The notes under the pieces are model-generated. The model saw only the letters and a program-made list of their open reading frames with translations. It did not search any database and was not told where the DNA came from. A stretch of DNA of 64,000 nt from Tethya wilhelma (Eukaryota; Porifera; Demospongiae; Tethyida; Tethyidae), in contig CAXIPT010000010.1 of NCBI GenBank assembly GCA_964030475.1, forward strand, positions 2,900,366-2,964,365, in the 5' to 3' direction. Position numbers and translations under genes: made by a program. Of this stretch, positions 1 through 64,000 are shown one piece after another (within the stretch, counting starts at the first letter, position 1; each line of letters begins with the position of its first letter).

Positions 1-777
1 ACCACCTACCTGACTTGTTACGCAAGTTGAAAGGAGATTAACTTTGTATTTCTCTGTTGCTCCATAGCACCTGCTGTTACTGTGATGATTCTGTCTCCAT
101 TGATCAAAGTGTAGCTCCCAGTATTCCTGATTACAGTTCATTGCATGACACAATTAATGCATTCAAGAGCAGTTTGGAAGTTACAGAAGATCCAAGTTCG
201 ACACATTGAGCAGAACACTAGCGAGCAGAGAAACTCCTCACTCTGGTACTCAAGTCAGATGATATCGTATAACAGCTTCGAATTTTGGATCAGTTCTCTC
301 AACAAAAGATAGCACTCCTCCAGATAGTTTGGTTTTGAGAATCATCAGACCAAAATGTTATCAACAGTTGCTACAGAATATGGGATAGAGAAGGAACCGA
401 CTGCCATCACAGAGTACGTTGCATATCAGCACAACCGTGGCCACTCTGAACTATCAGTTAGTCCTTCTGGATTTCTTATATGCCAATCACATCCATTTTT
501 AGGAGCTTCGCCTGATGGGGCTGTGTATGACCCATCTAATCACTCTGAACCTTTTGGTTTTTTGGAAGTCAAGTGTCCATACATAGCCAGGATGCTTACA
601 CCTACAGGCGCATGTACTATTTCTGGATTCTGTTGTACAGCAGATAAAGTATCGGGACAGCTGTACTTGAAAGAAAACCATGCATACTTTGCTCAAATTC
701 AGTTACAAATGGCGATTGGACAGCGTCCATGGTGTGACTTCTGTATTTGTGACTGTGGTACAAGCTGTCTCCTGTAA
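1..777 (+). pseudogene. YqaJ/lambda-exonuclease-like gene, 3' part
   Basis: The open frame from 355 to 777 (140 codons) shows the YqaJ viral-recombinase/lambda-exonuclease-type nuclease fold by motif: GASPDG, then LEVKCP about 30 residues on, then AQIQLQMAIG. These match the family's D...(D/E)xK...Q metal-binding pattern, expected to cut or resect duplex DNA. The 1-354 stretch is the preceding part of the same gene, almost identical to 7833-8200 but broken by small indels. The gene enters the window already under way and reading is lost after CDCG at about 765. In the paired copy the same gene carries a SWIM zinc finger upstream. The nuclease family is clear; whether it belongs to a transposon is inference from its several copies. 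Confidence 0.75.
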
Positions 778-904
778 CTCAAAAAGTTGGTTTCAGGCAC
801 AGGGTCCATCTTAGCCTGCTTGCAAGCTTGGACGTATTGTTTGTGGACACTTTAAAGGTACAAATGTGATCATAATTCATTATGCCGTTATAACACAATT
901 TGTA

Positions 905-1338
905 TTTGTATACCTTGATTGTAGTACATGTTGGTAGAAGTTTGATGTCGTCTCTTTTGTAGCCTGGAACACGACCTGGCAGTAGGAGGGCATGCTCTTA
1001 TGCATAGTTTTCAAGAAATTTCACCACGTGTTTGATGTCTTCTATGGACCTCGCATTGTGTGGAAGCCTCTTGGTGATTCCGTGCTCCCTAAGCTAGATA
1101 CCATGTTCAAGGTAGTTCTTCTTCAGTTGTTTTAATCTCCAACTCCCTGTATAAATGTCAGTACAGCCTTCAGTGATCCTTTATGCATTCCCAAACACAG
1201 TCTAACTAAAGCACACTGTAGACGTTTGCTCTTGACACAGATGCTCAAAGGATGATCTATAGTGTACAGACACTCCAACATGTCATTTGTGCCGGCATGT
1301 AATGATGCATCAGATACGCAAAACATCCATATGCGCAC
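905..1338 (-). pseudogene. Decayed fragment of an unnamed transposase-like gene
   Basis: On the minus strand a coding-like reading runs through two in-frame stops. It contains REHGITKRLPHNARSIED, then a stretch beginning HVVKFLENYA, then LLLPGRVPGYKRDDIKLLPT. The motifs resemble a multi-copy protein family I recall from cnidarian and fish genomes, but I cannot name it. The 68-codon open frame at 1132-1338 may be its upstream part in another frame. No start, splice signal or downstream catalytic region is visible here. It lies between the YqaJ remnant and a CA-repeat tract. Confidence 0.4.
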
Positions 1339-1426
1339 ATGCTAACACACTAGATAAAAGAACACGTACACCTGCACAAACATAGTCTCGATTTACGTTT
1401 CTTGTAAAAGTTTTTAAATTATACTT

Positions 1427-1584
1427 CACACACACACACACACACACACACTCTCACTCACACACTCATAAGCACACGCACTCTCATACATATACACTAA
1501 CACTCATAAAGCACACACACACACACACGCACTCACATACACTCACATTCACTCACAAACAAGCACACACACACACACACACAC
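1427..1584. repeat. CA-rich microsatellite, target of the RAG1-like insertion
   Basis: Impure (CA)n tract. A related CA-rich tract resumes after 6030, so the RAG1-like element sits inside it. This makes the target-site duplication ambiguous. Confidence 0.9.
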
Positions 1585-1611
1585 CACGGGTGTTTCAAAC
1601 CGGCACTTAGT
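1585..1611 (+). repeat. Left terminal repeat of RAG1-like element
   Basis: CACGGGT at 1585-1591, a 12-nt spacer at 1592-1603, then CACTTAGT at 1604-1611. The first three bases CAC match the RSS/Transib heptamer start. Confidence 0.75.
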
Positions 1612-2042
1612 CTTTAATTAGAACATTACGGTACACGTAATTAATATTCATAGCACTTAGCAACGTAAACTCATTACCGCATCAAGTGGTTGCTATATAT
1701 ACTTGTGATTGTCAGTACCATTTACAGTCAAAACAATGTTCTAAAAATAACAAATAACCTTCCTATACTACAACTAGCGAGCGTGCGCAGTTACAGCGCG
1801 CATAGTAAACAATTGCGCACGGTGGACAGCTGCACTGCTTTTACAAATCTTTTGAACAGCACATCCTCTTTTGTGGTGTCTTGGGTTTCCAGCAGTTTTC
1901 TTTGATCTGAATTCAGCATTACCAGATTGAACCAATGTAAGTGGATAAAAAAAATGTACATAAACAATTACACTTATTTTTTGCAAGGAATTGTACCTAC
2001 TCAAAAAACCGCGAATAATTTAATGTTTTAAAACCATGCCAG
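1612..2042 (+). promoter_or_regulatory. 5' noncoding region of RAG1-like element
   Basis: No convincing coding sequence. The short open frames here have no recognisable motif. It contains a second GCACTTAGCAACGTA block at about 1650, and the same 15-mer recurs near 61091. The promoter presumably lies here, but I see no clear TATA box. Confidence 0.35.
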
Positions 2043-5000
2043 ATGGCAGAATCACCAGAGAGTGTCCATCAAAGGAGACTAGAGACATTGTGCAGGGTGT
2101 GTGGGCAGAATATGAAGTACAGCAAGACTGTGTATCTTTGCAGCAACCACGAAGATGACCTGTTATCTGTGTTCCACCTTGACACAACTGGTGATACTGC
2201 TACAGTTCATCCTCGTCATTTCTGTGCGAGGTGCCGAAGTGTCCTGTACAAAGCTAAGAAAGCAGTCGAGAAAGGAAAAGTGTACATACATAGTGTAGAT
2301 CCACATCAGTGGGTTGAACATGACTTAACTGATTGTACTGTCTGTATTCATTCTGTGGGAGGTAGACCGAAGAAACAGAGGAAAAATAGAGGTCGACCAA
2401 GTTCTACTAGTAACCACAGCGCCATCAATGATATTATGAAATGCTCACCACCTAGCTTCTTTCCTAGCAATGGTGATAACCAATCACCATATGCTATTCC
2501 CCAATCATCTGGACTGTGTTGTGAAGACGTTGAGTGTTGTATATGTACAATGCTTCTAGATCAACCAGTTCAGTTATCCTGTGGACCTGTCGTGTGTCAA
2601 TCTTGTATCTGTAGATTAGTACACACAAGATAATAGACTATTGTACCATATTTATTTAGATAAATTCACATACTTTGGCATGGCTTAGGTGGATTGAATC
2701 ACATGAAGTTGGTAACTGTCCATGTTGTTACCTGGCACACCCCTTTTCCATCCGGAAACCAAGTGATCTCATCCTTTGAGTTCTAGGAAGAGTGCTTGTC
2801 GAGTGCTCCAGTTGTCACCGTATGGTACGCTGTGAAGATTTGATACAACATGTTACCAGTGAGTGTAAGAAAGTCAGCCCATCTGACCTGATGGTGGCAG
2901 ATGTTCTCTCCCAGCCGTTAACAACACCAACCACCTTCACTGAACGACGCCTAGCATCAAATCTGGTGAGACGGATGATGTCAGGAAGCTCACAAGATAC
3001 TGTTCAGATCTCCACTGGTGGACAAGTAAGCCAAGAGTTAGCTATGTAAATAGTCAGGGTTGTGCATTAATTAGAAAACCAAAACATAATGCAGCCACTC
3101 ACATTGGTCCATGTACCAACACCCCGTGTATCATCTGGCACTGCTAGTTCCAGAACTGTACATAGAAGAACTGTTGAACTTCACACAATCCTCACCATCA
3201 TCAGTAAAGATCTAACAGCTCAGGTACAGAATGAAGTGAAGGCCCTCACACGAGAGGAACGACAAGAGCTCTTGACCAGTGTTGGTATCACCATTGATAT
3301 CCCTCCAGAGCAAGGATTAGCTATGAAGGCAGATCTGGCTATACCTTGGAACAAGCTGTGTACAATACGGAGGTACATTATACATTTAAATACCTTATAA
3401 TGTAAGTAAACTTGTTACACTTACCATTCATAATCTGAAAGATGGCTGATGAGCTTCAACATCAATGTGGCAAGTGAGAGTAAATTGCGACGACGAGCAG
3501 AGGACATAGTCACCGACAACATCCAAGGTGAGGCTGCTCCTTTCACCTTTGCACTCAAGGGAGGTGGAGAGGAAATCAGAGGAGCAGCATTGGTATATGT
3601 TTCCTCTCTGAAGGACAAGCTTTTTCAGTTGCTGGAGAAGAATAGCAAGTAAAACACTAGCTAACTACAATAATTATAATAAGCAATAGTTACTGATACT
3701 TTGTCTGTAGCCTGAAGAACTTGACTTGGCACGAGGAAGTGATTCCAAATGACGAGATTTGGATCAAGATTGGTGGTGACAAAGGAGGAAGTTCATTTAA
3801 AATGAACTTCCAAATTGTCAATGTAAAGTCACCAAATAGTGTCAGCAACACTTGTGTCTTCACAGCATTCCAGGCTACGGACACTCTCACCAATTTACAT
3901 GTGGCACTTGATCGCTATAAGGAGCAGCTGGACGCCTTGCAGACAACACAGTGGAGGTTAGCTATGAAAGAAGGAAAATTAGTACATATTAGTTCACATA
4001 CTTACTATATCCTCAACAGAGACCTACAAATTCGTGTGTTTCTGTGTGGGGACTATGAGTTTTTGTGTCGACTCTATGGGATTAGTGGTGCAACTGGTAT
4101 GTCCTGGATTAAAATGTACAAAAAGCATAGAAATGCACAACTTCACTCTTATAGGACGTCACTGCTGCTTATGGTGCCACATTCAGCAAGAGCAACTTAA
4201 GACCACACCTTTGCCAGCAGTAACTGTAAGCCGTACACTTGACACCATCAAGAGTGACAATCAACGACTGCTGGAGGGAACATCAAGAAGGTGAAGGAAT
4301 TTAATAATGCTCTGTTTCCTCCATTTTTCGACATCTCTCTTGACCAGGTATATATAGACAACGAGACAACATATATAGTCTAGACATACTACACTGAGTA
4401 CATGTACCTTGTAGGTTTGTATGCCAGGATTGCATATATCCCTTGGCATATACTACCGCCTCTTTGTCCTTCTGGAGGAGGCTTGTCACCAACTTGACCT
4501 GAAACTGGCAGCTGCTTCCAAGCAAGACGATACTCTACATTCCTTTCGCCTCTATTCTACTGCACTGTTCAAGGTCACTGAACTAGAGGAAGAAAAGACA
4601 CATTACATGGAAGAGGCTACAGCAGCAGAGCAGTTGAGTACCTTTCTTGCTGTGAGAGGGATGGATGCTAGTCAGGTAGAGTATTGTCGGCAGGAGCTTA
4701 GGCGCAAGATTGAGCCCCTGGTTAGTAAAAAAAAAAACACACACACACACGTACACACCATGGTAAAATGTCAGTTACAACAATTCAACTATAGGAAAGT
4801 CAGATACAACACGAGACAGCCACAATTCGAAAGGGATTCACTCTTCAGGAAGGGCCATTCGTGAAGTCCCTTGATGACGCTCTTGCATCTTTCAACGTTG
4901 AAAGGCAGGCTTATTATGGTGGTACCTTTGTAGGGAACCATGTTCACCGAGCTCTGAAGGTACTATACTTCAAAATAGTACTATCAACTTACCAGTTTGT

Positions 5001-5557
5001 TGTTTGACCACAGAAACAAAATATCAAGACACTGTGTACTGCACCAGTGCATGTTGCTCAACAACGGTGCTCAGATCTTGTAGATGAGGCTGAAGCAGTA
5101 CGAGACCGTTTCCAGACTGCCTTTGAGTTTTTTGCTAGCTGTCATAATATATATGATGGAAAGAAACTCACTCCTGAGGCCATAGAGAAGCTCAGTAAGT
5201 TCACAATAATTTCACAACACACAATGTCTAAGTATAATCCAATTACCTTGAATTACAGAAACGAATGTAGCCCAGTTCATGAGGTACTATCGCCAGCATT
5301 TCCCCAACGCTTCTGTAATACCAAAGATGCACATTTTGGAGTGCCATGTGCCAACTTGGATCGAGAAGTGGGGTGTTGGTCTGGGCTTAATGGGAGAGCA
5401 AGGAGCCGAGAGCATACATGCGTCTTTCAACAGCATTGAACGGTCTTATACGAACATGCCAAATAAAGTAGACAGATTGTTGAGGGTCATGCAAGAGCAT
5501 CATCTCCGGCAGGCAACCTTTCTTTGGTGCCTGCTCCAAAGAAAAGGAAAACCCTAG
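2043..5557 (+). pseudogene. RAG1-like transposase, nine exons, lightly damaged
   Basis: Exons inferred from frame and GT/AG: 2043-2630, about 2690-3025, 3095-3372, 3442-3648, 3711-3956, 4020-4096, 4155-4348, about 4416-4725, then 4797 onward with further introns near 4960 and 5193. N-terminus: CRVCG, then HPRHFCARC, then W..H..C.VC, the pattern of the RAG1 N-terminal zinc region. A RING follows (CCICTMLLDQPVQLSCG ... CPCC), then a CSSCH zinc knuckle. Core: Asp at 3778 (IGGDKGG) with a PNS block after it, Asp at 4051 (GDYEFL) followed by SGATGRHCCLWC, and Glu at 5396 or 5408 (GEQGAESIH). These line up in order with human RAG1 D600, D708 with the C727/C730 zinc pair, and E962. Damage: in-frame TGA at 2777, a one-base shift near 4280, and a frame slip before PKKRK at the C-terminus. 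Confidence 0.8.
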
Positions 5558-5991
5558 AGTAACTGTAGAGTACACAGATAATCATTATGATGAATAATCA
5601 ATAATTTACCAGCTACTTCATGTCACCAAAAAATAGTTTCAAAAAATAAGTGTAGCTACAAACTACAACTCACCAGAAACTTCAATCCAAGTAGAAGCGC
5701 TACCACAGTTACTGTTCCCTTGAAAACTGTTTCTTGGGAGCTACAGCCTTTCCAAGCGAATGGGTCACAAGGAGATTGGTTCGCTTCTGGGACTGTATCT
5801 CAGCTTGAGAAGGTGCTAAAAACTCCAAACAAAGACGAACTGGTTCAGCAAGGACGAGCGCTTTTACCCACGTGGTAGCCTACCACGTGTTTTAAACAGT
5901 ATTCATAGAGCGCACGTTTAAAGCTGAGCTTGCAGTTGCTATGGGTCAGTAGGATGCGTTGCTATGCGCAGTTCAATTTTTCGCTTCCGGA
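5558..5991 (+). other. 3' noncoding part of RAG1-like element
   Basis: No gene. A one-base slip in the last codons would extend the protein to end PKKRKTLE, an SV40-type nuclear localisation sequence. The region also holds the palindrome at 5869-5889. Confidence 0.5.
5869..5889. repeat. Perfect palindrome CACGTGGTAG-C-CTACCACGTG
   Basis: Two exact 10-bp arms around one base, each carrying an E-box-like CACGTG. It lies about 140 bp inside the right end of the element and could be a subterminal protein site or a hairpin. Confidence 0.8.
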
Positions 5992-6030
5992 ACTAAGTGG
6001 CACATGGCCATACGGCGCGAAACACCCGTG
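5992..6030 (-). repeat. Right terminal repeat of RAG1-like element
   Basis: Read inward on the minus strand from 6030: CACGGGT, a 24-nt spacer, then CACTTAGT. The terminal 12 bases are identical to the left end. Confidence 0.75.
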
Positions 6031-6070
6031 ACACATACACACATTCGCAAACACACACTCACAAACNAAC

Positions 6071-6231
6071 GGTCGGTATATTTGAGCTCATATCTCCAAA
6101 ACTATAGCGCCTAGCCGCTTCAAATTTGGAAAATAGCTAGCTGCAATGACGTAGATTACAATGCAAGTGCTATCTCAAAATTCGCATATTACTACATCTG
6201 GTCGGTTTTCCAAAATTCGGTCACATATATG
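6071..6231 (+). repeat. Dispersed repeat, second copy at 61141-61301
   Basis: About 160 bp, same orientation and near-identical in both places, from GGTCGGTATATTTGAGCTC to CAAAATTCGGTCACATATA. Both copies lie near a SWIM/YqaJ gene. It starts just after an N at 6067. Confidence 0.8.
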
Positions 6232-6943
6232 CTATCAGCATGGCAGTATCAAAGTTTTGGCAGCACTGATCATATAGCCTCAGGAGGCAGGGCTGTTTCT
6301 TAGATTCTACTGGCTTTTCTCATCTTCTCATGGTTACAACAGTTACTATATATAAGTGCAACTAAGTATTCACCTCATAAACATTGAAGACTAAAATGTT
6401 ACAGAGAGTTTTGCACAACCAGAAATCTTCAGGTAAAGCAGGAGGCCACGAATATTCCGATTCCAAATAACGCACACTTGTCTATCTGGAAAAGGTCGTC
6501 ATTTTGCAGTTTCAAGTAGCTTATGAATTATGCATGAGTGTAGAAATGAATGGCGGCTATACAGAGAAGGTGCTTTTGCCCTTGTATCTAGCGACTCAAT
6601 GAGAGACATGAAAAAACGATGCCAAAAGGACCTGAAGACAAAGAAACCACGAATATTCGTTCAAGAATCAGCTTCTGAAAGTGAGCGCTCTTTGAGAAAA
6701 GTCGTGCCAAGATAGAAGAAGAAGAAGAAGAAGATGGAGATGTTTGGCATACTTTAGTTTGGTACTTTATCGATGGTTTTAGACCATGTTTTTGGCCTCA
6801 TTAGAAAGAGAATGAGCTAAATAGTAACTTAAGAAGTCTTTTAGTGCCAAGCGCTCAGTTTTTGCAGAGTTATTTGCGTGAATATTTGTATTGCGCTAAT
6901 AGGGCATCCGTGCCATTCCTATGTACCCAGTACACCGGACTGG
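6232..6943 (+). mobile_element. Family B nonautonomous element, copy 1
   Basis: About 710 bp with relatives at 25470, 30770, 31476, and reversed at 22246, 34125 and 60322. The right end is ATGTACCCAGTAC plus an imperfect palindrome. It abuts the YqaJ exon at 6945, so it truncated that gene. A 61-codon frame at 6530-6715 recurs in the 25470 copy but is broken in others, so coding is doubtful. Confidence 0.65.
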
Positions 6944-6944
6944 G

Positions 6945-7490
6945 AACAAGAAATACATCTCTCTTGCTGAAGTTGGACAACAAGTTGCTCGACCAGGGCC
7001 ACCATCTCCTCCTCTTACAGAATGGAAACTGGTCTCTGAAGCCACGTGTAAAGTAAACAAATATTAGCGTAACTGAAGTGAGATATTTTAATTTTTAACA
7101 AGAGGAATATGAATACCAACGTCTTGCTGCTTTTTTTCCCCTTCATTTTATATTCCTACTAAGTTTGGTATATACTTACCTTGCTGGACATTTGGGCTAT
7201 TATGGTGACCAGGGTGCTTTTAGGGCACTTGCGCGAAGATACACTCTTTCGGCTTCTGGGAGATTACAACAAATGGAAGTGAATGTGTCGCACCTAGCTT
7301 ACTGTCATGTTCGCTGTCAGATAAAGCCTTCTATGAAGCAGGGTTTGTAAACTGTGTATATGCTTTTGGGGAGAGAAGGAGAACTAGCAACCATTTGCTC
7401 AGCTACTTGTGAATGTACTGCAGGGTATGTTCATCATTTTTTTTAATATATACATCACACACTTGTACACTCTCTCACACACACACACAC

Positions 7491-7528
<38 letters not shown>

Positions 7529-8200
7529 ACACACAAAGTGAGTCAGCTAGTTGCACTCATGTATCAGCTGTTCTTCATGCTCTTTCAAGCCTCCATCCTT
7601 CATCATTCAATCTCAAGCCTAATGTGCACCTGCTGAAGAATGTGCCGAAGATGAGATTCCAGTCAACTCACTAGCTTGTCAGTGGAAGCCACCAAAGAAA
7701 CGTAAACACAGGTCAATGCTTATGTCAGAAGCTGTCTTCCAGAAACACGATTTCTGTAAGCCTGAGAAAAGAATCATGAAACCAATTGAAGATTTTGATC
7801 CCAGACCACCCGAGTTTAGAGGAACAGCTAAAGACCACCTACTTGACTTGTTACGCAAGTTGAAAGGAGAACAACTTTGTATTTCTCTGTTGCTTGATAG
7901 CACCTGCTGTTACTGGGATGATTCTGTCTCCATTGATCAAAGTGTAGCTCCCAGTATTCCTGATTACAGTTCATTGCGTGACACAATTAAAATAGTTTGG
8001 AAGTTACAGAAGATCAAGCTCGACACATTGAGCAGAACACTAGCGAACAGAGAAACTCCTCACTCTGGTACTCAGTCAGAGATATCGTATAACAGCTTCG
8101 AATTTTGGATCAGTTCTCTCAAGAAAAGATAGCACTCCTCCAGATAGTTTGGTTTTGAGAATCATCAGACCAAGAATGTTCTCAACAGTTGCTACAGAAT
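6945..8200 (+). pseudogene. SWIM zinc-finger/YqaJ exonuclease gene, second copy, broken
   Basis: Segments in order: 6945-7052 reads KKYISLAEVGQQVARPGPP, matching the minus-strand gene at 61384-61843. 7053-7123 is inverted relative to that copy. 7185-7428 leads into CECTAG, half of a SWIM CxCx(n)CxH finger. An intron with a CA microsatellite runs 7429-7537. ASCTHVSA completes the SWIM finger. 7716-8132 (138 codons) is the linker before the nuclease domain and is near-identical to window positions 1-354. A frame change lies near 7640. The gene stops at TEYG, where a MITE has inserted; the copy at 355 continues uninterrupted into the nuclease domain. SWIM fingers bind nucleic acid or protein, and YqaJ is a 5'-3' exonuclease family. 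The combined role is not known to me. Confidence 0.7.
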
Positions 8201-8391
8201 ATGGGAAAACAAGTGAAAAAAACATTGGAAATGTAATGAGACATAGGAATGGCCAAATCGTAAAAAAGAAAGCAAACAAGATTGAATAGCTGTTTGAGTG
8301 TGTGCAGAATCATTCCTGTGTGGGCTGCATGTAGTACTCTCTTTCCATGTTGAGTCCCTAATTTTGCCCATAGGAATAATTCTTTACACAT
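8201..8391 (+). mobile_element. Family A fold-back MITE inserted in YqaJ gene, cut short
   Basis: Begins with the conserved CATTGGAAATGTAATGAGAC and contains AGGAATGGCCAAATCGTAAA, like the complete copy at 25138-25408. The second arm is missing: the sequence changes at the N at 8392. Confidence 0.75.
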
Positions 8392-8392
8392 N

Positions 8393-8984
8393 GATCTTAG
8401 TGCATTGAGTGTATCAGATGAAAAGGAAAGGAGATAGTCCATGAATGACTGAGAGGTGAGTTTTATTCTTTAATTTGTTGAACTTTGGACAGAAGTGAAA
8501 GGATTAGTCCAATTACAAGAAGTGAAGCAAACAATATAATAGTGGTGTACTTGAATACAGGGAAATCAATAGTTGCTCCTTCCCAAAGACAAAGTAAAAA
8601 CTTATCTATGTTGAAAAAAATCCAAACGTATGTAAAATAGGAAAGTATTGCCTTATTTTCTCACTGTTGATTTTGTTGTTTAGTGTAATAGTACTCAAAA
8701 CTTAGCTGAAAAAGATAAACCCATTTATGTTGCCTGATGTAAAGCTAATGTTGAATGCTATGATAACAATGAAGAGAATAACTGTTGGGACAATCTCTGA
8801 AAGGATGTAGAATAGAATACCAAGTTTACAAAATTGGTTGTGTTTACACTCAAAATAGCTTGAATGATAGTAAACTGAATTGTTTCCCTGTCACTCACCA
8901 CAACAATTCCCTTTGTGGTGTTTTCCACACATAATTCATCCTTTGAACTTTCAGAAGATAATTATGTGAACAAGTACAAAAAAC
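8393..8984. other. No gene seen
   Basis: AT-rich, no open frame with recognisable motifs and no repeat matched elsewhere in the window. Confidence 0.5.
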
Positions 8985-9210
8985 ATTAGAAATGTAATGC
9001 AAACATAGGAATGGCCAAATCGTAAAAAAGTGAGCAAACAAGATAGAAATGGTTGTCAGATTGAGCGAGTTCATTTCACTGTGTCACCTATGTTCATATC
9101 CCTAGATTGTAGACACAGGAATGAACTCGCTCAATCTGACAACCATTTCTATCTTGTTTGCTCACTTTTTTACGATTTGGCCATTCCTATGTTTGCATTA
9201 CATTTCTAAT
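8985..9210. mobile_element. Fold-back MITE (A-related) with perfect 90-bp arms
   Basis: Arm 8985-9074 is the exact reverse complement of 9121-9210, with a 46-bp loop. A degenerate relative lies at 22890-23150. The second arm ends at the N at 9211, before the expected terminal bases. Confidence 0.85.
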
Positions 9211-9211
9211 N

Positions 9212-9691
9212 GGCAGGGACCATATCACACTGACAGACACTATACCGCTACTACTCCTACAAATGCTGAAATTCATTAAGTGTTGAATGGGTAGGACTAA
9301 GAAGTAGACTACACGGAAAAGTAATGGCTGTTGATGTTTCTACACAAGCAGCTGCCGCCTCCTACCATTTCTTTCCACCGAGAAAGACCAGTGACAAGGT
9401 CCTTGGCTCATTCAAGTGCTGGCCAATGAAATTATTTTCATACAGACTGTAAGAATTTCAACTCAATATTGTATTCTAATGATGAGTATTTTTGTTTGGT
9501 ATGTTCTGAACTTTGTAGTCAAATACCATTGTAACCAGATGTAATGTGATTAAGAATTGATTTTGTAGTATAGCTAATGTGTGTGCTTAATTTTTGTCAT
9601 TTTGAGCTCACAGTCAATGTACATGTGATTATTTACGAAGACATTGTCAAGTTTATTACATGATATACAATGTTTCACTTCACTCTGTAAC
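9212..9691. other. No gene seen
   Basis: AT-rich. The first bases (GGCAGGGACC...) do not continue the adjacent MITE. No coding signal. Confidence 0.5.
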
Positions 9692-10514
9692 AATAGTCCT
9701 TTTCACGTAAAGCAAAAGAATTTCGCTGGCCCGTTAATGAAGTGTGACGTCACGGCTGGGGTACATTCATCCGCCACATGTGCAAAATTGAGCGCTGCGT
9801 ATTTCCGCGTGCATACCGTATATTCTAAATATGAGAGATGCAAAGAAAAGTTCAAAGCAAGCTCTTTCCAATGCAAAAAGAACCAGGACGGTCAGACGCT
9901 CAGAAGCAAAGCTACAATATCCACTGGTTTTGTACTTATTTTGGCTTATATCTTGAGAGAGAAAATATTCTAAAGTCTCTAAGGTATGTATAGTATGCAA
10001 CAGAATATATTCAAGGCAAAATCACACTTTATCCCTCTTTCTACAGTCCAGAAATAGTACTTAGAGCCCGTCTGTCTTCTTTTTAGCAACGCTCATAGTA
10101 AATAGTCATTCAAATATTTTAGAAACAAACAGAACAGTTAGTATATGCTCTATCACTACTTTTACAACAGTATTGGAGCTATATAGCACTTGTAGAACTT
10201 AACAAAGTCTTTTTTAAGCCTACTTTTGTTCTCAAACCATGGAAATTTTTGCACTTGTAGCTTTGCTTCTGAGTGTCTGACCGTCCTGGTTCTTTTTGCA
10301 TTGGAAAGAGCTTGCTTTGAACTTTTCTTTGCATCTCTCATATTTAGAATATACGGTATACACGCGGAAATACGCAGCGCTCAATTTTGCATATTTCCCC
10401 ATTGACTTCCATACAAAAGTACCCCAAGATGGCGGATGAATGTACCCCAGCCATGACGTCACATGTAATTAGGCGCTAATGAATTCCTTAGAGCTTTACG
10501 TGAAAAGGACTATT
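9692..10514. mobile_element. Family D fold-back element, about 220-bp arms
   Basis: Ends AATAGTCCTTTTCACGTAAAG and its reverse complement. The arms share GACGTCA, GGGGTACATTCATCCGCC, and a long block from ATTGAGCGCTGCGTATTTCC to TCAGAAGCAAAGCTACAA. The right arm has about 40 bp absent from the left. Open frames on both strands are shadows of the palindrome. Confidence 0.8.
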
Positions 10515-10612
10515 AAATTGGGTGTTGCACATTAGTCTAATTATATAGCTATAACATGTAATAGTGATCATGATCTGAAATTATGCTGTTCATTGACAAA
10601 AAAAGTGCATGA

Positions 10613-11060
10613 ACAAGTAGTAAAAATTTCAAAAAAATAAAGAGTGTAGGAATGGGCAGTGCAGGAAAAAGTAATGAAACAAGGAATGTCTCAATTTCGG
10701 CACATGACTACTTCATTTTTTTGCCCTATTGTAACAGTTCTATAGAATAGTTTTGCAATTTAACTGTAAATAAATTATTATTATTAGCAGGTTGTCCAAC
10801 TATGATACTTTAAATTTAATACTTCATATTCCTACCTAACCGATTGGAAATAATTTGAATCTATAAACTTGAAACTATGATTGTACAGATCGATATCATT
10901 GCATGTATTAACGTTACAAGATGATGAGGAATAATAAAAAAAAGAAAAAAGAAAAAATGAAGTAGTCATGTGCCGAAATTGAGATATTCCTTGTTTTATT
11001 ACTTTTTCCTGCACTGCCCATTCCTACACTCTTTATTTTTTTGAAATTTTTACTACTTGT
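10613..11060. mobile_element. Family C fold-back element
   Basis: Arms from ACAAGTAGTAAAAATTTC through GGAATGGGCAGTGCAGGAAA to CACATGACTACTTCATTTTT, mirrored at the right end. The same arms occur at 42309-42661, 50113-50477 and as a half copy at 60655-60759. Confidence 0.85.
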
Positions 11061-11618
11061 AATGATTAAAGTCTAGAAATGGGTGTGCATTAAATAGAAA
11101 CTACTGTTTATGCAAACATCAAGAAGTTAGTGTCTGACAAAACAAAAGATGGAGCTTCCAATCCAGTGGATTAATTGTGCCTTACGACTCCAAAGTCATA
11201 GTTTTCAATGGTAACATCAAAGGATTGGTTATTTTGTGCACGAAGCATTGGACTCTGTTCACTATGCCTTGTTTATTTGAAAGATCTTTAATGTTCTATT
11301 CTGTTGGGCAAAGTATATATATATGTATATAGTACATTGGAGCAAAGGTGTCTAGGTTGGTATGCAGGCATCAATACATGTTACAAAAGTAGGTTGCTGG
11401 CCAGATGTTGTACAATATACAGAATCTATGCAACAGCCTACAGCTATACACCCATGTGTTAGTGATATAATAATAAACTGTGGTTGTGGTCAGTACTTGT
11501 TTTTAGCTGATTAATTTCCTGCACAGTCAGCAAATTTTGAATGATGGCCTGTTCTTGTCAAGAGAAAAGAATTCCAAAAACTTGAGATGTATGAAAAGCT
11601 GCCATGAAATGGCATGTA
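11061..11618. other. No gene seen
   Basis: AT-rich spacer between the fold-back and the left end of the CACTA-like element. No motif recognised. Confidence 0.5.
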
Positions 11619-11879
11619 CACAGCAAAAACGGGTGGGTCATTTCTACCAGATAGTTATTTTGACTAACTTAAAATGAAGTAAATTTAACATTGATACTGA
11701 GTAATTGTAACCGCAATGGCAAAAATGACTCAATAGGTTACTTTAACTTGCTAAGTTATTTTAGCTTCAAAACTACCAAGTCATTTTAACTAAAACTTAG
11801 TTATTTATACGTACTATGTAAAAAAAATGGCTGAAGCTTCACATGTACAGCTGAAAGAATTGGAGTGTTTTTCTTTCAA

Positions 11880-13581
11880 TACCCTAAGCCTACTAGTATC
11901 AGTGCTTTAGCCTCCAACTCAAACAATGTTTTAGCATTGGGAATGGCCAAGGAGATCAAGGTTAGCAGTAAAATTACATAAATTGTGATGAGCTTCACTA
12001 TAACTCGATAGGTACGTGTTTATTATATGAGAATATACTCAGCTGTATAATTATATCTAGGTTAGTAACTACTCTGGTGAAATAAGAGCTGGTACATATG
12101 CTAGGTCATCGAAACGGATGTCCAATAGATTTACTGGAATACCAGAATCAAGTATGTCATTAAATAAATTCTATAGCTATTGTTTAAAAGTCTAAATACA
12201 CTTAATTAATAGTCTATAAAATTTATAATACCTTATACAGATCTCTGGCATTTAGCAAATTCCATGATGAAACGTTAGCATTTAGTGACAGCATTGGACA
12301 AATGGGGATTTTTGATATATCTAAGGGCTGTTGTACATCTACAAGCTTTAACCACAAGGAAAAGGTCACCTCAGTTTCTTTTGGGTCTACAATATTATCA
12401 GGATCAGGTGATGGTACAGGTATGTGTTTGATAAAACATTAACATAAAGTGCTCTATATCCTTTTGCTAGTGTCATTGCCGCACATTTTCTGACTGTATA
12501 CATGTAATAATTATAACAGTTCAGGTTTGTTGCCCAAGATCCCTAAAAAGTTTATACACACTTGATGCTGGAAGTCCTGTACACTCTTTGTGTCACAGCT
12601 TGGTTGACGAAAATGCCTTTGCATATGCTACAAGAGGTAAAATTAATGGGCGTACATTAATCGCACATTATTGTCCAGTAATGGCTATACTGCATGTGCA
12701 CTATACATTTAATTCTCTCAAATGTATGCAGACAGGGTGCTTTGTGTTGATCTACGGAATCTTAAAGAGAATCTTCATAAAATACTGGTCAGCAATACGA
12801 CTGCCACAAATTTGAAATCAATCAAGTTTGTCACAAGGAATGAATTCACAACTATGTAGGTCAAATTTTAATTGCACAATGGCAAAATAGATGAACTACA
12901 ATACATATTATAATATCTGCACATAGATTTTGGGATAGCAATGAGATTCATGTATGGGACACAAACACAGAGGCATGCTGCAATGTGTACAAGGTTCCCG
13001 AAATAAGTGGAATCAATGATATGTGTGTCTATGATTACTTCATGGCTTGTGGTATGTTATACATAATTATATGTACCATTTAATACTAAAACTAAGTCTA
13101 TATATATAGAATCAGGCCAAGTATAATACTATATATACTTGTGTATATATCATTTATACATGCAGGCTGTAACCCTAGCTCCGTCTTTGTTTACAATTAC
13201 CAACAATTATGTCCTAAGTATTGGAAGGCATTGCAAGTAAGCATTGTTGGTGAGCATACACCAATCACTTTAATTATAACTAATTGTTTACATAGTAACA
13301 ATTTCCTGGTACAACATGCATAAACATGCACATGCAATAATGAAATCATATGTAGAACCCAGGCTGGACTCAAAGGGATTGTCAGATCTTGAGTGTTGTC
13401 TCTGGAAACAGAGTCAGATGCCAGCCGAAGAAATTATGACAGTGTGTTATGGACAAGTACGTATGTATATATGCAGCTTGAATGTTTAGAATTATCCGGA
13501 TGTATTTAATATTCCATGCAGAGAGCACAAGTTATTTTTGCTGGAACTAACACAGGTTGCATATACATTCTTTCATCATGA
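11880..13581 (+). CDS. WD40-repeat (beta-propeller) protein gene
   Basis: Nine short exons join by GT/AG: about 11880-11960, 12061-12151, 12242-12419, 12520-12636, 12732-12855, 12927-13051, 13166-13236, 13356-about 13456 and 13522-13581 (stop TGA). Repeat signatures include LAFSDSIGQMGIFDI, KVTSVSFGSTILSGSGDGT, NEIHVWDTNTEACC, and a final VIFAGTNTGCIYILSS. WD40 propellers are protein-binding scaffolds, so no reaction is implied. I do not recognise the orthologue. Two junctions are out of phase by one or two bases (12151/12242 and 13236/13356), from decay, sequence error or a misjudged splice site. The start codon is not found. The gene converges on the transposase gene and lies inside the element's termini, so it is either cargo or an unusual regular component. 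Confidence 0.7.
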
Positions 13582-13674
13582 TGTTTTGGTTCAGTCTTTC
13601 TGCATACAAACAGTAATTTAATTAAAAATGTATAAAAAATTCAATACATTTATTTCAACTTGATCATGACATGA

Positions 13675-16514
13675 TTACAACATAACGTAATACTTCATTG
13701 TAATGTACAACTTTCCACAAATTTCACGGCAATGTAGCACACTATGATCCAATAAGTTACTGTGAAGAACAACAGTGAGCTCTGGTGAATGACATACTAC
13801 ATAGGCATGGAAATGATCATCAAAATAGAGAGAATGGTATGGACAAATAAGAAATAATGTCAAACTTGATCCAACTACCAATATTTCTTCAATACGTCCG
13901 AACCAAACAGTGGGGTCTGCTAAGTCTGTGTCACTTGTCTTCCATAACACAAATGTACTGTTTTGTTTGTACAAAATTCCATTAATTTTTATCCAAGAAG
14001 TTCGGTTTACAATAGTTTCATCACTCATGTCAGGTAATACACTGTATATTTGTTCCTTTATACATGTGGTTTCATTTTGTAATGGCATCGCCTGAGAAAG
14101 ATTTGATGGACCACATTCAATACTAGAACAGAGCAAACCACCTGTAGCAAGCTCATAACACATCAGTCGTTGATGCACATCAGTCGTTGATGGCGATTAG
14201 CAATAGTTTGAGTGATATTCTTAAAGTTTGACACCCTGCCAGCACATTTCAATATGAATAACTTGGCTTCATGCCTCATCGTCCATGATCTAACCAAAGG
14301 GCCTAATGCAATAATCTGTTCAGGATAATGGGTCATAAAGTGCATTTTTGGAATTACTGACCATTCTGGGAATACTTGAACAAACATAATGTGGTGCTCT
14401 TCAATAAAAATCTTCAATACTGCACAAGTCTCAACTGACACAACTGGAGCTACACATATTTCGATTATCTTTAAAAGTTTAACAAAACATCTCCAAGCAG
14501 GATCACTTTCTGGAATGTAATGGCCAATTAACAGTGGTAAAATCCGAGCTAGCAACCAAGTTTGTGCTGATCCTTGTCGAAGTTTCTTAGAATCAGAATG
14601 GATGTGAGTACTAAGTATTGGGGTTGGTTTATCTGCTACTTCTGAGTAGCCATAGTCAAAATTTATTAGTGATTGATTAAATTGTTGTAGTGAAAAATAT
14701 TTTTCCTTCAGGCAATGAAGGAGAACCAACTTTATTTCATATTGAACTACTCCTTCAAACAGATCGTGCATAATATCATGAGGTAGACCCCAGTTCAGCA
14801 TTGTATATCCTTTCACATCTAACAAGGCACTTCTTTCATTAACCCCATACATAATGCTCACTATTTGTTTCTTTTAGCTTGTCACAGTGTTCTTTGTGAG
14901 ATTCTGCAATGCGCAACTGAAAATTGCTTGAATTAAACTTGGTATGAAAAGTTTCAGATGTGGCCATGCAGGTTCTACACATACGAAAAGCTGACACAGA
15001 CTTCTTAAATCCACCTAATACCTGACTTGCTTGTGTATCACTAAGAACTGTGAGTAATGCACCCTTGAATAAAACCATAGATTTAGATCACGGATGAATG
15101 GTTTCAATATTGCATTGATGCCATGTTTATCTATTACATTTACTTTGCAAGCTAACACTAAGTTTATAGCACGAAGCCTAGAGCGAAGTTTGGGCTGTAT
15201 ATTCCCTAGTGTAAACAACACAACTCCAACTTTGTGCTTCTTGACATATGCACCAATAGGGTTTACAATTTCAACTTCATCATAATAAGCAACAATTTGC
15301 AGGGCTTGTTGGTCATTATTAAACAAAGAATGTCGATTAAACAATGTACCATCACAATAATCTTCAAGGCAATCGTTAGGATGGATTCTATCATTGCAAT
15401 GTTCTATTTCCTCAAGTACAGTAGAATCTTTTAGAAGTCTTTCCAAGCTCTTCAAAAACGGAACATAGTGGTAAGTATCATACCTTTGAATACATCTCCT
15501 TTTAGGGCCGGTGAACTGATATGTGTCATATGACTCACCAACTTGAATCTCTTGAGGTTCCTGCATATTCATATGCACATGATAAGAGTTGTGACTATCA
15601 CATACATTAACATGCTCACTCTGAGTGGACATGTATATACACAATGACATTGTCATGTAATAATTAGACGTATACAGAGCTAATAAATTAAATATTGACT
15701 TACAATTAATTCCAAGGTTTCGGAAAAATATTTTTCTTGGAAATATTTGGTTTTAAGACCATTGAAAGGATCCACCAGCTCATCAAACACAGTATCGATT
15801 TCCAACTCTTCTGGATCAAGATCAGCAGCTGACAGTTTTGCTCTAATTCCAGCTTGCAACATTGTAAAATTACGATCGAAAATTGATGTTGTTTCTTCAA
15901 CTATGTCATCGACAGCATTCTGTGATATAAATCTCTTCTCTTTCATTTTTAAAATAAAAAGAGCAGCCTGACGACGAACACCTTCACGGTCTGACCCCAT
16001 AAGTCGTTGAATATCAGCAGCTGTAGTAACACTCACTGCAAGGAATACACACAATGTCATAAAAACAGATGGACAGGTATACTGTTATCACAAAGCTATT
16101 AGATACTGATCATACTAAGTTATCAAGTAGCGATCATGACAATACATTAGTGAGTTCAGTCACAATCATCATACCTTCACTTGAAGCCATGGTAGTGTCC
16201 ACAGAGTCAACTAGTGCAGCCTCTTCACAATGATGTGGCAGGAGTGAAGTAGTAAGAGACTCGACTACTGATGTAGATCCAGGTCTTTCTCTTCTTTCAA
16301 GCATATGCTTATGCTTTCTATACACATGTGAATACAGAGTTGAAAACACTGTAAATGATCTAGGACAACTGTTTACTCCACACACTACGTTAAATCTCGA
16401 ATCATTGCTGTGTACATGACGTAGATGAGAAAGCCACAGTTTGTAGGAAAAAATGACAAAACCTTCAGGGCATAAAGGACAGTTGTATGTGGAACTAGTA
16501 CCAGCGTCAGCCAT
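13675..16514 (-). pseudogene. C2H2 zinc-finger EnSpm/CACTA-like transposase
   Basis: Five minus-strand exons: 16514-about 16170 (start; two C2H2 fingers, CPLCPEGF...H and CGVNSCPRSF...H), 16050-about 15690, 15650-about 15080, 15075-about 14860 and 14860-13675. Downstream motifs are CRTCMA, HDIMHDLFEG, PKMHFMTHYPEQI, WTMRHEAK and NFKNITQTIANRHQRLMC. The HDLFEG...PKMHF...RHEAK series is that of a large transposase group in fish, cnidarians and sponges with CACTA affinity. A 17-bp tandem duplication at 14159-14192 shifts the frame in the C-terminal part, after which about 160 codons continue. Its start is 166 bp from the divergent SAM gene. Confidence 0.7.
14159..14192. repeat. 17-bp tandem duplication breaking the transposase
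   Basis: CACATCAGTCGTTGATG occurs twice back to back. It duplicates the residues HQRLMC and shifts the frame, since 17 is not a multiple of three. Removing one unit rejoins the two open frames. Confidence 0.9.
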
Positions 16515-16680
16515 GTTTACAATTCCGTGGGAAACTCGCGGTTAATTTTTCCCGTTTACCTTTGGTCAGCTCCGTATACTGGAAACGAGCCCGCCAATTC
16601 TCACGTGACATATCATTCACCGTTCAAACCAAGACAGTCTCAAGTTTTTCTCAAGTGTTCACAATCTCTTTTGTCCAACG
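16515..16680. promoter_or_regulatory. Shared divergent promoter region
   Basis: 166 bp lie between the ATG of the transposase gene (minus, 16514) and the ATG of the SAM gene (plus, 16681). It is less AT-rich than its surroundings and has no clear TATA box. A bidirectional promoter for both proteins is inferred. Confidence 0.6.
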
Positions 16681-17157
16681 ATGACGGATCCCTACGGTTT
16701 GGAAGACAAGAATCTTGAGGAACTTTCGGTGTGGCTAGCTGATAAAGGCATTTCTTCTGAGTTTTGTGCCATTTTGAAAGGTGAGTTTGTATCCGCAACC
16801 AAGTTGACTGATTGGTACATCATAAATTTGTGTAGCCTACTCCGCCACAAAACACTAGTCTCAGTAGCCAGTTTTTTGCGCTGAACCTGGCTAGTGAGAT
16901 TAGCTTTAAAGTGTTTAGTGAAGGAAAAGCGCAATTTTTAAAAAAAAAATATTTGAGTGAATTTTTTTTTTTGATACTGCCGCTATTTTTTTTTTTTATG
17001 TTTATATTTTAGACAATTACATTGATGGTAAAGAATTTGTTCTGCTGTCCAAAGGAGATATCCAGCAGCTTGTAACTCCTGTGGGAGTAGCTAACAAGAT
17101 AATGAGGCTGGTCCAGGAGGTCACTGTTCCATCTATTGCTGAGAATGCTGTAAGTTT

Positions 17158-17330
17158 GACCTACCGTATAATTTGACGGTTTGATGGTCAAAGTCCAAAT
17201 CGTCAAATTTAAATCCACCAATATTTTGGGCGCAGTATATGAATGTATTATGCGCACGCGCAAATCGTCAAATTTAAATTCGTCAATATTTTTATTTTCC
17301 GTTCTACAGAGCAAACCGTCAATATTTCCG
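17158..17330. repeat. Repeat within intron 2 of SAM gene
   Basis: AATCGTCAAATTTAAAT occurs twice and CGTCAATATTT twice, with related CCGTATAATTTGACGG at the left. Looks like a small MITE. No second copy in the window. Confidence 0.45.
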
Positions 17331-18506
17331 GCTATTCACATGCAGCTAGGTAAAGTGTATACCAGGTCTTCCTTTGCATCCAAGCTTTTATGTAACAAAG
17401 CTAGTGCTCATGCAGTTGCCATAGCATTCTAATCTCTGTATACGTAGGTATAGAGTTGAGTACCTGGAATCAGGGTCATTCTTAGCTTACAGAAATTTAC
17501 ATGCAGAGTATGTCCTACAAGTTTATATTGCCTATTAAACACTAGCTTGTTTGCTATTAAATGATGTGTATGATTGATCCTTTTGTCAACTGAATGGCAT
17601 ACAAAAATTTGATAAGACTTTAATTTGCACACACACCTGAAACTTGATATAGTCATCATCTGTTGATAACAGTGACACTGTTTCTCTCCCTGTCTCTGAA
17701 TCGTCTTCTAAATCTCTTAAATCTCCAAGCTCCAATGCCATCCAGATACCATCAAACTGGAGTGCAGCCACGCAGGAGTGCATTGATACAAAGAAGCTAA
17801 ACAAGTCTGTACGTGGAGACATTGTTAGAACGCTTATTACACTCCTGGTGTCAAAGTGTGGTTCGCAGCCGAAAAAAACACAAGTCGAATATCTCGCTTA
17901 ACGACTTATTCTTAAGTACCCATTCATGAGAGATGACATCGGAACAGGATATGTAGGTTTTAATAAACTTAGTACATGCCAATCTTCACTACAGATTATG
18001 TAATGCATAGATACTTTTCCATTGTTAGCCTTTTCTCCCAGTCATTTTGCATGGCATTTGTGTAAAATATTAATCTTTGTTGTGTTCATACCATTATTTC
18101 AGGCTTCATGGTATGACAAAATGCTAGAACGACTGCGAAACCTTCGCAAGAGAGGCCGAGTCGTGATTAGTGATGGTGATGGGAATGGTGCTCCTCCTCC
18201 AAAGAGAAGTAGAGGGTCATCGCACAAACAAATGCTGCTTAAGCGATATCCACCATGCCAGCATGATGATGTAATTGAAGATGAAGAGAGTGTGACACAG
18301 CATAGGACAGCAATGCAAAACGAAATGGCGAAGAAGAGGCCAAGAGAGATTGTTGTCCTTCCACTTATGAAAAATACATACCACTCTCGTCGAAGTTACA
18401 TTACATCCGACTATGGGGCTGACGTTGATCAAATATTAGGCGAATACCCAGCACTAAAGCTGCCTTCTGCTGTAAGTGTGTACATAATATTATGTACTTT
18501 TTATTA

Positions 18507-18508
<2 letters not shown>

Positions 18509-18548
<40 letters not shown>
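18509..18548. repeat. (GT)n microsatellite in SAM gene intron
   Basis: About 20 GT units directly after the donor site region of the fourth intron. Confidence 0.95.
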
Positions 18549-18550
<2 letters not shown>

Positions 18551-20104
18551 GTGTTTATTCTCTCTCTTTCTCTTAATTTTTCCCTCGATCCTCTTTGTTA
18601 TAGATTGAGCAAGACATGAAGGCAATGGAGTGAAGGACACATTTCTGGTGAATTGGCAAAATTATGTGACAGCAATTTTGACATATACGGATGGTGGGAA
18701 ATTCAAAGAGGAACTAGACCCATCAGGTAATACATGTCCATGCAGATTTTATACTTAATAATCAGCTACATGCATATGTTCTCATTCATGCAGACATGTA
18801 CTCACAACACAGTGTTGCTATTAAGTGTCTTATTCAACTTTTCAAGTGCTCACAACACTGCTTTTTTGAAGAAATTAAGGCAAGTAGTAGTTTATAAAGA
18901 TTCTATTTTGTTCTATAGTCATTTATATGTTCATTGTGTACTAATGTAGGAGGATCTTGATGTATCAGAGTTCAGCTCACCCCGAATGGTCGCTCAAGTT
19001 GTCAACAATGAAGAATCATATTATATTGCTTTGGAGCACCGTGTTCTTTGTGAGGGGAGTTCATTTTCCCATGCTCTGTTCCTGTTAGTTTCTACATACT
19101 ATGTGTTTCATCTGGAATATCCGGACAAGTGCAGAAAGGTCCTCCTCTTCCTTCAAGATTATGTACTTGAACAACCTGATTCCTACCAAAATCGTCGTGG
19201 CAATTACCTTGCTGTGGCAAGTGACATCAAACGCTCATTGAGTGCACAGTAAGAGTGTTTCAGTGAAGTACTTGATTGAATGACTGTTGTTTTTTTCCCA
19301 GCCAATATATAATCATTTTGTTGAATCAATAATTATTGAATCATGACTGCATTGGATCATGCTTATGATTATAATCATGACTTGAGTGATTATGCTGCTT
19401 TGTATTATCCTGCATGCCACTGAGAATTTTGTGGTTATTGCATATCAGTTTATTTCTTCCACTATAGCAGCATTTAATTTTGCTGTGGGAAGTTGTCATT
19501 ATTATGATTGTACATATTGTGTTGATTGAATTTTCAAAATTAAATTGTTGTTATTAAAAATACCTTTTTGGATTAACAGTAATTACATAATTATGGGTGG
19601 TCATAACAATCTATTCTCTGCAGCCGATTTAAATTTGGTTGAAAGTTGATTTAACTCAAAATTACTTAAAATAGCCATACTTATAAGTTACAATAACCAG
19701 TTTTCAAATCTGCAATTTTAAACCACTTTTTTAAAAGTAGTTTTAACTCTAACAGTGGGTCATTTGAAATGCAGCAAAAACAACCCACAATACTGGGTCA
19801 AAATTCCCCAATCGTTTTTGCTGTGTAACTGTCAAGTAGACCCATCTACCGTATCTAGAACGATAAATATATTTCAAGCTACAGGCAGTGTGTCATCTAA
19901 ACCTTCCCTTCCACTGCAAAACTGACTAAAATTACTGATGGTTAGTGATTGAAAAGCCTAGGATCCACCTGTGTGAAAGTCAATGCCAACTGATGTTCAT
20001 GTAAGCACAACCTTTCACTATTGACAGTTTGACCAGACAGAAGTTGCATGGTTTTAACAGCAGTGTGATCTTTGCAGGCTCAGTATTTGCTAGATATAAA
20101 GGTT

Positions 20105-20480
20105 CATGCTGAGATCTTGGTTTTTGTAGATTAAACGGGTGCAGACGGGAGAGACTGTATGAGAAAATTTATGGTTTGTGTGTTAAATCACCTCAAATCC
20201 ATAAGTTGCTATCTCACGAGTGATGGATTGTTACAACTGGTGGTGTTACTGGTCATACTTTGTAAACTACTCTCTGATATTCTTCAACCGCACGAATCAA
20301 AACAGTGTGGTGTTGTTGGACAACTGTAGCATACACAATGTAGATACTGTTGTTCGGACATAATTACAGTTCTTTCCACCCTATTGCCCTGACCATAGAG
20401 GAGGGATATTCAAAGTTGAAGTCAGTACTTAAAGTAAATGAAGAAACAATGGAATACATGGAGCAATTCTAACTGCAACT
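20105..20480 (+). pseudogene. IS630/Tc1-like transposase (DDE_3) fragment
   Basis: Across three frames the strand reads VFVD then TGADGRDCMRK, then LLDNCSIHNVDTVVRT, FFPPYCPD, and IEEGYSKLKSVLKVNEETM. This is the D...DN(C)SIH...PPYSPD...E signature of the IS630/Tc1 superfamily domain, a DDE transposase. It has several stops and at least two frameshifts, and neither end of the gene nor terminal repeats are visible. It lies just outside the right end of the CACTA-like element. Confidence 0.7.
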
Positions 20481-20586
20481 AGAGATAAATGCAGTGCAGG
20501 TTAAGTACAGAATAATATGATTAATATTGTTATTAATATGAAATTATCAATATAAACAATGGTTAAAGATGAAATGTATGTGTCCA

Positions 20587-20969
20587 CAGTGGCGTAGCCA
20601 GGGGGGTGCTAAAGGTGCATTTGCACCCCCTTTTTTTGTCTCGCGAAATTTACGCGTAGGTTATAAAATGCGCTATTTTTTTAGCTTGTAATAATTTTTT
20701 GTGCACTTACTTATTAGTAACACGTAAAGTAGTCATCTTTGGCCAGAATTCAATCCAGAACAACTATTAGAAGCTTTCTTTTTGCTGCTACAAGGCTTTA
20801 GAGAGCGTTCGATCTAGCGAGCGCGTGCTACTGCTCGATTTAATGAATGGGAGGGGCTAAAATTAGCTAATTAAGTGGGTGTGGTTTCCGGTCGTGCAAA
20901 ATTTCCGGCGCGCTTTGCGCGCACCATTTTTATTGCTCCCCCTTTTCTAAAATCCTGGCTACGCCCCTG
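20587..20969. mobile_element. Family E element (CAGTGGCGTAGCCAGG), 5-bp TSD
   Basis: Ends CAGTGGCGTAGCCAGG and CCTGGCTACGCCCCTG, flanked on both sides by GTCCA (20582-20586 and 20970-20974). Runs of C and G lie just inside both ends. No coding sequence. Such termini are usually called hAT-like, but hAT duplicates 8 bp. Confidence 0.75.
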
Positions 20970-21054
20970 GTCCATGAAGAAGTTAAGTAGGTATAATATT
21001 AAAAAATTAATTGGTTGATTTTTATGATAGATTTGTGGTTAAATAAAAAAATTT

Positions 21055-21290
21055 ATAATCAACATTGGAAATGTAATGAATGGCCATGCAAATCATAAAA
21101 AAGAAAGCAAACAAGATGGAATGGCTGTTTGAGTGTGTGTAGAATTATTCCTGTGTGGGCTTCATGTAGTACTATCTTCCCATGTTGAGGAATGGCCAAA
21201 TTATAGAAACAAGATGGAATGGCTGTTTGAGTGTGTAAAGATTATGTCTCATTACATTTCAAATGTTTTGTTTTTTTTACTTTAATATAA
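21055..21290. mobile_element. Family A MITE, rearranged copy
   Basis: Has ACATTGGAAATGTAATGA, AAGCAAACAAGATGGAATGG and GTTTGAGTGTGT, then a second partial arm ending TCTCATTACATTTCAAATG. Internal order is disturbed compared with 25138-25408. Confidence 0.65.
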
Positions 21291-21299
21291 TATTGTTCT

Positions 21300-22105
21300 C
21301 ATTTTTTCATAATTCTACATCACTTTCATAATTCTACATCACTGTTGAGTTTGTGGTTGTGTATGGTAGTTACTTGTACACTATCAGCATAGATATTATA
21401 GTATAATATAGCCTTGTATCCCAGGGAATAAAAGTGATATTTCCCTGTTTGTGGTTAGATATTTCCCTGCTCATGCACTTTTACAAGAAAAAAACATAAT
21501 TTACAACTGGCATATTTGCATATGCAGTAAGTATATGGCAATTGCAACAAATTTTACCTTGGTAACCATTTTTGGTTTGGTTTACACCTGTTTCTCTGTG
21601 TAGCAAATTAAGAAAAGAAAAACATTACAGTGCTGCAGACTGCTTTACTCATGCAGTACTAAGCTTTGTTTGTTCGACTCGAGTGCTAGTTTATTTGGAA
21701 CCACCCAGGAAACTCCTCCCAACAACTAGTGCCTAGTGCAATAGCTGCATTAGACGGTGATAGCAGAGAGAAATTTTAGTGCTTTCTCAGTGGAAAAGTA
21801 AAAGCAAGTTTGTGTTTTCTGATACAAGATTGAAGTTTTCTGATACAAGATTGAAGTTTTTCTGCTTTCCAATACAAAATTTGTGCTTTCTGGACAATTT
21901 TTAGAGAAAGTAAAGCCGTCATTTGTAATTCTATTGACCCTTACCTATTTTGAGACGACGCTGCAGTCAGAAAGAAACCCGTTACAAGCTTGCAACAGAA
22001 GACAAAGCAGGTTTTTTATTTTAAATGAAAAAATAACCGTTGCTGGGTAGTTTTTGTTACTAGGCAGATGAGCTCAAACAACCAATCAGAACGGATATAT
22101 AATAC
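21300..22105. other. No gene seen
   Basis: AT-rich. A short local duplication (TTTTCTGATACAAGATTGAA, twice) occurs near 21820-21860. No coding motif. Confidence 0.5.
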
Positions 22106-22201
22106 TTATACCATAGTAGTACGGGAATTATGGTGATAACCACACCCTCGCCCTCGGGCTCTGGGTGGTTATCAACCATAATTCCCTACTACTATGGTAT
22201 A
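22106..22201. repeat. Long hairpin, about 36-bp arms
   Basis: Arm 22108-22144 (from ATACCATAGTAGTACGGGAA) is mirrored by 22164-22201 with one or two mismatches, around a GC-rich loop. Probably a very small fold-back element. Confidence 0.75.
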
Positions 22202-22224
22202 ACTATAACTTATGTTATACAAGT

Positions 22225-22660
22225 AAAAAAAAACATTGGAAATGTATTCCCAGTACTGCGTACATAGGAATGGCACAGATGGCCCATTAGTGCAATACAA
22301 ATATTCACGCGAATAACTCTGCAAAAACTGAGCCCTTAGCACTAAAAGGCTTATTAATTAAACTATTATTTAGCTCTTTCTCTTTCTATGAGCCCAAAAA
22401 CATGGCCTAAAACTATTGCTAAAGTACCAAACTAAAAATTATATGCCAAACCTCCACTTTTCTCCATCTTCTTCTTATTCTTCATGTTGGCAAGAGTTTT
22501 CTCAGAGACCACTCGCTTTAGAAGCTGATTCTTGAACAAATAAACTTGGTTTCTTTGTCTTTAATTGCTTTTCTAAACTCATGTATTATTCATAAACTAG
22601 CTAGTCTAACCACCCTTTCCATATTCAAGTGGGCATTATTTGGAATCTATTGCAAGCCTG
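22225..22660 (-). mobile_element. Family B element inside a family A start
   Basis: 22225-22245 is the first 20 or so bases of family A (ACATTGGAAATGTA). It passes directly into a reversed family B copy from CCCAGTAC at 22249. B is truncated near 22650. Confidence 0.6.
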
Positions 22661-22889
22661 CAGTGCCCCCAGTTCTAGTTCTGTCCTAACTTCTCGTTCT
22701 CTGTGTTTAGTTCTTCGGTAGGGAAGTTATCTTTAGGTAACAAGACATATTATAATTGATATAAATCACGTTTTCAGCTTGGAGTTTCAGCAAGCTTGTC
22801 CGACTTTAATTTGACTGGTAGGTGTGTAAGGCAGCAAGTTCTCTGCTCAGGCTAAAGACTAAATTCCACTGATGTTATAAACAATTATT

Positions 22890-23150
22890 CAAAAAAAAAT
22901 AGAACAAACAAGTACAACAAAAAATTAGAAAAGTAATGCAAACATAGGAATGGCCAAATCGTATAAAAGTGAGCAAACAAGATAGGAATGGTTGGTAGAT
23001 TGAGCGAGTTCATTCCTGTGTCTACAATCTCATTGAGCACAGTAGGGATATGAACATAAGGTGACACAGTGAAATGAACTCCTGAATCTAACAACCATTG
23101 TTTGCTCACTTTTTTATGATTTGGCTGTTACATTTCTAATGTTTTTTTGT
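22890..23150. mobile_element. Fold-back MITE related to 8985-9210
   Basis: Same arms (ATGCAAACATAGGAATGGCC ... GCGAGTTCATT) with substitutions and a small deletion in the right arm. Here the terminal AATGTTTTTTTGTAC is present. Confidence 0.7.
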
Positions 23151-23158
23151 ACATGTTG

Positions 23159-23321
23159 AGACATAGGAATGGCCAAATTGTAAAAGAAAGCAAACAAGAT
23201 AGAATGGATCGATATTTGATTTTGTAAACAATTTTTCCTGTGTAGGTTAACATTTAGTTCCGTGTGTCTGTTTCCATGTTGAGTCCCTCATGTTGGCCAT
23301 AGGAATTATTCTTTACACCCT
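23159..23321 (+). mobile_element. Left half of a family A MITE split by a hAT
   Basis: Runs from GAGACATAGGAATGGCC to CCATAGGAATTATTCTTTACAC. The matching right half begins ACTCAAACAGCCATTCC at 30716. Confidence 0.65.
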
Positions 23322-23760
23322 GGCGGATTCATAGAGGGTTTTGTAGTTTCTGTGGAAGCTCCCTTTTAGCAGACTTGAAACACAAATTTAATACTCAGTG
23401 GCTTTTTATTCAAAACGCCTGAATTCTGTGTGCAATCGAAGCAGACTGAGAGCAGTCTTCAGCGTGGCGAGCTATTTATGAGCATCACGGTAGCCAGCAC
23501 GAATACTCTGTACTGCACAATATTTATTATGAAATTACTTGAATTTTCACTTATTTAGATAGAGTACAATGATGGTACAGAGTCCAAGGTGCACATGTGT
23601 GTGCGATCTAATAATACCTATCTGTGGTATTACTGTAGTGTACAGTGTTACCACAAACACTAAGCTACCAATGCATTCACACAACCATGAAATTAAAATA
23701 ATAAGCACATTCAGCTAAGCACATGGCACTGAACGGAACAGCTCAGCAGCTGCAACTAAA

Positions 23761-24560
23761 ATGGAGCCTCAGAGAAAGAGAAAGCAAGCAAATATTTCTT
23801 CATTTTTCACAACCACAAAGAAGAGCAAATGTGGTGAGAATGTTGCTATTAAGTCAACTGACCATAACACCACTTCTAGATCAAGCCAGTGGCCCATCTA
23901 GTGAAAGCACCAACCCAGATGCAGGTCACACACTGTTGGTCACTACACTAAGTACACCAGCAGTGGAAGAGTGAGTTTTACAAACTTTATATCACACACA
24001 GTTATAAGTTTTCAGTGGGTAATATTTTCACAATAATGATTATTACAACAAACATTTAGGACAAGACTTCCTCTTCTACAACACCAATGGCAAGTAACAT
24101 TGCTGCAGAATGTGACATAGGCAAGCAGCCAGATTCTGGCATTGATTTGCAGAAACTCAGCAGAGAGGAAAAGTATCACTACTACCCCCAGTCTAGATCC
24201 TTCTGTCTATCCTCACACACGTCCCTATACAACAGGCTCGTATCGCTGGTTTCAACCAGAGTGTTTGAGGCAACATCCATTGTTGCACTACGTAAAATCT
24301 GATGGTACCTTTTGCCAGGCATGTGCATTTTTTGGACCTGACAAAGTTGGTGGTCAATCAAATTTGTACGAAAACCATTAACAATTGGGTCAAGAAAATT
24401 CAGGCAATGAATTTACATGCTGGGTTACAGAGTGGATAATAAATAGTTAAGCTGGATCTGATAAAATTAATGTCAGATCATTTAGAAAATGCTCTGACAT
24501 TGACTGAGCTTGTCCGGTCGCTTGAAAATTTACATTAAATTATGCATGTTTACTCCATGT
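23761..24560 (+). pseudogene. hAT transposase, N-terminal TTF-type zinc-finger part
   Basis: ATG at 23761 reads MEPQRKRKQANISSFFTTT, the basic start typical of ZMYM1-like hAT proteins. Near 24200-24380 the frame reads SYRWFQPECLRQHPLLHYV then FCQACAFFGPDKVGG, the TTF-type zinc finger (W.....PWL.Y....D..FC..C) that binds transposon DNA. Stops follow at once. A family resemblance persists weakly (TKTINNWVKKIQAM) to about 24500. Confidence 0.65.
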
Positions 24561-25137
24561 TAGTACAAAGAAGTAATATTAAGGTTACGGGCTATAGTTA
24601 GCTCATGAATATGCTAATGAGTACAAGCACAGTACAAGCTAGTTATGTTAGACACGCGATTTGGCCTGCAGCTTAGTTGGTACTTTTTTTTCGCGTAGAA
24701 GCCTTATCTTGCCGTATATTGTACATTTTCTATTTATTCGAAGGAATGGGCAGGGCTAGGCGAAGAAATTTTGAATCCAACTCAGTTTTGAAGTTGCGAT
24801 TCGTCTTGGGCATCCACTCGAGCATCTATCAAGCTTCAGCCAACAATGGCATTGCAGGACTCTTCTGTTTTATATCTCATAACTATTTTCTCTCCGTGTC
24901 GCCCTCTGAAAGGTACTTACCTATCGTTAGAAGTGCACAAAGCTCAGTTCAGAGCCTTATTGCTGGCATGATTTGCCGACAAAAATTTTCCCAGAACACA
25001 CCGTTTTTGTTGCCATTGTATTTTGTGCAAGAATCATTAGAATCAAATCTGTTTTCGCTTTGTATAGTAGTTATACAGTGTAGATTTGTGCTGACTGCCA
25101 ATGGCTTTCTCATCACACGCATAAATGGAAATATAAA
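24561..25137. other. No recognisable gene
   Basis: A 162-codon open frame covers 24677-25165 but has no motif, and its end reads into the neighbouring MITE. I do not regard it as a gene. Confidence 0.4.
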
Positions 25138-25408
25138 ACAAGTCACAAAAACATTGGAAATGTAATGAGACATATATAGGAATGGCCAAATCGTAAAAAG
25201 AAAGCAAACAAGATGGAATGGCTGTTTGAGTGTGTAAAGAATTCTTCCTGTGTGGCCTGCATGTAGCACTCTTTCCATGTTGAGTCCCTCATGTTGCCCA
25301 TAGGAATAATTCTCACACACTCAAACAGCCATTCCATCTTGTTTGCTTTCTTTTTACGATTTGGCCATTCCTATGTCTCATTACATTTCCAATGTTTTTG
25401 TGACTTGT
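25138..25408. mobile_element. Family A MITE, complete reference copy
   Basis: Ends ACAAGTCACAAAAACATTGG and its reverse complement. Arms of roughly 90 bp surround a spacer containing TTTCCATGTTGAGTCCCTC. This copy defines the family for the broken ones at 8201, 21055, 23159/30715 and 41317. Confidence 0.85.
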
Positions 25409-25469
25409 TTGTTCTCATTTTTTCATAATTCTACGAATCTTATTGAGTGTGCGTGTATATGGTAGTTAC

Positions 25470-26210
25470 TTGTACACTATCAGCATAGATATTTATGCTA
25501 TCAGTGATTGAAAAGTCAGGCTAAGAGTGAAGCTAAAGCATCTCTGGAGGCTGCCGGGATATTGTACTTGCTTTGCACATCTTCTTATAGTGACAACTAC
25601 ATAATAAGTGTAACAAAGTATTCACCTCCTAAATATTGAAGACTGAAAAGTTACAGAGAGTTCAGCAAACCAGAAATCTTCAGGTATTGCAGGCAGGAAG
25701 CGAATATTCAAATTCCAAATAACGCACACCTGTTTATCTGGAAAGAGTCGTCATTTAAATTTTCAAGTAGCTTATGAATTTATGCATGAGTGTAGAAATG
25801 CATGGCTGCCATACGGAGAAGGCGCTTTTCGCCTTGTATCTAGCCACTCGATGGGAGACACGATCAGGCGATACCAAAAGCGGGTGAAGACAAAGAAACT
25901 AAGTATATTTGTTCAAGAATCAGCTTCTGAAGGTGAACAGTTTTCGAGAAATGCTAAAATAACATAGAAGAAGAAGAAGAAGATGGAGAAAATTGGAGGT
26001 TTGGCATGTTTTATTTTGGTACTTAAGCGATGGTTTTAGGCCATGTTTTTAGGCTTGTTAGAAAGAGAATGAGCTAAATAGTAGTTGAGAAGCCTTTTAG
26101 TGCCAAACGCTCATTTTTTGCAGTTATTCGCGTGAATATTTGTATTGCACTAATGGGCCATCCGTGCCATTCCTATGTACCCAGTACTACCGTACTGGGA
26201 ATACAAAAAT
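25470..26210 (+). mobile_element. Family B element, copy 2
   Basis: Collinear with 6232-6943, ending ATGTACCCAGTACTACCGTAC. It has the recurring 61-codon frame at 25782-25967. Confidence 0.7.
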
Positions 26211-26339
26211 ATGTATGAATATATTAATGAGCCAACTGTAGCCCATAGCCTTAAATGACACTTATATTTGTTCCTGTTTCGAACTATAATTAACATTAAT
26301 TTACACAAATATAAAACTTAATTATCTGTCATCAATGTC

Positions 26340-28523
26340 ATTGAACCATCTGTCCCATTCAGTTAAGGGATAGTGTCGATGACATTGGGTCTTCCGATTC
26401 TTGAGATGTAATACTTTGTGATGAGTATTGCTTATGGCTACTTTGGGTTGTCTTACAACTTGCCCACTTACCTTCAACAGCAAGCTTTGGATTGAAGTCC
26501 TTAAGAGGAGGGCCCTCCACATGAATTTCCATGAGATCGCTTAGTGTTGATTGATGAAGCCTTGTCCTACGGTCAGACTTAATTAGCTTCAATGATGAAA
26601 ACATCCTCTCGACACTGCCATTTGAAAATGCAGGCTAAAACACAACTCACACAGCACTTCACCAGCTAGCATCAGGACAAATACAGAGTTTTTACCAGAC
26701 TTTGTGATACTTCTCACTCTCAATGGCGAGGTAGCTTCGAGCATACTCAACCACATCTGTGATTTGGTCTTGTAAAATAAGCAGATTAACCCCAACAGCC
26801 TGTAAATGCTCCTTGAAGTAAGTAGCAATAGTCTCCACAGCACCTGACACTTCTGATAGTGTCTTATCAGGACCAGACTGAGTCTTCTTCATTTGTGTCC
26901 TTAACCGTACTTCTCCAAGTTTGTGTGTCCAGAAAAATGCGCAAAAGTGTATCGTCAGACCATACTAGCCTATCACACAGATTGCTCTCTAGTAGAGACA
27001 CATCTTGTAACACCTGAGTTTTGCAAGAGGTAAGCATAGCTTCACTATAATAGCGCAGGAGGATTCCTAGGTACTTTTTGTCATTCGTTATCCTGTTACA
27101 AACAAGTTTTTCAGTTGTCCATTAAATTTGATCACTCTCTGTTAACTTGTTCAATGACCTAGTACATTTTGGAGAGACAATACTATGTCCATATTGGCTT
27201 CTTTGCTCAGTAACGCTGGGGGCTTCAAAGCATCCACGTACATAGCAGATCCAATGGGAATCTTCCCCTGTTTCCACTTCAATAAATATCTCTTCAATCG
27301 ACTTCTATCTACACTGTTGATAGTGCCATCTTCTAGAAGGGAAGTGAGGTGTGAAATATATGCACCATAGCGGTCAATGAATTGTTACAGAGCGTTTCGC
27401 TTGTGTGATACGTAACTATCAGCTACCTTGTGAGCGTAAAGTGCATCTCCTCCTTTTGGCAACTGAAATACTTCACTGAAATTGCTGACAATTCCTAGCT
27501 CTCTAAGTTTCTTCGGTGACTTAGAATCTGAGATACTCTTAAACAGCAGACTTGTGAACGATTCTTTGCAAGCATTATGAGCAAAACACCAGCCCCAAAA
27601 CAACCATGGAATCTCCTGCTGCATCCTCCCTTTCATGCTGTTTTCCTCTGCAATGTTCACTGAGGCTCCATCTGTACCACCACCAATGAGAATGGGCTTG
27701 GATTTCAAAACACAATCTTTATCGAGCATATTCTCAGTACCAACACATTGCAGTGATTGTTGCAGACATGTGATCAAACCAACTGCATCAGCCTTTTGAG
27801 GTACTTGGAACATCAAAGTATCTGTCAACAGATGAAACTTCACCAGCTTGCTTACTTCTATGGTAGTTCATTATGACGACCAGACATTGCCCACATCTGT
27901 TGAACCATCCATAAGAAAGCTGTACTGATGACAGGGATTGAAGAAAAGAACTGCGTTGATTTTCGGTTGTGTGATAGGTGAAACTCTTGGCAGAATCTTT
28001 AGTGGCATATGTGTGACCTAATTAAACTCCATCTCTACATTCAAGCTCATGAAACGCTGGATATTTACAAAATGCAAGGTTCTCCTTCGCTAAAACGTAA
28101 CAAATATCAAAATTCTTACTCATTTTTGACACTAATGACTTGTCTAAGACAAACAGACTCTTAGCAATGGGAGAATAGCTCGTGATGGGCTTGTTCTTAG
28201 CCTTGTTTTGCTCCATCTTAAGTACAGACATTGACATCTTGTACTGATCACTTTCTGGTTAGTTGAGCCAATTATCCAGGCGGAAGAAAAATTTTAAGCT
28301 CCTCAAATCTTGTGCTTGAATTTTTTACACGATTCACACTACAGAAGTTCAACGTGTTTGCTGTCTTTTCACATTGCAACCAGGAAAGAGTCTGGTATTC
28401 CTTTTCATTCTCTGTTTGCCAGCGTTGAAACGTTGAAACAGTCACTTGTCGCTTGCTTTGTTTAGACAGAGTAGAACTATACTCACCAGGTCCAACACGT
28501 TTAGCCATATCTTGACTTTCCAT
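26340..28523 (-). pseudogene. hAT transposase of ZNF862-like type, antisense, decayed
   Basis: Minus strand from 28523: STFQRWQTENEKEYQTLSWL, then KNFDICYVLAKENLAFCKYP with HELECRDGV, then MDGSTDVGN (first catalytic Asp region). GGGTDGASVNIAEENSM is next, then PWLFWGWCFAHN. Later come VEYARSYLAIES, and at the 3' end VERMFSSLKLIKSDRRTRLH with IHVEGPPL, the hAT C-terminal dimerisation segment. The full protein order is kept, but at least six frame changes and several stops interrupt it. hAT transposases are RNase-H-fold DDE enzymes making 8-bp target duplications. It is read against the flanking ZMYM1-like hAT, so it is a separate insertion. Confidence 0.75.
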
Positions 28524-28789
28524 AATTTACACTACGTGCAAGTGTGCGTGCTCTATTTTAACCCCGCCCGCTATTTAATTATTGCCAAATTCTAGTCGGA
28601 CACTATGGCCTAGCAAACTGTCAATGCTCGGCTACTAAATGATTTTGTATGGCAAATAGCCGATGACCGACTGTAATAATCCACACTGGATATAATGCAA
28701 ATTCGCTACCAAAATGAATGACACGCTATGAGAATGCATCACAAACACTAGCTACTCAATTTAACACACAGCTCTAGAAAACAATAGAT

Positions 28790-30400
28790 AACAATAAGAG
28801 TCACTACTGCATATTGTGATGTGTTGGAAGCAGGGGCTTGCTCTTTATGGCCACCGAGATGACAACATTGTGTGGGACGAAACCGAGACAGACAACCATG
28901 AGAACTCGAGGTAGTTCATTTCCGAGTAGAGAGTGATGAAATTCTAAGGAACCATCTCAAATCTGCTCCTAGAATGCCATGTACACCTCCAAAACCATCC
29001 AGAATGAATTAGTTTGTGTCATTGGTTCAAGGATTCAGACTGACATACTTAGGCAGATTGAGCAGGCGAAGTTTTACACAGTGATAGCAGATGAAGTGAG
29101 TGATGTGTCCAACAAAGAGCATCTATCCATTACTATACCATACGTCCTTGATGGTTCACGAATCATTTATTGATTTTGTTGAGGTGAAGAGAATCACTGG
29201 CCAGGCTCTAGCAATTGCAATTCTACATCACATACGAGCTTGGGCTTATCACTTTGAAACTTGCGTGGCCATGCAGTGTTATGATGGGGCCTCCAACATG
29301 TTTGGTGCTGCAGCTAGATATAGATCTCTCATCCAAGCAGATGCCCCATTAGCAGTCTACTTTCATTGTGCATTAAATCTTGCCATTGTCTCTGTGTGTG
29401 GTGTCTAGGCTTTTAAGCATACACGGCGAGATTTTTTAATTTCTCAGCCAAGAGACAATGGCTCTCAACAAGTCTATGGATTCTCTTGCTTCTCCACCAA
29501 AAGCCAAGAAGTTGAAGGATGCTTGTCGGACTTAGCAGATCGACTTATATACAGAACTTCTTCCAGCTGTCCATATGGCTCTCCAAGCCCACATCTCTAT
29601 GAGAGCTTAGGTACTGACTGGAGATGGGATACAGATATCATCACCAAGACCAGCAGCTTTCTTTATCAGTTAGAGCTTCAAGATTCTTCTTGAGGTTCTT
29701 TCAAATCTTCAGACTCTCAGGGTCAAGCTACAGCAATGTGCCATTGATGTTCTTAGTGCATATAAAGATGTAGATAGTGTTCGTTACACCACCGAGACAA
29801 GATTTTTGAAGAAACCACCAAACTTGGTCTGGAACTTCATTATAGTGACTTTGAACTCAGCCAGCCAAGAGTTGTGAGACGTCAGAGTCACAGAAGCAAT
29901 GTTGATGTGATGAGTATAGAGGACTACTACGGAAACTCCTACTACAATGACTTCTTATCTCATGTGATTGCTGAACTGAAAGATAGCTTCAATAATGAAT
30001 CAGCTCACGGTGTATTGCTTTCTTTATCTTTTGCCAACATGAGTCCCACATGATGCTGATATCAGTCCAGAATTATCTCAGGTAGTTGGGATGATCAGTC
30101 ATGTTTCCTAATGAATTTCGGATGTGGGCCAGGAAGTGGAAGACTGAATCCTAGAGTATTGAATCACAAGTTCGCTAGACACTTTGCAATATTGTGATGC
30201 CACTACATCCCCAGATCCTGCTTTGACACTCCCTGTGACATCTTGCGAATGGGAGCAGAGTTTTAGTCTAAAAACAAGCCTCAGCTTCACAATGACTGGT
30301 GATCACCTTAGTGGCTTAAGATCAATCATTCAGCTTGTGAGAAATTACATTCTTCACCAGATACTACGCAGGAACTTGTGAGAACTTTTGTACAAAAAGA
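28790..30400 (+). pseudogene. hAT transposase (ZMYM1/DUF4371-like), core and C-terminus
   Basis: Reads in several frames: GLALYGHRDDN, YTSKTIQNELVCVIGSRI, YTVIADEVSDVSNKEHLSI (catalytic Asp region), MQCYDGASNM (second catalytic Asp region). YFHCALNLAIV, ALQA and EVLSNLQTLRVKLQQCAIDV follow, with RQSHRSNVDV and IEDYY. LPVTSCEWEQSFS is the hAT C-terminal signature with the catalytic Glu. Numerous frame breaks. The product order continues that of 23761-24560, so both may be halves of one gene. Confidence 0.75.
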
Positions 30401-30714
30401 ATTAAGAGAGCTAGGCTAGTTGTGTACGTAGTTTAAAGTTCAAAAAAATTGTGTGGCGCATGGTGCGCACACTTGAGATGTAGGCCTCTGAACGTTTGCG
30501 CATGCAGCAAAGAAACAATAGAATCCACACAGTGACAGAACTGTCAGCGAAGCAGCCCAGGTGTCCTAAGAGTGCAAGAAAACGCGTCTTAGGGTATCCA
30601 TTTTTCAGAAAAAAAATTTCGGGGCATATATGCCCCCAGACCCCCTAGCATGGGCTGCTACGTGCAGTGCACTTGGAAACTCCCTTCCTCAAATCCTACA
30701 TCCGCCACTGCACT

Positions 30715-30769
30715 CAAACAGCCATTCCATCTTGTTTGCTTTCCTTTTACAATTTGGCAATTCCTAGGT
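30715..30769 (+). mobile_element. Right half of the split family A MITE
   Basis: ACTCAAACAGCCATTCCATC ... GGCAATTCCTA, the second arm of family A, broken off where a family B copy begins. Confidence 0.65.
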
Positions 30770-31475
30770 ACAGTTTGCGTATATTACTTTTACACTATAA
30801 GCATTGATATTATCATATAGCTTATATAGTTTTTGCTGGTAGTATAAAAGTGCTGAAAGTATCTCAGGAGGCTGGAGCTGCTTTCTGGCTTTACTCATCT
30901 TTTTATAGTGACAACTACATACAAAGTATTCACCTTGTAAATAATATTGAAGACTAGCAGAGAGTTCAGCACAACCAGAAATCTTCAGATAAAGCAGGAG
31001 GCAGCCAATATTTGGATTCCAAATAACGCACACTTGTCTATCTGGAAAAGGGTTATCATTTTGAATTTTCAAGTAGCTTGTGAATTATGCATGAGTGTAG
31101 AAATTGCCATACGGAGAAGGCGCTTTTTGCCTTGTATCTAGCGACTCAATGAGACACATGAAAAAATGATGCCAAAAGGACCTGAAGACAAAGAAACCAC
31201 GTATATTCGCTCAAGAATCAGCTTCTGAAAGTGAGCCCTTTTTGAAAAAAGTCATTTCAAGATAGAAGAAGATGATAAAGAAAATTAGAGGTTTGGTATA
31301 TTTTAGTTCAATACTTGAGTGATGGTTTTAGGCCATGTTTTTTGGCTTGTTGAGCTAAGAAGTAGCGTTAGAAACCTTTTAGTGTGAAGCGCTCATTTTT
31401 TGCAGTTATTTGCGTGAATCTTTTTATTGTGCTAGTGTGCCATTCTTTTGTACTCAGTACTACTGTACTGCTAAA
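30770..31475 (+). mobile_element. Family B element, copy 3
   Basis: Collinear with the other B copies, ending GTACTCAGTACTACTGTACTG. The small frame seen in copies 1 and 2 is disrupted here by a deletion near 31103. Confidence 0.65.
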
Positions 31476-32075
31476 TGACTGAAGCCATCTCATCTCAGGA
31501 GGCTGGAGCTGCATGTATCTTGCTTTGCTCATCTTATAATGACAATAATGTAACGAAGTAGTCTATTCACCTCCTAAATATTGAAGACTGAAAGGTAACT
31601 GGTTACAGACACTTCAGCACAATCGGAAATCTCCAGGTAAAACACAGGCAGCGAATATTCCGATTCCAAATAATGCACACTTGCTTAACGGGAAAAGGGT
31701 TGTCAACTTGATTTCCACAGTAGCTAATGAATAATATTAATGGGTATAGAAATGAATGGCTGCCATAATTATGGAGAATACGCTTTTCGTCTTGTATCAG
31801 CGACTCAGCAAGAGAGGTGAATAACTGATGCAAAAAGCACATGAAGACAAAGAAACTAAGTTTATTCATTCAAGAATCAGCTTCTGAAGAAGAACAAGAA
31901 CAAGATTTGGCATATTTTAGTTTGGTACTTTAGCGATGGTTTTTGGCCTTGTCTTAGGCTTGTTAGAAGCCTTATAGTGGCAAGCTCTCAGTTTTTGCAG
32001 TTATTCACATGTATATTTGTATTATGTTAATGGGCCATCTGTGCCATTCCAGTACTACCATACCGGGAATAATGG
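31476..32075 (+). mobile_element. Family B element, copy 4, tandem to copy 3
   Basis: Starts within the CATCTCAGGAGGCTGGAGCT block and ends at CCAGTACTACCATACC. More diverged and shorter than copy 3. Confidence 0.6.
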
Positions 32076-33500
32076 TAAAACAAACTGAAATTTTGAAAAT
32101 CAAGTCAAAAACATGGCCAGACTTGAACTTCCAGTTCATTTTCTTGCGTAGTTTACTAAAGACTTCAAACAATTAATAGTCCTTGACACTTCGCTAGTAA
32201 ACTACCACCTTTGTTTTGCACGTTCTTCATAGCTCTTAAACAGGAAGACCTGTATAACAATGTAATCATAACAAAAGCATGATCATACTGGCATTATCAG
32301 CAGTGGATCAAAGCAGGATACACATGAAAATTTAAACTAGTAGTATACTGAGTGCATGGAAATTACCTTGTGCAGATATATAGGCATTCCTTGAATCACA
32401 CTTCAACTGACTTGAAGAACAGGTAGCAGCTAGTGCTAACTTGAGTAGGCTATATCTAGAACCACAGAATCTGATTGCTTATTGTGTAAATAATCATAAT
32501 AATTTTACAAGAATCACAGTGGTAGCAATCAGGCTAGTAACTCTCACCTCTTCTGGTGTTAGCCAGCTGCAGTAGGGGATTCAAGTATGGCAACCAGTAA
32601 CTCCAGTCATGGCTAGTACAGTGTAGAGGCTTGCTTTCACATGTTCAATTCAGTGACATCAATCGGTAAAGATCATCAAATTCAAATGCATAACCGGAAC
32701 AATATTTGCTAAATTGGCACTTTTCATCCGGTGTTATGACTCATAATTGGCTCGCTATTTCCATAATTTTTGGTCCTACATGATTACACTGCCTCGCCCT
32801 AATGTGCTCCGCAGTAATCATGACATTAATGATGAGTAATGTTTAGACGTCAAGTAATAGCAAGCTTGTCAAGTTTGGCAACATGAACAGTCAACAGAGG
32901 GGAGCTACGAGGAAATGAGGCAGAAGGGACAAACACTACACTCATTCAAAACAACTGTTGCCCTCCTTATGCGATCCTTTTGACACTAGAATCCTTCATC
33001 AGCAAACTCCTCTTCAGACAGGACACCATTCTCAAAATATTCTTAAGTCTTCCAGGCAGCTCCTTCTTAGTTGAGTAAATTTCATTGGATTGATTTGAAA
33101 CTTGAAGTTGGTGTCTGTGGGTCAGTAGGTCAAAGCATATTAACTATTTTTGTAGCTGCTAACGTAAGAACTGTCATGCTATCCTGTTTGGTTTGATTCC
33201 GTGATGGTATGTTTATTTGGTGGTATATCATAGTCATCGTAATGGCCTGGATGGAGTATACGCACTCACAGCCTAAGTTTCTGTACTGCCATATCAGGAT
33301 ATTTTTCAGTAAATATCTCGCTAACATTATCTTCAAAAGTATCATGTTTAGTCATACCGCCATGCCTTCACACCACAAATTGATGGTAGTCTTGTCATTT
33401 TCCTGTACATTTCATCCAAGTGACAGTCTTCAGTCAGCCATTGTTTCTGACTACCTCTACCCTGTGAGTACCCAATGGAGATCTCGTGAAGCTTCAGTAA
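32076..33500. other. No gene supported
   Basis: Possible degenerate coding on the minus strand around 33130-33345 (71 codons) has no recognised motif. No repeat shared with the rest of the window was seen. Confidence 0.4.
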
Positions 33501-33512
33501 GATAGGACTCTA

Positions 33513-33876
33513 CAGGGGCAGATCCAGGAAGGGAGGGGGGGTAGTGGGATTGCAACCCCCCAAATCGAGTCAACTGCGTTGGAAATTTTGTACTCACACT
33601 CAGCTAAATTATGCAGTAAGTTGCCGCTGAAGCTTAGTTTATAGGCAGAAATAAACATACCTAGCGTTTTAGCGCCAGGCTCAAAGCCTGGACGATACTT
33701 ACCTCACTAAGAAATTGCTGTTAACGGTGTACTTTGAACTAAATAGGTGTGGCTGGCAACGTTTGGGGAGGAGGGGGCTATATTTAATTAGTGGGCATGG
33801 CTTCCCACAATTTTCGGCACGCTTTGCGCCCACTACTTACAACCCCAGTAATCTCAGAATCCTGGATCCGACCATG
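33513..33876. mobile_element. Family E element (CAGGGGCAGATCCAGG)
   Basis: Ends CAGGGGCAGATCCAGG and CCTGGATCCGACCATG, flanked by CTCTA and CTCTT. G-rich and C-rich runs lie inside the left end. No coding sequence. Confidence 0.6.
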
Positions 33877-34124
33877 CTCTTTATTGTAATCTTTTAGGCT
33901 TCTTACGGAATTAAACTTGTAGTTAATTCATATCATGCCATGTTATTGTCTTGAATTCACTCTTCTTTTTGGGATTTATGATTCAAACAGTGTATGTGTA
34001 CTCATTATCCAAATCACCCACAAACAAAGTTATTGCAATGTACAAGAACAGTGTAAAGCACACACTGAGATGGTTTTGTTGTCTAATCCAGGCATTTTTA
34101 TACCAGCTAATAGGTACGTCCTAT

Positions 34125-34385
34125 TCACAGTAGTACTGGGTACATAGGAATGGCATGGATGGCCTATAGCCCATTCTCTTTTTAACAAGTCTAAAAACAA
34201 CATGGCCTAAAACCATCACTAAGGTACCAAACTAAAATATTTCAAACCTCTTCTTCTTCCAGCGTATCTCGAAGACCATTCACTTTCAGAAGCTGATTCT
34301 TGAAAGAACAAACTTGGTGCCATTGTCTTCACATGCTTTTGGTATCGCCTGCTAGAGTCTCTTGTTGAATGGTTAGACAGGGTTC
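34125..34385 (-). mobile_element. Family B fragment
   Basis: Reversed B end (AGTACTGGGTACATAGGAAT...), internally deleted, stopping at a G-rich family E-like end (CCAGTGGAGGGGGGG) at about 34390. Confidence 0.6.
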
Positions 34386-34615
34386 TATCCAGTGGAGGGG
34401 GGGCAGGGGGAAAGCTTCCCCCCAAACTTCCTCCCCAAAACTTCAAGCTTCCACCCTAGCTGATAGTACTACTGTACACTGCAAGCTATATAGCTGCCAT
34501 TGACATGACTCCGAGAGGGGGCTCACCTCAATTATAGACTCACATGATGTAATACAAAAAGCTATAATTTGTGCAGCTACTTATAGTATGCTGTAATAAT
34601 AGAGCAGTTCTGCCA

Positions 34616-35760
34616 TGTGGCCACATGTTTATTTTTTGTCACTCAATAATGGAAAAGTATTTCAAGTCAAATGGTTCTTCCTCTTCTAGTGATGACAGTG
34701 ACCTAGAAGAACCTCCTAGCAAGAGAATTGCTCTTCAGACTCACTCTGACTCAAGCAAGTGTGGCAGTTCTTCCAGCACAAGGACTTCCAGTTCCAGTAC
34801 TAAAATGCAATCCTACAAACAAAATCTTTCATATTTGGAAGAGCAAGTACCCATGGATGGAGTGCAATTCCTCTGAGAAACGTATGACTTGCTGTGTTTG
34901 TAAATCGTTTGGGACAGTACCTGTGCAAGCTAAAGGTGCATGGGTAACACGGCCTTGGGTAAAGGCAACATCACTCCTGGCAAAGCATCAAAAGTAGCAC
35001 AAGCTAGGCAGCAAACAGAAACTATCCCTACTAGCTAGAACACATGGTACTATTGTAGAGCAAATAGTTTCAGTTAGTGAAGAAGAAACAGAGATTTGTT
35101 CAAAAAGCTTGTTTGTTCACTCTACTTCGTTGTCAAGCACCACATTCCTCATACCACAACATTCGAAGGGCTCATCTTCAAATTGAGAATCAAAAATATT
35201 GCAAAAGTTAATGTTGCCACTGGATTTGTTCCAGATCCAGCTAAGAGATGGTTCTCCACGAAATGCCATGTACCAATCATATGCCACAGTTATAGATCTC
35301 CTTTGTAGTATTAGTAGAGAAGTCTTCTGTCAAGGTTCAGTTCCAGTACCTATTTTTCATTAGTGGCTGATGAAAGAACTGTCGTTTCTTTTGTGCAGGA
35401 TGGGAACAAGGTGGCAAGCCAGTTGAACACTTTTTTGGTATTCTGCCTGCCAACAGCTTAAGCTATTTTCACTTATCTGTGTGATTTCCTGGAGTCTAAG
35501 AGTATTAATATAACTAAAATGCGTGGAATAGGCTTTGATGGCACTAGCACAATGTCCAGCCAGAGAAGTGGTGTTCAAAAACGGCTACAACTACATTCAC
35601 CTAATGCTGTTTATGTACACTGTCGATGTCACCAACTGCAACTGGCAACTCTCAATGCAGCAATTGAACACAGAGAAGTAAAACGAGTTGTGGGCACTTT
35701 GCTTACCATCTGGAAAGCTATTTTTTATTCCCCTAAGAAAGCTTAAAAGCTAGCTGAGAT
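34616..35760 (+). pseudogene. hAT transposase copy, N-terminal half
   Basis: Starts MEKYFKSNGSSSSSDDSDLE at 34650. KYPWMECNSSEKRMTCCVCK then gives a TTF-type zinc finger, then GAWVTRPWVKATSLLAKHQ, and later MRGIGFDGTSTMSSQRSGVQ (catalytic region) with YVHCRCHQLQLATLNAA. It is nearly identical, in inverted orientation, to 45096-46246. It is cut off soon after 35760, where a G-rich repeat end (CAGGGTTTTAGCTAGAAAC) begins at about 35849. Frame breaks are present in both copies, many at the same places, so the decay predates duplication. Confidence 0.7.
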
Positions 35761-35841
35761 CCAGGCTGGGCTCCTGAACTATAAAAATGGTTGAACATGT
35801 TGGCTTGGTAGAGAAAGGGCAGTGCGGCGAAGCTTACCTGC

Positions 35842-35975
35842 ATTGGCAGGGTTTTAGCTAGAAACAAAAGAAAGGGGGGGGGGAGCAGCTGCCCTCTAGG
35901 GGGGTCTGGGGGTATGCCCCCCCAGAAAATTTTGAGAATTTTCGTGTTCTGAGATGCATTCTTACGCAATTTGAG
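35842..35975 (-). repeat. Family E-like fragment, related to 59640-59780
   Basis: Shares GGGGGGTCTGGGGGTATGC, CCCCCAGAAAATTTTGA and CTGAGATGCATTCT-type sequence with the complete element at 59607-60108. Confidence 0.6.
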
Positions 35976-36149
35976 ACACTTAAGGAGCTATTATAGCTTG
36001 TGGGTACAAAATGCATGTCTTACACATAATTTTATACTATAATGCGCTGTATTCACTATTGTTTGTTAAAAATTTCATCAAAAGTCATACATATTTTACA
36101 ATTATTATAGAGTACACACAATGTCATTCATTATACAATAGAATTAATG

Positions 36150-36992
36150 TTAAGTAAACAATCGACGATTCTTTGCTCTTGACCAACGACGAGCAACTTC
36201 TCTGAAATCAAAATCATTTGAATCAATACCTTCTATACGAATCCTTAGTAGCCTGTCTAGGGTCTGAGTGTTCATTCTATTTCTTAAATCAGTTTTGACC
36301 CTCTTCATTGTACTAAAACACCGTTCACAATCAGTGGTTGAGACTGGCAGGACCAAAGCATGGACAATTAGCTTAGAAACCAGGGGGAAAAGATCAGAAA
36401 TTGTTCCTGCACTCAATACTTCTTTTGCCAGTTCTTGTAAAGTTGCACAAGATTTTAGCTTGGCATGATTCTTAATAAAGGAGGTGAATTGCTCATATTC
36501 ATTAATGCAAGCAGCCTTGTAGATTCCCATTAGCCCATCCTCTTTATAATGATCTAATAGAATCTCCAGATGTTCATTGGCAACTCCTTGTCCCAACAAC
36601 CCTGCTGGATCAAATATACTGAATGCTTCTAGTGTATCCACCTGAGGAAATCTTTCCTCCAGATTCTCGACTACGTTTGCAATGAATTTCTGGCGTATGT
36701 TACTTTCAAACCTTTCTGGCTCATTCGTACGAGTGAGAACTAATTCCTGTTCTAACTGTTCGTCATCTTCATCTCCTGATTCTTCAACTGATGACTGAGA
36801 TCCTGAATCTGATTGACTCAGCTCTGACACACTTTTAGATGTCTTAGCTATCATCTGGTTCACTTTAGCCTGAAAGTCATCTGCTGTTTCTTCTTTCATT
36901 TTCTGTAATGTGTCTTTAGTTGATTTAAGAAGTGGAGAAATAACAGTGAGGTCAATAGAAGACCGCTGAAATGCCAAAGAAAGTCGATTCAC
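36150..36992 (-). CDS. hAT transposase C-terminal exon (280 codons, open)
   Basis: An unbroken frame ends with VLPVSTTDCERCFSTMKRVK then TDLRNRMNTQTLDRLLRIRI, the hAT C-terminal dimerisation block carrying the catalytic Glu (D-C-E-R). An acidic, Ser-rich linker (SQSSVEESGDEDDEQLEQE) lies upstream. The first 30 or so residues abut the N at 36999, beyond which no hAT coding continues, so the 5' part is missing or misassembled. Among the hAT remnants here it is the best preserved, and it differs from the 44.1-46.2 kb copy (VLPVTTATVERTFSTMKLIK). Confidence 0.75.
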   Translation of the reverse strand: MNRLSLAFQRSSIDLTVISPLLKSTKDTLQKMKEETADDFQAKVNQMIAKTSKSVSELSQSDSGSQSSVEESGDEDDEQLEQELVLTRTNEPERFESNIRQKFIANVVENLEERFPQVDTLEAFSIFDPAGLLGQGVANEHLEILLDHYKEDGLMGIYKAACINEYEQFTSFIKNHAKLKSCATLQELAKEVLSAGTISDLFPLVSKLIVHALVLPVSTTDCERCFSTMKRVKTDLRNRMNTQTLDRLLRIRIEGIDSNDFDFREVARRWSRAKNRRLFT

Positions 36993-36998
36993 AGATGA

Positions 36999-37377
36999 NA
37001 TACGTGGTGTGTTAGTAAGGCCCCTTTACCTCTTTGAAATGCAATAATGTGGAATCCCAAACACTCATACTGGATTCCCTGAGAGCACTTGGTAACATGC
37101 AAGGAGCACTTATTTTGCAACACTTACTATTGACCTCCCTTTTCTGGAAGATTTAGCTAAACAAAAGTCAAAAAAACTAGTGACCTACCTCTGCAAGAAT
37201 CTCTCCACTCTTTTCAGCGCCAGCTTTGGGTCAGAACCTTTCTGTTCAAAAAGTGCACGCTCGGCATTGTAATATTGTTTTTCGGTTAATTAGAACAAGA
37301 ACGGTTACTGTGCGGTCCAAGCGGCAAGTGGTGCAGCACCTCAAGTAAGCGATTGTAAGAGCTCAAATTTGGAGAAA
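36999..37377. other. Spacer, no gene seen
   Basis: Sequence changes character at the N. No coding motif. Lies 3' of the DDE gene below. Confidence 0.4.
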
Positions 37378-38429
37378 CTACCTAACTTCACTAGTAGAAT
37401 GCATATGTAGCTTGTTAAGATCAATTTTCGAAAGTTGATTTTTCACGTTGGACACCCTACCTTCAACAATGTTCTCTGGGTTGCCACAATGAACACATAC
37501 ATCCTGAAATGATTGTGACGAATAATAAGGAGTTTCTACCTTATCATCACACTGTATATTAGCACGGACAAACACCCTGCTTACTAACTCTTGCTGACGT
37601 TTAGACAGAGACTCATCCTGAAGATCAGAGAGTATAGAACCACAGCTGTAGTTGATGTCAGCAACAAAATTCTGCAGAACAATTTGATCTTCCATCTTTA
37701 GCTTGTTCTTTGCATAGAGCACACGAGGCTTGAGGCATTCTGTGCACTGAATTGTCTCATTTACATTCTTAGCATACTGAGCATTTGGTTGGAAAGGTAA
37801 ACTATGCGGTTTTCGAGAACTATCTGCAAGAGATGGTCGATGTTTCTCGCTGGTTTCTTTCCCATAAAGACTGTCAAAATCTTGATAGTGCTCACCAGTA
37901 GAATCTGGGAGTCCTGGGTCTGGTAGACAGTGCAATGTGCTAAAAATATCCAATGGCAACCTTGGTGAGCGACAAATAGAACAGGTGCTAGAGCCACATT
38001 TTTGGACACAGAAGAAGTAGCGCCTATCTACACAGCAGTGCTCCACAAATTTCTTCAAATCAGGTCGATGTGGAATTATGGCGATTTTTGTGTCTTCTCT
38101 AGTCAAGAGTGAATCAATTTGGAGTAAATTACTCCACTGTGCATCCATGTCTTGTTGTGATGCTGAGTTGAATACTTTGAACGGGATGTCCTTCAGTTTC
38201 AGTCTTGGGAGAATTGTTCCAAGAAGACACTTCACAGCCTCCATACTATCAACTAAAGAAGACCATCCTCTTTACAAGCATCTCTGACTGCTTTTATGCT
38301 GTTACAACCTGAAATGGATTTTTCATGGTTGTCTGACATAGAAGATCGCATCAAACCAACTCCTTGTAGTGCCAGATTAACTATTGACATTATTCTTTCC
38401 ATGGGGTTCTTCCATGAATGGTATGGCAC

Positions 38430-38800
38430 TGCAATCAACATACAGACTTAGAAGTGCTAGTTCGTAGCAAGAAATGTGTTGTTGTGATCTGGACCTCCGT
38501 CTGTGTATAAACAGAGGATGGGGTTACTATCACAACCACTTGCGGACATTATCTGTATAAAAAACCAACTCCTTGTAGTGCCAGATTAACTATTGACTGC
38601 AGGTGTACGCACTGCAATCAACATACAGACTTAGGTGTACGCAATGCACTGCAGGTGTACGCACTGCAATCAACATACAGACTTAGAAGTGCTAGCTTCG
38701 TAGCAAGAAATGTGTTGTTGTGATCTGGACCTCCGTCCGTGTATAAACAGAGGATGGGGTTACTATCACAACCACTTGCGGACATTATCTGTATAAAAAA
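38430..38800. repeat. Tandem duplication of the TDGGPDH exon
   Basis: The stretch from CTGCAATCAACATACAGACT to GACATTATCTGTATAAAAAA occurs at 38429-38565 and again at 38665-38800. Short GCACTGCAGGTGTACGCACT-type repeats lie between, with a second copy of CAACTCCTTGTAGTGCCAGA. Confidence 0.85.
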
Positions 38801-38834
38801 AACAACAAACAGAGTGAATGTATACGCATATATG

Positions 38835-38855
38835 TGTGTGTGTGTGCGTGTGTGT

Positions 38856-38889
<34 letters not shown>

Positions 38890-38890
38890 T
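38835..38890. repeat. GT/GA microsatellite in an intron of the DDE gene
   Basis: (GT)n followed by (GA)n, interrupted. It produces spurious open frames on both strands. Confidence 0.95.
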
Positions 38891-41316
38891 GAGAGAGATG
38901 CACTGGTGCATGTACACACCTTGGAAAGTTCTGTTGAGTGCCTTAGGGCTGACGATGGTTCAAGTGCCAAATCCTTCACCCCTATGTACACTTGTCCACT
39001 GTGAAATGATTCATCGAGACTTGTGGGGATATTTATCTGCATTGCAACTGTAGGAATAATACTGAATCTGGTAAAGTCATGATCACATACACTGAAAGTT
39101 TTGTCAAGCACTCGCTTTCCTCGTTCAACGGCTGCAACCGGGTATCCTGGTTCACCTACTTTACAATGGTGCTTATCATCAAGGCTGAAGAAAGTAGTGA
39201 AACTTGAATACTTTATTGCAAAAGCTCTGAGACAATGCTGAAGCATAGTGAGAGTCGGGATGGAATTTCTGGAATTGCCTGGGTTGGACCATGTATTTAA
39301 CTTTGAGACTTCCAGTATAGTGAGAAGCAGATCGTTTTGATGGATCTGTCGGCCAAAACTGGTACCTAAGCCAAGCTTCAGAAGGAATCAGAGTTCCATC
39401 AGGGCAACGTTTTCTAACTTCCTCAAGCAAATCACGTGATGAGCAAGATACGTAATATCTCCATGTCTTCTCTCTTGAACAGCAACTTCAGTGACATTCT
39501 CCAAGTAAGACTGGCACTCCTTCCAAAATATCTCAAATTTCTCTGTCCTTCCTTCATTCAACTCCCTAAGATCCACAATTATATCCTCATCTTCACCATC
39601 TAATGCAAGTCGTACATGAGTATCAACTTCTGCCTCACGACTAGCAGATGCATCTCCAGTTAAACGCTTGTAGATCTCACGCAGAAAAACTAGGTTTCAC
39701 ACCACAGATGTATACATGGCTTCTTTCCTCATGGCACGAGTGTGGTAAACTTTAATTTTCTCTCAAACGCTCTGTGCCACACTCATATTTTGCTCAAGCA
39801 ATTCACTTTCAGAAATGCATTCAGCTACACACCAAACAAAATGCATGGTTCTGAAATTGTTTCCTGAGGAATGGCTAAACTTAATTGCATGTACTTCAAG
39901 AGACGGTGGAAGACAGTCAATATAGTAATGTCGCTGTCGAGCAGAATCAGGACAAAAATCATTGACAAAAACCGGCTCAAATTCATTTGCTGACTTCAGC
40001 CTAGCATTCAATTCCTGAAAGCGTTCAGAAGGTGGTTTATCTGTTGGCCGGATAACACTGAATGACTCAGCTTCTGAGGGACATCGTACAGGTACTAATG
40101 AAGAGTGATTTGAGCTAACTTTAGCACGCTGTTGGTCCAACTGATCACAGTAAAAAGAAACATTTTTTGCCATGCTAACTATAGCCTCCTTGATCTCAGA
40201 CCATTTAGACTGCCCAAGCCAAGGTTCTTCACTAAGTTTGAACAAGCTCTGACTGATTGTCCGCAACTTTGACGACTCCATAGGCTTTTGCTTGTGACCA
40301 TGACTCTCTGGATTATTGAAGCCAGACATCTCAGAAAATAAGCTAGGAACAGGAAGAGAACGTGCACCTAGTGTCTTCTGGTGACCATCAAGATACCACA
40401 AAGCCTCAGTAAGAACGTCAACACACCTAGCCCCACATGACTGTACATATGAAGAAGTCCAGCCAAGACTTTTGGTTTTCAAAAAATCAATCAATGCATT
40501 TTTTAGCTTTTCTTCACCAGTTCGTGGATTACAGATTTTCTCTGGCAATACAATTGTTAGTCTAGAATCAAGCAACACTCTGAATGCATCATGTGGTGTT
40601 GGCACTGACTGAGAAACTTGACTACTACTTGTAGTTGGAGGCTCAATTAAGTACTTGAGATATTTACCAAATTCAACAATATCACCAACCTTTGCTGAAT
40701 CAAACACTGTCTGAAAGGGCCCTTTAGCGGCTGGACCTATGACACATGAGAAATTAGCGTCGTCCATGCCACCCTGAATTTCTGCAGTCAAATGTACATC
40801 TCCTTCTAGTTCACCACGCTCTATTTGTTTAAGGACTTCTTTTATCCTCGAATACTCGTTCACTGGATGTAACCCCCAGTCTTTTATAACTTTAAGTCCA
40901 ACACAAACTTTTATATATACAAAACCACCATTTTTTCCCTGAGCACATGCCTTTAATGATATTCATAATGAACAAGTGACATCACACGAGGTCACATGAC
41001 CTTTTAATAAAAGTGAATGCGGACACAATTTTCAATGCGTGATTGCCTGTGAAACAATAAATTTTATTACTATGGCCCTATAACAATGATAATATTTATT
41101 ACATCAAAATTATAGCTTACCTGTGTGTTGCTGTGACATAAACTAACTGTTATTATTACAAAGTTGGGAGTGACTATTACTGATTCAGTGTGTTATTATG
41201 ACTGGATAATACTATGCTGCTATGAAGTAAGGGTATTATGTCAGGAGAAATTCATCAATACAAGAGAGATTTTGTGTTACTATAACTTATTTTTTTACTG
41301 CGCAGGAAGAATTCTG

Positions 41317-41415
41317 CACACACTCCAACAGCCATTCCATCTTATTTGCGTTCTTTTTAAGATTTAGCCATTCCTGTGTCTCATTACATTTGCAATGTTT
41401 TTTTTACTTGTGCAT
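41317..41415 (-). mobile_element. Half of a family A MITE
   Basis: One arm only (CAACAGCCATTCCATCTT ... TCTCATTACATTTGCAATG), directly upstream of the MULE SWIM exon. Confidence 0.65.
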
Positions 41416-41732
41416 TTAAGTTTGTGGAAAACAAATAATTTTAAGTAGAGAGGTGACTAAACTTGAAGATCGTGGTGAGAATTTCTCTGTTTCATCATCT
41501 GCTGGTAGTTAGTGCTAACAATTGCCAATGTACTTTCTGGAAAACAATGTGTATACCTTGCCGACATATGTTTGCTGTGCGCCATAAGACGGATTTGTCA
41601 ATGTTCAGTCCAACGGCAGGTGGACAACATCGTATATGCGGGATATGTATGCAAGAAAATCAATAGATTCTGAGAATTCATTAGCAAATGATACTTTCCA
41701 GGTATGGTGGTGTGTATTATTTTGATATATCA

Positions 41733-42664
41733 TACGTACGGTAGTACGTATAGTAGGAATGGGCCGACTGTCCCATTGACACAATACAAAATGTTGATGC
41801 TTATAAACTTTCAAGAAAAGGAAGATAAGCCTTCAAATGCATTTCATAGCCTCCCTCATACAGTTTTCTTACCGTATTATTGAAGAAAACTGTCAGAAAG
41901 TCTCTAGAGCACTCTGGAGAGAGCGCTGGTTAGAAGCCACAAGAGTGCGATTTTGTTCTCCTTCCTTCCTAACTGACTTACTTGAACGCGATTTCCAGAC
42001 AAACAAAAGACATCTAGCCAACTTTGACTATATAGTGAGACTTCATTTCATGCAAATTACGTCCTTTTTGACTCGTTTGCTGGCGAAAAGGTAGCAAACA
42101 AAATATATAGGTAGCTTTGAAACTCTCGATATAAAATACTGTACTTTTATTTAGCCATTTTGATATAGGTAAAGGTCGTCAATAGACCACGTGGTTTGCA
42201 TGCATATAATGCGCATGCGCATCAAATGTACACTTCTGCTTTTGTATAGAGACTGACTAGTCTCTGCTGTGTGATTGTCTCCACCTTGGTGTTTAAAAAG
42301 TGAATGAACAAGTAGTAAAAATTTTATAAAAATGAGAAGTGTAGGAATGGGCAGTGCAGTAAAAAGCAATGAAACAAGGCAAGTCTCTGAATTTCGGCAC
42401 ATGACTACTTCATTTTTCGTACCCTACTCTTTGTGTATTTACATTCTAAATGCTTGTTACTTCATCCAAATTAGTGATTGCTTGCATTGACTCATGAGCC
42501 AAATGACCAGGACATTTATAATGATGGAATTCAAACTTGCAATTGACTCATGAAAATGAAGTAGTCATGTGCCGAAATTCAGAGACTTGCCTTGTTTCAT
42601 TGCTTTTTACTGCACTGCCCATTCCTACACTTCTCATTTTTATAAAATTTTTACTACTTGTATA
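41733..42664. mobile_element. Composite element H-C in the MULE intron
   Basis: Starts CATACGTACGGTAGTACGTA followed by AGGAATGGGCCGACTGTCCC, then a 0.5-kb H part, then the fold-back C at 42309-42661. The same H-then-C order occurs in reverse complement at 50110-51065. The minus-strand MULE copy lacks it at the corresponding intron site. Confidence 0.65.
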
Positions 42665-42671
42665 TATACTA

Positions 42672-42742
42672 CTGTGTGTGTGTGGGTGTGGGTGTGTGTG
42701 TGTGTGTATGTGTGTGTGTGTGCGCGTACATGTGTGTGTGTA
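42672..42742. repeat. (GT)n microsatellite in MULE intron
   Basis: The paired copy has its (CA)n at the same intron position on the opposite strand (46886-46940). Confidence 0.95.
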
Positions 42743-43690
42743 CCTGATATTGATTTAGAGTGGTTTGCTATTTTTTTATGATTAAGATAAGCAGTATTAG
42801 TAGAGAAACTGCCAAAACTGTATTATCTCAGCATCAGAAGTTCAGAAAAGCTCAAGGAGTAGCTCTTCACTTGCGTCAGAAGTTGGTATGGCAGAGTTTG
42901 ATGAGCGTATGTCAGTACTGAAGCAGATAAAAGACTTTTGGGCTAAAGGACAAAAGATTGCTGTACATATTGTTATAGAAGGTAAATACTGTATTATAAA
43001 AAGAAATGCGTATCTATCTTACTTATTATGACATTCATTTTCTATTCAAGAGAAGATGAAGTGGGAGAAAGTGATGAGAGTGAAGCATCCAATGATGATT
43101 TGAGCAAAGATATCGGTAACTTTTGCATGCATGATTCTGTATTTATATTTTTAGTGTATATAAAACCCGACACAAACACACATGGTCCAGATATCACTGA
43201 TATCAAGCTTCCTCCGAAGATCAGAAAACGTGGTAGGCCAAAGGGTGCCGATAAGACTGTAATTGGTCTCCCTAAGAAGAAGAGAGCTACTACATCGAAC
43301 AAACTCAAACCATTTCTTCGGAAAAATTTAGTTGAAAGGGAAAAAGGTAGTTCAAAGTTCATGTAATACCAACAATTTATTATTGAATATTTTTTGGTAT
43401 TTATTTTGCAGTCATACTTTCATGGTTTGTGGAGCCCAAGATCATTGATTCTGCTATTGAAGGGGTGAAGAAGAAGTAGAAATGAGACCGGAGAAAGTAT
43501 CAGCTTCTTGCCTTGATGAAAATGTTTGTATACGGACGTATTTCACTCATGATGCCTGGATGGCCGTCTCCAGTGTAGTAGAAGCTGTCCAAAAACACCC
43601 AATTTGGTATTGTGGGCGGTGTAACAAGGCTGTATTGGATGAAACTGAAGATTCAATTGTGTGTGATTCTTGTCTTGTATGGTACCAGTG

Positions 43691-44045
43691 GCAGATCCAG
43701 AGGGGTTTCCGTAGTTTCCGTGGAAACCCCGTTTTGGCCAGGCCAGCTTACAATCAGTTTTTTTTACAACAAACAACAGAAAGCTAACTTATGGACTCTT
43801 ACAAGTAGCTACTTTCAGAGGGAATTTAGGACAAGAAATATGAGCTAGAACGCCTGGATACTTGCACAAAACAGCTAGCTAGTCAGCTCCTTAGCGCGAT
43901 CAACGCTCGTTGTAAAGTGCAAAGTTTATGGAAGTGAAAAATGGGTGGGGCTGTATTACGTAAGATGGGCATGTTTTAGCAAAAGTGGGCGTGGCTACCC
44001 CAAATTTTTCACACGCACTATTGCTAGAAACCCCCTTCTACCACT
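43691..44045. mobile_element. Family E element in the PHD-like exon
   Basis: Left end CAGTGGCAGATCCAGAGGGG, right end CCCCCTTCTACCACTG. It interrupts the MULE exon right after CLVWY. No matching target duplication is visible, so the right side may be rearranged. Confidence 0.55.
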
Positions 44046-44059
44046 GCTTAGATGTGTAG

Positions 44060-46246
44060 AGGCATTATTTGAGTGAGAATAAACTTTAGGTTCAATGTAA
44101 GATTCTTACAAATAATTTATACAATAAACATTATAGCATTATTCTTCTTTGTTTTGAATTTTTGTAATAGTCTTCGATAGTTTCATCTGGTAGCTATTCT
44201 GGGCCTTCGATACAAATTCGCATAGTGTGCTCCAGTGTAGATTCAACCATTCTGTTATGAAGCCAAGTCTTGATGAGTTTCATGGTACTAAACGTTCGCT
44301 CAACAGTAGCTGTAGTGACAGGTAGCACAATCAAAATGGCTGCTAGATTGGAGAAGGAGGTTGTCTTATTGGTATCAGTAAGTAAGAGGATAGTACTTGC
44401 TGTAAGGAGCTCTTCTTGTGATGAAGAAACATTAGTCGGCGAAAAAGTTTCCACTCTGACTCTGTGTCCTCTGAGTCAACATCAGGCTCTGATGAGTGCC
44501 TTTCCTCTTCAAACTCTACTTCCTGCACAGAACCATACCATGTAGAAAGAATTTTAAGCTTTCCATTTCATAGCTACTTAGCTTGCTCTCATCTTCAGGA
44601 AGGTGTTTGGGGTCAAACACAGCCATTGAAGATATCAAGTCAGTTTTTTTCTATCTGATTCTTGTATGTATGGGCAATACACCTGGACAAACTGAATTTT
44701 CATAGTATCTGTGTGGTATAGTGATATTTCATTGTGTGATGTCAGTGAAAACAGAACTGTGTTCCTTAAACCACACTGTAGTGCTTATGTCATCTTTAAG
44801 CTCTTTTAGTCTGTCCAGTGTGCTTTCGACCATTCCAGGAACACTAGCTAAATCTACTTCCTTACCTTGTAGACTTGCTTGTAGCTTGGCTACAGTACGC
44901 AAGACGAACATGTAAATGCAAGCAACAGTGTTGTATTCAAGAGTGTTGCAATTCCATGAGCCTCAGCATCCCCTGTTTCACTGTATACCTGCTCATAGGT
45001 GTTCACCAATGCAGGTAAGCTTCGCCTAACTGCTTGCACTGCCCTTTCTCTACCAAGCCAACATGTTCAACCATTTTTATAGTTCAGGAGCCCAGCCTGG
45101 ATCTCAGCTAGCTTTTAAGCTTTCTTAGGGGAATAAAAAAAAACTTTCCAGATGGTAAGCAAACTCGTTTTACTTCTCTGTGTTCAATTGCTGCATTGAG
45201 AGTTGCCAGTTGCAGTTGGTGACATCAACAGTGTACATAAACAGCATTAGGTGAATGTAGTTGTAGCCGTTTTTGAACACCACTTCTCTGGCCGGACATT
45301 GTGCTAGTGCTATTCCACGCATTTTAGTTATATTAATACTCTTAGACTCCAGGTAATCACACAGATAAGTGAAAATAGCTTAAGCTGTTGGCAGGCAGAA
45401 TACCAAAAAAGTGTTCAACTGGCTTGCCACCTTGTTCCCATCCTGCATATAAGAAACGACAGTGCTTTCATCAGCCACTAATGAAAAATAGGTACTGGAA
45501 CTGAACCTTGACAGACGACTTCTCTCCGTAACTTTACTAATACTACAAAGGAGATCTATAACTGTGGCATATGATTGGTACATGGCATTTCGTGGAGAAC
45601 CATCTCTTAGCTGGATCTGGAACAAATCCAGTGGCAACATTAACTTTTGCAATATTTTTGGCATATCACCATTCTCAATTTGAAGATGAGCCCTTCGAAT
45701 GTTGTGGTATGAGGAATGTGGTGCTTGACAACGAAGTAGAGTGAACAAACAAGCTTTTTGAACAAATCTCTGTTTCTTCTTCACTAACTGAAACTATTTG
45801 CTCTACAATAGTACCATGTGTTCTAGCTAGTAGGGATAGTTTCTGTTTGCTGCCTAGCTTGTGCTACTTTTGATGCTTTGCCAGGAGAGATGTTGCCTTT
45901 ACCCAAGGCTGTGTTACCCATGCACCTTTAGCTTGCACAGGTACTGTCCCAAACGATTTACAAACACAGCAAGTCATACGTTTCTCAGAGGAATTGCACT
46001 CCATCCATGGGTACTTGCTCTTCCACATATGAAAGATTTTGTTTGTAGGATTGCATTTTAGTACTGGAACTGGAAGTGCTTGTGCTGGAAGAACTGCCAC
46101 ACTTGCTTGAGTCAGAGTGAGTCTGAAGAGCAATTGTCTTGCTAGGAGGTTCTTCTAGGTCACTGTCATCACTAGAAGAGGAAGAACCATTTGACTTGAA
46201 ATACTTTCCCATTATTGAGTGACAAAAAATAAACATGTGGCCACAT
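44060..46246 (-). pseudogene. hAT transposase, near full-length decayed copy
   Basis: Minus strand from 46236: FCHSIMGKYFKSNGSSSSSD, TTF-type finger (KYPWMECNSSEKRMTCCVCK), GAWVTQPWVKATSLLAKHQ. From 45784 the middle region follows, including LFQIQLRDGSPRNAMYQSYA and FSLVADEST (first catalytic region). 44911-44729 has a helical segment (LQGKEVDLASVPGMVESTLD), and 44454-44194 has VLPVTTATVERTFSTMKLIK with ICIEGPE, the hAT C-terminus. Many frame changes. The N-terminal 1.15 kb matches 34616-35765 in inverted orientation at high identity. The 5' side ends at the N at 46247, joined abruptly to the MULE gene. Confidence 0.75.
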
Positions 46247-46884
46247 NAACTACCTTTTCCCTTTCAACTGGATTATTCCAAAGAAATGGTATTGGTTTGT
46301 TGGATGTAGTAGCTCTCTTCTTCTTAGGGAGACCAATTACAGTCTTATCAGCATCCTTTGACCTACCACATTTTCTGATCTTTGGAGGAAGCTTGATATC
46401 AGTGATATCTGGACCATGTGTGTTTGTGTCGTGTTTTATATACACTAAAAATATAAATACAGAATCATGCATGCAAAAGTTACCAATATCTTTGCTCAAT
46501 TCATCATCGAATGCTTCACTCTCATCACTTTCTCCAACTTCATCTTCCAACCGTATATCTTGAATAGAAAATGAATGTCATAATAAGTAAGATAGATACG
46601 TATTTCTTTTTATAATACAGTATTTACCTTCTATATCTGATTCAACAATATGTACACCAATCTATTGTCCATTAGCCCAAAAGTCTTTGATCTGCTTCAG
46701 AACTGACATACGCTCATCAAACTCTGCCATACCAACTTCTGACACAAGTGAAGACAGTTCTTGAGCTACTCCTTGAGCTTTTCTGAATTTTTGATGCTGA
46801 GATAATACAGTTTTGGCAGTTTCTCTACTAATACTGCTTATCTGAATCATAAAAAAATAGCAAACCACTCTAAATCAATATCAG

Positions 46885-46885
<1 letters not shown>

Positions 46886-46940
<55 letters not shown>
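46886..46940. repeat. (CA)n microsatellite in MULE intron
   Basis: About 27 uninterrupted CA units at the position equivalent to 42672-42742 of the other copy. Confidence 0.95.
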
Positions 46941-46944
<4 letters not shown>

Positions 46945-47096
46945 GTATATATCTCAAAATAATGCACACCACCATACTAACCTGGAAAGAATCATCTGCT
47001 AATGAATTCTCAGAATCTGTTGTTTTTCTTGCATACATATCCCGCATATACGATGTTGTCCACCTGTCTGAGACAACGGTCAGACTGAACATTGAC

Positions 47097-47464
47097 TAGT
47101 CTATCGAGCTAGACCCATTTTTCACTTTAACGACCCTTTCCTATCACTAACACGGCAAAAAATGGGTCTAGCAGAGGTCGCTCTTGATTAGTACAGAAAA
47201 TCTCGTACTAACATCTGATTGGTCAGAATTAAGAAATCAATTTATGCACATGGAATGTTAGTTGCACGTGGCTTCTATGAACAACCACTACTAGACTGCA
47301 GTGGTAATGTTTTACATTGAGGTTGTTCGCACCCACTTAGTTTTTGACCAGCTTGTCAATTATGAGCTTTAATAATATTGCAGCTGCAGAGCGACCTCTG
47401 CTAGACCCATTTTTCGCTATGTGAGTCATAGTGGAGCGAAAAATGGGTCTAGCTCGATAGACTA
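47097..47464. mobile_element. MULE-type MITE with 9-bp target duplication
   Basis: 368 bp with 27-bp perfect terminal repeats (TAGTCTATCGAGCTAGACCC...). It is flanked by AACATTGAC at 47088-47096 and 47465-47473. A second inverted pair (AATGGGTCTAGCAGAGGTCG) lies inside. The plus-strand MULE copy has the uninterrupted sequence. Confidence 0.9.
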
Positions 47465-48977
47465 AACATTGACAAATCTGTCTTACGGCGCACAGCAAAC
47501 ATGTGTCGGCAAGGTAGACACATTGTTTTCCAGAAAGTACATTGGCAATTGTTAGCACTAACTATAAGAGTACCAGCAGATGATGAAACAGAGAAATTCT
47601 CACCATGATCTTCAAATTTAGTCACCTCTCTACTTAAAATCATCTGTTTTTCCACAAACTTAAATGCATAAGGAGTCAACAGATCGGCATATTTGTTTAT
47701 CGATAGATCATTGGATTCGGAGGTCAATCGTTTCTTTACCATTGTCATTAGTGTAGTACGATCTCTTTCATTTCTCAGGCATGCAAGAACAGCAAAAAAA
47801 CTGGTCAATAAATTTAGCCAGAGAAGCATACCTTTATTTTTGAATTGATGCATTCTAGACAATTGTTTGTACTCTCTCCCATAGTGAAATTAGCTCCTTT
47901 GAAACATTCCACCCATTGGTGACAAATTGGGTGCCAGTTGTCATTGAAATATTGGATGACAGCTTTCAATCCAGATTCTTGTAGTGATTGGTAGTTCTCT
48001 GTGTATTCTGCTTCTGATTTTGAGTATACTAAGTTAGTCATTAGTTCTAGTGCATGGTCACGCTCACCAGGACGCAATCCTAGTTTCTCGCATGTTATTT
48101 CTCGTCTCATACTTCTCAGGGTATGAAATAGACAGATTAGTAATGATGCTGATGGAAATTCTTTCTGAAAGACAGCCTGCTCAGTGAAATCTTTATCTGT
48201 CATCACCACTTTGGTTTTCGACCAAAGAGGGTTGACTTTCTTAAAAGCTTGAACCATTCTTGCTATTGCTTCTTCTGTTTCCAACACTGTCAAAAAGACT
48301 CCCACAATTTCACTTTGCCCATTACTGTCGATAACCAGTATCAAATACAGAGGCATACGTAGCTCATTTAATTTGTATGTAGCATCTACCATTAGAACTT
48401 CCGGATAAGCTGAAAAGTTTGTTTTCATTACTCCATCTTGAAAGAAGAGGCCTGTGAAAGTTGACGTGTCATCAGTGAACACATCCACAGTTGAATCTGC
48501 GTAGAGGAAAATATTTTCACTAGTATAGCAATTATATACTTGTACATAATTATGTTACACGTTTTTCTTACCATTGATCGATTGCAGCCTACTAGTAAGT
48601 GCCTTCAGGTCATTCTTATCAGAACGTTCACGGATGCTTGACTGGACATTACTTAGATCTTTCAGGGTAACAATTTTCCTAGTTTTGCCACTAAGATGCT
48701 GCTGTAGTAACTTTTTATCTACTTTCATGTTAAGGTAATTCTCGGCTTCTTTCTGTTCACTATTAGTAAGATGCCGCTGACAAGGCAGATGATTGTAAAT
48801 ATCCTGTGAACAGTAAAAGTATATAGGTATATTCATAAGATAATAGCAATAGACTTTTAGAAACAACTCACTTTGCTTATTTCATGATTATGTTCACATA
48901 CTTCTGTCACTCTAAGAGACTGGCCATCTTCACTGAGAGTTAGTTTAATACCAGCAGTACAACTTTGTTTCCAAGTG

Positions 48978-49454
48978 TAGGGTGTGCAACATGAAAAATC
49001 AACATTCGACTTTTGAACAACTAATTCATGCAATATGTACAGTAGGTTGAAACTTAAACTAGCGCACCTTCAAACTCCGTTGTCTCCTATCAACAAATGA
49101 CTTCTGAATTCTTGGTACTAACTACTTTCAACAGAATCAGCCAGATGGTTACCAATAACAGAGGCTTGTTTCAACTCTATCAGAGAATTGGTAAGGCCCT
49201 CCTGTAACTAACGCAACATGGAGGGATTCGCTTCTCTCTTGCATGCAAGCAAAAATGGCAAATAATTGCGATTTTAGCGGTAAAAAATGCGTAAATTTTG
49301 CTGACAATGCAATATGAAATTTACGGTTTACTTTCACTTCAACGACAGAGATCAGGAATCGAAGGTGCGCTGGTTTAAGTACCAACTTACTCTACATGTT
49401 GCACGTATTAATTGTTCAAAAGTCGAAAGTTGATTTTTCATATTGCACACCCTA
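48978..49454. mobile_element. Family F TIR element in MULE FAR1-like exon
   Basis: Ends TAGGGTGTGCAACATGAAAA and its inverted match, flanked by CCAAGTG at 48971-48977 and 49455-49461 (7 bp). Relatives: 58450-58632 and the end at 37424-37465. It carries a minus-strand frame starting MVLKPAHLRFLISVVEVKV, conserved in the 58.5-kb copy. Confidence 0.75.
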
Positions 49455-49984
49455 CCAAGTGCTAAAGTGAAGGTGTAAAGTACAATCACAGGTGAGATCA
49501 CTGAGCATGAGATGTAGCAGTACAACTGACCACTAACCTTGAGTGTACTCTCTCTCCAGTTCCTTTGTTCTTGTACATTTTACCACCAAAGAGACAAGTG
49601 AAGTGAATACTGTAGTACTTCAACTCTGATCTTGCACCTTCAACACGCTTAGGTACACGTTTTTTTGCCACTTCAAGCGTTCTTGAGTCATGATGCGTGA
49701 GCTGTACACTCCTGTTTTCCTCATAACTCTTGATTTTAGACTCAAGATTATTAAATGTCGAAAAGGACTCTCCAACTTTAAACATAACATACTCAGAGTC
49801 ACTGGGAGTTGTCCTAGCCTCTCCACTTGTTGAGACAGCCATCCTTGTACTCACTACCACGTGTAGCTGGGCAAGAATTTTTAAGTCCAAGATTTAGCTT
49901 CTGCACATGCTCGGTAAACACGTGGTCGGAACTGCCGGACCTGTAGCAATGCTATCAGCGTCCGGCTGCCGGACCAGTAGCCAC

Positions 49985-50110
49985 TGCATTTTGTTTACCA
50001 TACTGGTGATCACTTCAAAATAGTTAGAGGAATATTATTATAAATGTTACTACTGTTATGATCACCTATATCTGCTGTGCATTATATAGGGGAAGAATAG
50101 GGAGGAATAT
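49985..50110 (+). pseudogene. Helitron 3'-end fragment (last codons of OTU gene)
   Basis: Reads FVYHTGDHFKIVRGILL then stop on the plus strand, followed by the same 3' sequence (TGTTATGATCACCTATATCT...) that follows the OTU gene at 52524 on the minus strand. An orphan end of a second, opposite copy. Confidence 0.75.
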
Positions 50111-51065
50111 TATAGTAAAAATTTCATAAAAATAATAGGTGTAAAATGGACAGTGCTTCAAAAAGTGATGAAATAAGAGATGTCTCAATTTCGGCACATG
50201 ACTACTTCATTTCTTGTTGTTTCCCTTATCCTGTTCTTATCATTCAAATTTATAATTTTGTGATTGCCTTGCTTTAATCCGAATGGTTCAAATTCATGCC
50301 TGGCCAAATCAGTTTATTAATTGATGTAATTTGTATCAGCACAAAGATAATTATGAAACTTTGGAATAAAAGAATGAAGTAGTCATGAGCCAAAATTGAG
50401 GCATCTCTTGCTTCATCACTTTTTGAAGCACTGCCCATTGTTACACCTATTATTTTTATGAAAGTTTTACTACTTGTTCATTCACTTTTTTCAACACTAC
50501 ATAGTGCCAAACTTAACTAGATATCATTATGCACAGTCTGAGTAAGGACTGGTTAGTCCCTACAAAAACAGCAGCAAGAGTATAATTGTGCATTGGCATT
50601 AAATGCCACAAACCACGTGGATGTAATAACCTTTGAACCCTACTTACAACAGAGATGGCTATACTGTGACAGTACAGCTAAGTCAATTGTTAGGCTAGTT
50701 TTTGTTTGTTGACATTTAGGCACAAAGCGAGTGTAAAAGGCACTACTCCAGATTAAAAAAAGGTAATTTGCAAAGTCAGAACTAACCCAATCCTTTTTGT
50801 TTCCCTGGAAATTGCGTTCAAGTTTAATGAAGAAAGAACAAAAATTGCGCTGTTGTGGCCTCCAGCTAGCGCTCTCTACGAGAGCTCAGAGAAGTTTCGG
50901 TAAGTTTTAGGACTTGCATGCAGTTGGTAATCGGCCTGAGAGAGCCTATGAGTAGGTTTGAAGGCTTAACTTTGTTTTGCTAGATTTTTATGGTGGTAAA
51001 CATTTTGTATTGTGTTTATGGGACAGTTGGCCCATTCCTACTATGCGTACCTACTGTACGTATGA
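50110..51065 (-). mobile_element. Composite element H-C, second copy
   Basis: In reverse complement: ATACGTACAGTAGGTACGCA, AGGAATGGGCCAACTGTCCC, the H body, then AGTGAATGAACAAGTAGTAA and fold-back C (50113-50477). It has inserted against the Helitron 3' fragment. Confidence 0.65.
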
Positions 51066-51069
51066 TAAT

Positions 51070-52523
51070 ACACATGTAATTTATGTATATTGATCAGAAA
51101 ATGATTGAATATTCTTTCTATCCATATAACATGTCACTATAAATTTATTCGAGCACTGAGACATTATTGAAACACTCCCTATTATCATACGTACGGTAGT
51201 ACATATAGCAGGAATGGCTTATCTTATATACTTTATCAGTATACCATGCATGTACTATAAGTTGAACTTATAAATCCTACTGATCGAATCTGTTTCTTGT
51301 TGAATTTTATGGCTATATACAGTATGCCATGGTACCGGTAACAAAAGATAGTATAATGCCATGGGGAGTGTTTCAACAGTGAGTGCTCAAAAAATTAGTG
51401 ACATGTACTTATGCATGCATAAGTTGCATGACTGCATTAAATTCCTCCCCATTCCTCCCCTATATAATGCACAGCAGAGTTCCCTACAATACAGTACAGG
51501 AAACATGCAATAGGTACAATAACAGTATAGAGACTGTGACAGTCTTTTTGTACACTAAATTCTATAGACTTTGATATCAATGATGTCATTATGGAGCACA
51601 TAATTATAGCAACCTCGATCCGCAAATTATATCATACATATTATATATATATATATACATAAATTTATGTGCAGAGAGGTGACACTCAACCCAATGTGAT
51701 ATAAACATGTATACTGTATAGCCAGAAATTTTGTAAGCTCTCTATAATGGCTGCAGATAAGACTTGATCAGTACCAATGGCTTATAATTAAGCTGAATTT
51801 GTTTCTTGCTCATTCAATTTGCTGGCTTTACAGTTATAATTATGGATAAATAATGGCGAGTAAATCACTAATATAATGTCTCAGTGCTCGAATAAATTTA
51901 TGACATGTTATATGGATAGAAACATTAATTTTTCTGATTAGCATGCATAAATTACATGTGCATTATAATGCTCCTCCCCATTCCTCCCCTATATAATGCA
52001 CATGCAGTAGAGTTCCCTACAATACAGTACATGAAACATACAATTGGTATAATAACAGTATAGAGACTGTGACAGTCTTTTAGTTCACTAAATTGTATAG
52101 ACTTTGATATCAATGATGTCACTATGGAGCACATATAGCAACCTTGATCCGGAGAAGTGACACTCAACCCAATGTAGTATAAACACAAACTGTATAGCCA
52201 GAAATTTTGTAAGCTCTCAAATTTGCAGTATAATGGGCTGCAGATGAGACTTGATCAGTACCGTGCACTTATAATTTAGCTGAATTTGTTTCTTGCCAAT
52301 TAATTTGCTGGCTATACAATTATAATTATGTAACAATATAGATATATAATGGGGAGTGTTTCAATAATGTCTCAGTGCTCGAATAAATTCATAATGACAT
52401 GTTATATGAATATTATCATTTTCTGATCTGCATACATAAATTACATTTGCATTATAATATTCCTCCCCATTCCTCCCCAATATAATGCACTGCAGATATA
52501 GGTGATCATAACAGTAGTAATAT
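51070..52523. repeat. About 500-bp tandem repeats 3' of the Helitron genes
   Basis: CTCCCCATTCCTCCCC recurs at about 51446, 51975 and 52465. Each is followed by a shared block running through GTATAGAGACTGTGACAGTC, TATAGACTTTGATATCAATG, GACTTGATCAGTACC and ATGTCTCAGTGCTCGAATAA. Two units and parts of others; 51120-51200 holds a reversed piece. No coding. Confidence 0.7.
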
Positions 52524-53033
52524 TTATGATACAATTCCTCGAACTACTTTGAAGTGATCACCAGTATGGTAAACAAATATGGCACGATCTGAATCACTCT
52601 CATATGTCCTCAGCGAGGGGTCTACATGGCTAGGAGAGTGAAGCTGCCATGTGGCATTTTGCCTACTGTACGAAAAGATGCGTGTGTTGAGCAAATGTGC
52701 CAGTGCAAACATCTCTACAGCAGTGCCCCACTCTCCCATGTTGGTGTCAGCAAGATACTCATGCACATTATCATAGTTGGCATTTAGGCCAACATAGAAA
52801 CTGGACATGAACAAATCATCGTTTGCTTCCATGTGGGTAGTGATTGCATTTCGTAATGCACTGTATTGAGTCTGAGATCCAGTAATGACATGAGAAAAGG
52901 CCCTAAAGAGACAATTCCCATCCCCCCAAGTGTTAAGAAGACTTCTAGTGTCAGGGTGTCTCAGAGCAACAGTTGGACCACCTGGTGTGATAGTACTTGC
53001 ACGCCTGAATATCAACCCCAGTTGGGCACACAC
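52524..53033 (-). CDS. OTU-type cysteine protease domain of a Helitron
   Basis: A 169-codon open frame. It has the OTU nucleophile motif WGDGNCLFRAFSHVITG, with the Asp two residues before the Cys block and Cys in GDGNC. The C-terminal histidine region is FVYHTGDHFKVVRG. OTU proteases cleave ubiquitin-type linkages and occur in some animal Helitrons/Helentrons. The preceding residues may belong to an upstream exon or frame; the ORF start at 53033 is not a proven start. It follows the helicase on the same strand with about 100 bp between them. Both expected catalytic residues are intact. Confidence 0.8.
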   Translation of the reverse strand: MCAQLGLIFRRASTITPGGPTVALRHPDTRSLLNTWGDGNCLFRAFSHVITGSQTQYSALRNAITTHMEANDDLFMSSFYVGLNANYDNVHEYLADTNMGEWGTAVEMFALAHLLNTRIFSYSRQNATWQLHSPSHVDPSLRTYESDSDRAIFVYHTGDHFKVVRGIVS

Positions 53034-53140
53034 ACTACGCTGCCAATCTGCATGACAAGATTGTAACTAAAAGGCCACACACCAAGTCTGTTGGGTTCGT
53101 AATCATCACAAGTCCAAACTCTCTTACAGTCACTGTTTTG

Positions 53141-54671
53141 TTAATAGTCGGGACAATTACGCTTTCTACCAGCTATCTGATTGGTGGCCATCTTTACAAT
53201 TTTTCTAGCCTTTGAGGCTATGACCATGCTATCAGCATCAATACCCAGTTTACGCTTTCTACCATATTTAGGCTGGGGTGGTATGGGGTACTGTGGTAGA
53301 TCACTTCTGAACTTATCTCTCAGCCTGTTCACTTCACGTATGCCACACTCACTAACAATAATTGAATTGGGGTGGAATGCTGAGAGGTAAAGACCTGTCA
53401 AGGATTTAACTCGTGACAATGCAACATATGCCATTTCAGGACTGAAAACATCCTCAGAGAGGTCTACTATGGCACATTCTAAAGACAGGCCTTGACATTT
53501 GTGGATAGTAATAGCATATGCCAAAATGAGGGGAAACTGTTTTCTAAACACAAAGAACTTATTCATGACCATACACCTACTTTTCACCCTCTCAACATCG
53601 TAAGGTTTGTCTATTCTATCAAACTTCACTGTAATTGAGGTCATGGACACTTTTGTTACTGTACCAATAGCACCATTTACCAGGCCGGCTTTAGTATCAA
53701 GGTTACGATGGAGCATAACATGAGCACCTACAACAATATTGCAGTCTCTGTTGAGTTTTGCCAAATGCTCAGTAGCCTTCTTAGTCCACTTACGTGTACT
53801 GGATGTCTGATCAATATCATCAGTACACTGCAATGCCACAACTTCAGATGGAAGGCTACGGAGCATTTGTTGGTTCAACTCATCACAAGCTTTTCTAGTA
53901 GGGTACAAACACACAGGTGTTTGGCCAGATTTTTCCAGCTCATGAATCTTATCAACAATTTAAACATTGATTACTCTCCCCTTCAACACGTCAAGTATTG
54001 TGGAAAACCACACCTTACAGATTGCAAAAGCTGACTGTATTGAACATCATTTCTTTGACGCTCATTTATAGTCAACTCATCGTAAACAACTGAATCCCTC
54101 CATATGTTTATAGAGGTTGCACAGCCTAGCCTAAGTGTGAGAGATTTCTGTGCTATTCTTTCAAAAACAGGATTACCATTGACTCGCTGTAATTGGAGCA
54201 CATCTCCAAAAAATAGCATGGTTTTCCCACCAAACCACTGGTCACTGTCAAACAGTTCCTCCAATCTTAAATGTACATAGGGTAAATTGAGAGACGAGAC
54301 CATGGAGATCTTATTGACAATAAAAGCTTTTGTGTTTTAAGGGTGGTCTTAAGCAGTTTGTGGAGGTCTTTTGACAGTGGCCAGTACCCTGCTGTTTTAC
54401 CTTCATGCTCAAAAGGAAGTCTAAAGAGACGGTGTACAGTTACACCACCAACATTGAAAGCAGCTAAACCAGTAGGCGCTGCAATGGCACAAGTACGTTC
54501 AGTTTCGGGCCACAGGGATACTATCATTTTCTTGATAGTTTGAATGAGGAATGACTTCCCTGTCCCCCCTACACCACTAATGAACATGTGGAGTGGTTTC
54601 AAGTCACAATGACATTGGTTATTCTCATGTCTTTGCAAATGCATGAAGTGGGCTTTCACATTTTCATACAC
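53141..54671 (-). pseudogene. PIF1-like helicase of a Helitron
   Basis: Three overlapping frames. 54671-54267 holds Walker A GVGGTGKSFLIQTIKKMI with AAPTGLAAFNVGGVTVHRLF. 54303-53983 has MLFFGDVLQLQRVNG (motif III-like) and ELTINERQRN. 53914-53141 has VCLYPTRKACDELNQQML, NIVVGAHVMLHRNLDTKAGL, VNGAIGTV, and TIHKCQGLSLECAIVDLS with YVALSRVKSLTGLYL. PIF1 helicases are SF1B 5'-3' enzymes; in Helitrons the domain is fused to a HUH nuclease and unwinds DNA during rolling-circle transposition. Two frame changes (near 54285 and 53930-53980) separate the parts, and Walker B is degraded or lost between them. Confidence 0.85.
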
Positions 54672-54677
54672 ACGTCT

Positions 54678-55716
54678 TTAATCACAATTAAGCATAGCTA
54701 CTGCTGATTCTAAATCAATAGTGCTATCAGTGGTATCTACAATGTCATCAATGACTGACTTTGCTTCTCTTTCTACCTGAGGACCATCGTCCTTGGCACT
54801 AGGCTTTTCATCATTTGTTCTGGCTTTGTTTATCTCTTTAGTCTTAGATTGTGCCCTAAGCATCTTTTGCAGTTTTTCATGGTGTAGGGAACTGCTAGAA
54901 TTTTTGAGCCTGTGAAACGTTTGCTCAGCTGTTTCACCAGGGAGAAGCAAAGTGTTCTCATCTCTGAAAGGAACAAAGAGAAGAATGAGGGAATAGAAGT
55001 AGTCTTCTCTTTGGTCTTCCCTTTCAGGATCAAACAGTTTGTAATTGGGCAAGCGAGGTTTGTTTAATCACTTGTAATTCCTTTGACCACTTTTGTCCCT
55101 GCTTGCATGTCCAATCAATGCATTTCACAAAGTCATACAAACACATATTATCAAGTTCCTGAGGTCTCTCAGGGTAATAATTCTCAACCAGACAAGGCTC
55201 AAATATGTTGTCTGAGTTGGGGTCACTGTCAGCTAGTCTCTCAAGCTCTTTGTGGCTCTTAAGCCTGTGATTACGTTTGCTGGGTATAGAAATGTCAACG
55301 TATATGACACTACAAGACTTTTCATTCAAGTGGTCACCAACGACAAGGTCAGCAGCCTCATAGAGACCACATTCATGGAACCTTAGGCTCCTCAGACCAA
55401 AGCTGAACAACTGGGAATAAATAGATTTTTGGCTTCCTATTTCATTCCGCACATCTTGCAAATTGCTACGTTCAGCTTTTGTCACATAGCCACTAACATA
55501 GTGGGCTAGAGCTAGTGAATCTTCAGCAACAAACTGAATATCTACATTAGCCTTCCAGAGATACAGCAAAAGAGGATTGTAGTCATTGACATGCATCTCA
55601 GTTTCAGATCTGACTAGCTCATAGATCTTGCTACGAGACTTAAGGCTCTGTTCTACTGGGTTGATACGTGCACACTCACAGGCTAGTCTGGGAAAGCCAA
55701 ATTTGCACACAGTCAT
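54678..55716 (-). pseudogene. Helitron protein segment upstream of helicase, 5'-truncated
   Basis: 55716-55030 (228 codons): VCKFGFPR, then NDYNPLLLYLWKANVDIQFV, LALAHYVSGYVTKAE and YDFVKCIDWTCKQG. 55052-54678 continues (PNYKLFDPEREDQREDYFYS, LFVPFRDENTLLLPGETAEQ). This is the conserved linker between Rep and helicase in Helitron proteins. The HUH Rep nuclease that should precede it is missing: homology stops at 55716, where retrotransposon sequence begins. One frame change at 55040. The element cannot be autonomous as seen. Confidence 0.75.
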
Positions 55717-55724
55717 AAAAGTAT

Positions 55725-55905
55725 TTCATTGACTCATCATCCAATGGAAGCTACAAATATGCTTGAGATAGATCCAATATGGTGAAGGTCTTCCAGTTTG
55801 CTAACGTTGCAAATAAATCTTTGGGTTTTGGAAGGGGATATTGATCCACAGTGAGAGCTTGGTTCATGGTTACTTTATAATCTCCACAAATCCGAAAACA
55901 ACCAT
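55725..55905 (-). pseudogene. Ty3/gypsy-like reverse transcriptase fragment
   Basis: Minus strand reads RICGDYKVTMNQALTVDQYP, LPKPKDLFATLANWKTFTIL, DLSQAYL, stop, LPLDDESMKYF. This is the finger/palm start of a Ty3/gypsy RT (CGDYK...YPLP...LDLSxAY with a catalytic-type Asp). About 60 codons remain with one internal stop. The other side of the adjacent fold-back element shows no clear RT continuation. Confidence 0.7.
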
Positions 55906-56248
55906 CCCAGGCAGAAATTACGTGCAAGATCTTACTTCAAAAAATAGCAAGATATTTCAAGATCTTGCAAGGAATTAATTTTCTTGCAAGATTTTGCAAG
56001 AAAATGCAAGAAAGTGGCCATTTCTCTTGCAAGACAAAAAATTTTGTAGCCAGTCTTGCAAGAATAAGTCGGGTACAGACAGGTCAAGAATCTTACAAGA
56101 CTCACAAGAAAATTTTTCGTCTTGCAAGAGAAATGGCCACTTTCTTGCATTTTCTTGCAAAATCTTGCAAGAAAATTAATTCCTTGCAAGATCTTGAAAT
56201 ATCTTGCTATTTTTTGAAGTAAGATCTTGCACGTAATTTCTGCCTGGG
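55906..56248. mobile_element. Fold-back element built of CTTGCAAG repeats
   Basis: Ends CCCAGGCAGAAATTACGTGC and its exact complement. Arms of about 130 bp are almost perfectly inverted and contain many copies of the palindromic CTTGCAAG/TCTTGCAAGA. All open frames here are by-products of the palindrome. Confidence 0.85.
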
Positions 56249-57480
56249 TAGGAATGCAGTAAAGCATAGACTGCATTGTGCTTGCCTCAGTTGGCTTATA
56301 GGCTGTCTCACTTGTCTTCTGCTTGGACAGGTAAGTAACTGAGCTATACACTTGGTTGTGTGTGTTTTGTCTGTGCCAGAACACCACTGTACTCCTTACT
56401 TAGCACCGGATTCCTGGGTCACTGTGTAAGACATCATTTGGTCATCACAGTTTTACCAGCATTCACTGCCGGGCTAAACTGAGAATAATGACTTGGCTGG
56501 CCAAAGCTCACTATATAAATCCATATTTTATGTTGGAGTTCGAGATTGACCAGGTGGCTGTGCCTTGTTGTATTAGTGGTCTCAGTACTCAGTGCCTGAT
56601 CACATTCATGACTCAGTTTGTATAGTTTTGTTGATCTAGTTTGCGCTGAGGCTTATGCACCGTAGGTGCTTTCATTTAATAGAAATTAGTAAGGACTGCT
56701 TTTTTTAGCGAATAGTCTACTTGCTCTTTGATTTTGGTGAAATTATGCACGCACTTTGCTGCAACGGCAAGGTCAAAGGTCATGCAGAATTTGACTTCGA
56801 AAGTCATTACACTATTTTGTAACAGTTTTTGACTATTGTTTGTGAATAATANAAGTCTGCACAACCCTGTGTAACTTTTCATGGGCTATCTTGTGGTACC
56901 AAACTTGGAGTAGTTGCACCAGCTGGTAGGTCAAAAATCGCGTCCGAATTCGATGGTGGCCGATAATTGGTTGCTTACTCTACTACCGTACGTATGATAT
57001 TGCATTGAGCTATTGTTCGGGAATTATTTTCTCAATATTTCTAAGAAAAATCGAAGGTATACACGCTTTTTTTAAAAAAATTTGGTACAGATAGAGCTAT
57101 TTAAGAAAATGTATGAATCTGAATGATTTTTGTTGGTAAATTTTCATGCACATAATTTTGGAACTTTTCATTCAACTTGATGCCCTAGCTACACAACACC
57201 ATAATTGCTGTGATCATTTATATAATACTAAAACAACAAATTTGTAGCTAATTATAGTATGTCAAATTTATTATAATTAATTATTACTGAAAATTGTACA
57301 ATGTCATGCACCTCACAGCTAGTGCCATAGTTTTAGATAATCTATACTTGTATAATTCTTAATTCACAATACACATCTTATCATTCAAATCAATGAAGAA
57401 ACATGCCTGTTTATAGCTGTACCTGTAACACCAGAGTCACAGATAACAGGCCCGATATAGGAGTACTGCATGTATATCTT
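56249..57480. other. No gene seen
   Basis: Possible decayed coding on the minus strand between 56250 and 56640 without recognisable motifs. An N lies at 56852. The rest is AT-rich. Confidence 0.4.
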
Positions 57481-57484
57481 GGCT

Positions 57485-58240
57485 ATATAAACACAAGATA
57501 CAAAGAACACACAGGGTATACAATAGAGGTGCTGGATACACTGAAATATAAAAGTATACAGTAGATACACAAGATATAGAGAACACAAGAGACGCAGGGA
57601 ATTCAATAGAGGTGCTGTATACAAAATATAGAAGTATACAGTAGATACACAAGATACAGAGAACGCAAGAGACGCAGGGAATACGATAGAGGTACTGTAT
57701 ACAAGATATAGAAGTATACAGTAGATACACAAGATACAGAGAATGCAAGAGATGCAGGGAATAAAATAGAGGTGCTGTATACAAGATATAGAAGTATACA
57801 GTAGAAGAGACGCAGGGTATACGATAGAGGTGCTGTATACAAGATCATATAGAAGTATACAGTAGATACACAAGATACAGAGAACGCAAGAGACACAGGG
57901 AATACGATAGAGGTGCTGTATACAAGATATAGAAGTATACAGTAGATACACAAGATACAGAGAACGCAAGAGACACAGGGAATACGATAGAGGTGCTGTA
58001 TACAAGATATAGAAGTATACAGTAGATACACAAGATACAGAGAACGCAAGAGATGCAGGGTATACGATAGAGGTGCTGTATACAGTAACAAGATATAGAA
58101 GTATATAGTAGATACACAAGATACAGAGAACGCAAGAGACGCAGGGAATACGATAGAGGTGCTGTATACAAGATATAGAAGTATACAGTAGATACACAAG
58201 ATACAGAGAACGCAAGAGACGCAGGGAATTAGAGAGATAT
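57485..58240. repeat. 80-bp minisatellite, about nine units
   Basis: GATAGAGGTGCTGTATAC recurs every 80 bp (about 57605, 57685, 57765, then 57905, 57985, 58065, 58150), with one shortened unit near 57800. All three minus-strand frames stay open across much of the array, since 80 is not a multiple of three and the unit lacks stops on that strand. Confidence 0.9.
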
Positions 58241-58449
58241 ATGCAAGCATTGTAACAGTATATTTAGTTAAAAATATTTATAATGATATTCATAGATGGA
58301 TATTTCTTACATGTGCCATCTACCCAGCGTTTAATATAATTCAATATAATATCTCTTCATAGTAATTTACCTCAATCTGTGATATATCCGGAAGGCCAGT
58401 GGCAGAAGCAGCATCTTCTATTAATAAGGAGTACTGGGTGCCTACACCC

Positions 58450-58632
58450 TTCATACCACCATTATAATGCGTAAATTTTGCTGACAATGCAACATGAAAC
58501 TTACGGTTTTCTTTAACTTCAGCGACAGAGATCAGGAATTGAAGGTGCGCTGGTTTAAGTACCAACCTACTCTACATGTTGCATGAATTAATTGTTCAAA
58601 AGTCGAAAGTTGATTTTTCATATTGCACACCC
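58450..58632 (-). mobile_element. Family F fragment
   Basis: Matches 49270-49454 closely, including the frame starting MVLKPAHLQFLISVAEVK and the end TTTTTCATATTGCACACCCTA. Confidence 0.7.
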
Positions 58633-58967
58633 TACCTTGGATGAAGAGGGTTAAAATATTTATTTATAATTAGATATTATGGGAACCTTAGAGTGCACTT
58701 ATAAGTGTTAGGTTCCAATATTTTTGCAGTAAAAGTAGTCACGAAGGTTCCATAACCGGGTGTCCTACTATACGTACTACCGTATGATAGACTATTCCCA
58801 GTACGGTAGGCTAATTTTTATCTGACGCACCCTTTCGGGACTTAGAAATTTTTCACGAGGTCAACACGCTGGTAAAGGTCGTCATGTGGAGTGTATATAT
58901 ACACATTGCATGCAAGCTTGACTATCAGTTTGCTACTCAAACTCCGATTTCTTCAAGTTGTCTCCTC

Positions 58968-59093
58968 ATGAGTGTGAGCAAGAGGGGCCTGAGTGAGATC
59001 CACCACCTGGAGGCCATTGGCAAGAGGAGACTGGAAGGGAGAAGATGAGAAAGATTGCATATACAGTCTGCCAGAGACTGCCTATATATGAAA
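58968..59093 (+). CDS. Hypothetical 41-codon ORF
   Basis: ATG-to-TGA frame starting MSVSKRGLSEIHHLEAIGKR, charged, with more G and C than its surroundings. A TATA-like GTGTATATATACAC lies about 75 bp upstream. No family recognised; could be a first exon or chance. Confidence 0.25.
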
Positions 59094-59606
59094 GCAAGTG
59101 AAATAAACTCATTAAGTATTGTTCTACTCAATCAGATTGTGAGAAGTGATCAAAAGCCTCTGCAGAAGTTCAATCTCCACAGATACAGCCACTGTATACA
59201 ATCCAACTTCATGCATACATGATTCTATTACCATAATAATCTATGATAATAATTAAATTGATAATAATATGGTGTCACAAGTCTCAACTTACTGAGCTGC
59301 ATGCCTTATTCAGCCTACTAGGCTACAGATCAATGCAGACTTCTGAAACTAGTAAAGTATGTATAATTACAGAAAACTGACTTATTTAAGGCTCATCATC
59401 TGACTCTCAAGCCTTTGAGTGCAGTCGCTAGCCAGCATGCCACATTCAAGCATTGGATCACTGCTGCTGCATGTACTCAGCTATGTCGACTTCTTGACTG
59501 ATCACTGACTGATTATGTAGAAAATCAAAGCAGACACAAAAGGCCATCATGACAGCAATGCCATTGAATGGGCAATCACGGTGAAAATCACTGAGACTAT
59601 AGCTAT

Positions 59607-60108
59607 CAGGGGTGGCTCAGGGTAGTTAAGATTGGGGGGGCAATATAGGGCCCGAAGGGCCCTTTCGGTGCAATGGGCATAGCCCATTGCCCTCTGGGGG
59701 GGTCTGGGGGCATGCTCCCCCAGAAAAATTTGAAATTTTAGATGCTCTGAGATTGATTCTGGGGCCATTTGAGACATATTTTACCCTCATATGCTAGTTT
59801 TAATAACAAACTTCTTTGACTCTCATTACGGTGACATTCCTGGCACACGTGGTTGTATTAATTCTTTTAATTAGAGAGAAATTTTGTATTTGCAAGTCAA
59901 CATTGGGTTTTACTGTTTGTCATGTTGTGGCAACAAACGCCGGTAAGGTACGCTAGTTGTTAGAGTGCTGCCTATAGCAGTGCAGCGCAGCACTGTAATT
60001 ATATTTTTAGCCTAGCTTCAGTAAGCAAATGTGGGGGGGCAAGGACCCTCCAACCTTCATTTTGGGGGGGCAGTTGCCCCCTCTGCCCCCCCTGTTCCGC
60101 TACCCCTG
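59607..60108. mobile_element. Family E element (CAGGGGTGGCTCAGGG), 5-bp TSD
   Basis: Ends CAGGGGTGGC and GCTACCCCTG, flanked by GCTAT at 59602-59606 and 60109-60113. Homopolymeric G runs just inside. A fragment of the same subfamily lies at 35842. Confidence 0.7.
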
Positions 60109-60321
60109 GCTATAGCTAGCTAGCACTGAGTTGAGCAGAATCTGTTGCTCTCTACCTTTGTTTTTTTATCTGCAGATGGACACTCAGCTCTGCAAACACT
60201 AAGTACAAGTAAAACAGTCAAATTTTAAGCTCTAAACCTATTTAATTGTGACGACCTTTTCCTAGACATGACCTTGCAAAAATTTTCTAAGTCCTAAAAG
60301 GGTGCGTCAGATAATAATTAG

Positions 60322-60500
60322 CGTACGGTAGTACTGGGTACATAGGAATGGCACGGATGGCCATTAGCATAATACAAATATTCACGCAAATAACTCTGCA
60401 AAAACTGAGCGCTTGGCACTAAAAGGCTTATAAAGCTACTATTTAGCTCATTCTCTTTCTAACAAGCCTAAAAACATGGCCTAAAACCATCGCTAAGGTA
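60322..60500 (-). mobile_element. Family B end fragment
   Basis: GTACTGGGTACATAGGAATG ... AAAACCATCGCTAAGGTA, stopping at the N at 60501. Confidence 0.65.
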
Positions 60501-60654
60501 NTAATATTATAGTACATTGCTCACATCTGAGATCGTTGATGGCTTAAACCTGAGTCCGCAATGCATGGTTCAAGCTGCTATTAATTAATTGGCTGATTTG
60601 GATGAAGTATATAACAAAGATACTACTGAGTAGGCATGCGACTTTGGTACAAAA

Positions 60655-60759
60655 AATGAAGTAGTTATGTGCCGAAATTCAGAGACTTGGCCTTGTTTAG
60701 TTGCTTTTTACAGCACTGCCCATTCCTACACTGATTATTTTTACAAAATTTTTACTATT
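60655..60759 (-). mobile_element. Half of fold-back C
   Basis: One arm (ATGAAGTAGTTATGTGCCGA ... ATTTTTACAAAATTTTTACT), cut at the N at 60760. Confidence 0.7.
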
Positions 60760-60760
60760 N

Positions 60761-61140
60761 GGGTAATAAGTATTAGCTAGACTATTTTCTACTGTTAGAA
60801 TAGGTATAGATACATTCATTTATTATTGGGCGCTTATTTCTGCGCCATTTATAGCCTTGTTACTCTAGTTATAGCCCACCCGCTACATTATTCTACTTAG
60901 TAAACTTACTTACCTCACTGATGAATCCTCCTGGAAGGTTCCCTGGTCTTCTGTGTCTTTGAAAAGGCTCCTATAGTAAGTTTTAACTAGTGCTTCAACT
61001 AACTTCATGCATATTCTGATACTACATGAAAATTGTACCACAAAAATAAATTCATTGTAACACGGATAGTATACGGATTTCGTGTACTCGCACTTAGCAA
61101 CGTATTCGATTACAATTTTAGCGAGTAAAATTGGAATGAA
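60761..61140. other. No gene seen
   Basis: AT-rich. Contains GCACTTAGCAACGTA at about 61091, a 15-mer also found in the RAG1-like element's 5' region. Confidence 0.45.
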
Positions 61141-61301
61141 CGGTCGGTATATTTGAGCTCATATCTCCAAAACTATAGCGCCTAGCCGCTTCAAATTTGG
61201 AAATAGCTAGCTGCAATGACGTAGATTACAATGCAATCGCTATCTCAAAATTCGCGGATTGCTCGAAGTGGACGGTTTTCCAAAATTCGGTCACATATAC
61301 C
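61141..61301 (+). repeat. Dispersed repeat, copy of 6071-6231
   Basis: Same orientation and near-identical. It lies 3' of the minus-strand exon below, presumably in its intron. Confidence 0.8.
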
Positions 61302-61383
61302 AAACTTACAGTAGGAATATAAAATGAACGGGAAAAAAAGCATCAAGTAAACAAATATTAGAGCGAGATGTTTTAATGTTTAC

Positions 61384-61843
61384 CTGAGGTCACAAGAGGA
61401 ATATGAATGCCAATGTCTTTACATGTGGCCTCAAAGACCAGTTTCCATTCTGTAAGAGGAGAAGATGGTGGCCCTTGTCGAGTAACTTGTTGTCCAGCTT
61501 CAGCAAGAGAGATGTATTTCTTGTATACATATGATCCATCCACATCAACCACAGGGATGAAATCATGTTTGACTTGCTGTATTCTATAAACAGGCAGGGT
61601 ACACAGAAGTATACAACTACAGCTCGTACTTGTAGTGTATGTAACTAGACACACTCCACAATAAATATAGCATGCGTACCTGTCTATTACTTGCTGCTTT
61701 CTCCAAGACCTTGGCACATTGATGCCTCTACACAACAGCCACCAAAGTAGCTGAAACACAGTGTGCTTATCGAAAGGCTCGGGGAGGTCAACTTCATGTA
61801 TATCAGCAGGAGTTAGTGTTATCTGCACTTCTTTTGCTGCCAT
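61384..61843 (-). CDS. SWIM/YqaJ gene, 5' exons
   Basis: ATG at 61843: MAAKEVQITLTPADIHEVDL, then LLWWLLCRGINVPRSWRKQQ, a short helical (SAP-like) N-terminal region. An intron runs 61679-61585 (GT/AG). Exon 2 (61584-61384) reads FIPVVDVDGSYVYKKYISLA, then EAGQQVTRQGPPSSPLTEWK, then a Lys-rich turn, with donor GT after CTCAG. No stops. The plus-strand copy at 6945-7052 matches exon 2 and shows the SWIM finger and nuclease that should follow, but these are not found downstream here, so the gene is partial. An earlier in-frame ATG at 61858 is possible. Confidence 0.6.
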
Positions 61844-61859
61844 TCCATAGATTATCAAA

Positions 61860-62234
61860 CTTCAGTCACTTCTACTCAAGAACGCTATGTTGGATTTGAA
61901 CGTTTCAGCTTGCAACGCGTTGATCTATGCCTCTAGTTTTACGTTATGGTCGTTTAACTGATTACTTGTGGTTGACGCTAAATTCCGTCATCAGAGTTAG
62001 TGTTTCAAACCTTGGTTGACGCAAAATCGCGTCAAAGCAGCACTAGTGACTATTTTGCAAGCTAAGATATTAGCCCTGAAATTCAAACTTTATATACGAA
62101 TAGGTAAGGGACTACTCTACTAAAATATTAAGTCAGACTTTGAACTGCTAGTAAGGCGTGGTGCTACTCGTCGTTGGAAGACTAATAGTCACGATCTTTG
62201 CGATTATGATGGTCGACTTTAGATCGACATTTTT
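61860..62234. other. 5' flank of the SWIM/YqaJ exon, no gene seen
   Basis: Contains two related blocks (GTTGACGCTAAATTCCGTCA and GTTGACGCAAAATCGCGTCA). Promoter of the minus-strand gene would be here; no clear elements. Confidence 0.35.
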
Positions 62235-64000
62235 TCTACAACCCTTCAGAAGATAAGCTTTCAAGTCAAAATAAACGTTTATAGCAAAAAGTGTAATTTT
62301 TGGTCTTAGAAAATTTTCTAAGTCGATCGTTACACAAAAAAACTAAGTTTTTTATTTTTACCGTGAGAAAACTTTTTTTTTTCACCGACAATGCTTTTAA
62401 CTCAAGAAAATGTTTCATGTGTTGAAAAAAGTGAAATTTCACCAAAGTGTTTCTTTTGAGCTGAAAATGCTTTCAAATGAAAATAAACATTTTAAGCAAA
62501 AAGAGGACTTTTTGGTCTTAGAAAAATTTTCTAAGTCCATAGTCACACATAAACCTACTTCTTTATTTCTACCGTGAGCAAACTTTGTTTTTCACCGACC
62601 ATTTGTTTTACACAAGACAATGTTCCATGAATTGAAAAAAGTAAAATTTCACCAAAGTATTTGTTTTGTGCTGAAAATTATTTTCAAGTCAAAATAAGCG
62701 TTTTTTTTCAAAAAGTAAAGTTTTTGGTCTTAAAAATTTTTTTCTAAGTCCATAGTCACACAAAGAAACTAAGTTCTTTATTTCTACCATGAGAAAACTT
62801 TGTGTTTCAACAACAATGTTTTTTACACCACAAGAATGTTTCATGTGTTGAAAAAAGTAAAATTTAACCAAAGTATTTGTTTTGTTCTGAAAATTGTTTT
62901 CAAGTCAAAATAAGCGTTTTTTGCAACAAGTGAAGTTTTTTGTCTTTGAAAATTTTCTAAGTCCATAGTCAGACAAAAAAACTAATTTCTTTATCTCTAC
63001 CATGAGAAAATATTGTTTTTCACCAACAATGTTATTTACACCAAGAAAATGTTCCATGTGTTAAAAAAAATAAAATTTAACCAAAGTGTTTCTTTTGAGC
63101 TGAAAATTGCTTTCAAATGAAAATAAACAGAGACAGACAAAAAAACTAAGTTCTTTATTTATTTTATGTGTTGAAAAGAGTAAAATTTCACCAAAGTGTT
63201 TGTTTTGTGCTGAAAATTGTTTTCAAGGAACAATAAACGTTCGTGAAGTTTATTGCGTTTGAAAATTTTCTAAGTCCATAGTCAGACAAAAAAAACTAAC
63301 TTCTTTATCTCTACCATGATAAAACTTTGTTTTTCATCGACAATGTTTTTTACACAAACACAATTTTACATGTGTTGAAAAAAGTAAAATTTCACCAAAG
63401 TGTTTCTTTTGAGCTGAAAATTGTTTTCAAGTCAAAATAAACGTTTTTCCATAAAGTGTACTTTTTGGTCTTAGAAAATCTTATAAGTCCTTCGTCCCAC
63501 AAAAAAAATAAGTTCTTTATCTCTACCGTGAGAAAACTTTGTTATTCACCAAAAATGTTATTTACACCAAGAGAATGTTTCATGTGTTGAAAAAAGCAAA
63601 ATTTCACCAAAGTGTTTCTCTTGAGCTGAAAAATGTTTTCAAGTCAAAATAAACGTTTTTTGCAAAAAGTGTACTTTTTTATCTTAGAAAATTTTCTTAG
63701 TCCATAGTCACACACACAAAAAAAGTTCTTTATCTCTAACGTGGGAAAACTTTGTTATTCACCACATATGTTATTTACACCAAGAGAATATTCCATGTGT
63801 TGAAAAAAGCAAAACTTCTTGAAAACTATTCAAAGTGTTTCTTCTGCGCTGAAAATTGTTTTTATGTCAAAATAAACGTTTTTTGCAAAAAGTGTACTTT
63901 TTGGTCTTAGAAAATCTTCCAAGTCCTTCATCACATAAAAGAACTAAGTTCTTTATCTCAATTGTGAGAAAACTTTGTTATTCAATGTTATTTACACCAA
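62235..64000. repeat. Satellite, about 212-bp period, at least eight units
   Basis: TTTTCAAGTCAAAATAAACG-like starts at 62261, 62473, 62684, 62900, 63113, 63233, 63427, 63639 and about 63863. Spacing is about 212 except one unit shortened to about 120. Shared blocks: TCTAAGTCCATAGTCACACA, ACTAAGTTCTTTATCTCTAC, GTTGAAAAAAGTAAAATTTC. Runs off the window. Confidence 0.9.

Follow-up and report, generated by a model that had tools for sequence, protein, structure and literature searches.

Organization of the element

The window, i.e., the whole 64-kb stretch of DNA that was analyzed, spans positions 2900366 to 2964365 of contig C10 and contains a 4,446-bp element carrying a single gene (Table 1). 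The 12-bp sequences at its two ends, CACGGGTGTTTC and GAAACACCCGTG, are exactly identical when read on opposite strands, and they lie precisely where a preliminary description of this DNA had placed them. In the 124.6-Mb assembly, the 12-mer occurs 44 times, compared to 7 times for a reversed control, and it is often found at both ends of one element. A sister copy (locus L069, contig C9) has the same ends and its own 4-bp target site duplication (TSD), TGCT; its main matched pieces are 89 to 91% identical to the window element. Among the loci examined, the two ends could be matched up for 17 distinct element sequences, and the TSD was exactly 4 bp in all of them, with varied sequences (that of the window element lying in a microsatellite). 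Short elements that kept both ends accounted for 14 of the 17. The ends are of the 5′-CAC...GTG-3′ type in the window element and in the paired elements. A 4-bp duplication was also present in family F (L091/L085; TGAT), where it was found by looking for the duplication itself, and in family H (L090/L086; CCAC), where it was read by eye after a relaxed end search, one copy having a change in the first base of its end. The TSDs, the many copies, and the 14 short elements show that these elements have been mobile in the past.

The 3′ part of the element and 36 bp of its right flank (window positions 5000 to 6066) are 99.9% identical to positions 3704 to 4770 of locus L070 (G000:C3). This match reflects a duplication of the insertion, in the genome or in the assembly only, rather than an independent insertion event. 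A repeat (ca. 93% identity) is located on both sides of the element (window positions 1 to 385 and 7834 to 8206), and the stretch following its left copy (ca. 450 to 760) appears YqaJ-like by eye. Elsewhere in the window, Pfam searches revealed on the minus strand a hAT transposase C-terminal dimerization domain (36150 to 37025; E = 4.5e-9), a ZSWIM1-3 RNase H-like/MULE transposase domain (47814 to 48554; E = 2.8e-41 and 9.8e-20), and an OTU protease frame adjoining a Pif1 2B-domain frame (52524 to 53959), an arrangement found in Helitron/Helentron elements.

Table 1. Features of the element and of its immediate flanks (window coordinates)
Feature	Position	Strand	Remarks
Left copy of target duplication ACAC, putative	1581..1584	.	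Inside AC microsatellite, hence weak here
Whole element, 4,446 bp, very probably Chapaev	1585..6030	+	Paired 12-bp ends; sister copy L069 with same ends
Gene-start end, outer block CACGGGTGTTTC	1585..1596	+	
Gene-start end, inner block CACTTAGT	1604..1611	+	7 bp inside outer block; 12 bp from first 7 bases
Transposase gene, 11 putative exons	2043..5557	+	GT-AG joins, open frames, homologues
Exons 1 and 2	2043-2618 (or 2610), 2660 (or 2689)-3025	+	
Exons 3 to 7	3095-3372, 3442-3648, 3711-3956, 4020-4096, 4155-4347	+	
Exons 8 to 11	4415-4720, 4795-4959, 5014-5194, 5259-5557	+	
N-terminal RAG1-type zinc region (Chapa)	2091..2352	+	Pfam RAG1_imp_bd PF12560, E = 9.4e-13; RAG1 chain 21wb_A, E = 1.3e-6
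RING finger, split by first intron	2535..2740	+	TRIM30 RING, E = 5.6e-6; TRAF6, 0.019; RAG1 1rmd, 0.032
In-frame TGA stop, lesion of window copy	2777..2779	+	
First catalytic Asp (GGDKGG)	3778..3780	+	Kept in Chapaev alignments
Second catalytic Asp (GDYEF)	4051..4053	+	19 residues before C(2)C
C(2)C motif CLWC	4166..4177	+	
Frame break	4268..4275	+	7 nt more in sister copy L069
Catalytic Glu (GEQGAES)	5408..5410	+	After H(4)H KMHILECH
Gene-end end, inner block CACTTAGT	5992..5999	-	19 bp inside outer block; 24 bp from first 7 bases
Gene-end end, outer block	6019..6030	-	
Right copy of target duplication ACAC, putative	6031..6034	.	

Transposase gene and protein

As previously proposed, the gene can be read as a single spliced unit; it has ten putative introns of 41 to 74 nt. 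The junction of exons 1 and 2 is ambiguous, as a 41-nt intron (2619 to 2659) preserves the frame, whereas a 78-nt alternative (2611 to 2688) gives a RING of the same length as in the homologues at the cost of breaking it. The element had been presented as an end-to-end copy with a full domain order; this holds for the ends and the order, but the copy is not intact, since it contains a stop codon and a frame break, neither of which was mentioned in the preliminary description. The closest homologues found belong to the sponge Ephydatia muelleri. No RAG2-like gene was found inside the ends, where the space left before (446 nt) and after (461 nt) the gene is too small for a kelch protein. Splicing, together with the long open exons of a related family (L089), might suggest a host gene that arose by domestication of a Chapaev element. 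This origin is most improbable, since the ends flank the gene, the sister copy has ends and a TSD of its own, the ends are present in many copies in the genome, and the window gene carries lesions.

The single protein encoded by the joined exons would begin with the zinc region typical of the RAG1 N terminus, followed by a RING and a basic helical stretch; its DDE core would be of the RAG1/Transib fold and contain the motifs C(2)C, LH, and H(4)H. The Chapa-RING-core succession agrees with the RAG1 order recognized at first reading, and the core blocks (GGDKGG, GDYEFL, C(2)C, H(4)H, and GEQGAES) occupy the positions initially assigned to them. CLWC, LH (GLHI), and KMHILECH are found in the window gene between the second Asp and the Glu. 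The distance from the second Asp to the cysteine pair, originally estimated at about 20 residues as in RAG1, is exactly 19 residues to the first Cys of C(2)C in the window protein, in six of six homologues, and in all four vertebrate RAG1 proteins examined; one homologue has an additional C(2)C at a distance of 16.

Assignment to Chapaev

The core matched DUF1280 (Pfam PF06918; E = 4.8e-15, 56.2 bits for a cutoff of 25), and the Pfam search of the window protein detected no RAG1 core model at an E value of ≤1. DUF1280 is described as the Chapaev transposase and is grouped with RAG1 in a single RNase H-like clade (PMC3985635). Among the Chapaev hallmarks set out in PMC4079192, those that can be evaluated here are present, namely, a TSD of 3 to 4 bp (exactly 4 bp here), the CAC...GTG ends, and the C(2)C/LH/H(4)H motifs. 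Chapa followed by RING, as in RAG1, is described for two Chapaev subgroups (PMC4411706). The element is thus very probably a damaged Chapaev DNA transposon (CMC group), copied from an autonomous element of the cut-and-paste type and residing in an animal, most likely a sponge. Its type and domain layout are already known. The designation RAG1-like transposon was correct for the domain order and, judging by predicted structure, for the relatedness of the core, but the DUF1280 core and the 4-bp TSD identify a type already in print.

Membership in the RAG1L/RAG2L transposon lineage (ProtoRAG/TransibSU), with subsequent loss of RAG2L, could also account for the RAG1 order of the modules (zinc region at the N terminus, RING, and core) and for RAG1 being the best structural match (see below). 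This is very unlikely, since the duplications were of 4 bp and not of the 5 bp of RAGL transposons in 17 of 17 paired elements, the core is of the DUF1280 type, and its profile match to RAG1 was not significant (for a shallow, vertebrate-only RAG1 set).

Relationship of the core to RAG1

The core had been proposed to be homologous to RAG1 beyond the N terminus. Comparison of profiles by hhalign did not bear this out for the core alone (E = 0.08 to 0.18), as the scores were no better than those obtained with column-shuffled RAG1; the RAG1 profile was built from a shallow, vertebrate-only set (12 proteins out of 120 listed among 274 found). Whole-protein profiles did match RAG1 (E = 7.3e-17 and 1.5e-22), mainly, it would seem, through the N-terminal half, because the core-only comparison was not significant. 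A phmmer search of the PDB with the core returned five matches at an E value of ≤10, none of which was RAG1 or Transib. Structure prediction, performed on a homologue rather than on the window protein, revealed a RAG1-type DDE core fold, with RAG1 as the best match. The best structural matches came from RAG1 and Transib rather than from a superfamily unrelated to them. Since the profile match was not significant, the kinship of the core with RAG1 is suggested by this predicted structure of a homologue and by the spacing of the motifs. In the region of the nonamer-binding domain, a GG-x-P motif was collinear with RAG1 in hhalign, and a low-confidence model of window exon 3 (pTM of 0.32) gave no useful structural match for this domain.

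Two-block structure of the ends

The ends consist of the outer 12-mer and, in most cases, of an inner block, (C/A)A(C/T)TTAGT. This inner motif was present within 50 bp in 44 of 53 distinct ends, a sample drawn from the loci examined, at a spacing of 7 (16 ends), 8 (3 ends), 12 (1 end), 19 (14 ends), or 20 bp (10 ends). The nine other ends comprised near-matches (L014, L043, L085, and L023), a shortened end (L081), and four (L044, L045, L057, and L061) that look like chance 12-mers. At the gene start, the spacing was 7 bp in seven of eight families (A, B, C, E, F, G, and H) and 8 bp in family D. At the gene end, it was 19 bp in families A, C, E, F, and I, 20 bp in B and D, and 12 bp in H. The two spacings differed by 12 to 13 bp in six of the seven families for which both ends were available and by 5 bp in the remaining one. 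Counted from the first seven bases, the distances are 12 to 13 and 24 to 25 bp (12 and 17 bp in family H).

Proteins of families F, G, H, and I are ca. 36 to 69% identical to that of the window in matched exons (76% for one 25-residue piece), indicating that the two-block pattern is old. Three families have both ends as well as their own transposase: A and F fit the unequal spacing, and H (L086/L090, G000:C3:7025953-7030364) does not (7/12 rather than 7/19). Family G (L089, G000:C31:23500-30000, minus strand) is a diverged Chapaev (36 to 59% identity per exon) with the same gene-start spacing as the window element (7 bp); a search for its second end was negative, and a second DUF1280 match is located ca. 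7.5 kb away. Family I (L008 and L095) provided the gene-end end only, twice. Families B to E were seen without a transposase (no exon match in tblastn of L082; C to E only as elements of ca. 1.4 kb); they may be moved by relatives, which makes them weak as independent samples. Ends were not identified for family L006 (L092 and L093) and were absent from the examined loci L004 and L007. No Chapaev relative was confirmed in DNA of other organisms (viral and genome contigs).

The inner block could be a functionless remnant of an inverted repeat that was formerly longer and has suffered a 12-bp indel, a possibility that we consider serious, although somewhat short of even. The copies are related, families B to E were seen without their own transposase, family H departs from the 7/19 spacing despite having one, and the second end of family G was not found. 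Conservation along the ends argues against such a remnant: between families, identity was 0.87 to 0.89 in the outer block, 0.76 to 0.85 in the inner 8 bp, 0.38 to 0.44 in the spacer, and 47 to 51% in the next 12 bp (averages over the families other than H and I). Likewise, the two ends of one family are 75 to 100% identical in the inner block and only 17 to 33% in the next 12 bp. Left and right inner blocks also agreed within families A to F beyond re-dealing, with 8 of 720 permutations being as good (4 of 120 without family F), the families not being independent.

Proposed mechanism

If the inner block is a signal, the transposase would bind both ends through the outer CACGGGTGTTTC block and the inner (C/A)A(C/T)TTAGT block, which in most families seen lies 12 to 13 and 24 to 25 bp from the first seven bases. 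One short-spaced end may then be paired with one long-spaced end. ProtoRAG ends are reported as TR1-27/31-TR5, with asymmetric pairs being the most effective (PMC8289069), making the same reading plausible for Chapaev ends. By analogy with RAG and Transib, a nick would be made 5′ of CAC and the element would be excised, probably through flank hairpins. Insertion would follow with a 4-bp stagger, and the 1.35- to 1.43-kb copies may be mobilized in trans.

RAG1 is the enzyme that cuts antibody genes, and the two spaced blocks at the ends of the element are reminiscent of the signal that it recognizes. Pairing of one short-spaced with one long-spaced end underlies the 12/23 rule by which antibody genes are assembled. 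We tentatively raise the idea, which we regard as rather unlikely, that Chapaev ends bear a functional two-block signal obeying an unequal-spacing rule (12 to 13/24 to 25 bp) and that short/long pairing predates RAG2 and RAGL transposons and was already present in the ancestor that Chapaev shares with Transib/RAG1. With its several Chapaev families, its short copies with sharp boundaries, and its clear TSDs, the genome offers a RAG2-free system in which the origin of the parts of RAG1 and of its spaced recognition signal can be tested.

Comparison with known systems

The element resembles the Chapaev elements with Chapa and RING described in PMC4411706 (Chapa, RING, DUF1280 DDE core, CAC...GTG ends, and 4-bp TSD), and no difference from that description was established. 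As of 2015, the same source stated that, among transposable elements, Chapa and RING were confined to the Transib superfamily, in which it included Chapaev. No description of two-block, unequally spaced Chapaev ends was found in searches of open-licence papers. Chapaev3 shares the CMC-type core motifs and the CAC ends but has 3-bp TWA duplications (PMC4079192), in contrast to the 4-bp duplications of varied sequence found here. N-RAG-TP of Aplysia similarly contains a RAG1-type N terminus inside a transposon; it is reported as N-terminal-like only (PMC8355894) and is set apart by this description, not by sequence. Transib (HzTransib) differs by its core-only transposase, devoid of N-terminal zinc and RING modules (PMC4411706 and PMC8355894), and, like RAG, by duplications of 5 rather than 4 bp (PMC8355894, PMC4411706, and PMC8289069). 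Two-block asymmetric ends are shared with ProtoRAG (27/31; PMC8289069), although RAG1/RAGL systems have a 5-bp TSD, a RAG2 partner, and other inner blocks and spacings. Vertebrate RAG1, the core of which was not matched by profile, has in common with the window element the domain order, the predicted core fold, and the 19-residue distance between the second Asp and C(2)C.
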